Assembly: GCF_030064895.1 (NCBI RefSeq)
Contig: NZ_JASJEB010000024.1
Coordinates: 1 to 42,206, forward strand
Reading direction: 5' to 3'
Length of the DNA: 42,206 bases
From: Crocosphaera sp.
Lineage (GTDB): Bacteria; Cyanobacteriota; Cyanobacteriia; Cyanobacteriales; Microcystaceae
Shown: one piece after another, positions 1-42,206 of the stretch
How positions within the stretch are numbered: the stretch's first letter is position 1
Layout: every line of letters starts with the position of its first letter
Notes under the pieces: model-generated
The model's input: the letters and a program-made list of their open reading frames with translations, nothing else
Told to the model about the DNA's origin: nothing
Databases searched by the model: none
Program-made: the position numbers and the translations under genes

Positions 1-1068
1 GTTATGGTCATAGATTGAGACATTTTTAGAAGATTTACTATTGGTAAATCCTCCAATCCATCCCCTTATAACTTGTCCTTTGCGACTGCTTTCTACATAG
101 TCCCCAGACCGAAATCCAAAAGGAGTTATTGTTCCTCCTTGACGCTTGAGAATTCCTCCCTTTTTATACTGTTCTTGATGGAGTTTACGTCTGAACAATT
201 TAGGGCGAGTTAATACAATAAAAGGGGTTTGAGTAACTAAACATTGACCAATCCATTCATGACCATGATTATTGCCACGTTGAAAAGATTGATATTTGAT
301 AAAAGCAGAAGAAGCAATGGCAATGGCATCATTTCCATGAGATTCTATAGATTGTTTATCTTTATGCTTTTTCTCTTTTATTAACCCTAATTTTTCTCGG
401 AAACTTCCTGTAGTTTTAGAATCTACGGGAACGACGGTAGCTATTTTCCTGGCTTCTTTTCTAAACCATTCTTGTCCCACAGTAACAGGAGAAATACCTC
501 GTCCATTCTTGATTGTATAACCCCCACAATCTTCATCTCTAATTTCTGCTATTGGTAGCAGTTTAGACATTTCTCGTAATACTCGCAATTCCATTAAGCG
601 GTTAGCAAGTACACTGGGAGGTATTTTGCTTTGACGACGATTCTTAAACCTTTTCTCTCTATGATTACGGAGCTTAAAAGGTTTAGTCCTATCAATACGT
701 CTGGCACGTCGAGAACGTCTTAACTCTTTTCTTTTCGCCATTTTCCCTGTTACCGATTGACGATCTTTTTTAGTTTTTTTCGACTTATAAAATCCTGGTA
801 AACAAAGATGGAAGACAATAATTGTAACTAATTTAGACTGGAAAGCAATTCCTGTAAAAGCTTTGCCTCTATCTGTCCCTGCTACAATTTCTTGTACTTC
901 ATGACCTGATGGTTCTTTTGTTAATTGGACATAAAATACTCCTAATTTATTACGCTTAGGAATAGCTTTACCAGACTTAATCCATTTTCTAGCACGGGCT
1001 GGTGTTGTCGGCATTAATGGTTTGCCAACTGGATCTTTTACTGGAATTCTTGTTACTTGATTAGTCAT
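1..1068 (-). CDS. isrB: IsrB-type RNA-guided nuclease (IscB relative lacking HNH), 3' end cut by window
   Basis: The frame is open from the ATG at 1068 to the window edge (356 codons, no stop reached). An N-terminal PLMP-type domain is visible (KPLMP at about residue 17), then RuvC-I (AGTDRGKAFTGIAF, Asp66), an Arg-rich bridge helix (about residues 115-150), RuvC-II around IAEIRDED (Glu179 is the likely acidic residue) and RuvC-III (HGNDAIAIAS, His244 and Asp247). Only about 65 residues separate RuvC-II from RuvC-III and they hold no HNH motif. IscB carries its HNH in that gap, so the architecture is that of IsrB, a family of about 350 residues known to nick DNA under omegaRNA guidance. The start has the RBS AAAAAGGTG. 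Transcription follows the structured RNA at 1075-1345. It could be an HNH-deleted IscB, but the frame is clean and the length is normal for IsrB. Confidence 0.85.
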   Translation of the reverse strand, partial: MTNQVTRIPVKDPVGKPLMPTTPARARKWIKSGKAIPKRNKLGVFYVQLTKEPSGHEVQEIVAGTDRGKAFTGIAFQSKLVTIIVFHLCLPGFYKSKKTKKDRQSVTGKMAKRKELRRSRRARRIDRTKPFKLRNHREKRFKNRRQSKIPPSVLANRLMELRVLREMSKLLPIAEIRDEDCGGYTIKNGRGISPVTVGQEWFRKEARKIATVVPVDSKTTGSFREKLGLIKEKKHKDKQSIESHGNDAIAIASSAFIKYQSFQRGNNHGHEWIGQCLVTQTPFIVLTRPKLFRRKLHQEQYKKGGILKRQGGTITPFGFRSGDYVESSRKGQVIRGWIGGFTNSKSSKNVSIYDHN

Positions 1069-1074
1069 ATAATG

Positions 1075-1345
1075 CACCTTTTTAAGATGTATTTGTAGAT
1101 AAAATCTACGTCCCTTCGGGCAATTTGATGAGCGTATCTTCTATTCACGACTAGACCGTAAAGAGGAGCCACTGCGGTCTTGGGGGTTTCCCCCAGGAGC
1201 AAGTGGCCTGTACAAACTAGGGAAATATTTGTACGTTTATCCCCACCAAATCTCTATGCCCTAACCAACTCTTGCGTTGCCTACCGTGAAACCTATTTCT
1301 AGGTTTTTTGGCAAGCCTCGACCTCAGCCGTTAGGCGGGTCGAGG
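1075..1345 (-). ncRNA. HEARO-type omegaRNA of the IsrB locus
   Basis: The stretch between isrB and the next gene is dense in hairpins when read on the minus strand. Going 5' to 3' there is CCTCGACC/GGTCGAGG (1345-1316), then AAACCTA/TAGGTTT, GTACAAA/TTTGTAC, a strong TGGGGG-aaa-CCCCCA hairpin inside a CCACTTG...CAGTGG arm, AGACCG pairing with a downstream CGGTCT, and a final GTAGAT/ATCTAC hairpin close to the isrB start. IscB and IsrB omegaRNAs (HEARO RNAs) lie directly upstream of the nuclease ORF and have this multi-hairpin, pseudoknotted form with the guide at the 5' end. Ends are estimated from pairing; the guide would extend past 1345 into 1346-1366. Confidence 0.75.
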
Positions 1346-1359
1346 TAGTTGACTCTAAA

Positions 1360-2070
1360 TTAGAATAATTCTAGTCCACTATCCTCAAAAAGTTTAACTA
1401 ATTTTTCTCCCATTAATTGTTCTTCTCGTAACATGACAAGACATTTTTTGGCAAACCAGTCATCATTTTTAATTTTGTCTCGTAAAAAGTCTTTCACATC
1501 GTCATCAGTAATCTCTTTATCTTCATAAAGTTTCTGGATATCTTCTAGGGAACGATAAAGAATTGTATTTTTACCAAAAATTTCATCTTCATAAATAATT
1601 TCCTTACTCATCCATTCCCAGTCAACTCTTTGTATCCAGAGTTTTTCCCCTGAAAAAAGAGAATTAATATTAAGGGTTAAATCATCAGTTACCCACCAAT
1701 AAGTTTGGGGATCATCGTACATATCTCCTGTAAGACTGTTAGCTAAGGTAACATGATTTCCTGAAAAATTACGAATGTTAACATTAGCATTTTCTGTGGT
1801 TCGGTAAGCAATTTTTAATCGTAAATAAAGTCCTTCTTTTTCATATTTATTTTTGCGAGGAAGAAGATTAAAAAAACTAATTGCCGCCCCTGCTTCGTAA
1901 ATTTCAATTAATCCTTGTTCTTTGTCCAAATACCAATTTGAACCATAAATAGCTGCGTCTGCTGCTGCTGCTGTTCCTCTTTGTCCCAAAATATCCTTTT
2001 CTGTGGCAAAATAAGGACGAGGCATTATCGTTTTTTTCAACCTTGGGAAAAATTCTCGTTTAGGTTCCAT
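1360..2070 (-). CDS. Conserved-looking hypothetical protein, 236 aa
   Basis: I do not recognise this family. The start at 2070 is well supported by the RBS AAAGGAG seven bases upstream. The protein is soluble and has no signal peptide or membrane segment. It holds an Ala-rich run (about residues 34-40), a central part rich in beta-type hydrophobics and Trp (residues 75-155, with TYWWVTDD and VDWEW), and an acidic, helical C-terminus rich in Asp, Glu and Lys (residues 160-236). The stop codon is only 15 bases from the omegaRNA 5' hairpin, so the IsrB element seems to sit directly behind this gene, and the predicted guide overlaps the gene's last codons. Codon use resembles its neighbours. Confidence 0.6.
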   Translation of the reverse strand: MEPKREFFPRLKKTIMPRPYFATEKDILGQRGTAAAADAAIYGSNWYLDKEQGLIEIYEAGAAISFFNLLPRKNKYEKEGLYLRLKIAYRTTENANVNIRNFSGNHVTLANSLTGDMYDDPQTYWWVTDDLTLNINSLFSGEKLWIQRVDWEWMSKEIIYEDEIFGKNTILYRSLEDIQKLYEDKEITDDDVKDFLRDKIKNDDWFAKKCLVMLREEQLMGEKLVKLFEDSGLELF

Positions 2071-2289
2071 AATTTCTCCTTTAAATCCCTAGTTTAATCA
2101 GAGGTTTTACCTACATAACTCTTAATTGTATCACTCTTGTTGTCCTCTAAAGTCGATTAATTTCTAGATGTCTTTAATTATAAGCATTCAGCCGTCAGTA
2201 TTTAGTTTTCAGTTAAGAGTTGTTAAGAGTTAAATTATCTCCTACTTTTTCCAGTCTAATACTCCTTATAAACCTTAATTTTAAAACGA

Positions 2290-2660
2290 GTATTAACATT
2301 GGCAAAATCAATAATCAACACTTTGTACAGATTCCTTTTCATGCTCTGAGGCAACAACTAGCCTACTTGTGTAAAAGATATGGAATTAATTACATCGAAC
2401 AAGAAGAATCCTATACCAGTTTAACGAGTGCATTAGATTTAGATAATCTACCAGAATATAATGCAGATAATCCACAAACCTATGAATTTTCAGGAAAGAG
2501 AATAAAAAGAGGTTTGTATCGGACTAAGAATAAAAAATTAGTCAACTCAGATATTAATGTTTCTGCCAACATTGGACGTAAAAGTAAAGCCAATCTTTCT
2601 GAAAAGAGAGAGGTATTAGAGGGGATTTTGGACGCTCCAAGACGATACTTTATCGTGTAA
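2290..2660 (+). pseudogene. tnpB remnant (C-terminal part, OMEGA nuclease of IS200/IS605)
   Basis: The readable segment resembles only the C-terminal third of a TnpB: FVQIPFHALRQQL, then YGINYIEQEESYTS, YEFSGKRIKRGLYR and DINVSANIGRK, which is the RuvC-III Asp region with the usual S/N-A-N-I ending. The RuvC-I and RuvC-II regions and the whole N-terminus are missing, and the sequence upstream of about 2290 does not match the family. This subgroup has no CxxC zinc ribbon, so its absence is not a lesion. The downstream sequence AAGAATCCCCATAGCCTTGC resembles the right-end/reRNA of such elements. It is probably inactive. Confidence 0.75.
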
Positions 2661-2743
2661 AGAATCCCCATAGCCTTGCGTTAGGGTAGTTCAATTATAA
2701 GGCAACCAATAGAAGTTTCTTGTATGCTATTTTAAGCGTCTTA

Positions 2744-2817
2744 CGGGACTGACGGGATTCGAACCCGCAACTTCCGCCGTGACAGGGCGGTGCTCTAACC
2801 AGTTGAACTACAGTCCC
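2744..2817 (-). tRNA. tRNA-Asp (GTC)
   Basis: On the minus strand the acceptor arm GGGACTG pairs perfectly with CAGTCCC, the discriminator is G (2744), the D-arm reads TTCAACTGGTTAGAG, and the anticodon stem CCGCC/GGCGG encloses loop CTGTCAC with anticodon GTC. The T-arm carries GGGTTCGAATCCC. CCA is not encoded. The gene lies alone between two tnpB remnants, which suggests that this neighbourhood is a repeated landing zone for transposons. Confidence 0.97.
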
Positions 2818-2969
2818 TTGTTCTTTTGAGCCGATTACTATCGTAACAAGGTATAGCAGAATTTGTCAAGTGTTTTCAAAAAAAAATTTTAAACAAGTCT
2901 GAGGAACATGGGTGTGAGTAAGCTGATAGCACTTTTCTCAAGTCTGTTGACCAAACATTGAACATTGAA

Positions 2970-3305
2970 CATTTTGGTTTCAAGCCTCTCCCTTTAGGGA
3001 GAAAGAAGTTTGGGAGAGATGTGCAAACAGTTAACCCTAAATATACCAGTTCTTATGCTTTTGATGGTAGTGGGAAAGTTAAACGCAGTAAAAAGAATTA
3101 TTCTTTGTGTAGGTTTCCAAATGGCAAACAATATAATGCCGATTTGTCCGCCTCATATAATATCGGGGCAAGGTATTGGTATTCTGTCTTAATTGGGGAT
3201 AAGTATTTCTCTAAGGTATTTGTTAGCCAAAGTTCTACAAATACACTGCGGACACCAGTTTGCTTAGGGACACTTAGAAGTCTAAAAACTTCTGGGTGCA
3301 AGTGA
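2970..3305 (+). pseudogene. Second tnpB remnant (C-terminal part)
   Basis: Residues matching VNPKYTSSYAF, followed by NYSLCRFPNGKQYNADLSAS, correspond to the end of RuvC-II through the degenerate zinc-ribbon loop to the RuvC-III Asp (NADLSASYNIG) of a TnpB. Nothing upstream codes for the first two thirds of the protein. It belongs to a different subgroup from the 2290-2660 remnant. The stop is followed by a palindrome at 3308-3337 that would be the element's right end. The N-terminal limit is approximate. Confidence 0.75.
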
Positions 3306-3307
3306 AT

Positions 3308-3337
3308 CCCCAACTATAATCTGTGATTTAGTTGGGG
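3308..3337. repeat. Right-end hairpin of decayed tnpB element
   Basis: CCCCAAC (3308-3314) and GTTGGGG (3331-3337) form a 7-bp stem with a 16-base loop directly after the tnpB remnant's stop. This is the position of the IS200/IS605 right-end hairpin and reRNA 3' end. It may now also serve as a terminator between the remnant and the convergent TPR gene. Confidence 0.5.
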
Positions 3338-3352
3338 TGTGTTCAAGCTAGT

Positions 3353-4300
3353 CTAACCCAAGATAGAGATGTTTTGTTCACCATCAATCTCATCATCAAA
3401 TAAACCACCGACTGTTACTAAATCCATTGGTGCGGAGGTCATTTCTTCACTCATTTCGCCTTGAGAATCTGTTGTTGCTACTGTTTCGCTATTAACTGGA
3501 GAATGGCGAACCTGATAAAATTCTTTACCGAGGTTTCTGGCCTGTTCATAGCTGTCGATATCACCTTGTTCAAAGTAATATTTAGCGGCTAAACGTAAGT
3601 CTTCAACTGCTTGTTTTCTATTACCAATTTCTGCTAAGAGAACACCTCGATTATGATAGGCTTTAGCATAATTAGATTCTAAATATAAGGCTTCTGTATA
3701 GTCTTTGATCGCCCCTGTTTTATCTCCTAATTTTTGATGATTCAATCCCCGTTGATAATAAGCTTCTGCACCCTCTGAGTTAGTGCGAATTATTTGAGAT
3801 AAGTTTTCAATATTTTGCAAGGTTTCAACAACATTTTGAACTTTATTCAGTTGAGACTCTAACTGATGAGCAAATTGCTCAAGTTCATTTTCTTTTCCAT
3901 TTAACAGAGTAAAAGATTCTTTATTGTCTTGAACTCTATCTGATAACTCATTAACCAGGGTTTGAAATTTCTGATCTTGCTGATTTAAACTCTTTGCTCC
4001 CTGTTCTTTTAATTGTTGTAATTGTCCTACAAGACTAGAATGATTACTATTCATTTGTTGTGTCATTTCCATTGTAGAACTTTCTTGAATTCGAGCTAAT
4101 TCTACTTTTAATTGACGACGGTTAGCAATTTGTAAAGCAACTGAAAAAGAAATAGGAATAGCAGCAAAAGAAGCGTTACTCAAAAAAGAGCCAACTACAC
4201 CTCCAACTAATCCAACTCCTGATAAAATATCAAAAATGTCAGATAAATTACTGTTACTATCTTGAGTTTCTAGTTCTTGAGTTTCTACTTGGTTTTCCAT
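3353..4300 (-). CDS. TPR protein, last gene of the PAP operon (Slr0151-like)
   Basis: The protein has a hydrophobic segment near residues 25-60 (GVGLVGGVVGSFL...AAIPISFSVAL), a Gln/Glu-rich region that looks like coiled coil (about 60-165), and two to three TPR units (about 180-255, including AEAYYQRGLNHQKLGDKTGA and AYHNRGVLLAEIGN), followed by an acidic tail. Synechocystis Slr0151 is a membrane-associated TPR protein of the PAP operon involved in photosystem II assembly and repair; position and architecture both fit. The start chosen is ATG at 4300, with AGGA nine bases upstream; an in-frame TTG at 4309 is less likely. It lies 40 bases after the ferredoxin gene in the same direction. Confidence 0.8.
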   Translation of the reverse strand: MENQVETQELETQDSNSNLSDIFDILSGVGLVGGVVGSFLSNASFAAIPISFSVALQIANRRQLKVELARIQESSTMEMTQQMNSNHSSLVGQLQQLKEQGAKSLNQQDQKFQTLVNELSDRVQDNKESFTLLNGKENELEQFAHQLESQLNKVQNVVETLQNIENLSQIIRTNSEGAEAYYQRGLNHQKLGDKTGAIKDYTEALYLESNYAKAYHNRGVLLAEIGNRKQAVEDLRLAAKYYFEQGDIDSYEQARNLGKEFYQVRHSPVNSETVATTDSQGEMSEEMTSAPMDLVTVGGLFDDEIDGEQNISILG

Positions 4301-4340
4301 GATATTCAATCCTGTTTGAAGTTTAATTAATGGTGAATAT

Positions 4341-4661
4341 TTAGTTTAAATATTCTTCTTCTTGATGGGTTAAAATGGTACAATTAGATGTAGGAGAACA
4401 AGCACAAAGTAAAATATATCCTTGATCTAATTCATCTCGTTTAAGGAAAGATTCAGCCTTTTCTGTTTGTTCAACTTTCCCAGAAACAACTTTACCTAAA
4501 CAATCAAGACAAGATGCGACACGACAAGAATAAGGATGTTTAATACCTTTACTTTCCGCAACGTCAAGAACGTACTCTTCTGAGGACACCCCAATAGTTT
4601 TATTTAAGTCATGTTTAGGGTTAACTAATTTGACTTGAAAATAACTGTTAGTTTCACTCAT
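4341..4661 (-). CDS. Plant-type [2Fe-2S] ferredoxin (Slr0150-like)
   Basis: This 106-residue protein has the ligand pattern of photosynthetic ferredoxins: Cys46, Cys51 and Cys54 (YSCRVASCLDC, CX4CX2C) and Cys86 (LLCACSPTSN). The last spacing (31 residues) is slightly longer than the 29 of PetF. The loop residues between the ligands differ from the usual CRAGACSTC, so this is a PetF paralogue rather than the main ferredoxin. It would carry electrons in the cytoplasm or stroma-like space. In Synechocystis the matching gene is slr0150 of the PAP operon. The RBS AGGAGCTACAA sits directly before the start. The partner is unknown. Confidence 0.85.
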   Translation of the reverse strand: MSETNSYFQVKLVNPKHDLNKTIGVSSEEYVLDVAESKGIKHPYSCRVASCLDCLGKVVSGKVEQTEKAESFLKRDELDQGYILLCACSPTSNCTILTHQEEEYLN

Positions 4662-4932
4662 TTGTAGCTCCTTAAATGTTGATAATTAAATGATTGATAA
4701 AAAAAGTTTAAGCACCTAAAATAGTGCAATCTAGTTGAAATGCAGGTAATATGAACTTAGATATTTGAGGAGTTAAATATTGTTGGATTACCTCCTAAAT
4801 TATGGGGTAGTGTGTCCTTACAAAACGCTCATATCCGACAGAATGAATAATTTTTTGTAACTAAATCAAAATCCCATCATGTAAACGATCTAAATCATTA
4901 TTCCTCGATAATAAAATTAGTTTTAAAACTAT
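4662..4932. other. Intergenic gap inside the operon where slr0149 would be expected
   Basis: These 271 bases separate the two ferredoxin genes. No coding frame of useful length is present on either strand. The matching Synechocystis operon has an extra gene (slr0149) at this point, so it is absent here. The gap is AT-rich, has no strong terminator, and could hold an internal promoter for the last two genes. Confidence 0.5.
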
Positions 4933-5415
4933 TTAAGCATCTTGAATTTTTGCCATATATTCAGATACTTTTATTTGCGTATCTTTTAGCTGTGTAATCA
5001 TAGTTCGAGTGACCAATTTACGCTTTTCAACTAAGATCGCACCGGTGACAGGATGGAGGATATTTTCTTTAGCACGACTGCCAATTAAATCTTCAATATT
5101 TTCGATTTCACTGACATACATCCCCGAAGGAACTTCTACTACAACTCCGTCTCCGATAACCCTTGCTTGACAAGCTAAACGAGAGCATTTATTAGCGGTA
5201 GTAATCACATCCATAGTGCGAATTTCTCGGCGGTTAACAGGAGATAAACTCTCCATTCCTTCCGTGATAAAAACATGGCAAGTGGAACACATTCCCCGAC
5301 CACCACATTCTTTCCAAACCTTCAAATCTTTGGCTAGTAAACCACTTAAAAGATTATCGTTAGTTAGTATATCAACCCTCTCGTTAATAGGGTCAAGTTT
5401 AACTGTTTTTGCCAT
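4933..5415 (-). CDS. [2Fe-2S] ferredoxin with C-terminal extension (Slr0148-like)
   Basis: The first 100 residues are a ferredoxin fold with an adrenodoxin-like ligand set: Cys37, Cys43 and Cys46 (ECGGRGMCSTC, CX5CX2C) and Cys82 (CSRLACQ). Residues 100-160 form a helical, charged extension not found in simple ferredoxins. The preceding gene's stop is 21 bases upstream and GAGGAG lies just before the start, so it is translated as part of the operon. Synechocystis slr0148 in the PAP operon is the match by order and type. Two ferredoxins with different ligand spacing in one operon suggest an electron-transfer step in the process served by the V4R proteins, but the reaction is not known. Confidence 0.85.
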   Translation of the reverse strand: MAKTVKLDPINERVDILTNDNLLSGLLAKDLKVWKECGGRGMCSTCHVFITEGMESLSPVNRREIRTMDVITTANKCSRLACQARVIGDGVVVEVPSGMYVSEIENIEDLIGSRAKENILHPVTGAILVEKRKLVTRTMITQLKDTQIKVSEYMAKIQDA

Positions 5416-5436
5416 GTCTAAAATCTCCTCAATTGA

Positions 5437-6111
5437 TTAGTTTTTACGTAATTGATCACGACACAATAATTCCATTATTTTATGATGATCATGACCTTCT
5501 TCTCGCCATGCTTTTATGGGGTTAATTCTTTCAGCTAAACCAATTACAAAGTAATTAGAATTAGCTCCCATAGATTCACAAGTGGTTTGAATACAGTGTA
5601 ATTCTTCTCCTGTTAATTTACTGAAAAAAGCACTCATAATTCCTGCTTCCAGAAAACACATAGGACGCTTATTTTGAGTAGCAAACCGAGCAAAAGGAGA
5701 ATTAGAAATTTGCGGTACTAGAAAACCATTTTGATAGTATTTGAGGTTAATATCAAGGACTCCCCAACCATGAGCTTTCCAGCATTCTTTTAAGCATTGA
5801 ACAAATTGAATCATGTTCATTTGTGCTAGAGGTTTTTCGTAGTATTCCCCTAACTCATCAGCAAATCTCTGATAGAAATTTTTTCCCCACCAACGACCAA
5901 TACTGAATAAAGCAACACTACTTCCTTCACCCAGTTCATCTTCTAAAGTGTTATAAAGTGCCTCTAATAAAGGTTGGGGAAGGGCTAATAAACGGGAACC
6001 ACTACGATTCTCTAATAAACCAAATTCAAAGTCTCCTTGAAGATAAATATCTGGAGAAAAGTAATTGCCTTTAAAGGAAGATTTTTTAACTAAATTTGCA
6101 ACATCAATCAT
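5437..6111 (-). CDS. V4R-domain protein (Slr0147-like)
   Basis: This 224-residue protein carries a C-terminal V4R (4-vinyl-reductase-type) ligand-binding domain: the segment CFLEAGIMSAFFSKLTGEEL, then TTCESMG and NYFVIGLAERI, matches the usual pattern of a Cys, a G/A-rich helix and a C-x-x-x-G turn. It is a paralogue of the operon's first gene, with shared features such as GxxxxGRWWGKNFYQ and LAQMN. V4R domains bind small molecules or tetrapyrrole precursors; no vinyl reductase activity is shown for these proteins. Genetics in Synechocystis link the operon to photosystem II assembly. The second Cys of the typical C...C pair (CKF in the paralogue) is replaced here by Asn-Tyr. It lies 4 bases after the upstream gene. 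Confidence 0.82.
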   Translation of the reverse strand: MIDVANLVKKSSFKGNYFSPDIYLQGDFEFGLLENRSGSRLLALPQPLLEALYNTLEDELGEGSSVALFSIGRWWGKNFYQRFADELGEYYEKPLAQMNMIQFVQCLKECWKAHGWGVLDINLKYYQNGFLVPQISNSPFARFATQNKRPMCFLEAGIMSAFFSKLTGEELHCIQTTCESMGANSNYFVIGLAERINPIKAWREEGHDHHKIMELLCRDQLRKN

Positions 6112-6115
6112 TAAC

Positions 6116-6610
6116 TTATGCTCCTACTTTTAAGGTTTCAGATTCGGGTTTTGTTTCTAGTAGCATCATTTTTGCCTGTTTTAGAAATGGAGTTAAAATA
6201 ACCATTTGCTCCATGGTTAATTTTTCTTCTAAACCCTTTATTAAGTTTTCAAAAATATGGGTTTCAATCTCTACCATTTCTTGAGCATGAATAACATCTG
6301 TGAGCCATTCTAAAAGGCGATGTCTGAAATAATCGGGATTATTTAATAACATGGCCATTGCGCCATATCGCATCACTGACATCCAGTGTTTTAATGCTTG
6401 TTCCAAACGCTGCATATTTTCATCAGGAAAAGCCTCTACTAAACTATAAGCAATATCCTGAAATATAGGTATTTCTTGATCTCGTAAACTTTGATAAATT
6501 TTTAGGCGTTCTTTAAGGGTTGCTGCCCCTTGTTTTAGGGATTGTAAGTCTGAAGATTCAAGATAGTGATCTTCAGCTTCATAAAATAAGTTTTCAAAAT
6601 CTTTCTGCAT
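6116..6610 (-). CDS. All-helical PAP-operon protein (Slr0146-like)
   Basis: This is a 164-residue, almost wholly alpha-helical protein with no membrane segment and no recognised catalytic motif. Amphipathic helices run throughout (for example YYLES-type Glu/Leu repeats near residue 15, LEQALKHWMSVMRYGAMAML near 70-90 and EMVEIETHIFENLIKGLEEK near 110-130). The fold could be globin- or phycobilisome-like, but I cannot show that. It sits 9 bases after the repeat protein and 4 bases before the second V4R gene, so the three are almost certainly co-translated. Identity rests on operon position. Confidence 0.7.
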   Translation of the reverse strand: MQKDFENLFYEAEDHYLESSDLQSLKQGAATLKERLKIYQSLRDQEIPIFQDIAYSLVEAFPDENMQRLEQALKHWMSVMRYGAMAMLLNNPDYFRHRLLEWLTDVIHAQEMVEIETHIFENLIKGLEEKLTMEQMVILTPFLKQAKMMLLETKPESETLKVGA

Positions 6611-6620
6611 GATCTTTGTT

Positions 6621-7001
6621 TTAGAATAAATCAGATAAGTTGTTTAAATCTAAATCGGAAGAAGTGTTATGATTTGGAGGTGTCAAGGAAGACTTTTTAG
6701 ACATAGGCGCAATTTCTGGCGGTTTTTTCCAACGAATTTCTCGGAAAAAACTATTAACGGAAAGACTGAATAAAGATTCAGGTGCAAGTTGAAATTGCTC
6801 TGAAAAAGTCTGTGTTTCTTGTTGTCCTTTCCAGTTGGATTGTCTAAGAAAATCTTTGAGATTTAAGTCCAATAAAGACTGCGCACTTTCTATTAATTCA
6901 ACGGCATCTAAATTTTGTAGACTGGTGGTTTCTCCTACCCAATTACAAGTACGAAAAAAGTCATAAACACTGACACTCGACCATGTTTGCCTACTCATCA
7001 T
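6621..7001 (-). CDS. Small PAP-operon protein with three FFR-x3-W repeats (Slr0145-like)
   Basis: This 126-residue protein is built around three copies of a short motif: VYDFFRTCNWVG (residues 12-23), LKDFLRQSNWKG (about 48-59) and VNSFFREIRWKK (about 82-93). Each has a hydrophobic-x-x-F-[FL]-R-x-x-x-W core followed by a basic or Gly residue. The linkers are polar and low in complexity, and the C-terminus is Ser/Pro/Asp-rich and probably disordered. The start ATG overlaps the upstream TGA stop (ATGA), so translation is coupled. I infer that the repeats are three equivalent docking peptides for a multi-copy partner. The function is unknown. Confidence 0.7.
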   Translation of the reverse strand: MMSRQTWSSVSVYDFFRTCNWVGETTSLQNLDAVELIESAQSLLDLNLKDFLRQSNWKGQQETQTFSEQFQLAPESLFSLSVNSFFREIRWKKPPEIAPMSKKSSLTPPNHNTSSDLDLNNLSDLF

Positions 7002-7723
7002 TTAAGATACTCCCCATGATGTAATTTCTTTTCAATGTCCTTAGCTAAGGCCCCTTCGTTTAACCAGAAAGTTGCAGCATCAACTCTGTCTTGTTTGCCA
7101 ACTAAAAACTTACAATAGGTTTCACCCATGGCATAACATTGAATTTCAATGGCATTGAGGTCTTTATTGACTAACTTGCTAAAAAATCCAGCTAATAAAC
7201 CAGCATAAATATGACAAACTGGCTTACCAACATCTCCTAAAGTTCTTGCAACAGCAGAATCAAAAATGTTGACAAACATAAAGCCATTTTTCTGCTCACT
7301 CATATCCACTTCCCAGTTACCCCAACCTTGCGCTGTAAAACGCCACCACCAAGCTTCTAAAATATAGTTGAGGTTCATTTGATTGAGGGGTTTCTTATAT
7401 TCATATTCGGCATAAAGCCACTCTTTAAAAAAGTCGGCATCTCGCTTTCCCCAATCTTTACCTATGTTGTAGGCAATCACTCCTGCTGCACTACCAATTT
7501 CTTCTTCTAGTCCTTCAATTAATCCTAGAATAAAGTCTTCGCTGGTGAGAATATTCCGAGATTCGTTCCAATCAATAATACTGCCTGTTTCTGTTTGGAA
7601 AGAAAAGAAATCTTCTGAGGCATAATGATGATGTCTCTTCGGATATTTCTTTTTTAAAGGATGCTCAAAATTAGTTACTAACTGTTTTGTTTCCTGTTTG
7701 CTATCACTTGAGGTGAAAACCAT
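6998..7723 (-). CDS. V4R-domain protein, first gene of the PAP operon (Slr0144-like)
   Basis: This is a 241-residue protein. The first 35 residues are polar and basic; the V4R domain fills the C-terminal half, with VCHIYAGLLAGFFSKLV, IEIQCYAMGETYCKFLVG and a closing helix. All three conserved Cys are kept, unlike in the paralogue at 5437-6111. It heads a minus-strand operon of seven genes whose order matches Synechocystis slr0144-slr0148, slr0150 and slr0151, known as the PAP operon because its loss impairs photosystem II assembly. The kinase gene slr0152 is not adjacent in this genome. The promoter must lie in 7724-8041. Confidence 0.85.
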   Translation of the reverse strand: MVFTSSDSKQETKQLVTNFEHPLKKKYPKRHHHYASEDFFSFQTETGSIIDWNESRNILTSEDFILGLIEGLEEEIGSAAGVIAYNIGKDWGKRDADFFKEWLYAEYEYKKPLNQMNLNYILEAWWWRFTAQGWGNWEVDMSEQKNGFMFVNIFDSAVARTLGDVGKPVCHIYAGLLAGFFSKLVNKDLNAIEIQCYAMGETYCKFLVGKQDRVDAATFWLNEGALAKDIEKKLHHGEYLK

Positions 7724-7807
7724 CTTATACTAAACCTCAATACTTTATCAAATGTAATTTCATTGTAAAAAGATAATTGGCCGACTTCCTCAGTGGTTAT
7801 CAGCAAA

Positions 7808-7854
7808 TTATCAGGGTTTGTTCTCTAAGTATCAGGGGTTGTACAGACTGATAC
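7808..7854. promoter_or_regulatory. Candidate operator upstream of the PAP operon
   Basis: TTATCAGGGTTTGT (7808-7821) and GTATCAGGGGTTGT (7829-7842) are direct repeats set 21 bases apart, two helical turns. The second copy also forms a perfect inverted pair GTATCAG (7829-7835)/CTGATAC (7848-7854). The site is 85-130 bases upstream of the first operon gene. The regulator is unknown. Confidence 0.35.
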
Positions 7855-7895
7855 AAACCAATACTGCCTGGTTAAGCTCGAAACGCTCTAGTTAA

Positions 7896-7940
7896 GGGGG
7901 GCAGGGGGCAGGAGGCAGGAGGCAGGAGGCAGGAGGGGAG
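7896..7940. repeat. Heptamer minisatellite (GGCAGGA)n
   Basis: About five tandem copies of GGCAGGA with a G-rich lead-in occupy 7896-7940. This is the 7-bp STRR type known in cyanobacteria. It lies between the PAP operon promoter region and the end of the lyase gene. The rest of 7724-8041 holds no gene. Confidence 0.85.
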
Positions 7941-8041
7941 AAAAAAGTTGAAAAATAAGACTATTTAGCTTTTAAAAACCTTATAATTTGCTATTTAAGA
8001 TGATATCTAACTATTACTACTTCTGACTCCTTTTGAATTCT

Positions 8042-8893
8042 TTAAATTTCCAATTCCCTATATTTTTCAACTTCAATTAAAGCTTTAAAGTCCTCAAATT
8101 GAAAGTTATTATCAGTTATCTTTGTGCTTCCTGTTGCTTGTAATTGTTGGAAACATTGAAACATAGAATTAGTAGAATTTAATAACCCTGATAAGGCATA
8201 AGCGACTATTTTAAACCCCATTGTTTCTAATTCTTCTAAGGATAAACAGGGTGTTTTTCCACCTTCAATTATATTTGCTAATAAAGGAATATCAGGAAAA
8301 TAATTAGCAATTTTTTCTAATTCTTCTTTAGTTTGGGGGGCTTCAATAAAGATAATATCTGCCCCTGCTTCTTGGTATTTTTTACCTCGATATAATGCTT
8401 CTTCTAGTCCATAAATTGCCCTAGCATCAGTTCTGCCAATAATGACTAAATCACTGTTATTTTTAGCATTTACTGCTGCTTTTATTTTTTTGACCATTTC
8501 TTCAGTTTCAATGACCTTTTTTCCTTCAAAATGACCACATTTTTTCGGCCATTCTTGATCTTCTAAAATAATTCCTGCTGCCCCAAAATCAACAATATCT
8601 TCTACTGTTCTTTGTACATTCAAAATATTTCCATAACCAGTATCTATATCACAAATAACAGGAATATTGACAGATTTTATAATATTTCTAACTTGATTTA
8701 ACATTTCTGTTGCAGTTAAAAATCCCAGATCAGGGAGTCCTAATAAAGAAGCAGACATCCCAAAACCACTGGTGAAAATAAAAGAAAATCCTGCTTTTTG
8801 GGCTAATTTAGATCCCAGACAATCATAAACAGCAGGGGCAGCTATAATTCCAGGTTTATCTAATAGTTGACGTAAGGTTTTTGCTGAGTTCAT
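8042..8893 (-). CDS. Isocitrate lyase/PEP mutase family enzyme
   Basis: This 283-residue TIM-barrel enzyme has family motifs in order: IAAPAVYDCLGSKLAQKAGF (substrate and Mg site), SGFGMSASLLGLPD, CDIDTGYGN (metal-binding Asp), GIILEDQEWPKKCGHFEGK with the KKCGH catalytic Cys loop of the isocitrate/methylisocitrate lyases, and IIGRTDARA. The KKCGH loop favours C-C bond cleavage (2-methylisocitrate- or oxaloacetate-type substrates) over P-C bond chemistry; many such proteins are labelled carboxyphosphonoenolpyruvate mutase. The substrate cannot be read from sequence. The start chosen is ATG at 8893; TTG at 8899 is possible, and neither has a clear RBS. It starts 10 bases downstream of rfbC and is probably co-transcribed with it. 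Confidence 0.8.
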   Translation of the reverse strand: MNSAKTLRQLLDKPGIIAAPAVYDCLGSKLAQKAGFSFIFTSGFGMSASLLGLPDLGFLTATEMLNQVRNIIKSVNIPVICDIDTGYGNILNVQRTVEDIVDFGAAGIILEDQEWPKKCGHFEGKKVIETEEMVKKIKAAVNAKNNSDLVIIGRTDARAIYGLEEALYRGKKYQEAGADIIFIEAPQTKEELEKIANYFPDIPLLANIIEGGKTPCLSLEELETMGFKIVAYALSGLLNSTNSMFQCFQQLQATGSTKITDNNFQFEDFKALIEVEKYRELEI

Positions 8894-8902
8894 AAACAAT
8901 TT

Positions 8903-9448
8903 TCAATCAAATATTTCTGCTTTTTTAAAAGGTAAACCTTCTTGATCTTTTTTTGACAATTTTGGTTCTCCTTTTAACTGCCAGTCAATAGCCAGATCAG
9001 GATCATTCCAAAGAATACTTCTTTCATGTTGTGGGGCATAATAATCAGTGGTTTTGTAAAGAAATTCAGCAGCATCTGATAAGACAACAAAACCATGAGC
9101 AAATCCTTCGGGAACCCAAAATTGACGTTTATTTTCTGCACTTAAAAGACAGCTTACCCACTGTCCAAAAGTCGGGGAACTTTTGCGAATATCAACTGCT
9201 ACATCTAACACTTCTCCTGCAACAACACGGACTAATTTTCCTTGGGGTTGTTGAATTTGATAATGAAGTCCCCGTAAGACATTTTGCTGCGATCGCGAAT
9301 GATTGTCTTGGACAAAATTTCTTTCTATTCCTGTTGCTTCTGTAAACGCTTTTTCGTTATAACTTTCATAAAAAAAGCCTCGATCATCCCCAAATACTCG
9401 GGGTTCAATAATAACAACATCAGGAATTTTTGTTTGAATAACTTTCAT
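8903..9448 (-). CDS. rfbC: dTDP-4-dehydrorhamnose 3,5-epimerase
   Basis: RmlC-type cupin, 181 residues from the ATG at 9448. Motifs are RVFGDDRGFFYESYN, the substrate loop NFVQDNHSRSQQNVLRGLHYQ (with the catalytic His of LRGLHYQ), GKLVRV..GEVLDVAVDIR, and FWVPEGFAHGFVVLSD. It epimerises C3 and C5 of dTDP-4-keto-6-deoxyglucose on the way to dTDP-L-rhamnose for surface polysaccharides. A longer frame back to 9523 would overlap the Sua5 gene and adds residues not found in the family, so the shorter start is used; MKVIQTKIPDVVIIEPR is the normal N-terminus. The other rml genes are not in this window. Confidence 0.93.
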   Translation of the reverse strand: MKVIQTKIPDVVIIEPRVFGDDRGFFYESYNEKAFTEATGIERNFVQDNHSRSQQNVLRGLHYQIQQPQGKLVRVVAGEVLDVAVDIRKSSPTFGQWVSCLLSAENKRQFWVPEGFAHGFVVLSDAAEFLYKTTDYYAPQHERSILWNDPDLAIDWQLKGEPKLSKKDQEGLPFKKAEIFD

Positions 9449-9483
9449 AATTAATAACTGGTAACCCATAAATAATAACTGAA

Positions 9484-10137
9484 TTAAACTTGCATTGTCA
9501 CCCAATTTTGTAATTCTTCCCACCCTAAACCCTGACGCATAATAGAAGGAGGATCAGAAGTCATATCTAAAATAGTAGACACATCAAAACCAGGTTCTAA
9601 ACTATTATCAATAATAAGGTCAACTTGACTTTCTAAAATGTCAAATAATTTAGCTTTTTCTAAGCCAAGAGTAGGAAGCTCTCCATCTTCATCGGGTAAA
9701 TGAGCAGAAGTAGAAACAATGGGATTTTCTAAAGTTTGTAAAATAGCTTGACAAATTGGGTGATTAGGTACACGAATACCTGTACTTTTTCGCTTAGGAC
9801 TCATCACTAATTTTGGCACAGCTTTAGTAGCTGGTAATAAAAAAGTATAAGGGCCAGGAATTAAGCGTTTCATAATACGATAAGCTTCATCAGTTACTCC
9901 TGCATAATGGGAAATATTAGACAAAGAAGAACATAAAAAAGTCAACGGTTTATCATTAGATAATTGCTTTAATTTTCGCACACGTTGCACGGCTGATTTA
10001 CTATTAAGATCGCACCCGATCGCATATACTGTATCTGTTGGATATAACATGACGGACCCTTGTCTAAGGGAATCGCATATTTCGTCAATGCGACGGTCTT
10101 GAGGGTTTTTAGGATGTAAATCGTATAAAATAGCCAT
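9484..10137 (-). CDS. Sua5/YciO/YrdC family protein (threonylcarbamoyl-AMP synthase-like)
   Basis: 217 residues. The dsRNA-binding-like YrdC fold is shown by [18 protein letters not shown] (residues about 26-43), [32 protein letters not shown] and [14 protein letters not shown], with the closing IMRQGLG. The family makes threonylcarbamoyl-adenylate for the t6A37 tRNA modification; YciO-type members are less certain. The [13 protein letters not shown] segment is that of the active family. The start is ATG at 10137, since [13 protein letters not shown] is the usual N-terminus. That start is only four bases from the divergent larC start, so its promoter must lie inside larC. Confidence 0.85.
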
Positions 10138-10141
10138 AATT

Positions 10142-11376
10142 ATGACCAAAATAGCTTATTTAGACTGTGTGACAGGTATTGCTGGGGATATGTGTTTAGG
10201 AGCATTAGTGGATAGTGGTGTTCCTTTAGAATACTTGATTGAGCAACTCAAAGGGTTAAAAATTGACCACGAATATGAGTTAAGTCAAGAAAAAGTACAG
10301 CGCAATGGACAACAGGCCACTAAGGTTCATGTTAACTTGCTTCAGCATGATGATCATGATCATGACCATCACCACCATCATCATACCCCTGCTCGTCATC
10401 TTCCTGAAATTGAAGCTATGATTCGAGAGGCAAACTTACCGTCACGGGTGACAGAATGGAGTCTGGATATATTCCGTCGTTTAGCGGTAGCAGAAGGGGC
10501 AGTACACGGAGTTCCACCGGAAAATGTACATTTCCACGAAGTAGGGGCAACAGATGCCATAGTGGATATTGTAGGCACTTGTCTGGGGCTAGATTATTTA
10601 GACATTGAGACGTTATACTGTTCAGCGTTACCTACTGGTGGGGGAACGGTTTATGCCGCACATGGCCGTTTACCTGTGCCAGTACCGGCGGTGTTGAAGT
10701 TATGGGAGTCCCGTCAAGTTCCTATTTATAGTAACAATATTGACAAAGAATTAGTGACACCCACAGGAGCAGCGATCGCTGTTACACTGGTTAAAAGTTT
10801 TGGTCAACCTCCGAAGATGATATTAGAAAAAGTTGGTTTAGGTGCAGGTTCAAAAGATTTATCTATCCCTAATATTTTACGTCTCTGGATAGGGGAAAGT
10901 GTGACAGAAAAAAAAACAGTAATGTCGACATAGTTGCTGTTTTGGAAACCCAAATAGATGATCTAAGTCCGCAAGTTTTTGGTTATTTATTTGATATTTT
11001 ATTGAATGTTGGGGCGTTAGATGTTTTTACTCAGTCGGTGATGATGAAAAAGTCACGCCCTGGTATTTTATTAACGGTTATTTGTGCTGTTGATAAAATA
11101 GATGTTTGTGAGAAGATTATTTTTAGAGAAACAACCACATTGGGTATTCGTCAATCTATTCAGAAACGTTCGATTTTAGATCGAGAAATTAAAATAGTTA
11201 ATACAAAGTATGGAGAGGTTAGGGTTAAGATTGCAACGCAAGGAAAAGGAGAGAATAAAACTATTATTAATGTCCATCCTGAATATGAAGATTGTGCAGC
11301 GATCGCTCTTAAGTTTAATCAACCTTTAACTACTATTCAAAAAATTGTCTTAGAGTCTTTTAATTCTATGTCTTGA
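10142..11376 (+). CDS. larC: LarC nickel-pincer-cofactor nickel insertase, expressed by -1 frameshift
   Basis: The first frame (10142-10933) gives the LarC1 part: [20 protein letters not shown] start, a His-rich nickel-binding run ([13 protein letters not shown] near residue 75), and [20 protein letters not shown]. It stops at TAG 10931-10933. The second frame (to 11376) continues the protein with [15 protein letters not shown] and [16 protein letters not shown], the LarC2 part. The frames are joined by a -1 shift in a run of nine A (10908-10916), giving about 411 residues, the normal length. Lactobacillus LarC is known to be made from larC1/larC2 by ribosomal frameshifting. LarC uses CTP and inserts Ni into the pyridinium-dithioacid cofactor of LarA. 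LarA, LarB and LarE are not nearby. It diverges from the Sua5 gene with a 4-base gap. Confidence 0.85.
10891..10933 (+). promoter_or_regulatory. Programmed -1 frameshift site in larC
   Basis: In the zero frame the codons are GAA-AAA-AAA-ACA, so A-AAA-AAA (10909-10915) is a canonical slippery heptamer inside a nine-A run (10908-10916). AGGGG at 10891-10895 is a Shine-Dalgarno-like stimulator about 13 bases upstream, as in E. coli dnaX. The zero-frame stop TAG is at 10931-10933. Transcriptional slippage on A9 is an alternative route to the same product. Confidence 0.7.
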
Positions 11377-11410
11377 TTCTCTTTTGATATTATTAAAATC
11401 ATTAAAAACT

Positions 11411-11848
11411 ATGAGTAAATTAACCATTAAAATAACTAATTATCAAGATGAAATAGAAGCAATTAAAAACATCAGAACTTGTGTTTTTCAAGAAGAACAA
11501 GGAGTCGATCCTGTTTTAGAATTTGATGGTTATGATGATAATTGTGTTCATTTTATCGCGTATATAAATGAGGAAGCAATAGGAACAACAAGAGTTAGAT
11601 ATCTTGATAAAAATACCGCCAAAATTGAACGATTAGCAGTGTTAGCTTCCTCAAGAGGTCAAGGGGTCGGTACAGCATTAATGAAAGAAGCGATAACCTT
11701 TATTAAAGGACAAGAAAAATATCAAAAAATTGTTATTCATGCTCAAGTTTATATTCAAATTTTATATGAAAAATTAGGATTTGAACCAATAGGCGATCGC
11801 TTTACAGAAGCAGATATTATTCACATAAAAATGATTAAATATATCTAG
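11411..11848 (+). CDS. GNAT family N-acetyltransferase
   Basis: 145 residues. The fold is that of GNAT enzymes: the N-terminal strand-helix with IRTCVFQEEQGVDPVLEFDG, a central IGTTRVRYL...AKIERLAVLASSRGQGVGTALM containing the acetyl-CoA pyrophosphate loop (RGQGVG, residues about 86-91), and the C-terminal YEKLGFEPIGDRFTEADI. The ending resembles the ElaA-like subgroup. The acceptor is not predictable. The start is ATG at 11411, 34 bases after the larC stop on the same strand, so it may share larC's transcript. Confidence 0.85.
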   Translation: MSKLTIKITNYQDEIEAIKNIRTCVFQEEQGVDPVLEFDGYDDNCVHFIAYINEEAIGTTRVRYLDKNTAKIERLAVLASSRGQGVGTALMKEAITFIKGQEKYQKIVIHAQVYIQILYEKLGFEPIGDRFTEADIIHIKMIKYI

Positions 11849-11870
11849 ATTTTACTATCCATTGTCAAAG

Positions 11871-11896
11871 AGATTACTCGTACCTCGGAATTACAA
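11871..11896. repeat. 26-bp direct repeat, left copy
   Basis: The 26 bases here recur at 12444-12469 in the same orientation with two mismatches; the shared core is TCGTACCTCGGAATTACAA. The two copies bracket a minisatellite, a MITE and the 12063-12401 gene. Confidence 0.8.
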
Positions 11897-11897
11897 T

Positions 11898-11944
11898 TAT
11901 TAATTGTTAATTGTTAATTGTTAATTGTTAATTATTAATTGTTA
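11898..11944. repeat. Heptamer minisatellite (TTAATTG)n
   Basis: About six tandem TTAATTG units, one degraded, follow the left 26-bp repeat. It is a cyanobacterial STRR-like array with no coding content. Confidence 0.85.
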
Positions 11945-11956
11945 GCGGCATTCGTC

Positions 11957-12067
11957 TATAGCGTTTCTCGGACTCATGAGGTACACCTAATATCTAACTC
12001 CGAACTCCTAACTCCGAACTCCTAAAACTAGAAAACTCTGTACCTCACAAGTATGAGAAGTGCTATA
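11957..12067. mobile_element. MITE-like palindromic element
   Basis: The ends are an imperfect 28-bp inverted repeat: TATAGCGTTTCTCGGACTCA on the left and, read from the right, TATAGCACTTCTCATACTTG, both continuing to GTAC. The 111-bp element has no gene and contains a 14-bp tandem repeat (CTAACTCCGAACTC). Termini that start with TATAG suit TA-targeting IS630-type elements. Its right end contains the stop codon of the next gene. Confidence 0.65.
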
Positions 12068-12401
12068 TATTGTCTTCCTCGTCCATCAATAAAGCATTGT
12101 CGTCACTCTCAAATGCTTGCTTGAGTAGGGTTTCAGCTTTTTCTGGATCTTCATAAATCAACTCAATCATCTCATCAGTATCCATCCCAAGCCGCTTAGC
12201 ATAAAATCCAACCTCATTTTTGATTCTGTTTTCCCCTTGCCTCAGATACATCGATAGGCAATGCCTAGCCTGTACAGTGTGTTCGCGCTTGAAGCGAAAA
12301 AACGACAGACAAGCAAGTAATCGATCTTCATAAGGGGCTAAGGCTTTCATCTGGATACGTTTTGGCTGTCTACTGGGCATATTTGTTCCAAAATCTATCA
12401 T
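12063..12401 (-). CDS. Small hypothetical protein, 112 aa
   Basis: I do not recognise it. It is a basic, helical N-terminal half (PSRQPKRIQMKALAPYEDRL, FFRFKREHTVQARHCLSMYL) followed by an acidic tail (EDPEKAETLLKQ...DEEDNI). There is no signal peptide or membrane segment. ATG at 12401 gives the longest form; ATG at 12380 (MPSRQPKR) is also possible, and neither has a strong RBS. The stop codon lies inside the right end of the MITE at 11957-12067, so the original C-terminus may have been replaced. The gene is bracketed by the 26-bp direct repeats, which suggests that it arrived or was duplicated as a unit. Confidence 0.5.
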   Translation of the reverse strand: MIDFGTNMPSRQPKRIQMKALAPYEDRLLACLSFFRFKREHTVQARHCLSMYLRQGENRIKNEVGFYAKRLGMDTDEMIELIYEDPEKAETLLKQAFESDDNALLMDEEDNI

Positions 12402-12443
12402 ATCTTCATTTACTTTAACAATTATTAGAGATGAAATAGCACT

Positions 12444-12469
12444 AGATTCTTCGTACCTCGGAATTACAA
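12444..12469. repeat. 26-bp direct repeat, right copy
   Basis: Second copy of the repeat at 11871-11896, here about 50 bases upstream of crtD, where it may overlap the crtD promoter. Confidence 0.8.
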
Positions 12470-12519
12470 ATAAATATATAATGAGAAAAATATAAACTTT
12501 TATAACAAAAATTTAAACC

Positions 12520-14025
12520 GTGTCTAAACAAGCTATAGTCGTGGGAGCAGGAATAGGTGGATTAACGGCCGGGGCATTACTCGCTCGTCGAGGATATGAT
12601 GTAAGTGTGTATGAACAGGCTTATGTGCCTGGAGGTTGTGCCTCAACCTTCAAACGTCGGGGGTTTACCTTCGATGTGGGAGCAACTCAAGTAGCAGGTT
12701 TAGAACCCGGAGGCATTCATCACCGCATTTTTGAAGAATTAGACATTGACTTACCCCCAGTTACTCCTTGTGATCCTGCTTGTGCCGTTTTTTTACCAGG
12801 AGAAACCCAACCGATCAATGTTTGGCGAGATCCCGAAAAATGGCAACAAGAAAGACAACAACAGTTCCCCGGAAGTGAACCTTTTTGGCAATTATTAGCT
12901 AAACTATTTCAAGCAAGTTGGAAGTTTCAAGGCCGAGATCCAGTATTACCTCCTCGCAACCTTTGGGATATTTGGCAACTTACTAACGCGCTACGCTTAG
13001 ATACATTAATCACAGTTCCTTTTACCTTGATGACGGTGGGGGATGCTTTACGGTTGTATGGATTATATAACGATCGCAGATTAAAAACCTTCCTCGATTT
13101 ACAATTAAAATTATATTCTCAAGTTGATACTGATGAAACCGCTTTATTATATGCAGCTACAGCGTTAGGAGTATCCCAGGAACCCCAAGGATTATATCAT
13201 TTACAAGGAAGTATGCAGGTATTAAGCGATCGCTTAGTGGAAGGGTTAGAAAAATACGGGGGAAAACTCTTCACTGGCCATTCTGTTGAGAAAATAGAAA
13301 CCCTTGAGGATAAGAAAACTAAAGTTACTATTCGTGTTCGCAAAACAGGGGAAACCATCACCAAAATAGCCGATCATGTGGTGACTAATGTTCCTGTCCA
13401 AAATTTAGTTAAGATGATTGAGACACCCACTAAACCTGGGTTTAACTTGTATCAACAAAGAGTTGATAAACTTCCCGAAGCGTCTGGGGCCTTTGTTATT
13501 TATTTGGGGGTTGATGAAAAAGCTATCCCCGAAAGTTGTCCCCCTCATCTGCAATTTTTCTATGATTATGATGGCATCATTGGGGAAAATAATTCCTTGT
13601 TTGTTTCCGTAAGTAAACCTGGAGATGGTAGGGCAAAAAAAGGACAAAGAACAATTATTGCCTCTAGTTTCACCGATACTCAAATATGGAATAATATAAG
13701 TAAAGAGAAATATCAACAATTAAAACAACAATATAGCCAAGAAGCGATCGCCCGTTTAAGCAACTATTTCCACCTCAACGCTGATACTATTATTCATCAA
13801 GAAGCAGCCACCCCTCGCACCTTTGCTTACTATACAGCTAGAGATAAAGGAATAGTCGGAGGTGTTGGCCAACGGGTATCTACTTTCGGTCCCTTTGGTA
13901 TCGCTACCCGTACCCCCGTCAAAAATATTTGGTTAGTAGGAGACTCTACCCACCCCGGAGAAGGTACAGCAGGAGTTAGTTATTCGGCCTTAACTGCTGT
14001 TAGACAAATCGAAAGAATGACCTAA
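12520..14025 (+). CDS. crtD: Carotenoid C-3',4' desaturase (CrtD-type)
   Basis: 501-residue FAD-dependent oxidoreductase of the phytoene-desaturase superfamily. The N-terminal Rossmann motif is VVGAGIGGLTAGALLARRGY, followed by VYEQAYVPGGCASTFKRRGF and DVGATQVAGLEPGG; the C-terminal FAD motif is IWLVGDSTHPGEGTAGVSYS. The N-terminal block and VTPCDPACAVFLPG match the cyanobacterial CrtD family (Synechocystis Slr1293) better than the isomerase CrtISO/CrtH, which typically has PGGSAG and a different core. CrtD introduces the 3',4' double bond of myxoxanthophyll. The start is GTG at 12520, because SKQAIVVGAG is the normal N-terminus. It is a single gene with no co-directional neighbour close by. 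Confidence 0.85.
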   Translation: MSKQAIVVGAGIGGLTAGALLARRGYDVSVYEQAYVPGGCASTFKRRGFTFDVGATQVAGLEPGGIHHRIFEELDIDLPPVTPCDPACAVFLPGETQPINVWRDPEKWQQERQQQFPGSEPFWQLLAKLFQASWKFQGRDPVLPPRNLWDIWQLTNALRLDTLITVPFTLMTVGDALRLYGLYNDRRLKTFLDLQLKLYSQVDTDETALLYAATALGVSQEPQGLYHLQGSMQVLSDRLVEGLEKYGGKLFTGHSVEKIETLEDKKTKVTIRVRKTGETITKIADHVVTNVPVQNLVKMIETPTKPGFNLYQQRVDKLPEASGAFVIYLGVDEKAIPESCPPHLQFFYDYDGIIGENNSLFVSVSKPGDGRAKKGQRTIIASSFTDTQIWNNISKEKYQQLKQQYSQEAIARLSNYFHLNADTIIHQEAATPRTFAYYTARDKGIVGGVGQRVSTFGPFGIATRTPVKNIWLVGDSTHPGEGTAGVSYSALTAVRQIERMT

Positions 14026-14123
14026 AAATCAAGGTTGTGAAGGTTTTTAACCACCCTCACCTTAATGTCGCAAGGAGGCTGACGCTATACGAATGTTAGC
14101 GTTAAGAGGAATTGCGACCAATA

Positions 14124-14230
14124 TATAGCAATAGACAGGTTAGTTAGGACACATAAATTGTATTTTAAGGCAACAGGCAACAGGCAACAGGCAACAGAAA
14201 AATGTCCTAATAGCCTTGGCGACTGCTATA
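14124..14230. mobile_element. MITE-like element with IS630-type ends
   Basis: The left end TATAGCAATAGACAGGTTAG continues to TTAGGACA; the right end read in reverse is TATAGCAGTCGCCAAGGCTA, also continuing to TTAGGACA (about 28 bp, imperfect). The 107-bp element contains a (CAACAGG)4 array at 14169-14197 and no gene. The TTAGGACA inner end is shared with the element at 23171-23270. Confidence 0.7.
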
Positions 14231-14285
14231 TCAACACGAAGTACGTTTTTGATGCTAAACTCATCTCGGTGAGTTTTTAAGGTCG

Positions 14286-15461
14286 ATGAAACAAGTCTTA
14301 ACCCTAGTAGTCAAGCTTCAACCTAACCCCGAACAGAGTCAATTATTAGACGATACTGCTCAGGCGTTTGCTGATGCTTGTAACTGGATCAATGAGACTG
14401 TTAAACGTAATTTGACCAATAGAAACTCAATTCAAGCTGTATGTTATCAAGACGTTAAAGAACGTTTTGGATTAACAGCTAATCATGTTGTTAGAGCTTG
14501 TGCAAGAGTAGCGGCTAATCGCTTAACTGCTAAACATAAAGGTCGAAAAGTTAAACAATTCAAACCTACCAGTTTTGATTGTGATGCTCGCACTTTTCGT
14601 TTTATTGAGACTGGTTATCTAGCAAGTATCAGTACAACTGGAAAACGAGCCAAAATCCATCTCAGAGTAAGTAATTATCATAGAGGAAAACTATCAGGTC
14701 AAAATCCAACATCGGCACAAGTTTGTCAACACAAAGATGGTGATTGGTATGTTCATATTCAACTTAAATCTGATGCTCCAAAACCGATTAAAACAGATAA
14801 GGTTATTGGAGTTGATTTTGGGAGAAGAGACATAGCATTTACCTCCACTAATAAATCATGGTCAGGAAAGGAAATTCAAGAAAAACGAGATAAATTGAAT
14901 CGTGTTAGAGCTTCTTTGCAGAAAAAGGCATCCCAAGGCACAAGATCAACCCGGCGTAGATGTCGACAGATTTTGAAACGGCTATCAGGGAAAGAGAGAA
15001 GATATCAAGCATGGATTAATCATAATATATCTAAAGCTATCATCAACGAGGCTAAACAATCTAAATCCTTCGTATCTATTGAAGATTTAACGGGAATTCG
15101 AGAACGAACTAATCAACAACCTAGAAATAAAACTGAACGAAGGCGGTCTAATTCTTGGGCTTTTTATCAGTTAAGAACTTTTCTCGAATATAAAGGTATC
15201 TCTGAAGGAATTGAAGTAGTAGCAATTAACCCTAGATATACGAGCCAAACTTGTCATTGTTGTCTGCATATTGGACTGAGAAATAATAAGTCTTTTAAGT
15301 GTAGCAATAAGACTTGTGGCTGGATTGGAGATGCTGATTTGAACGGCGCGTTAATGATAGCTTTAGTGGGGCAGAGTGTAAGGCTGCCTGGAGGTTCGAG
15401 TTTGTTGGCTTGTCCCATAGACTCAGGGCTACAGAAAGCCCACGCTATAGCGACAGCTTAG
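14286..15461 (+). CDS. tnpB: TnpB RNA-guided nuclease, apparently intact
   Basis: 391 residues. The N-terminal helix-turn-helix-like part includes LTLVVKLQPNPEQSQLL and CNWINETV. The RuvC catalytic residues are all present: Asp in VIGVDFGRRDIAF (RuvC-I, about residue 178), Glu in FVSIEDLTGIRER (RuvC-II, about 261) and Asp in WIGDADLNGALMIA (RuvC-III, about 349). The zinc ribbon is complete (TCHCC...CSNKTCGW). The C-terminal tail after RuvC-III is longer than in minimal TnpBs and overlaps the presumed reRNA. TnpB is the ancestor of Cas12 and cuts DNA at a target-adjacent motif using the element's 3' RNA. The start is ATG at 14286. It is the only full-length tnpB in the window. Confidence 0.93.
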   Translation: MKQVLTLVVKLQPNPEQSQLLDDTAQAFADACNWINETVKRNLTNRNSIQAVCYQDVKERFGLTANHVVRACARVAANRLTAKHKGRKVKQFKPTSFDCDARTFRFIETGYLASISTTGKRAKIHLRVSNYHRGKLSGQNPTSAQVCQHKDGDWYVHIQLKSDAPKPIKTDKVIGVDFGRRDIAFTSTNKSWSGKEIQEKRDKLNRVRASLQKKASQGTRSTRRRCRQILKRLSGKERRYQAWINHNISKAIINEAKQSKSFVSIEDLTGIRERTNQQPRNKTERRRSNSWAFYQLRTFLEYKGISEGIEVVAINPRYTSQTCHCCLHIGLRNNKSFKCSNKTCGWIGDADLNGALMIALVGQSVRLPGGSSLLACPIDSGLQKAHAIATA

Positions 15462-15470
15462 CGTGGGAAC
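15330..15470 (+). ncRNA. Probable reRNA (omegaRNA) of the TnpB element
   Basis: TnpB guide RNAs come from the 3' end of tnpB and run to the element's right end. Here the last part of the gene holds GC-rich stems (CTGCCTGGAGGTTCGAG region) and the terminal CCCACGCTA/TAGCGTGGG hairpin (15439-15467), which contains the stop codon. The guide would be the bases just after the right end, about 15475 onward. The 5' limit is a guess. Confidence 0.45.
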
Positions 15471-15513
15471 CTTACAACCTTGGTATTTCAATTAAAGGAG
15501 ATATGAAGTCCTA

Positions 15514-16458
15514 TTAACTAACAAAATTTATCATCGCCATGAATACTTCACGGGTAAGAGGTAAACTATCCACAACCATCGCAGTACATAACAACATTAG
15601 ATAAAGGATAGAAAACTTAAACAGAGATTTTGCCATATCCTTATCAAAAGGATTTTGTTTTAGTAACCAGGTTTTCTTGATAAATATCGCCCCTAATAAA
15701 ACAGCGATCACTCCATACAACCAACCAGAAACCCCCACAGGATAGACTAACAAGAAAGTACAAGGAATCACTAATAAGGTATACCACCAAATTTGACGCA
15801 CAGTTGACTCTTCTCCTTCGATAACAGGCATCATAGGAACATTAACCTGTGCATAATCATCCTTGATCATCAAAGCCAAAGCCCAGAAATGGGGGGGAGT
15901 CCAGAGGAAAATAATGGCAAATAATATCCAAGGGGCCCAACTGAGATCCCCTGTTACAGCGGCCCAACCTACTAAAGGAGGAATTGAACCTGCTGCCCCA
16001 CCAATAACGATATTCTGAGGAGTATTGCGCTTCAGGAAGTGGGTATACACCAGCATATAGAAAACAATGCCGGACATGGCTAATAAACCACTGAGAAGGT
16101 TTATATAAAGGAGAAAAAGACTAAAAGACATCACCGCCAACACCACTGCAAAAATGAGGGCGTGACTAGATTGAACACGGCCTGATGGGATGGGACGGGT
16201 TCTAGTCCGCAACATTTCATAGTCAATGTCGCGATCGTAGATACAGTTCATCACTTGCGCAGAAGCTGCCGCTAGGGTTCCTCCTAATAAGGTAATGAAG
16301 AGTTTAAAAGAGTCCACTTCACCCTTAGAGGCCATCCACATTGAAGCGGCCGTGGTGATTAATAATAGAGGAATAATCCTCGGTTTGGTTAGTTGATAAT
16401 AACTTCTAACTACTTGTAAAAGGTTCTCGTTACGACGGACAAGATCAGTCCCAATCAT
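15514..16458 (-). CDS. ctaB: Protohaem IX farnesyltransferase (haem O synthase)
   Basis: 314-residue UbiA-family prenyltransferase with about eight to nine membrane helices. The first Asp-rich motif is NCIYDRDIDYEMLRTRTRP (residues about 85-103), with LTKPRI upstream; the second region is FWALALMIKDDYAQVNVPMMP. TPPHFW and SIPPLVGW are typical of CtaB/COX10. It adds a farnesyl group to haem b to give haem O for the terminal oxidase. It lies 84 bases after ctaA on the same strand, as is normal in cyanobacteria; the cytochrome oxidase subunits are not in the window. ATG at 16458 is in register with the family start. Confidence 0.95.
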   Translation of the reverse strand: MIGTDLVRRNENLLQVVRSYYQLTKPRIIPLLLITTAASMWMASKGEVDSFKLFITLLGGTLAAASAQVMNCIYDRDIDYEMLRTRTRPIPSGRVQSSHALIFAVVLAVMSFSLFLLYINLLSGLLAMSGIVFYMLVYTHFLKRNTPQNIVIGGAAGSIPPLVGWAAVTGDLSWAPWILFAIIFLWTPPHFWALALMIKDDYAQVNVPMMPVIEGEESTVRQIWWYTLLVIPCTFLLVYPVGVSGWLYGVIAVLLGAIFIKKTWLLKQNPFDKDMAKSLFKFSILYLMLLCTAMVVDSLPLTREVFMAMINFVS

Positions 16459-16542
16459 TAATTCACACCAAATTCTATGGATTGATAGTTTATTGTGCTA
16501 AGCACGAAGAAATAGGGAATAAAAAGCGAAAAATACTAACTT

Positions 16543-17451
16543 TTAGGCTTTTGCATCTCGCATTCCCAAAGTTGTCAAGGCGACTAATGTACCAAATAAA
16601 GCAGCCCCGACGGTATGATGGATAACGGTTAAAGGTTCCACCTGTAAACGTAGGTAAAAAGTGGCTACCCCTAAGAGGACTTGTAAAACAACGATCCCAC
16701 CAGCTACCCAAGCGAGTTTTCTCAGGGTTGGATGTAGTGCCGGAGTTCGCCAAGCCATGAAAACAACGGTTAAGGTGGCTAAGGTTGCAGGAACCACACC
16801 GATAATATGACTATTCATCACTGCGCACAGTTGGGAACCGCCAAAGCATTGATGCAAGGCCCAACGGGAACCCACTAACGCCCCTAATAAGCATTGAACA
16901 TAGACTAAAATAGCTGCTGTCAGGCTGGCCCAGCGCAGTTTACCGGCGGTGGTGGTGCCTTGGTAGGGGGTGAGACAGAGGGCAATGATCACTAAGCTGG
17001 CAAAGAAGAGAAGGGCAGTTCCTAAATGGGCGGTAACAATATCAAACCGCAACATTTGTGTGACGGTTAAACCCCCTAAAATGCCTTGAAAAACAATGAG
17101 TCCTAATGCCCCTAAACAAGCCCAGGGTAGCCATTTGGGGAGTTCTTTGCGAAACCACCAAGAAAGTCCTACTAAGGCCAGGGTACTTAAGCCAATGAGG
17201 GAAGCATCTAAGCGATGGAACCATTCTAAGAAGACTTGCAGGTTCATTTGTTGGGTGGGGACTAACTGACCATAACATAGGGGCCAGTCGGGACAAGCTA
17301 ACCCTGCATTCATTACCCTTGTGGCACTTCCTACAGCCATCAAGAGTAGGGTCGCGATCGCAATTTTCCACACCAAAAATCTCATCCATTTTTGGACTTT
17401 CGGGCGATCGCTTGTGGTGGTTATTTGTCCTGTAAGAACAGATTCTGTCAT
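16543..17451 (-). CDS. ctaA: Haem A synthase (COX15/CtaA family)
   Basis: 302-residue membrane protein with eight predicted helices in two four-helix halves. Conserved haem-ligand His are seen in EWFHRLDAS, VTAHLGTA, MNSHIIG and TVIHHTVGAA. Cys pairs occur in the loops (ACPDWPLCYG and HQCFGGSQLC), as in B-type CtaA. MNAGLACPDWPLCYG is a strong family signature. The enzyme oxidises the haem O methyl group to formyl, completing haem A. It heads the ctaA-ctaB pair. The symbol ctaA is also used in cyanobacteria for an unrelated copper ATPase, present here at 32401-34752. Confidence 0.95.
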   Translation of the reverse strand: MTESVLTGQITTTSDRPKVQKWMRFLVWKIAIATLLLMAVGSATRVMNAGLACPDWPLCYGQLVPTQQMNLQVFLEWFHRLDASLIGLSTLALVGLSWWFRKELPKWLPWACLGALGLIVFQGILGGLTVTQMLRFDIVTAHLGTALLFFASLVIIALCLTPYQGTTTAGKLRWASLTAAILVYVQCLLGALVGSRWALHQCFGGSQLCAVMNSHIIGVVPATLATLTVVFMAWRTPALHPTLRKLAWVAGGIVVLQVLLGVATFYLRLQVEPLTVIHHTVGAALFGTLVALTTLGMRDAKA

Positions 17452-17680
17452 AGCATCCTAATCACTTTATTTAACAGATTTTCTTGTTAGCAAAATGTTG
17501 ATTTTGCTACAAAATTTTGTCTCTTTAAAAGTAGAGCTAGTCAGATTCTACTGAAGGGTTTCTGATTTGTGACGGAATTTTTAGGAACTTTTCCTAATCT
17601 TTTGATTAGGTTAATAATGCCTTTACTTAAGTTAACAAACCAAGACTTAAATTTAATTATGTTTTAATCTCTTAGAGGGT
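17452..17680. promoter_or_regulatory. ctaAB upstream region with a perfect hairpin
   Basis: This 229-base gap must hold the ctaA promoter. CCTAATC-tttt-GATTAGG (17593-17610) is a perfect 7-bp hairpin; it could terminate the xisHI-side transcripts or act as a regulator site. A GCAAAAT-ca-ATTTTGC type inverted pair (around 17490-17508) is closer to ctaA. No gene is seen. Confidence 0.35.
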
Positions 17681-18022
17681 TTAAGCAATGGCAAAATCTG
17701 TATATTTTCGACTTTCAGGATCATGAAAAGCTAAAACAATATCTTCTTTTAGTACACCTTCTCTTAATAATTCATTAGCGATACCTTCTTCTGTCCAATC
17801 TTCTTCTATATAGATTTTATTATTTTTTATTCGTATATGAACATGAATATTTCTAATTTTTTTCTTGCCTTCCCATCCCATAAATAACCACATATATTGG
17901 TCATGTACTTCATCAACAATAAGACAGCTTTCTCTACTTAAGTTCGATGAACCTGAAACCCATTCATGGTATTCTGTTAGAACTTTTTTTATAGATTGGC
18001 GATACTTTTCTAGTTTATCCAT
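17681..18022 (-). CDS. xisI: XisI family protein (copy 1)
   Basis: 113 residues. The family pattern is plain: MDKLEKYRQSIKKVLTEYHE start, a middle strand-rich part (CLIVDEVHDQYMWLFMGWEG), then [40 protein letters not shown] and [11 protein letters not shown] at the end. In Anabaena, XisI and XisH are needed with the recombinase XisF for excision of the fdxN element; most cyanobacterial copies, like this one, have no element or XisF nearby and their role is unknown. The start overlaps the xisH stop by 13 bases, so the pair is translationally coupled. It is about three-quarters identical in sequence to copy 2 at 20077-20418, by eye. Confidence 0.92.
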   Translation of the reverse strand: MDKLEKYRQSIKKVLTEYHEWVSGSSNLSRESCLIVDEVHDQYMWLFMGWEGKKKIRNIHVHIRIKNNKIYIEEDWTEEGIANELLREGVLKEDIVLAFHDPESRKYTDFAIA

Positions 18023-18426
18023 TCTAAAATTTCCTCTTGTTCCACATCAACAACAATTAAAAGTAATTGGTTTATTTTGCTAATTTCCTTGATAGAATCT
18101 CTTTCAAAAAAGTTTACATAGATACTATCTTTAATAGCTAAATAAATTGTATATTCTGGTTCAGTTAGCTTAATTAAGTCTCGATATAAAATATATTGAC
18201 CTAAAGCAACTTCAAAATCTCTCATTGGTGAGGGACTTAAAAAGCTTTTGATTTCAACAACTATTTTATGCCCACTGCGTTCAGCAGCAATGGGTTTTTC
18301 TGCTGCTAAATCAGCAAATAATTCAGCATCTTTGTATTTAATTCTATAAGGATCTGCTGTAATCGTCCAACCCTCTTTAATTAAAGCATTTTTAACTGCA
18401 TCATGGTAAGTGTCTTTTGCTGGCAT
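18010..18426 (-). CDS. xisH: XisH family protein (copy 1), PD-(D/E)XK-like fold
   Basis: 138 residues. [20 protein letters not shown] start; Asp39 (ELFADLAAEK), Glu58 and Lys60 (IVVEIKSF) and Gln77 (ALGQYILYRD) line up as the D...ExK...Q core of restriction-endonuclease-like folds. I infer nuclease-like chemistry; none has been shown. The start codon follows AAGGAGG. The leader at 18427-18475 is nearly the same as that of copy 2. Downstream it overlaps xisI by 13 bases. The constant XisH-XisI pairing resembles a toxin-antitoxin or effector-control pair, but that is a guess. Confidence 0.92.
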   Translation of the reverse strand: MPAKDTYHDAVKNALIKEGWTITADPYRIKYKDAELFADLAAEKPIAAERSGHKIVVEIKSFLSPSPMRDFEVALGQYILYRDLIKLTEPEYTIYLAIKDSIYVNFFERDSIKEISKINQLLLIVVDVEQEEILEWIN

Positions 18427-18475
18427 TTTCCTCCTTATATTTATTTTAGTGTATGTATTTATTATAGGCGATCGC
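18427..18475 (-). promoter_or_regulatory. Promoter/RBS leader cassette, copy 1 (xisH1)
   Basis: Read on the minus strand: HIP1 GCGATCGC (18475-18468), then CC-TATAAT-AAA with a consensus -10 box (18466-18461), a short A-rich leader (ACTAAAATAAATATA) and the RBS AAGGAGG before ATG at 18426. Near-identical cassettes occur at 19834-19879 and 20823-20871. Confidence 0.65.
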
Positions 18476-18494
18476 TTTCTTAATTTTTATTAAT

Positions 18495-18734
18495 TTATTT
18501 CAACAAATTTTCAATTTCTTCATCACTAAAACCAAATTGTCTAAAAATGCGTAAAACATAAGCAGGTGAGATTTCTTTTGCACCAATATCTATAGGAACA
18601 ATTCTACGCTGTTTATCAACTTCTCGAATATATAAGCGATGATCTCCTTTTCCTTCTCGATAAAATTGACAACCTCCTTTTTCAAGAATTTTAATTAGTT
18701 TTTTGGGTTTAAGAGAAGGAATATTTTTAGGCAT
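18495..18734 (-). CDS. hicA: HicA-type mRNA interferase toxin
   Basis: 79 residues, dsRBD-like fold. KPKKLIKILEKGGCQFYREG is the normal first helix and strand; GKGDHRLYI holds the catalytic His32, and VPIDIGAKEISPAYVLRIFR matches the family's closing strand and helix. HicA cleaves mRNA. The gene starts inside the end of hicB (8-base overlap), giving antitoxin-first order. The frame is intact. Confidence 0.88.
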   Translation of the reverse strand: MPKNIPSLKPKKLIKILEKGGCQFYREGKGDHRLYIREVDKQRRIVPIDIGAKEISPAYVLRIFRQFGFSDEEIENLLK

Positions 18735-18990
18735 AAACTTTTCTTAGTTCGTATATTTCAGAAGATTCTGAATCTTCAATAGTTAAAAATTCATGGAGTT
18801 CATCAATATGAAGAGGACGAGAATAAACACTATCTTCACTATTATAAACTTCTAAAAAAGATTCAATTGCTTCTTTAAGTTTATCAATAGCTTGTTCTGG
18901 AGTTTTTCCCTGTCCCACTAATCCATTTTCGAGACATAATGAAATCCAATAATCTGCGCTTTTTCGGAGGATTACGGTGTAAAAGTTCAT
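18727..18990 (-). CDS. hicB: HicB-type antitoxin
   Basis: 87 residues. The degenerate RNase-H-like HicB domain is visible: FYTVILRKSADYWISLCLEN, LVGQGKTPEQAIDKLKEAIE. The C-terminal part is short and acidic and lacks a clear ribbon-helix-helix or HTH DNA-binding domain, so autoregulation is uncertain. It begins six bases after the probable immunity gene and runs into hicA, and may be part of one transcript from the toxin fragment onward. Confidence 0.85.
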   Translation of the reverse strand: MNFYTVILRKSADYWISLCLENGLVGQGKTPEQAIDKLKEAIESFLEVYNSEDSVYSRPLHIDELHEFLTIEDSESSEIYELRKVYA

Positions 18991-18996
18991 TTTTAT

Positions 18997-19428
18997 TTAA
19001 CTAATTGCTAAAATTTTTTTTGATTTAATATGATTTTTAACGCTTTCATTTAAGAGTTGGTAGAGGAAATGAGGTGTTTTTTCATTAGCTAATTCTAAAT
19101 TTTCTTGATAATTTTTACAAGCTAATTCATCATTTATTATTCGATAATGAATTATTTTTGTCCATTCTGGTGCAGTAATCATTAATTGTGGAATAACAGC
19201 AATAAAAGCTTCAATTTGTTTTTGTAGTTCAAAAGATTCTAAAAAATGCACTAACCCAAACATAATGTCAGCTTGCTCACAATTATCATCTAAAATAAGA
19301 TGTAAGTCTTTTAAATATTCATAATGAGGGTCTTCCGCAATATTTTCTAAAGTTTCTTCAAAAGTAATTACCTCCTCAGGAGTTTTCATCAAGCGATTTT
19401 CTTTTAAAGTTTTTAGTAAATTACTCAT
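18997..19428 (-). CDS. Probable immunity protein (Imm30-like)
   Basis: 143 residues, all-helical and acidic. DPHYEYLKDLHLILDDNCEQ, DIMFGLVHFLESF, APEWTKIIHYRIINDELACK and FLYQLLNES are features I associate with the Imm30 immunity family of polymorphic toxin systems; that label is from memory and not checked. Its ATG shares one base with the stop of the toxin-domain frame upstream (TAATG), the usual coupling of toxin and immunity genes. The likely role is to neutralise that toxin, or toxins of neighbouring cells. Confidence 0.65.
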   Translation of the reverse strand: MSNLLKTLKENRLMKTPEEVITFEETLENIAEDPHYEYLKDLHLILDDNCEQADIMFGLVHFLESFELQKQIEAFIAVIPQLMITAPEWTKIIHYRIINDELACKNYQENLELANEKTPHFLYQLLNESVKNHIKSKKILAIS

Positions 19429-19829
19429 TAGATTACTCCTTTATAAAAAACAGTTGGCCAAGTCTCTTGATTAAGTTGAATAAGCATTTGTAAACTTTTT
19501 TTGATACTTGAGTTATAGAGTCTGTGACTAAAATAAATAGAACGAACATTCCACACTTCTTGTGCTAGTATTTGCCGAGGTGAAAGGGTTAAGTCTGGAC
19601 TTCTACCATAGGATGAAGTTTGGCGATGACGACCCCCTTTTCCTGGTGATAAATGTTCCATCATGATAGCAATTCCTTGATTCGTTGTGTAATCTTTGAC
19701 TTTAGCTTTCATGTAAGCATTGGAGGGAACATGATGAGGGGTTAAATTGTCTCCTCTACGACCTAATTTTAACAAGTTGCCGTACGTCCCGACTTGTCCT
19801 TCTCCTGTAAGTAGTTTAGATTGGGTAAT
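19428..19829 (-). CDS. Orphan polymorphic-toxin C-terminal domain
   Basis: The open frame (no stop from 19844 down to 19428) encodes a domain that usually ends large CDI- or RHS-type toxins: LLTGEGQVGTYGNLLKLG, RRGDNLTPHHVPSNAYMK, GIAIMMEHLSPGKGGRHRQT, SSYGRSPDLTLSPRQILAQE and ELWN/EVWNVRSIYF. The His-rich LTPHHxPS and GRHRxT motifs suggest a nuclease. No secretion or repeat domains are attached and no ATG lies before the core motifs. Directly upstream sits the XisH-type leader; its AAGGAG is followed five to seven bases later by an in-frame ATT (19829-19827), a rare but known start codon, giving 133 residues. A TTG at 19775 would remove part of the domain. It may be a 5'-truncated relic or a newly promoted intracellular toxin. 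Confidence 0.65.
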   Translation of the reverse strand: MTQSKLLTGEGQVGTYGNLLKLGRRGDNLTPHHVPSNAYMKAKVKDYTTNQGIAIMMEHLSPGKGGRHRQTSSYGRSPDLTLSPRQILAQEVWNVRSIYFSHRLYNSSIKKSLQMLIQLNQETWPTVFYKGVI

Positions 19830-20046
19830 GTTGTCTCCTTGTAACTATTTTAGGGGATAGGTTTATTATAGGCGATCGCCTTAGTTTAATACTATTGAAT
19901 TTTTGTTTTTTCATACTCATAATGTGGCTGTTTTCAATTATTTGTGTTTCTTCCAATAATTCTTGAATTTTCAGAAATTCCTCATAAGGTAAAACAGCAA
20001 ATTTCTTTCCATTCTTAGTTAAAAATTCAGGATGTAATTCAATCAT
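19816..20046 (-). CDS. Small antitoxin-like protein fused at its end to leader sequence
   Basis: 76 residues. The first 45 (MIELHPEFLTKNGKKFAVLP, YEEFLKIQELLEE) look like the N-terminus of a Phd/YefM-like antitoxin of the kind common next to small toxins. From about residue 55 the frame reads through HIP1 and the leader cassette (RRSPIINLSPKIV...), so the C-terminus is not of antitoxin origin. No toxin gene follows in the usual place; the toxin fragment at 19428-19829 follows instead. It is probably a truncated antitoxin gene. The start at 20046 has AAGGAG upstream. Confidence 0.5.
   Translation of the reverse strand: MIELHPEFLTKNGKKFAVLPYEEFLKIQELLEETQIIENSHIMSMKKQKFNSIKLRRSPIINLSPKIVTRRQHYPI
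19834..19879 (-). promoter_or_regulatory. Promoter/RBS leader cassette, copy 2 (in front of the toxin domain)
   Basis: HIP1 (19879-19872), TATAAT (19870-19865), CCTAAAATAGTTACAAGGAG: the same cassette as upstream of both xisH genes. Similarity ends at the RBS, after which the toxin-domain sequence starts instead of ATGCCAGC. A former xisH has been replaced at this point. Confidence 0.65.
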
Positions 20047-20076
20047 TTTTATCTCCTTAAATTAAGTGTTAAGTAT

Positions 20077-20418
20077 TTAAGCGATGGCAAAGTCTGTATA
20101 TTTTCGACTTTCAGGATCATAAAAAGCTAAAACAATATCCTCTTTTGGAACACCTTGTCTTAATAACTCATTAGCAATACCTTCCTCTGTCCAATCTTCT
20201 TCTATATAAATTTTATTATTTTTTATTCGTATATGAACATGAGTTGATTTTAGACGTTTATCTTCTTGCCAATCAACTGTTAACCAAAGATAATGATCAT
20301 GGTTTTCATCAAATACTAAACAAGTTTCAGATTGATGATCTGGTGATTGATTGACTAATTGATCATATTCTGTGAGAATGCTTTTAATGAACTCTCTATA
20401 CTTTACGATTTTATCCAT
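20077..20418 (-). CDS. xisI: XisI family protein (copy 2)
   Basis: 113 residues, with the same motifs as copy 1: [79 protein letters not shown] and a near-identical C-terminus. The two copies differ mostly in the middle (residues 20-55), the part most likely to set specificity towards XisH. It overlaps xisH copy 2 by 16 bases. The frame is intact. Confidence 0.92.
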
Positions 20419-20822
20419 GAGCTAATTTCCTCCTTTCTATCGTTAAAAACAAGCAATTGCATCTGATGACGTTTGACAACAGCTTGAATTGATTTTCTCT
20501 GAAAAAAAGTATTAAAGACACCATTTTTAATTGCTAGATAAATTTCATAATCTTTCTGAGAAAATTCGAGAAAGTCACGATATAAAAGATATTGACCTAA
20601 TGCTTTCTGAAAATCATTCATAGGAGAAGGATTGATAAAACTTTTAATTTCAACAACAATTCTTTGTCCTTTTTGTTGAGCTAATAAAGTCTTTTCTACC
20701 AATAAATCAGTATAAAGATTATCACCTTCATATTCAATGGTATAAGGATCAGCTACAATTGTCCAACCATCTTTAATTAAAGCATTTTTAACTGCATCAT
20801 GGTAAACATCTTTTGCTGGCAT
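20403..20822 (-). CDS. xisH: XisH family protein (copy 2)
   Basis: 139 residues from ATG at 20822 ([20 protein letters not shown]). The D...ExK...Q core is kept ([28 protein letters not shown]). A longer frame to 20903 only translates the leader, so the ATG after AAGGAGG is used. Residues from about 85 to the end differ strongly from copy 1, while the first 80 are close. It shares the promoter leader type with copy 1, which suggests cassette duplication. Confidence 0.92.
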
Positions 20823-20871
20823 TTTCCTCCTTATAGTTATTTTAGGGTATAGTTTTATTATAGGCGATCGC
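20823..20871 (-). promoter_or_regulatory. Promoter/RBS leader cassette, copy 3 (xisH2)
   Basis: HIP1 (20871-20864), TATAAT (20862-20857), CCTAAAATAACTATAAGGAGG, then ATG at 20822. The HIP1 site also overlaps the end of the decayed xisI remnant, so it may mark the duplication junction. Confidence 0.65.
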
Positions 20872-21045
20872 AAAGTCTGTATATTTACGAGTTTCGGGGT
20901 CATAAAGAGTTTTTCATATTCTGTGAGAACTTTTTAATTTATTTGACGATAATTTGTTATTAGATTAATTGTGTAATTACCTCTTGTTCTGTATTTACAA
21001 TAATTAGTTTAAGCTGGTTTTCATCGACAATAATTTGTGAGGAAT
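20872..21045 (-). pseudogene. Decayed third xisH-xisI pair
   Basis: Read on the minus strand, 21045-20960 encodes NQLKLIIVNTEQEVITQLI and a stop, the end of a XisH; 20945-20915 encodes KVLTEYEK, the start of a XisI; and 20911-20872 encodes [15 protein letters not shown], the end of a XisI. The XisH front and about 75 residues of the XisI middle are deleted. The pieces lie in the right order for an xisH-xisI operon. Confidence 0.75.
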
Positions 21046-21073
21046 TGCGACATTAAGGTGAAACTTTTAGCAA

Positions 21074-21109
21074 CAATAAACCCCTCATAATTAAAGGAGG
21101 GGTTTATTG
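21074..21109 (-). terminator. Strong hairpin terminator after the peroxidase gene
   Basis: CAATAAACCCCTC (21074-21086) and GAGGGGTTTATTG (21097-21109) make a perfect 13-bp stem with a 10-base loop, 24 bases past the peroxidase stop. The T-tract beyond it is weak, so it may act from both sides. Confidence 0.7.
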
Positions 21110-21132
21110 TTTAAGGATAAGGAAATTGGCAA

Positions 21133-23133
21133 CTACACAGGTAAATTTTCAGGTACGATAAACGCACTACCGGTAATATCTACACCAGAGTTGGCCTCAA
21201 TAATCTTATCGAGGCTCGTATTCTCTAGTCTTTTATCCACAATACCTGCTAATCTATCGAGATACTCATCGTTTTCATAGAAGAAGCGATCGCCGTCCCG
21301 TAAATTGCTAAATTGCAGACCAATAATAGCATTCATGGTCTCTCCGACAATGCTATCGCCAAACTGTTGTTCTGCTAAACCACCAATCCAGAGGTCCACA
21401 TCGTCAATGGAATCATAAACGGACTCAAACTTGTCCGCTAATGCTGTATCACCTCCAGTTAACTCATCAAAGCTTTCATAAGCATCTAACCCTAAACTCT
21501 CACGAACCGTGTTGAGATCAGCAACGCCAGTTTCCCGTCCCCGTTGGATATTGAGAGAAGCTAAGTCAAAACCGCCCGCTCCTGGAGGTCCAAACAAGAA
21601 GTTACGAACATCATCAACGAGCTGGGTATCAAGTTCTTGGGCCTCTTGGAGTTCTAATCCTCTGAGGAAGGAATCAACCCCACCAGCTACAATAGCACTG
21701 GGGTTGAAAAAGGCATCCCGTAGTGCTACGGAGTCCACATTGCCAGCGTCATCTACTTGTAGCAGTTGGGGAGACAGCATGGTATGGCCAAAACGGAAAA
21801 GACCAGTGGAAAATTCTGTAAAAATTCCCGGGTTTACAGTGTTGTCATAACCTTCATAATCAGCAATTACATCATCGTCTAGAAGTAAGGGCAGAAACTC
21901 ATTGTAAGTAATAATCTGAACTTTTGCGCCAACCAAACGACGGGCAGATTCATAAATGAAGTCCCCACGACTTAACTCGGACTCTTGAAATAAGTTGTTG
22001 AGCCGTCTAAATCTATTACCATTTCCCCTATCTAAAATCCTTCCCATTCTATCTGCTAGACGGTTATGTTCTCTAACAAAAAGGGTATGGACTGAGATCA
22101 AACCGAATTGTTCATTAACGCGGACATCCCCTGCCATGAAGTTACCATCAGCATCAACGGGAAGTAACTCCTCTCCGTTGTTACCGATACTTGTGGCCAT
22201 TCTGCCGGTGCCATCATTAGCCCGTAAAGAAGCAGCAGTGGTGGCATTGGAACCATAGACCATGGAGCCATCAAGAAAAGCAGTAATTTCGTTGATCTGT
22301 TGGCGGGGGTTAGCGGAACCATCTCCGGGATCAAAACCGGTGTCGGGGTCAAAAATAGCACGGGTTAAGGGGATAACTTGAGTCCCTGTGTTGTTGGGAT
22401 CGAAATCAGGGTCACCGGCGGGAACAGGAATATCAAAGGGTTCTCCCATGGGAACGGCTTCGGTTAAACCGAGATCATGGTCAATAAATTGTCCCCATTG
22501 CCAAAACCAGTCTGAAAGATCGAAACTGTTGGGAATAGAGACTTCTCCTTGATCCGCAATAGCATTACTGATAGCTCTAGCACTGGGAAGGGTTAAAGGT
22601 GTATCGATACCGCCCCCTCTGGCTTCGGAATAGCCATCTTCATAGGCTGCCGGACTCAAGCGCAACAGTTGAATCCCTTCTTCCCCGTATAAGGGGTTAA
22701 GTAAATTATTATTTAAACCGTTAAAGGTCCGAAAGTTGTTTTCTGAAATGACATCATTCCAACGCAAGTCATAGTTATTGCCTGAAAAAACAGGATTACC
22801 AGAACTATCTACTTCCCCAGAACCTACTTTGATAAAATATCTACCTGCTTCAGCAACGGTAACATTGAAAATTTCATTATCATTGAGGGAGGTGGAAGAA
22901 GCGATTTGATTTCCTTTTCTGTCAAAGAGGAATAAATCTAGATTTCCCTGTTCATGATCGAAAAATAGCTCGATGGATAGGTCTAAAGAACCTGGGGTGA
23001 CTCTAATTCGATAGAAATCATCGTCTAAGGAAACCCCTGGTCCCCCTAATTCACTGAGAAGAGTTTGTTCATCTCTCGATAGGTTAAACGCGTCGTCGAG
23101 AATATCATTATTCTCAAAAATATCATCAATCAT
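21133..23133 (-). CDS. Animal-type haem peroxidase (peroxidase-cyclooxygenase superfamily) with N-terminal PPC-like domain
   Basis: 666 residues. Residues 30-125 look like a bacterial pre-peptidase C-terminal (PPC) beta domain (DFYRIRVTPGSLDLSIELFF, GNLDLFLFDRKGN, AGRYFIKVGSG). The peroxidase follows: SDWFWQWGQFIDHDLGLT has the distal His219, with Asp218 (haem ester) and Asp220 (Ca site) equivalents; SVHTLFVREHNRLADRMG holds catalytic Arg354; FRFGHTML holds the proximal His450. Spacings fit myeloperoxidase-type enzymes. There is no classical signal peptide; the acidic, Gly/Asp-rich style is that of proteins exported by type I systems, which I infer. Likely roles are halide or H2O2 chemistry at the cell surface. 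It is monocistronic, with a terminator at 21074-21109 and a MITE 38 bases upstream. Confidence 0.88.
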   Translation of the reverse strand: MIDDIFENNDILDDAFNLSRDEQTLLSELGGPGVSLDDDFYRIRVTPGSLDLSIELFFDHEQGNLDLFLFDRKGNQIASSTSLNDNEIFNVTVAEAGRYFIKVGSGEVDSSGNPVFSGNNYDLRWNDVISENNFRTFNGLNNNLLNPLYGEEGIQLLRLSPAAYEDGYSEARGGGIDTPLTLPSARAISNAIADQGEVSIPNSFDLSDWFWQWGQFIDHDLGLTEAVPMGEPFDIPVPAGDPDFDPNNTGTQVIPLTRAIFDPDTGFDPGDGSANPRQQINEITAFLDGSMVYGSNATTAASLRANDGTGRMATSIGNNGEELLPVDADGNFMAGDVRVNEQFGLISVHTLFVREHNRLADRMGRILDRGNGNRFRRLNNLFQESELSRGDFIYESARRLVGAKVQIITYNEFLPLLLDDDVIADYEGYDNTVNPGIFTEFSTGLFRFGHTMLSPQLLQVDDAGNVDSVALRDAFFNPSAIVAGGVDSFLRGLELQEAQELDTQLVDDVRNFLFGPPGAGGFDLASLNIQRGRETGVADLNTVRESLGLDAYESFDELTGGDTALADKFESVYDSIDDVDLWIGGLAEQQFGDSIVGETMNAIIGLQFSNLRDGDRFFYENDEYLDRLAGIVDKRLENTSLDKIIEANSGVDITGSAFIVPENLPV

Positions 23134-23170
23134 AGTTAGTCCTTTAAATTAATGTTCGACAGAGTGGAGT

Positions 23171-23270
23171 TATAGAACAACAAAAAATAGTTAGGACAGA
23201 TAGAATTTTGTGGAAGGGAACGGGTAACATATAACAATAAAACGTCCTAACAAAAATGTGTAGTTCTATA
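23171..23270. mobile_element. MITE-like palindromic element
   Basis: The left end is TATAGAACAACA, continuing to GTTAGGAC; the right end read in reverse is TATAGAACTACA, continuing to GTTAGGAC. The 100-bp element has no gene. It shares the TATAG terminus and inner GTTAGGAC with the element at 14124-14230. It lies where the peroxidase promoter should be. Confidence 0.7.
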
Positions 23271-23364
23271 TTTGGTACCCACTAAATCCAATTGTATTTG
23301 AGAACTTTCTCAGAAAAACCAAAGATTTTGTATAGTGATTGATACTACATAAGAATGTTAAATT

Positions 23365-23598
23365 ATAATTAAATAACGACCCATTTCTATAAATTGCTGC
23401 TACTAAATTATTCAGTCCTAAGTCTAAGCTTAAACATGGATCTTTATCTAGATTCTCTACTATTTCTTCCTTAATTTCATAGACAAATTGAGCGACAAAA
23501 TAGCGACCATTACATTTAGGAATAATCCTAAACTTATGAATCTTTTTCCCTTTTAGGAGAAAAGAAAGATCAATGAATTTAGGGTGAGCATTACCCAC
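23365..23598 (-). pseudogene. tnpB internal fragment
   Basis: The frame encodes HKFRIIPKCNGRYFVAQFVY and CLSLDLGLNNLVAAIYRNG, the segment just before and through RuvC-I (the catalytic Asp in SLDLGLNN) of a TnpB. Both the N-terminal helical part and everything after RuvC-I are missing. It sits 9 bases after acnB and ends near the MITE, so it is a relic between two insertions. Confidence 0.7.
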
Positions 23599-23607
23599 CC
23601 TAAGATG

Positions 23608-26217
23608 TTAACTTAAAGCCCCTGCTGGAATGCCTAAAATATCTTCAATTTTGGGCATTTCTTCTAAGGGAATAACTCGCCCTTCGTCTTCAAATCCTGT
23701 CATTTGATCAAAGTTCAAATAACGGTACAATTCATCAGCAAAGGGATCAATTTTTTGGGTAACAATTTCCATATATTCCTCAACGGTAGGGATTTTTCCT
23801 AATAAGGCACACACCGCAGCTAACTCGGCCGAACCGAGATAAACTTGCGCACCTTTACCCATCCGATTATTGAAGTTACGGGTAGAGGTAGAAAAGACTG
23901 TTGCATTGTCTTCTACTCTTGCTTGGTTGCCCATACATAGAGAACATCCCGGCATTTCGGTTCTGGCACCAGATGCAGCAAAAACACCATAAATACCTTC
24001 TTCCCGTAGCTGTTTTTCATCCATTCTGGTTGGGGGACAAATCCACAAAACAGATTTAATGCGCCCTGCCCCTTCTAAAATTTTGGCGGCAGCGCGGTAA
24101 TGTCCGATATTGGTCATACAGGAACCGATGAATACTTCATCTACTTTATCCCCTGCACATTCGGACATCAATTTAACATTATCGGGGTCATTGGGTGCAG
24201 CAACAATTGGTTCTTTTATCTCGCTTAAGTTGACTTCGATAGTATCAGCATAATCTGCTGTTTCATCGGCTTCCATTAAAACGGGATTTTTTAACCATTC
24301 CTCCATTTTGGCAGCGCGACGCATCAAGGTTTTAGGGTCTTGATAACCCCGTGCAACCATATTTTTAATTAAGGAAACATTGGAACGCAAATATTCGGCG
24401 ATAGTGTCTTTTCCTAACTTAATAGTTGACCCTGCACAAGACCTTTCTGCCGTTGCATCGGTTAATTCAAAAGCTTGTTCTACTTTTAAATCAGGTAATC
24501 CTTCCATCTCCATAATACGGCCATTGAAAACATTAATTTTGTTCTCTTTGGACACAGTTAATTTACCTTCTTGAATAGCAACCCAGGGAATAGCATTAAC
24601 AATATCCCTTAAAGTTACTCCCGGCTGCAACTTTCCAGTAAACTTAACTAATACTGATTCTGGCATATCCAAAGGCATAACCCCTAATGCTGCTGCAAAG
24701 GCAACTAAACCGGAACCAGCAGGAAACGAGATACCCAAAGGAAAACGAGTATGAGAGTCTCCCCCGGTTCCCACTGTATCCGGTAATAACATCCGGTTTA
24801 ACCAAGAATGGATGATACCGTCACCTGGTTGCAACGCTACACCTCCACGGGTAGAAAAGAAGTCTGGTAAGTCCTTATGGGTTTTAATATCAACCGGTTT
24901 GGGATAAGCAGCAGTATGACAGAAACTTTGTAGGGTTAAGTCTGCGTTGAACCCTAAACAAGCTAACTCTTTCAACTCATCCCTAGTCATGGGTCCTGTG
25001 GTATCCTGGGAACCAACGGTGGTCATCATGGGTTCACAAGATGTTCCGGGTCTAACCCCAGGCAAACCGCAAGCTTTACCCACCATTTTCTGGGCTAAAG
25101 TAAAGCCTTTGCCGGTGTCTTCTGGAATACTGGGACGGACAAACACGGTACTGGGTTCGAGTCCTAATGCTTCACGGGTTTTATCGGTTAATGCGCGTCC
25201 AATGAGTAAAGGAATGCGTCCCCCGGCCCGAACTTCGTCTAAAATAGTTTCAGGTTTGCGGTCAAAGGTGGCAATAATGTCTCCTTCTTCGTTAGCAACT
25301 TCTCCTTTGTAGGGATAGATGATGATAACGTCGCCGGTTTCCATATCGGAAACATCGCACTCGATGGGAAAGGCCCCAGAGTCTTCTGCGGTGTTGAAGA
25401 AAATAGGGGCTATTTTCCCCCCCAAAATGTAGCCTCCAGCGCGTTTATTAGGGACATAAGGTATATCATGTCCAATGTGCCATAAAACGGAGTTAATGGC
25501 TGATTTACGGGAGGAACCGGTACCGACTACATCGCCAACATAAGCCACAGGATAGCCTTTCTCTTTGAGTCTAGCTATGGTTGCAATACCTTCTGGCATT
25601 TTCGACTCTAACATGGCTAACCCATGCAGGGGTATATCGGGACGAGTGGTTGCATGGGGGGCTGGAGATAGGTCATCAGTATTGGTTTCCCCTGGGACTT
25701 TAAAGACGGTGACGTTTATGCTTTCAGGAACTTCTGGTTTATTGATGAACCAAGTAGCTTCGGCCCATGCGTCGATGACTTGTTTAGCGTAGGGGTTGCT
25801 TTCGGAGAGTTCTAAGACTTCGTTGAATGCGTCAAAGACTAACAGGGTTTTGCTGAGTGCGGTGGCTGCTTCTGAGGCTAAGCTGGTGTCAGAAGATTTG
25901 AGCAACTCTACCAATGATTGTACATTATAACCTCCCATCATGGTTCCTAATAAGTCTATCGCGCTTTGAGGAGAGATAAGGGGACAGGTTATTTCTTGTT
26001 TGGCAACTGCTGTTAAAAACCCCGCTTTAACATAAGCTGCTTCATCCACACCAGGGGGAACTCTATCCCGTAATAAGCTTAAAAGTTCTTCTTTTTTGTC
26101 TTCGGGAGGATGTTTTAAGAGTTCGCATAGTTGCGATGTTTGTTCTGCGGTTAAAGGTAAGGGGGGAATACCAAGTTTGGATCTTTCTGCTGCGTGTTTA
26201 TGATAGTTTTCTAGCAT
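23608..26217 (-). CDS. acnB: Aconitate hydratase B / 2-methylisocitrate dehydratase
   Basis: 869 residues, the usual AcnB length. The N-terminal HEAT-like helical domain (residues 1-160) is followed by the swivel domain ([38 protein letters not shown]) and the 4Fe-4S catalytic part, with [35 protein letters not shown] and [13 protein letters not shown] supplying the three cluster Cys. It converts citrate to isocitrate, supplying 2-oxoglutarate for nitrogen assimilation. It is transcribed alone; the start is ATG at 26217 with AGGAGACAC upstream. A tnpB relic follows the stop. No lesions were seen. Confidence 0.97.
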
Positions 26218-26271
26218 TTAGTAGTGTCTCCTTTTCTTCACATTTACTTAAGATTTTGCGACAAGTACTTT

Positions 26272-26296
26272 TTAGGGTATCCCTTCTTAGGGTATC
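26272..26296. promoter_or_regulatory. Tandem 10-mer upstream of acnB
   Basis: TTAGGGTATC occurs at 26272-26281 and 26287-26296, 15 bases apart and 55-80 bases upstream of the acnB start. It may be an operator or a chance small duplication. No regulator can be named. Confidence 0.3.
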
Positions 26297-26483
26297 AAGT
26301 TTATTTAGTAATAGTGTTTAGGTATTTCTTAAGTTTTCTAGGAAGAGGTGTTAGGGTTGGGTCATGTTTTGGGAAGATTTGATACACTGTAAAATAATTT
26401 TTACTGATAGAGATTGTATGTTTAGGTAAATTAATTATATTTATCTACATTATTTGATGTTTTATTTATTAGGAGATTATTTT

Positions 26484-27347
26484 ATGTTTCCAATGAAAGC
26501 TGATTTACAAGAATTAATGATTACCTTGGGGGAAATTAAACATATAACAGGAGAGGATTACAAATTATTTAAAAAATTTATTCCACGAAACCCTAAGAAA
26601 TATTGGTGGTTTCAAACAGATGATAATTCTGATCAAGAAGGACTAAAGATTCAAAAAAGTGGTTTTATTTCTGAACTTTTAGAATTTAGCAAATTTTTTT
26701 TGGATAATAAAAATCCGATAATAGAACCGATACTAGGATCTTATGGAGTAGTTATTTTTGTATTAGGTAGTATTTTAGTTATATTTTGGGTTTTTAGGGC
26801 ATTGTGGTGGTTATTACTATTTTTGTTTGATGAAGATCATTGGTTCTCATTTTTATCATTACCAAATATTATCATTAAACTTAACTTCATTATACTTGGT
26901 TTATTAGTTATTCCAGTTTTTATTTATACAGTCATTTACATTTTAAATAAACCTTTTTACATCTTAGGTCAATTATATACTAGACGAAAATTTTCTAATT
27001 TATTAGAATTATTCAAAGAAGTTGGTAAATATAACAAAATTGTTCAGGACTTATATGTATTAGACCAATTAAAAGAAGCTGATAATCCTGTACAAATCAA
27101 TGATAGAGAGTCAGTAATAGAAGCATTAATAATAACTAGAGATGGATTAGTTCGTGCTTTAAAAACAGAAAGAATATTAAGAGAAAATCCTACATTTAAT
27201 CCTCAGAATTTCAATTTAGATTTAACCAGTTTGCAAGCAGAAAAAACAATGGTCAAAGCAATAGAATATGCCGAATTACTTGATAATGCAGTACAAGTAG
27301 GAGTTAGTGTTCAAAAAGAAATGAGGAAACTACAAAAAAGAGGTTAA
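26484..27347 (+). CDS. Hypothetical membrane protein with two to three helices
   Basis: 287 residues from ATG at 26484, chosen because AGGAG lies nine bases before it; an earlier TTG/ATG at 26454-26457 has no RBS. The N-terminal 80 residues are soluble. Two or three membrane helices follow (VVIFVLGSILVIFWVFRALW, then LNFIILGLLVIPVFIYTVIY). The last 120 residues are helical and charged, with NNAVQVGVSVQKEMRKLQKR-type coiled coil at the end. I do not recognise the family. The gene stands alone, with a terminator at 27353-27382. Confidence 0.6.
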   Translation: MFPMKADLQELMITLGEIKHITGEDYKLFKKFIPRNPKKYWWFQTDDNSDQEGLKIQKSGFISELLEFSKFFLDNKNPIIEPILGSYGVVIFVLGSILVIFWVFRALWWLLLFLFDEDHWFSFLSLPNIIIKLNFIILGLLVIPVFIYTVIYILNKPFYILGQLYTRRKFSNLLELFKEVGKYNKIVQDLYVLDQLKEADNPVQINDRESVIEALIITRDGLVRALKTERILRENPTFNPQNFNLDLTSLQAEKTMVKAIEYAELLDNAVQVGVSVQKEMRKLQKRG

Positions 27348-27352
27348 AGTTT

Positions 27353-27382
27353 TGTAGGGGTCAACGGTTGTTAACCCCTACA
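27353..27382 (+). terminator. Hairpin after the membrane-protein gene
   Basis: TGTAGGGGT (27353-27361) pairs with ACCCCTACA (27374-27382) around a 12-base loop, six bases past the stop. There is little T-tract, so efficiency is uncertain. Such GTAGGGG palindromes are also dispersed repeats in cyanobacteria. Confidence 0.5.
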
Positions 27383-27473
27383 ATAGGATGAATAAACGAA
27401 ACATTAATTAGCAGCGATCTTGAAGAAATGAGTTTTACGGTGCGCTGGATTAATTTTAAGCTAAAATAGTTAT

Positions 27474-27767
27474 ATGAACTTTCGATGGGATGAACAGAAA
27501 AATCAAACTAATATCAAGAAACATGGTTTTGACTTTACTGATGCTTGGGAAATTTTTGAATCTCCCATGTTAGTAGAATTAGATTCACGACAAAACTATG
27601 GAGAAGAGCGTTATATTAGAATAGGGTTCTTAAGACAGTATGTTGTCGTTGTTGTCTTCACAGAACCTAACGATAACGTTATCCGTATCATTTCGCTAAG
27701 GAAAGCATTGAAACATGAACAAATCAAATTCACCAAATACATCAGAAACCAACTGGGAGAGAATTGA
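27474..27767 (+). CDS. brnT: BrnT-type ribonuclease toxin
   Basis: 97 residues. FRWDEQKNQTNIKKHGFDFT (the D-x-x-K-N-x-x-K-H core), DAWEIFESPM, YGEERYIRIGFL and RIISLRKALKHEQ are the BrnT family signatures, with a RelE-like fold. It is encoded first and overlaps the antitoxin frame by 53 bases, the normal toxin-first order of brnTA. The frame is intact. It opens the second toxin-antitoxin cluster of the window. Confidence 0.92.
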   Translation: MNFRWDEQKNQTNIKKHGFDFTDAWEIFESPMLVELDSRQNYGEERYIRIGFLRQYVVVVVFTEPNDNVIRIISLRKALKHEQIKFTKYIRNQLGEN

Positions 27768-27999
27768 GAAAATGACAGATAATGACATTGACACCTCCGA
27801 TATTCCTCCCCTAGATGATGATTTTTTTGCTAATGCAACCCTGAGAATGCCAAAGAAAAAAATATCAGTTACTTTAGAAATTGATCAAGATGTTTGGGAA
27901 TGGTTCGCTGCACATGGAGAACAATACCAAACAAAAATTAATACAGCTTTAAAAATGTATGCTAACGAAACAAAAAACAACAAAACTCCTAGTAAGTAA
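27715..27999 (+). CDS. brnA: BrnA-type antitoxin
   Basis: 94 residues. An acidic N-terminal part (TSDIPPLDDDFFANATLRMP) leads into a ribbon-helix-helix DNA-binding end (ISVTLEIDQDVWEWFAAHGE, YQTKINTALKMYANE). BrnA binds BrnT and represses the brnTA promoter. The start at 27715 keeps the normal family length; an ATG at 27772 is possible but would cut the N-terminal arm. No own RBS is needed if coupled to brnT. Confidence 0.9.
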   Translation: MNKSNSPNTSETNWERIEKMTDNDIDTSDIPPLDDDFFANATLRMPKKKISVTLEIDQDVWEWFAAHGEQYQTKINTALKMYANETKNNKTPSK

Positions 28000-28021
28000 T
28001 ACTTAATTTTTGTAGGAACTT

Positions 28022-28252
28022 ATGCTGATGACTAAACCTTATTTTAAAGCAATGAATCTTAAAAATTTGAGAAAATATATCTTATCTCATAGAGAAGATA
28101 ATGAAGCGTTTTATACTTTTGTTGATCGAGTTGAAACAGAAAAAAATTGGATAAATAATCCGCCTCTAGATTCAATAGAAGATATGGATAATTATCCAGA
28201 ATTTTTGGAGAAGATCAAACAAGATAAAGGGAGAAAATTTTCGTATTATTAA
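28022..28252 (+). CDS. Small hypothetical (DUF6887-like)
   Basis: 76 residues. FKAMNLKNLRKYILSHREDN and EAFYTFVDRVETEKNW resemble a short cyanobacterial family that I recall as DUF6887, often sited in toxin-antitoxin regions. No catalytic motif is visible. The start is ATG at 28022 or 28028. Its usual partner gene does not follow. It is 22 bases after brnA on the same strand. Confidence 0.5.
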   Translation: MLMTKPYFKAMNLKNLRKYILSHREDNEAFYTFVDRVETEKNWINNPPLDSIEDMDNYPEFLEKIKQDKGRKFSYY

Positions 28253-28347
28253 CTATTTGAAGGTTCAAAGTCTATTGATATCTCAAATACCATAGAAATA
28301 TATTATAATTATAATCAACACTCTATTAACTACCAAATCATTTAACT

Positions 28348-28575
28348 ATGTCGCAAGCAAAAATAAACCCTACTATAACTGAATCTAACAATCAGACAAA
28401 TGACTGGAAAAATTTAATGGAAGATATTAAACATCCTAGCTCAAAAATAGAAAAGCAAAGAGAAGAAAAATTAAGCGAATTGTTAACAGAATGGGAAACA
28501 GAAGACTTACAAGAACAACAAGAAACTTGGGAATTGATACAACAAGTAATTAATGAAGATAAAATTAGTATTTAG
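28348..28575 (+). CDS. Probable antitoxin of the PIN-toxin pair
   Basis: 75 residues, very acidic and helical (SKIEKQREEKLSELLTEWET, DLQEQQETWELIQQVINED). There is no DNA-binding motif. It lies 11 bases upstream of the PIN-domain gene, which is the main reason to call it an antitoxin. It has no recognised family. Confidence 0.55.
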   Translation: MSQAKINPTITESNNQTNDWKNLMEDIKHPSSKIEKQREEKLSELLTEWETEDLQEQQETWELIQQVINEDKISI

Positions 28576-28586
28576 TTCTTTTTTCA

Positions 28587-29039
28587 ATGAGTAAAGTTAT
28601 TTTTCTTGATTCTGCTATTGTAGGAATGCTAACAAACCCAAAAGCAACACCTAATAATTTAGAATGTCGCTATTGGTTAGAATCATTACAACAGAAAAGA
28701 TACATATTAATACTATCTAAAATTGTCGATTATGAAATAAGAAGAGAATTATTAAGAGCAGGAAAAATTAAAGGACTTAGAAAACTTAATCAATTAAAAG
28801 AGACTATTCGTTATCTTCCTATAACAACAGAAATTATGCTTAAAGCTGCTGAATTTTGGGCAGAAGCAAGAAATAGAGGAAAACCTACAGCATCCCCTCA
28901 AGCACTTGATGGAGATGTTATTTTAGCTGCACAAGCAGTATTAGTAGCAGAAGCAGGAAATGAAGTAATTATTGCTACTACAAATGTTAAACATTTATCT
29001 CAGTTTACTGATGCACGAGATTGGAAATTAATTCAATAA
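28587..29039 (+). CDS. PIN-domain ribonuclease toxin (VapC-like)
   Basis: 150 residues. PIN acidic residues are seen in VIFLDSAIVG (Asp8), DYEIRRELLR (Glu near 47), ALDGDVILAAQAVLV (Asp near 108-110) and IIATTNVKHLSQF. VapC-type toxins cut tRNA or rRNA. It is preceded by a small acidic gene in antitoxin-first order. The frame is intact. Confidence 0.85.
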   Translation: MSKVIFLDSAIVGMLTNPKATPNNLECRYWLESLQQKRYILILSKIVDYEIRRELLRAGKIKGLRKLNQLKETIRYLPITTEIMLKAAEFWAEARNRGKPTASPQALDGDVILAAQAVLVAEAGNEVIIATTNVKHLSQFTDARDWKLIQ

Positions 29040-29144
29040 TAATATTTCTTTTAACACAATATAAGGAGTCTGATTTGATAATTTTTATCATAAATATGGG
29101 TATTCTAATCTTGATTACTGAATTTAATCAAGCATAAAGATACT

Positions 29145-29426
29145 ATGAAAAAAGTAGTTAGTTTATCCGTTGCAGGTTTAGTTGGTTGTTTATCTATTAT
29201 TTTGCAATCACAAAATAACTCTATTTTAGCTGCATCATCAACTATTCCCCCAAATCCTAAATGTAATATTAAAGGGAATATTTCAATTAGCACAGGAAGA
29301 AGAATTTATCATGTTCCTGGTCAACGAGACTATGAAAACACGGTAATAACAACAGAAAAAGGTGAAAGATGGTTTTGTAGTGAACAAGAAGCAATTGAAG
29401 CAGGATGGACTAAAGCACCTCGTTAA
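29145..29426 (+). CDS. Secreted sunset-domain protein
   Basis: 93 residues. The N-terminal signal peptide (KKVVSLSVAGLVGCLSIILQ) is followed by a sunset-type domain: CNIKGNISISTGRRIYHVPG, DYENTVI and GERWFCSEQEAIEAGWTKA, with two Cys that could pair. The domain is often found at the C-terminus of secreted nucleases; here it stands alone. It is the only clearly exported small protein in this cluster. Confidence 0.8.
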   Translation: MKKVVSLSVAGLVGCLSIILQSQNNSILAASSTIPPNPKCNIKGNISISTGRRIYHVPGQRDYENTVITTEKGERWFCSEQEAIEAGWTKAPR

Positions 29427-29520
29427 ATTTTAGCAAAATGTTTAGAAGTTAACCTCTGTCAACTTCTACTCTATAGTAAATAAATCAAGCATTAATTAGT
29501 TAGCAATTGCCTATTGATAG

Positions 29521-29820
29521 TTATCTACTAAATTGGTTTTTCCATTGTTTAGGATCGCGTTTAACATGAAAAAAAGCAACAATAAGAATTATATAATCCT
29601 CAACAAGATAAAATAACCCATAAGGAAATCTAGATAATAATTTGCGCCTAACATTCTGATAAATAAGAGGATAAGCAAAAGGATTTTTTTGAATCGAACT
29701 TAAACTATCATCAACCTTACGAATAAACTCAGAACCCAGTTGATTGACTTGTGTTTCATCCCATTGATAAACCTCCTGTAAATCTAATTATGCTTCATCA
29801 TAAATATTAACTTTATACAT
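29521..29820 (-). pseudogene. RelE/ParE-type toxin gene with one nonsense codon
   Basis: The frame encodes MYKVNIYDEA, stop (TAA, codon 11), LDLQEVYQWDETQVNQLG, then FIRKVDDSLSSIQKNPFAYP, YQNVRRKLLSRFPYGLFYLV and HVKRDPKQWK up to a normal stop at 29521-29523. Apart from codon 11 the toxin is complete, about 99 residues. GAA to TAA is the likely change, since Glu or Leu is usual there. Its start overlaps the antitoxin's end by 8 bases. The toxin is therefore probably off while the antitoxin remains. Confidence 0.8.
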
Positions 29821-30037
29821 TGTTTTCCATAATTCTTTGCTTAACTTCTTCCCAAGACAAACCTGTATTTTTAATATTATCATAAGACGCTAATCGTCTA
29901 CCTAACTCTTGTTTTTGATACTTAGTTAAAGGAACTTGAGTATCATCAATAATAATACTATCCCAAACATCTGCGATTAATTCAAGTTTTTCGGGAATAG
30001 TAAGAGAAGAAATTTGTTTAGATAAGATTTTATTCAT
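29813..30037 (-). CDS. Addiction-module antitoxin (RelB-like, TIGR02574 type)
   Basis: 74 residues. LTIPEKLELIADVWDSI, PLTKYQKQELGRRLASY and SWEEVKQRIM form the short helical pattern of antitoxins encoded directly before ParE/RelE toxins. The gene is intact while its toxin carries a nonsense codon. The start is ATG at 30037. Confidence 0.82.
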   Translation of the reverse strand: MNKILSKQISSLTIPEKLELIADVWDSIIIDDTQVPLTKYQKQELGRRLASYDNIKNTGLSWEEVKQRIMENNV

Positions 30038-30205
30038 AGACTTCTTAAGTTACATCCTTTAACTCATTCTAGTGTAACAAAAATTGTGTATCAATACTTC
30101 TTGATATCTACAATAAAATTAATAACCGACACAAAGAGATAAACTTTAAGATACGGTTGACCAGTTTTTGAGCTAGAATAGTTACATCAAATAGGAGACT
30201 GTGAC

Positions 30206-30460
30206 ATGGAAACTCAAAGTTCACCACAAATCAAGAATAAGACCATTCTTTCTCTAGAAGAAATTAGAGAACAATATCCAAATCAATGGGTATTAGTTGT
30301 TAATCCAGAATTAGATGATAACTTAGAAATTATTCAGGGAGAAGTTATTGCTAATTGTCCCACTAAAGAGGAATTATATGAGAAACTTCACTTGTCTAAA
30401 GACCGATCTTCTGCTATCGAATATACAGGCACTTATGATGATAATCTGGTTTTAATATGA
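30206..30460 (+). CDS. Small protein paired with an aspartic protease gene
   Basis: 84 residues. LSLEEIREQYPNQWVLVVNP and GEVIANCPTKEELYEKL, ending with TGTYDDNLVLI, is a pattern I know from two-gene units in cyanobacteria in which a clan-AA (retropepsin-like) aspartic protease follows. Its stop overlaps the next start (ATGA at 30457-30460). The function is unknown; such pairs have been viewed as addiction-like modules. The RBS AGGAG is 10 bases before the start. Confidence 0.6.
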   Translation: METQSSPQIKNKTILSLEEIREQYPNQWVLVVNPELDDNLEIIQGEVIANCPTKEELYEKLHLSKDRSSAIEYTGTYDDNLVLI

Positions 30461-30688
30461 CCTTTCAAAAAAGATATTCTCTTGAACGTTATGGGACAAA
30501 TTTATTAAGAACAAATGCAACAATAGGAAGCGCAAAACAAAGTAGTGGTAAAAGTAGATTTTGAGGTCATTACTTATGATTTACCTAGACAGTTACAAGT
30601 TAGTGGAGTATTAGGAATGGACTATTTACAACAACGGAAAGCTGTTATTTCTCTTCATAATGCAACAATTTATTTTGAAAATGAATAA
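30457..30688 (+). pseudogene. Broken retropepsin-like aspartic protease
   Basis: The first frame gives MTFQKRYSLERYGTNLL and ends at TGA 30562-30564. A second frame continues with VKVDFEVITYDLPRQLQVSG, VLGMDYLQQRKAVISLHNAT and a stop at 30686-30688, the C-terminal half of a clan-AA aspartic protease. The catalytic D-T-G segment is missing, so a deletion with frameshift has removed the centre. Confidence 0.65.
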
Positions 30689-30752
30689 GGGAGTCTTAGT
30701 GATACAATTACTCTATACTATTAATGGGAAAATAAGCAAAAATAAAAATCAA

Positions 30753-30794
30753 ATAATCCTCAACAAGATAAAATAACCCATAAGGAAATCTAGA
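30753..30794. repeat. 42-bp copy of the RelE/ParE toxin gene
   Basis: These 42 bases are identical to 29593-29634, inside the toxin pseudogene (the LSRFPYGLFYLVEDY part), in the same orientation. No other part of the toxin is present. It shows that a second toxin copy once lay here. Confidence 0.8.
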
Positions 30795-31061
30795 CAACAA
30801 TTCCCCTATAGCACTTTTAGCATAAAATGTCAAGGTCAGAAAAAGTAGAAACTATAATCAGTTCCTCTTCGAGTTAGCAGTTAATCAAGTGGTCGGCCCC
30901 TCATACCCCACTAAGACCTGTATAACCGAGATATTCAGCCCAAAATTTTCAAGATAACATTTCTTTAAGTAGTATTAAATAGTATAATGATGAGCATTAA
31001 GAAAAATTAAGTTTTTTCATCGTTTTCTCACACTACCTATAACAAGGAGATTCGAGACTGA
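30795..31061 (+). promoter_or_regulatory. desB upstream region
   Basis: No gene is seen. The 3' part is very AT-rich (TAGTATTAAATAGTATAATG around 30968-30987 contains a TATAAT -10-like box) and is followed by a leader of about 75 bases with AAGGAG before the desB ATG. desB genes are induced by cold in other cyanobacteria; a long 5' leader would allow that control, but I see no proven element. Confidence 0.35.
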
Positions 31062-32111
31062 ATGCAGCAACCAATGACTGTCAATAGGCCAGAACCCAAA
31101 GTGGTCGACCTTCCGTTTAGCTTAAAAGATGTTAAAGAGGCCATTCCTCCCCATTGTTTTGAGTCTTCTGCTATAAGATCATTAGCTTATTTTTTTTGGG
31201 ATATTTTCGTAATATCTGTTCTTTATGTTATCGCTGATTATTTAGATTCTTGGTTTTTTTGGCCTATTTTTTGGGTCATGCAAGGAACTATGTTCTGGGC
31301 CTTATTTGTGGTAGGACATGATTGTGGCCATGGTTCTTTTTCCCGCTACAAATGGTTAAATAATCTGATTGGTCATTTGTCCCATACTCCCATTTTAGTA
31401 CCGTTTCATGGTTGGCGCATTAGTCATCGCACACATCATAAAAATACAGGTAATATTGATACAGACGAAAGTTGGTATCCTGTTACAGATTCTAAATATA
31501 ATGAGATGGACTGGTTAGAAAAATTTGCCCGTTTTAAACTGGTTTTATTTCTCTATCCTCTTTATTTATTTAAGCGTTCTCCAGGCAGAAAAGGAACTCA
31601 TTTTAACCCAGAGAGTGATCTATTTCGTCCCTCTGAAAAATGGGATGTTTTAACAAGTACAATCTCCTGTGCTTTAATGATAGCTTTCTTAGGAGTTTTA
31701 GCCTATCAATTTGGCTTTTTGTGGTTACTTAAATATTATTTAGGTCCCTATATTGTTTTTGTGGTTTGGTTAGATTTAGTCACCTTTTTACACCATACTG
31801 ATCCCGATGTTCCTTGGTATCGTGGTAAAGATTGGTACTTTTTAAAAGGAGCTTTATCTACGGTGGATCATGATTACGGATTCATCAATAATATCCATCA
31901 TAATATCGGAACCCATGTGGCTCATCATATCTTTTTAACAATGCCCCATTATCATCTAAAAACGGCAACGGAAGCCATTAAACCAGTTTTAGGTGAGTAT
32001 TATCGTAAGTCAGATCATTCCATTTTAGAAGCGTTTATTCGGGGTTACAAAATTTGTCATGTGGTTCCCGATGAAGGTGGTAAAGTTTACACTGAACCAA
32101 GAGAGTTGTAA
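31062..32111 (+). CDS. desB: Omega-3 (delta-15) acyl-lipid desaturase
   Basis: 349 residues with membrane helices around 40-90 and 195-245. The three His boxes of front-face di-iron desaturases are present: GHDCGHGS (about 87-94), HRTHHKN (about 123-129) and HNIGTHVAHHIF (about 284-295). DLPFSLKDVKEAIPPHCFES and KLVLFLYPLYLFKRSPGR are typical of the DesB branch rather than DesA or DesC. It puts a double bond at the omega-3 position of membrane lipid fatty acids, with ferredoxin as donor. ATG at 31062 has AAGGAG at 12 bases; ATG at 31074 is possible. Monocistronic. Confidence 0.93.
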   Translation: MQQPMTVNRPEPKVVDLPFSLKDVKEAIPPHCFESSAIRSLAYFFWDIFVISVLYVIADYLDSWFFWPIFWVMQGTMFWALFVVGHDCGHGSFSRYKWLNNLIGHLSHTPILVPFHGWRISHRTHHKNTGNIDTDESWYPVTDSKYNEMDWLEKFARFKLVLFLYPLYLFKRSPGRKGTHFNPESDLFRPSEKWDVLTSTISCALMIAFLGVLAYQFGFLWLLKYYLGPYIVFVVWLDLVTFLHHTDPDVPWYRGKDWYFLKGALSTVDHDYGFINNIHHNIGTHVAHHIFLTMPHYHLKTATEAIKPVLGEYYRKSDHSILEAFIRGYKICHVVPDEGGKVYTEPREL

Positions 32112-32114
32112 TCT

Positions 32115-32147
32115 GAGTTCGGAGTTCGGAGTTCGGAGTTCGGAGTT
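32115..32147. repeat. Heptamer minisatellite (GAGTTCG)n
   Basis: Four and a half GAGTTCG units start three bases after the desB stop. The rest of 32112-32400 holds no gene and carries the promoter of the copper ATPase. The same heptamer in reverse occurs inside the MITE at 11957-12067. Confidence 0.85.
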
Positions 32148-32400
32148 ATGATTTTTTAAAGAAAAAAATGAGGCTTTAAGACTTCTGAGAAAGGGGAAGG
32201 TATTTTATTAAGTATCTTCCCTTAACTATTATTATATTTTTCCCTATACAACGAATGTGCTACGAGTGACAGCTAAAGAAAATATAAATTTAAAGAATAA
32301 TAACAGTTGAAAATTTTCCCATACTCTAGAATTGAGGAAACTATATTTATTAATGAGATCGAGATCAGCAATATCCACTGATCCCTAATGAAAGCAAAAT

Positions 32401-34752
32401 ATGGTACAACTCTCCTTAAAACCAGAATCAACCACCCCTAAACCCTTGGTAGAAACCGTTACCCTTGATGTCCAAGGAATGAAATGTGCCGGTTGTGTCA
32501 AAGCAGTGGAAAGACAATTAACACAACAGTCCGGCGTAGTTTCAGCTTGCGTTAATCTAATTACAGAAGTAGCGGTGATTAACTACGAACCGCAAACGGT
32601 TCAAGCAGAAATTTTAGCCGAAAAATTAACAAAAATTGGCTTTTCCTCCGATATTCGCACCTCACAAACCCTCACCCCTCAACAAATTCATCTTAACCAA
32701 AGTCAAAGACGGGAAGCAGAAGCGAGACAACAAAAAAATAATCTCATTACCGCCGCAATTTTACTAATATTTTCAGCCCTCGGCCATTTAGAACACTTTG
32801 GGGGTCCAACCCTTCCCCTAATAAGTAGTTTATGGTTTCATTGGGGACTAGCTACCATGGCCCTACTCATTCCCGGTCGAGAAATTATCATAGATGGTTG
32901 GCGAGGACTTTCCCACGGTATGGCTAACATGAATACGTTAGTCGGTTTAGGAACCCTCAGTGCTTACTTAACCAGCAGTGTAGCCTTTCTTGTCCCTAGT
33001 TTGGGTTGGGAATGCTTTTTTGATGAACCCGTGATGTTATTAGGCTTTATTCTCCTGGGCCGTACCCTAGAAAAACAAGCCAGAAACCGTGCTTCCTCAG
33101 CTCTAGAAGCCTTAATCGCCCTACAACCATCCCTAGCTAGGTTAGTCGGTGACCCCTTCTCTGATGATAGTTCTAGCATCGAAATTCCCGTAGAGCAAGT
33201 ACGAGTGGGAGAATACGTCAAAATTTTGCCAGGGGAAAAAATACCCGTTGACGGAGAAATTATTACAGGAAAAACAGCCATAGATGAATCTTTGGTAACA
33301 GGAGAATCATTACCCATAGCCAAAAACCCTGGAGACAGAGCGATCGCAGGAACCCTTAACCATTCTGGCGTAATTACCCTCAAAACCACAGAAGTTGGCG
33401 CAGATACTACCTTAGCTAAGATTATCGCTTCTGTAGAAACGGCACAAACCCGTAAGGCCCCCATTCAAAAGTTAGCCGATACAGTAGCAGGTTATTTCGC
33501 CTACGGGGTGATGATTTTAGCCTCATTAACCTTTCTTTTTTGGTATCTTTTGGGAACACATTGGTATCCCCAAGTATTGAGCCTCAATTCTATGGGAATG
33601 TCAACCTCACCCTTACTACTAAGTTTAAAACTAGCGATCGCAGTTTTAGTGATAGCTTGTCCTTGTGCCTTGGGTTTAGCTACTCCCACCGCCATTTTAG
33701 TGGGAACCGGCATAGGTTCAGAGAGAGGACTATTAATTAAAGGGGGAGATGTCTTAGAAAAAGTTCATCAACTGGAAGGAGTAATCTTCGACAAAACAGG
33801 AACCCTAACCGTTGGCCATCCCACTGTAACCGATTGTATTTCTTGGGGAGAGATGGAAGCGCAAACTTTACTACAACTAGCAGCAACCGTAGAAAGTGGC
33901 ACCAATCACCCTCTAGGGTTAGCTATCCTGGAAAAAGCCCAACAAGAAGAATTATTCTTACTATCTGCTACAGATTTTTACACAGAAGCCGGCTCAGGGG
34001 TAGAAGCGATGGTTGAAGGTGAAAAAGTTTGGTTAGGTAATCAAAGATGGTTACAGGAAAAAGGTTTGCTCGTAGATGAGGAACAAAAAACCTTTATCAG
34101 TGCCTTAAACCAAGCCGGTAAAACTGTGGTTTATTTAGGGGTAGAAGGTTCAATACAAGGGGTTTTAGCCCTCAAAGATAACTTAAGACCTGATGCCCAA
34201 AAAACCGTCTCAGAATTGCAAAAACGGGGCTTAGAAGTAATCTTGTTGACAGGGGATCACCCCCAAGTTGCTCAAGCTATTGCTAGTCAAGTGGGTATTA
34301 CTCAAGTATTGGCAGAAATTCCTCCCAGTGGCAAAGCTGCTGTAGTTGAAAAGTTACAACAAAGCAAAAAAGTGGCCATGGTAGGGGATGGGATTAACGA
34401 CGCACCGGCCTTGGCCCAAGCGGATCTCGGCATCTCTTTACAAGGTGCAACCGAAGTGGCCATGGAAACCGCCGATATTGTTCTGATGAGCGATCAACTG
34501 TGGGATGTGATCACAGCCATGGATCTCAGTTTAGGGACATTTAGAAAAATTCGGCAAAATCTAATGTGGGCTTTAGGTTATAATACACTTGCTATACCTA
34601 TGGCTGCTGGAATTTTACTACCCAGTTTAGGCTTAATGCTAAGTCCAGCAATGGCCGCAGGGTTTATGGCCTTTAGTTCGGTGACAGTGGTGACCAATTC
34701 TTTATTACTTCGTTATCGAAAATTTGGGTTGATCCAAAGCACTATAGTTTAA
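32401..34752 (+). CDS. ctaA: Copper P1B-type ATPase (cyanobacterial CtaA-like)
   Basis: 783 residues. An N-terminal HMA domain (DVQGMKCAGCVKAVERQL, Cys pair near residues 30-33) is followed by eight membrane helices. CPC is in AIAVLVIACPCALGLATP (about 419-436), the phosphorylated Asp in FDKTGTLTVG (about 464), the HP dipeptide in SGTNHPLGLA, and the hinge in MVGDGINDAPALAQADLGIS. Synechocystis has two such pumps, CtaA (plasma membrane) and PacS (thylakoid), which feed copper to plastocyanin and cytochrome oxidase. The N-terminal extension and GMKCAGC favour CtaA; that choice is moderate. The symbol clashes with haem A synthase. The FHA gene starts 13 bases downstream. Confidence 0.88.
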   Translation: MVQLSLKPESTTPKPLVETVTLDVQGMKCAGCVKAVERQLTQQSGVVSACVNLITEVAVINYEPQTVQAEILAEKLTKIGFSSDIRTSQTLTPQQIHLNQSQRREAEARQQKNNLITAAILLIFSALGHLEHFGGPTLPLISSLWFHWGLATMALLIPGREIIIDGWRGLSHGMANMNTLVGLGTLSAYLTSSVAFLVPSLGWECFFDEPVMLLGFILLGRTLEKQARNRASSALEALIALQPSLARLVGDPFSDDSSSIEIPVEQVRVGEYVKILPGEKIPVDGEIITGKTAIDESLVTGESLPIAKNPGDRAIAGTLNHSGVITLKTTEVGADTTLAKIIASVETAQTRKAPIQKLADTVAGYFAYGVMILASLTFLFWYLLGTHWYPQVLSLNSMGMSTSPLLLSLKLAIAVLVIACPCALGLATPTAILVGTGIGSERGLLIKGGDVLEKVHQLEGVIFDKTGTLTVGHPTVTDCISWGEMEAQTLLQLAATVESGTNHPLGLAILEKAQQEELFLLSATDFYTEAGSGVEAMVEGEKVWLGNQRWLQEKGLLVDEEQKTFISALNQAGKTVVYLGVEGSIQGVLALKDNLRPDAQKTVSELQKRGLEVILLTGDHPQVAQAIASQVGITQVLAEIPPSGKAAVVEKLQQSKKVAMVGDGINDAPALAQADLGISLQGATEVAMETADIVLMSDQLWDVITAMDLSLGTFRKIRQNLMWALGYNTLAIPMAAGILLPSLGLMLSPAMAAGFMAFSSVTVVTNSLLLRYRKFGLIQSTIV

Positions 34753-34765
34753 ACTTGGTTTAGCG

Positions 34766-35230
34766 ATGGCTGAAAAATCCGTACTCCCTCAACGAGAACA
34801 TTTCTTGATTGTCGAGGATGATAAAGGCAGACAAGAAATATCCCTGCGAGAACCCACCTACACTGTGGGGCGATCGCGCGAATGTGATATTCGTCTGCGC
34901 TCTCAGTTTATCTCTCGCCATCATGCCACCCTCTATCGACGCATTCGAGAAGATGGCTCAAGTTACTATCGTATTGTCGATGGGGATCTCGACGGGAAAC
35001 GGAGTGTTAATGGGTTGTTGATCAATAAGGCTAAGATTAAACAAAACTCCCACGATCTTCAGGATGGGGACGAAATTGTTTTTGGTCCCCAGGTATTTGC
35101 TATTTACCAGCATCGACGGCGAGATAAGTTCCCAACCCTACCTAGTAACGATCCCTTCGATATTACTCTAATTGACCCTGCTATGATGGAGTATGATGAG
35201 GATACGAAAGAACACGATACGAAAGAATGA
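34766..35230 (+). CDS. FHA-domain protein
   Basis: 154 residues. A single forkhead-associated domain fills residues 25-115: YTVGRSRECDIRLRSQFISR and HHATLYRRI (the GRS, SRHHA phosphothreonine-binding set), then NGLLINKAKI and LQDGDEIVFGPQ. The acidic tail ends in a short tandem repeat (DTKEHDTKE). It would read phosphothreonines made by Ser/Thr kinases such as the one at 38154-39803. The gene is 13 bases after the copper ATPase and probably in the same transcript, although a functional link is not obvious. Confidence 0.9.
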   Translation: MAEKSVLPQREHFLIVEDDKGRQEISLREPTYTVGRSRECDIRLRSQFISRHHATLYRRIREDGSSYYRIVDGDLDGKRSVNGLLINKAKIKQNSHDLQDGDEIVFGPQVFAIYQHRRRDKFPTLPSNDPFDITLIDPAMMEYDEDTKEHDTKE

Positions 35231-35281
35231 GGTAGTTAAGAATCCAGGCCATCGTCAATTATTATGGGGAATGAGGGAAAA

Positions 35282-36247
35282 ATGTTGCGTAAAAATCAAA
35301 TATTAGTATTAGAAAAAATTTCCCAAAGAATTAAGTTCATCCTTTCGATTCCCTCAGCGAAAGAACACTTTAAAACCTATGCTCCCATATTTATTATTGG
35401 CGCACCTCGCAGTGGAACCACTGTAACCCTTAAGTTATTTAAAAATCAACCTTCAATAACTTCTTTGTTTGAACCTGGAGCGTTTTGGTTCAAAGCATTT
35501 GGTGATGGTGTTGATGATAGTTATAAAAATAGTTTAAATTGGCTAGGTTTTCAAGCATTGAGGTATTTATATTATAGAGAAATTACAGACCAAAATCCCT
35601 ATTTAGTGGTTAAAGATCCTAGGGATAGTATTCGTATAGAAACCTTAAATTATTTATTTCCTAATGCGAAATTTATTCAGGTTATTCGTGATGGAAGAGA
35701 TGTCGTTGCGTCAATGATGAAAACTTTTGAACATGACGTTTATTATTTGCCAAATGAATCCTGGCCTCATGTGCGTATTCCTAATTATAAAAATTTATTA
35801 GATAATCCTTCTTACATTAACGCAGCAATTCAATGGAAATATTGTGTAGAGTCTAGTTTATCAGGACTTGAAAAGATTCCTCAAGAAAGACAATTAACTT
35901 TTAAATATGAAGATTTAATTAGTAATCCTTTAACAAATGCTAGGAAAGTTTTACAGTTTGCTTATCCACAATTACAAATCGATAATAATGCTTTAAACAC
36001 TGTTATTTCTTCCATTTCTAATCAAGTTACCAAGAATAATAAGGATCTAGCTTTTATACCTAATAAAGCAGGATTATCTTGGCAAGATAGGATGAATCAA
36101 TTATCGTCTCTAATTGAAAATGATGCGGGATCAGGAACAACTTCAGAGTCAGTAAGAGTGGGAAAATGGCAACAAGAATTAGATGAGACCATTTTATCAG
36201 AAATTGAACCATTGATTGGTAGTTTACTAATTAAATTAGGTTATTAA
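35282..36247 (+). CDS. PAPS-dependent sulfotransferase
   Basis: 321 residues. The 5'-phosphosulfate-binding loop is FIIGAPRSGTTVTLKLF (about residues 37-53), and the 3'-phosphate site is FIQVIRDGRDVVASMM (about 135-150). TFKYEDLISNP and the closing GKWQQELDETILSEIEPLIG are usual in this family. The acceptor is likely a surface polysaccharide or glycolipid, because two glycosyltransferases follow convergently. ATG at 35282 with GAGGGA just before it is preferred to ATG at 35264. Its stop overlaps the stop of the convergent glycosyltransferase by 4 bases. Confidence 0.85.
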   Translation: MLRKNQILVLEKISQRIKFILSIPSAKEHFKTYAPIFIIGAPRSGTTVTLKLFKNQPSITSLFEPGAFWFKAFGDGVDDSYKNSLNWLGFQALRYLYYREITDQNPYLVVKDPRDSIRIETLNYLFPNAKFIQVIRDGRDVVASMMKTFEHDVYYLPNESWPHVRIPNYKNLLDNPSYINAAIQWKYCVESSLSGLEKIPQERQLTFKYEDLISNPLTNARKVLQFAYPQLQIDNNALNTVISSISNQVTKNNKDLAFIPNKAGLSWQDRMNQLSSLIENDAGSGTTSESVRVGKWQQELDETILSEIEPLIGSLLIKLGY

Positions 36248-37146
36248 AAAGAAAGTTTCGATATTTGTTTTTTCCATCGCTGTGATAAAAGTGTAAATCT
36301 ATAGTGTGGATCAAAAGTTAGTGCTTTAAACTGAGTCCATAGGGCAAATTTATAATCTTTGTAAATCGGCCAAACTAATTTAAACAGTTTTACCATTTCA
36401 TGACATTTAACTTGATTTTTGAATTGAAGATAAGGAATCGCATAATTTTTTTCAAAGAATTGATCATAAACTTTAATTATTTCTTTAGACCACAGCCAAT
36501 AATTTCTAGATAGATTATTATCGTGATTATTTTTTAAGACTAAAGCTTCAGGAATATGAAGAATTTTCCCTCGAACAGATAACTTTAAATATAAGTCTAG
36601 ATCATTACAAATATGTAATGATTCATTGAGCAAACCTGCCTTTAATAAAGTCGATTTACGTAGTAAAGTTAATGATAAAGAATGAATAACATTTTGCATC
36701 AATAAATGATAAGTAAAATCATCGTATGCAGACAAAGGTTTTAAATTCTTGAGAATTTTATTGTTATTCTGACTGACTTCAAAGTAATTACAGTATGAAA
36801 GCACGGCCTCTGGAAAAAATTGTAATTGTTTAACCTGAGATTCTAAATAATTAGGCAACCATTGATCATCGTGGTCTAAAAAAGCAATAAATTCACCTTT
36901 ACTAGCATTAATTCCCATATTTCTAGCTGCCGCATTACCTACATTTTTTTGCATTCTAATCAACTTAAATTCGGGATAGTTCTTGGAAATCCAATCAGCA
37001 GTTTTATCTGTAGAAGCATCATCAATAATAATTAGTTCGTAGTTTTTATAACTTTGTTTAATAACACTTTCGATGGTATCTTTTATTAAAAACCCTCGGT
37101 TATAAGTAGGAATAATTACAGATACTAATAAATTAGAGCTTTGCAT
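36244..37146 (-). CDS. Family 2 glycosyltransferase
   Basis: 300 residues, GT-A fold. VSVIIPTYNRGFLIKDTIES is the nucleotide-binding start, ELIIIDDASTDKTADW and NVGNAAARNMGINASKGEFI follow, and FLDHDDQWLPNYL holds the DxD metal site (Asp near residue 100). The C-terminal 100 residues are helical with aromatics and could touch the membrane. The donor and acceptor are unknown. It is 14 bases downstream of the next glycosyltransferase and transcribed with it. Confidence 0.88.
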   Translation of the reverse strand: MQSSNLLVSVIIPTYNRGFLIKDTIESVIKQSYKNYELIIIDDASTDKTADWISKNYPEFKLIRMQKNVGNAAARNMGINASKGEFIAFLDHDDQWLPNYLESQVKQLQFFPEAVLSYCNYFEVSQNNNKILKNLKPLSAYDDFTYHLLMQNVIHSLSLTLLRKSTLLKAGLLNESLHICNDLDLYLKLSVRGKILHIPEALVLKNNHDNNLSRNYWLWSKEIIKVYDQFFEKNYAIPYLQFKNQVKCHEMVKLFKLVWPIYKDYKFALWTQFKALTFDPHYRFTLLSQRWKKQISKLSF

Positions 37147-37160
37147 AGTTATGTTAGAAT

Positions 37161-38108
37161 TTATTTGGGATTAAATATTGTTTTTAAGTAATAAAAAGGA
37201 CTGAGAAAACTTCCCCAATAAAATTGTAACTCAAAAGCAGAAATTAAGTTGTTGTTAACCTCAGATTTATATTTAAGTAAGTGTAGTAAAATTCTTCTAA
37301 AATTCCCCAAGATTGTCCTCACCAAAATTAAAGGTTTTTGCCAATTTTTAGCTAAAATCATTCTTAACTGACAAGTAGCTAAACCTGTTCCCATTGCTAA
37401 GGGAAGTAAATAATCTTGGGACAGGCGATCTTTTGGTATCACATGATGTAGAATCATCTTAGGATTGTACCAAATTTCCCAACCTTTTTTATGAAGATAT
37501 AATAGAACTTCATAATCTTCTCCAGCTATATTATATTTACCAACACGACCTATTAAATAAGTCTTTTGAGGAACACTCTCAATCCATGCTTGTCTTCTAA
37601 CCACTAATCCTGCGCCGGGGGGCAATCTTAACTTTTCTGGTTCAAATAAACAAGGTTTTTGTCCATGATCTCTAATTGCTAAAAATTGAGAAATCACCCC
37701 GAAATTATCGGGAGTTTTCTGCTCAAAATCTCCCACTATTTTGCCACTAAATGCTCCCACTTGAGGATATTTTTTACTGAATTCATAAGCTTCATAAATC
37801 CAATTATTTTGTGGTAAATTATCATCATCAATAAAGCTAATTAGTTTTCCTTTTGCTTCCTTTATTGCTCGTTTTCTAGCAAAAGCTAATCCTTGCTGAG
37901 GTTCAAAATAATATTTCAATGGCCAAGAGAACTGCCAATTTTCTTGATAAGTTTTAATAACATTGACTGTACTATCTGTACTATTGTTATCAATAATAAT
38001 AATCTCTCCTATCAAATTATTTATCTTAATTTGCTCTTGTAAGCAGTCTAAAACTTTAGGTAGCTTATTGGCTCCATTGTAAGTAGGAATTATAACAGAG
38101 AAGTCCAT
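37161..38108 (-). CDS. hpsE: Family 2 glycosyltransferase, HpsE-like
   Basis: 315 residues. DFSVIIPTYNGANKLPKVLD, IIIIDNNSTDSTVNVI, EPQQGLAFARKRAIKEAKGK and ISFIDDDNLPQNNWI (metal Asp) form the GT-A part. LPPGAGLVVRRQAWIESVPQ, IAGEDYEVLLYLHKKGWEIW and a C-terminal FYWGSFLSPFYYL membrane-like end match the hormogonium polysaccharide glycosyltransferase HpsE as I remember it. In a unicellular organism it would act in exopolysaccharide synthesis. The symbol is tentative. Confidence 0.8.
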   Translation of the reverse strand: MDFSVIIPTYNGANKLPKVLDCLQEQIKINNLIGEIIIIDNNSTDSTVNVIKTYQENWQFSWPLKYYFEPQQGLAFARKRAIKEAKGKLISFIDDDNLPQNNWIYEAYEFSKKYPQVGAFSGKIVGDFEQKTPDNFGVISQFLAIRDHGQKPCLFEPEKLRLPPGAGLVVRRQAWIESVPQKTYLIGRVGKYNIAGEDYEVLLYLHKKGWEIWYNPKMILHHVIPKDRLSQDYLLPLAMGTGLATCQLRMILAKNWQKPLILVRTILGNFRRILLHLLKYKSEVNNNLISAFELQFYWGSFLSPFYYLKTIFNPK

Positions 38109-38153
38109 CTAATTATTAAGTCACAAGTTTTGAAAAAATTAACCAGAAAAAAT

Positions 38154-39803
38154 CTACCAAAAACCTCGTTTTCCAGTAGGCATAACCGTGCGCCAATTTG
38201 TTTTTGCCACGGATAATTGAGCCTCGGTAATTCTAGCACCATTGAGATCGACCCCACAAAGATTAGCCCCTTGTAGGTTAGCATAAGTCAGGTTAGCTCC
38301 ACAAAGACTAGCCCCCCTTAAATCCGCTCCATTTAAGTTAGCGTAGCCCAAATAAGCTTCATTAAGATTAGCATTTTTCATCACAGCTTGGGTCAAATCT
38401 GTTCTACCAAGATCGGCACGGCATAACTCAGCCCCTTGTAAATTAATGTGACTTAATTTGGAGTCATAGAAACTAATTCCTGGTAAAAAAGCTTTAGATA
38501 AATTGAGTTCGTCTAATTCCTGATGAGCAAAATCGCGACGGCCTTTATTATAAGCTTCTAATAAGGTTTTTTCGCGCCATTTTTTCTTCTTTTTGTTAGT
38601 TTGTGCCGCATCAGAATAAGTGCCTTTTCCACGGCCACGACGACGGGTGGAAGTTCCTCCATGAGCTATATTATAAACACTTCCTGGTGCCGCTCCACCC
38701 CCTCCACCTCCACCTCTATCGTTAACGCCAGTAGAGATAGGTTGATTGAGTTTAGTTGAAACCGAAGAAACCGTATTTCCCCGACTTCTCGTCGAAGGTG
38801 AGGTACTGATTAACCCTGCACTCACCGAAGAATTGGGATTTGATGAGCTACTGGAAGTCTTGAAACCCGTTATCATAGTGGTCATGCTATCTTCCATCCC
38901 CTGTTCATAAGGGGCCATGGCCATAGCATCTAAGACTTGTTCGGCTGACTTGTAGCGATGTTTAACCGACACCTCCAACATATTTGTGAGAACTTTGGCC
39001 AAAGAATCGCTAATATCCACGTAGGGTTCCCAGGCAATTTCCCCGGTTTCTGGGTCACAACCAATATCTTTGGGGGTTTTAGCCGTTAATAAGTAAACAC
39101 AGGTCACACCCACTGCATAAATATCACTGGCGTAAACAGGACGCATAGCCATTTGTTCGGGAGGAGCAAAACCGGCGGTTCCCACAGCAAAGGCGGTAAA
39201 GGCGCTTTGGGCGTTATTGGCGACCATAGAATTAACTTGGTTTTTTACCGCCCCAAAGTCAATTAATACCAGTTTACGGTCTTTTTGAGCGCGGATGAGG
39301 TTAGCTGGTTTGATGTCACGGTGAATGACTTTCTGAGAATGAATGTACTGTAGAATTGGTAAGAGTTCTGTTAAAAATTGTTTGACCCCTGCCTCCGTAA
39401 AAGGCCCATTTTTCTTAACCTCTTGATGAAGGTTGTATCCTTTGATGTATTCTTGAACCAGATAAAATTCTTTGTTTTGTTCAAAAAAATCTAATAATCT
39501 AGGCACTTGAGGATGATTTCCTACTTTTTCCAATGTGGCCGCTTCTCTTTCAAATAATTCCTTGGCCATTTTGTATACTTGGGGGTCATCAGTGGAGGGC
39601 CTTAGCTGTTTGACAACGCAGATAGGATTGCCTGGAAGGGCAACATCCGCGGCCCCAAAAGTAGCCCCAAAGCCACCTTTTCCTAGAATACCTAAAGGTT
39701 GATAACGTTTGTTTAATCGTAGTTCAGAACCGCAAGATTGACAGACTGTCACATTATTAGGGTTTTTGGGTTGGGCGCAAGATGGGTTTACACAGTAGCT
39801 CAT
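38154..39803 (-). CDS. spkB: Ser/Thr protein kinase with pentapeptide repeats (SpkB-like)
   Basis: 549 residues. The N-terminal zinc-ribbon-like Cys motif CVNPSCAQP...TVCQSCG (Cys4, 9, 23 and 26) is followed by a Hanks-type kinase: LGKGGFGATF (P-loop), CVVKQL (Lys), IHRDIKPANLI and LIDFGAVK, with GTAGFAPPEQ in the activation segment. A low-complexity linker (about 305-400: Ser/Thr-rich, then a poly-Gly run) leads to a basic stretch and about nine pentapeptide repeats (A-[DN]-L-x-x; about 455-530). This is the SpkB architecture of Synechocystis (Slr1697), linked there to oxidative-stress tolerance and phosphorylation of GlyS. The start is ATG at 39803. Confidence 0.92.
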   Translation of the reverse strand: MSYCVNPSCAQPKNPNNVTVCQSCGSELRLNKRYQPLGILGKGGFGATFGAADVALPGNPICVVKQLRPSTDDPQVYKMAKELFEREAATLEKVGNHPQVPRLLDFFEQNKEFYLVQEYIKGYNLHQEVKKNGPFTEAGVKQFLTELLPILQYIHSQKVIHRDIKPANLIRAQKDRKLVLIDFGAVKNQVNSMVANNAQSAFTAFAVGTAGFAPPEQMAMRPVYASDIYAVGVTCVYLLTAKTPKDIGCDPETGEIAWEPYVDISDSLAKVLTNMLEVSVKHRYKSAEQVLDAMAMAPYEQGMEDSMTTMITGFKTSSSSSNPNSSVSAGLISTSPSTRSRGNTVSSVSTKLNQPISTGVNDRGGGGGGGAAPGSVYNIAHGGTSTRRRGRGKGTYSDAAQTNKKKKKWREKTLLEAYNKGRRDFAHQELDELNLSKAFLPGISFYDSKLSHINLQGAELCRADLGRTDLTQAVMKNANLNEAYLGYANLNGADLRGASLCGANLTYANLQGANLCGVDLNGARITEAQLSVAKTNWRTVMPTGKRGFW

Positions 39804-39943
39804 TCACTCTTACCGATGTCACGTTATGGACTTTGACCGAGCGGATACAAAAAGCGGTCGAGATTACCTTCATCCGGTTATCTAGTTTTAATATGCCCGA
39901 ATTTGCTAGGAAAGTAACAGAGAAGACTGAGAGTTTGGGGGGT

Positions 39944-40050
39944 GTGGGGAGAGTGGGAGACTGGGAGACTGGAAGACTTCTGAGACGGGGAGACTGGGAG
40001 ACGGGGAGACTGGGAGACTGGGAGACTGGGAGTATGGGCAGACGGGGAAG
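39944..40050. repeat. GGGAGACTG minisatellite upstream of the kinase
   Basis: About ten imperfect copies of an 8-9 base unit (GGGAGACT, GGGAGACGG) lie between the kinase start and the small gene at 40085. The strand is strongly G-rich and could form G-quadruplexes. Frames that run through it are artefacts. The rest of 39804-40084 shows only a probable kinase promoter. Confidence 0.85.
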
Positions 40051-40084
40051 GAATATTATTATTTTTTCCCCAACTCCCCGGATC

Positions 40085-40294
40085 TTAATCAATAGATATG
40101 GTTTGTGGACCGCTACCGTTATCTGTGGTTTCATCAGCATAGTTAAAGTCGGTCATTCCCTGTTCTTGTAGCCAACTTTTTAAGGGATCTTCTGATAGTT
40201 GTAGCTTCAGTGCGCCAGAAATTAGTCCTCCAGCAAAGGCCAGGGGTTGCTGGATCAATTCTTTAAAAACGGGTTGTAGTTCATCGAGAAACAC
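40085..40294 (-). CDS. Small conserved cyanobacterial protein, 69 aa
   Basis: FLDELQPVFKELIQQPLAFA, GGLISGALKLQLSEDPLKSW and LQEQG form one amphipathic protein with a Gly-rich hydrophobic centre (AFAGGLISGAL) that could associate with the membrane. I know this pattern as a widely conserved small cyanobacterial hypothetical; no function is known to me. The start is ATG at 40294 with AAGGAG in front. It lies upstream of the minisatellite and of the kinase gene on the same strand. Confidence 0.75.
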   Translation of the reverse strand: MFLDELQPVFKELIQQPLAFAGGLISGALKLQLSEDPLKSWLQEQGMTDFNYADETTDNGSGPQTISID

Positions 40295-40368
40295 AATTAT
40301 TCTCCTTATTTTTTTGAATCATAATTATTATAACTACGTTTGCTATAATTGATACCATCAAACCCTAA

Positions 40369-41787
40369 TTATTTTGCTTTGATTTTGTTGACTAATTCAT
40401 TAAAAGGTTGCCAATTATCTTCATTGGCGATCGCTTCCCATACTAACTCAATTTGTGGTCTTAATAAGGGGATTTGACTATTAAATTGATTGATGGTTTC
40501 TCTGATTTTATCTATTTTATCTGGAGATATTTCTTTTAGGGTTTTAAAATAAAATTGTCGCCAATTTTTCCAGTGAATTTCTGCTAAATTTTTATTCTCT
40601 AATATGGTTGTTTCATCTTGCCACCAACCTCGATTAATTTCCGTCATTAAATCGATAAAAAATTGATGGTAACTTACTTGACTTTCTTTTAAAGAATCTA
40701 CGGTTACATCTACTAATTCTTTCCCGTTTTCAACTAAACCAAACAAACCTAATTTTTTCAACATTTCTTGAGTATAAGCTGTTTGATAATAGTTATCAAA
40801 ATCATTTAAAGTTTTTTCTAAAATTTTAGGAGAAATAAGAGTCATTAAGGGTGCGTGTAACATCTCCAAGTTACGGCGAATAATTAAGGATTGATTGCCA
40901 TAGCAATAGAGTTTTGAATAATCAAAATAAGCTGCAGTAAATGAGGATTCATAGGTGGAAATAAAAGCATAGGGACCGTAATCAAAACTTTCTCCTGTAA
41001 TGGACATATTATCTGTGTTTAATACTCCATGACAAAACCCTGCTGCCATCCATTGCGCTGTTAATTGGGCGTGACGTTTTACTAATTCTTGATAAAATAA
41101 TTCATAACAATCGAGGGAATTTAAGTCAATTTCTGGATAATAAATATCAATAACAAAATTCAATAAGTTTTTGATTAAATCTGGTCTTTTTATATGGTAT
41201 AAACGCTCAAATGTACCAAAACGAATGTGAGAACAACTCATACGAATCATAACAGAAGAACGAGTGGGAGAGGGTTCATCTCCTCTCCATAAGGATTCTC
41301 CAGTTTCTACTAAACTTAAACAACGGGAAGTTTTGACTCCCATTCTGTGTAAGGTTTCTGCTGCGAGGACTTCTCTAACCCCTCCTTTTAGGGTTAATCT
41401 ACCGTCACCACCCCGAGAATAAGGGGTCGTTCCTGACCCTTTGGTGCCAAAATCGTATAATTCTTTATCTACTCCTCTAACTTGTCCATAGAGGAACCCT
41501 CTACCGTCTCCGAGAAAGGGGTTATATTGCCCAAATTGATAACCATGATATCGTAGGGCAAGAAAGGGTCTAATTCCTTGAAATTTGCCAAAAGCTTCGA
41601 TAAAATGTTGGTCATCTATATTGTTGGATGATAACCCTAATTGGGGTAATAAATCATCGTTACGAAACCTTAAAATATGTTGGGGAAATTCGGCTGCTGA
41701 TACTTGATCGTAGTAGTCTTCTCCTAAGTTTTCTAAAGCGGGTTCGTAATTAAGATTGAGAAAAGGATTATCTCCGTTTAAAGTCAT
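40369..41787 (-). CDS. selO: SelO/YdiU protein adenylyltransferase (pseudokinase fold)
   Basis: 472 residues. The flipped-ATP pseudokinase core is visible in [32 protein letters not shown] and [20 protein letters not shown], in the [13 protein letters not shown] block, and in [20 protein letters not shown] (catalytic Asn/Asp). SelO transfers AMP to Ser, Thr or Tyr of metabolic enzymes in redox stress responses. Many SelO proteins end in a Cys or Sec near the C-terminus; this one ends in VNKIKAK with no Cys. The start is ATG at 41787. It is a single gene. Confidence 0.93.
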
Positions 41788-41807
41788 AAGTTTGTTTTCG
41801 TTATCCG

Positions 41808-41845
41808 TAAACAGTTATCAGTGAACAGTTATCAGTAACCAGTTA
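41808..41845. repeat. 14-bp tandem repeat
   Basis: AACAGTTATCAGTG and its variants AACAGTTATCAGTA and ACCAGTTATAAT run in tandem just upstream of selO. This AGTTATCAGT motif is common in cyanobacterial intergenic DNA. Confidence 0.75.
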
Positions 41846-41888
41846 TAATTATGAGGCATTCACTGTTTTAATTTTACCAGGAATAAAC

Positions 41889-42016
41889 GGGAGCCTGAAA
41901 ACCACCGTCATTTATGGGGTGGACGGACGCTCAGATGATTTGCCGTGCGACGACAAATCCGCGTCCTCATGAAAAGCGACTCCATTGGTTTTAACCTAGG
42001 GGTTGATGCTGCTCCC
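41889..42016 (+). ncRNA. Structured RNA-like region, possible reRNA relic of a lost tnpB
   Basis: Nested and branched pairings are clear: GGGAGC (41889-41894) with GCTCCC (42011-42016); inside it AAAACCA (41898-41904) with TGGTTTT (41986-41992); then hairpins CCGTC/GACGG (41905-41926) and GATTTG/CAAATC (41937-41959). GC content is well above its surroundings. A frame through it (GSLKTTVIYGVDGR) resembles the tail of IS200/IS605 TnpB proteins, which overlaps their reRNA. It may be the right end of a deleted element. The strand is inferred. Confidence 0.45.
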
Positions 42017-42019
42017 AAA

Positions 42020-42082
42020 AACCTACCTAATATTCCCTAAAATTACTTATATTAGTAGCAAAAGTTGATAAATAAGTAGGTT
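42020..42082. repeat. Inverted repeat upstream of the right-edge tnpB
   Basis: AACCTAC (42020-42026) and GTAGGTT (42076-42082) are perfect 7-bp inverted copies around an AT-rich loop. It could be the left-end hairpin of the element whose tnpB starts at 42150, but the long loop makes this weak. Confidence 0.35.
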
Positions 42083-42149
42083 ATTGTGTTTAAAACCCTA
42101 ATATGATACAATTAAACTTAACAGTTTTGGTCATTATCTCAAAAATGCC

Positions 42150-42206
42150 ATGTTGTTAGGCTTTAAAACCCAACTTAAATTAAATCAAAATCAACGTCAA
42201 CAACTG
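42150..42206 (+). CDS. tnpB, 5' end only (cut by window)
   Basis: The last 57 bases encode MLLGFKTQLKLNQNQRQQL, the standard N-terminus of an IS200/IS605 TnpB (compare the start of many cyanobacterial copies). Only 19 residues are in the window, so whether it is intact cannot be said. Confidence 0.7.
   Translation, partial: MLLGFKTQLKLNQNQRQQL

What the first reader, a model, noticed from the sequence alone, without database searches (positions are those of the whole stretch)
1..1345. IsrB nuclease with its own HEARO/omegaRNA in a cyanobacterium
The nuclease has PLMP, RuvC-I/II/III and bridge helix but no room for HNH, and the 270 bases upstream fold into at least six clean stems. IsrB is the least-studied IscB relative (a nickase in the few tested cases). 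All RuvC residues look present, so this copy could be active.
Basis: partly seen in the sequence, partly recalled or inferred. Interest (0 to 1): 0.8.

Follow-up and report, generated by a model that had tools for sequence, protein, structure and literature searches.

The report
Cyanobacterial IsrB transposon with guide RNA
The left edge of this cyanobacterial contig carries a small jumping gene that encodes an RNA-guided DNA-nicking enzyme together with its own guide RNA; it is a well-preserved new member of a known family whose mechanism has already been worked out in relatives.

Summary
The finding is real. On the minus strand, window 1-1068 encodes an IsrB (356 aa in the window, about 381 aa complete). 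Its best solved relative is DtIsrB (8dmb, E 1.5e-38). It has no HNH domain and keeps the RuvC residues. Bases 1108-1353 encode its omegaRNA. Rfam's HEARO model misses the window copy, but a covariance model built from 22 IsrB leaders outside this clade hits it once in 42 kb, full length, E 4.9e-13. All seven helices counted, including the nexus pseudoknot, covary.

The element starts at 1353 and its guide is the flank 1354-1373. A congener has the empty site, guide followed by TTGA. In the genus, 21 of 22 right ends are followed by TTGA, the motif DtIsrB prefers (PMC9581776); the two residues that read it are conserved in the 94% relative. More diverged empty sites mostly lack TTGA: 4 of 27 readable rows have it. 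The gene is under purifying selection.

Two cyanobacterial IsrBs, one from Crocosphaera watsonii, were shown functional in 2022. This is a new member of a known kind, useful mainly for its natural insertion-site evidence.

The parts
1..1068 (-). isrB coding sequence, ATG start at 1068, 356 of about 381 codons; 3' end lies beyond the contig edge
   Evidence: dN/dS
871..873 (-). RuvC-I Asp (D66) in GTDRG, where relatives outside this clade read DPG (one DQG)
532..534 (-). RuvC-II Glu (E179)
328..339 (-). RuvC-III H244-G-N-D247
1108..1353 (-). omegaRNA scaffold; the element's 5' end is at 1353 (GTCAACTACC)
   Evidence: covariance hit 1352-1108, E 4.9e-13; covariation; boundary from empty site
1354..1373 (-). 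guide: host flank immediately 5' of the element (20 nt by analogy with DtIsrB)
   Evidence: guide length from PMC9581776
1265..1352 (-). closing stem S1 (TCAAC 1352-1348 with GTTGG 1269-1265) enclosing SL1 and SL2; helix names by analogy with DtIsrB
1210..1234 (-). SL4 hairpin; its loop strand 1223-1219 pairs with 1115-1111 (nexus pseudoknot)
1168..1207 (-). dispersed palindromic repeat inserted beside SL4
1360..2070 (-). 236-aa host gene (no Pfam or NCBIfam match; PADLOC DpdC at E 0.044 only) after whose stop codon the element inserted; not interrupted

Best explanation
This is an IS200/IS605-type (ISC) transposon without its own transposase that carries isrB and its omegaRNA. Shown here: elements of this family sit directly 5' of a TTGA motif without target duplication, so the host bases just outside the 5' end are contiguous with the omegaRNA and occupy the place of the guide. 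[quoted passage not shown] An element-free copy of the site (guide + TTGA) is therefore a target, whereas the occupied site is not, because there the guide is followed by the element's own GTCA. The likely use is to bias repair so that the element is kept or regained after excision by a Y1 transposase acting in trans (inferred, not shown here).
For: Near full-length match to DtIsrB. RuvC residues kept. omegaRNA found by a model whose sequences exclude this clade; covariation 0.568 against 0.209 shuffled and at most 0.139 slid; adaptor pseudoknot. Empty orthologous sites read guide|TTGA in G529 for the window locus and for the C76 locus; for C76 the 3' flank aligns from its first base too. A third site (L132, in G524) reads TTGA in G000 and G529, matching the first bases of a G524 right-end flank linked to that locus. 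TTGA after 21 of 22 right ends. All 24 5' ends found by similarity begin GTCAAC; the 23 with a full flank have unrelated guides. TAM-reading residues R323 and Q326 conserved in L026. dN/dS 0.055 and 0.096 by two methods against L026.
Against: No experiment. The window copy lacks its last 25 codons, and its own 3' flank is assigned to contig C56 only by elimination; synteny did not support or refute it. Rfam HEARO does not match the window copy. L026's 3' flank reads TTTA, as does L236. Over all empty sites readable to within 2 bases, only 4 of 27 rows show TTGA; at the L145 site even G000, 92.5% identical upstream, reads TAGG, though there the first 28 bases of the 3' flank have no counterpart. 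No Y1 transposase was found linked to these ends. CwIsrB preferred NTG in vitro (PMC9581776), less than TTGA.
Confidence: 0.9

Rival explanations
1. It is a decaying remnant: the gene looks intact by chance and the RNA is no longer functional, because a 44-nt palindrome has broken into it.
For: The palindrome sits inside the RNA; many copies in the genus are truncated or end at contig edges; no expression data.
Against: The frame is open over all 356 codons with dN/dS 0.055-0.096 against L026 and 0.041-0.078 against the G524 copy over 285 codons. The counted helices and the nexus pseudoknot are fully paired in the window copy. The palindrome lies between SL4 and the next part and forms its own stem.
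Confidence: 0.12
2. It is an IscB that lost its HNH domain recently, not an IsrB.
For: NCBIfam's IscB model matches the N-terminal half below cut-off (72 of 175 bits).
Against: IscB structures match only weakly (E 3e-5 and worse) while IsrB 8dmb matches end to end. The clade is HNH-free in 5 of 5 members aligned and forms one group with 100/99 support.
Confidence: 0.03
3. The upstream RNA is a cis-acting leader that regulates isrB translation, not a guide RNA.
For: It lies directly upstream of the start codon; PMC9581776 (section 6) notes that the terminal hairpin of DtRNA holds the Shine-Dalgarno sequence, so a second role is possible.
Against: The RNA's 5' end coincides with the transposon end and a variable flank in all 24 5' ends, as a guide architecture requires and a leader does not. 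It covaries with an IsrB omegaRNA fold including two pseudoknots.
Confidence: 0.03

Closest known systems
DtIsrB (Desulfovirgula thermocuniculi), PDB 8dmb, PMC9581776
   Same: Domain order, RuvC residues, TAM residues R323/Q326 (seen in L026 and the C76 copy), TTGA motif, 5' stem region, SL4 and two pseudoknots (helix names by analogy), 5' guide
   Different: 12 more residues between RuvC-I and the bridge helix, GTDRG in place of VDPG at RuvC-I, apparently no SL3 (only 5 alignment columns between the two halves of the central stem), an extra palindromic stem beside SL4
CwIsrB (Crocosphaera watsonii) and DsIsrB (Dolichospermum), tested in PMC9581776
   Same: Cyanobacterial IsrBs with group-B omegaRNAs, reported functional
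IsrB-like orf2067 of Microcystis inserted in cyanophage Mic1 gp49, PMC11237433
   Same: Cyanobacterial IsrB homologue inserted at an NTGA-type motif
   Different: Motif ATGA; recognised there by structure comparison; its RNA is not mentioned in the passages seen
Rfam RF02033 HEARO (IscB/IsrB omegaRNA)
   Same: Six clade sisters (L029, L030, L128, L133, L134, L135) match the full model, 1-211, from the G of GTCAAC at 34-40 bits
   Different: All below the 83-bit cut-off; the window copy itself is not detected, nor are L026, L127 and L130 at the thresholds used

Membership tests
IsrB (OMEGA nickase) | PLMP + RuvC-I/II/III + bridge helix + C-terminal TAM-interacting domain, about 350-400 aa | tested here: met
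   phmmer end to end with 8dmb; alignment of catalytic residues
IsrB (OMEGA nickase) | No HNH domain | tested here: met
   C-terminus from L026 and C76, not from the window copy itself
IsrB (OMEGA nickase) | omegaRNA directly upstream with 5' stem region, SL4, nexus and adaptor pseudoknots | tested here: met
IsrB (OMEGA nickase) | Guide position in the 5' flank, NTGA-like TAM at the other end of the element | tested here: met
   exceptions
IsrB (OMEGA nickase) | RNA-guided nicking of the non-target strand | not testable with these tools
   Needs biochemistry
Rfam HEARO RF02033 | Score at or above the gathering threshold of 83 bits | tested here: not met
   No hit in the window; clade sisters 34-40 bits
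IS200/IS605-type (ISC) transposon | Subterminal hairpin, fixed target tetranucleotide, no target duplication | tested here: met
   both junctions against an empty site at C76
IS200/IS605-type (ISC) transposon | Mobilised by a Y1 transposase | tested here: inconclusive
   Y1 genes in 9 of 9 genus genomes, 103 matches; these ends were not found at any of the 10 Y1 loci checked

The most novel reading that the evidence does not exclude
A mobile host palindromic repeat has become an interchangeable extra stem of a guide RNA. It sits at the same peripheral place beside SL4 in the window copy and in 2 of the 9 G524 copies long enough to tell, and a related palindrome sits there in a Calothrix IsrB RNA, while other sisters lack it. 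It would represent repeated grafting of cyanobacterial palindromes onto an omegaRNA without loss of function, in an IsrB clade with its own RuvC-I signature (GTDRG).
Probability: 0.15. Interest if true: 0.5.

Novelty: new member of a known kind. Interest (0 to 1): 0.35.

Why it matters
Why a transposon keeps an RNA-guided nickase rather than a double-strand cutter is, to my knowledge (recalled), open. One genus offers a natural panel: 23 insertions of this family (22 with a full, distinct 20-nt flank), some empty orthologous sites, internally deleted derivatives and an intact gene under purifying selection. The motif read from natural right ends, TTGA, agrees with biochemistry on a distant relative, which makes homing by nicking directly testable in a cyanobacterial setting.

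Tried and rejected
Rfam HEARO on the window alone was uninformative; it became informative on sister copies.

Reading TAMs from empty sites in congeners gave mixed results. Rows that align to within 2 bases of the boundary: 27, of which 4 read TTGA. By site: window 1 of 1; C76 1 of 1; L132 2 of 7 (others TTAA three times, TTAC, CTCA); L140 0 of 5 (TTAA four times, CTTA); L127 0 of 3 (TTTA twice, TTTG); L141 0 of 3 (GGTA, TTAA, TATC; a fourth row reads TTGA only if a one-base indel is allowed); L145 0 of 5 (TAGG, TTGG, CTGA, TCAG, GTGC); L139 0 of 1 (TTAA); L146 0 of 1 (TATC). The rows are 71-94% identical to the flank, so lost motifs are expected; I rest the claim on the right-end flanks and on the sites where the junction aligns. 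Of the 24 5' flanks, L129 was too short to use; the remaining ones gave no row readable to within 2 bases.

A first, loosely bounded pseudoknot test was noisy and was replaced. Linking contig C56 to the window by synteny with G529 gave nothing; the link rests on C56 and C76 being the only two right ends found in the assembly. A look for the element's ends at 10 of 103 Y1 loci found nothing. Structure prediction was not run, and the viral, phage, plasmid and metagenome collections were not searched.

Full report
What is there. The window is the whole of contig C118 of a 5.5-Mb cyanobacterial genome; its closest named relative for this gene is a Crocosphaera MAG, 94%. Minus-strand ORF 1-1077 is open to the contig edge. 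It matches Pfam RRXRR (1.2e-33), NCBIfam IscB below cut-off and, over residues 4-355, DtIsrB 8dmb (1.5e-38). Aligned with 20 cyanobacterial relatives and DtIsrB it keeps the RuvC-I Asp, RuvC-II Glu and RuvC-III His and Asp and has no HNH insert. The missing C-terminus is about 25 residues. The first 120 bases of the window are repeated identically on contig C76, where the frame runs on to a stop, and L026 is 381 aa from ATG with no HNH.

The protein is constrained. dN/dS is 0.055 (YN00) and 0.096 (NG86) against L026, and 0.041 and 0.078 against the G524 copy over 285 codons. The window protein belongs to a small clade (window, L026, L027, L029, L030 in the tree of 33 rows; 100/99 support) that reads GTDRG at RuvC-I; the other frames listed read DPG, one DQG. 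IsrB matches are common in cyanobacteria: 31 of 386 phylum genomes at E 1e-40 and 53 of 195 order genomes at E 1e-60, the genome itself included.

The RNA. The 284 nt upstream of the ATG fold at -100.5 kcal/mol (z -5.4, 0 of 200 shuffles as low). Rfam HEARO does not hit the window at gathering or 1000-1450 at E up to 10, while it finds two hits above cut-off elsewhere in the genome. It hits 7 of 12 relatives' loci (32.5-46.9 bits; clade members L029 and L030 at 36, not L026) and 4 of 6 G524 loci (34.2-40 bits; not L127 or L130), always over positions 1-211 and below the 83-bit cut-off.

I aligned 32 IsrB leaders, 9 of this clade and 23 others. Candidates were 42: 4 lacked the 5' anchor motif I searched for, 4 were near-copies dropped, and L035 and L042 were left out by choice. 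A structure that I named gives 90.4% of cells paired, 31 of 40 pairs with changes on both sides, and covariation 0.568 against 0.209 shuffled and at most 0.139 when slid. It was drawn from these sequences, so the slid control flatters it. For a stricter test I built a covariance model from 22 of the 23 leaders outside the clade (L040, poorly paired, was left out). The clade's sequences were held out, although the structure had been drawn with them in view. It gives exactly one hit in the 42-kb window at E up to 10: 1352-1108 minus, full length, 69.1 bits, E 4.9e-13. In 13 clade loci it gives 12 hits at E up to 1; three of these (L129, L003, L027) are weak or partial and L031 has none. The adaptor pseudoknot also holds: mean pairing score 15.2 for own partners against 11.8 for shuffled (maximum 13.3 of 300) in 23 non-clade sequences. 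Helix names follow PMC9581776 by analogy.

The ends. 5' ends homologous to window 1353: 24 found by similarity (the window, 22 in genus genomes, and L031), all starting GTCAAC. The 23 with a full 20-nt flank are unrelated to each other (closest pair 8 differences). Seventeen are in one congener, G524. A right-end pattern with the following bases left open found 22 places in 5 of 9 genus genomes, and none when read backwards; 21 of 22 are followed by TTGA, the exception being a decayed copy with TTTA. Four further relatives (L027, L029, L030, L031) show GTTGA at the corresponding place by eye, and L026 shows TTTA.

Empty sites. G529, the congener most similar at these loci, has both orthologous sites empty. 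For the window locus it reads ...tagtttaga|TTGAATT against ...taatttaga|GTCAAC in the window; the window's 3' junction is off the contig. For the C76 locus it reads ...ttagatt|TTGATACTTTA against ...gtagatt|GTCAAC...TTCG|TTGATACTTTA, and 600 bases of 3' flank align from the first base. Insertion there is exact, 5' of TTGA, without duplication. At the L132 site G000 and G529 read TTGAATTAATT, like the start of right-end flank L218, which other congeners tie to that locus. Over all readable rows only 4 of 27 read TTGA (itemised under Tried and rejected).

Agreement with published biochemistry. In PMC9581776 (sections 6 and 8 read; [quoted passage not shown] The phmmer alignment places R and Q of KRIGQ of L026 on chain residues 473 and 476; with residue 1 at chain 151 these are R323 and Q326. 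The C76 copy has the same KRIGQ. The same paper reports functional IsrBs of Crocosphaera watsonii and Dolichospermum (motif NTG). A Microcystis IsrB homologue inserted at ATGA in a cyanophage gene is described in PMC11237433 (passages).

Mechanism. Shown: location, boundaries, motif, RNA fold, constraint. Inferred: guide use, nicking, and a role in keeping the element after excision. The occupied site should be spared because the guide is followed by GTCA and not TTGA (inference). The element lacks a transposase; Y1 genes occur in 9 of 9 genus genomes but none of the 10 loci checked carries these ends. PMC9755519 likewise says, of IscB/HEARO, that TnpA is only sparsely found nearby (passage). 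Internally deleted derivatives, 310 bp on C76 and a shorter one in G529, have both ends; either they moved without isrB in cis or the deletions followed insertion.

Novelty. Searches for prior work. The system is a new member of a known kind. Less ordinary are the number of natural right ends agreeing on TTGA and the palindrome inside the RNA.

Noticed in passing
window 1168-1207: A palindrome inside the omegaRNA is a dispersed repeat with matches in all 9 genus genomes (22 bases only in G527); it is absent from L026, L029 and L030, and a related palindrome occupies the same place in Calothrix L027.
   Followed up: partly
window 2283-2660: A 378-base stretch at the end of a TnpB-like remnant (Cas12f1-like TNB domain) recurs, whole or in part, at many places in the genus; whole copies are 87-93% identical. 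Probably a TnpB-derived non-autonomous repeat.
   Followed up: no
window 2958-3305: A second TnpB-like remnant (below Pfam cut-off) lies on the other side of a tRNA gene at 2744-2817.
   Followed up: no
L127 (G524:C289): In this G524 copy the isrB match stops after about codon 64; other ORFs, possibly of a second insertion element, follow.
   Followed up: no
L030 (G278): The IsrB of this relative has about 15 extra residues in the loop after RuvC-I, possibly from an in-frame repeat.
   Followed up: no
L031 (G080): A relative at 75% identity has lost nearly the whole omegaRNA: 38 bases of its 5' end are followed directly by isrB sequence, which contains one stop.
   Followed up: no
G000:C90 (L003), G000:C183 (L144): Two decayed copies of the omegaRNA 5' part in the same genome.
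   Followed up: partly
G000:C70 and C159: Two strong HEARO RNAs (116-119 bits) beside weakly matching frames of 445 and 429 codons, not analysed further, possibly IscBs.
   Followed up: no
L026 and L236: Right ends followed by TTTA instead of TTGA.
   Followed up: no
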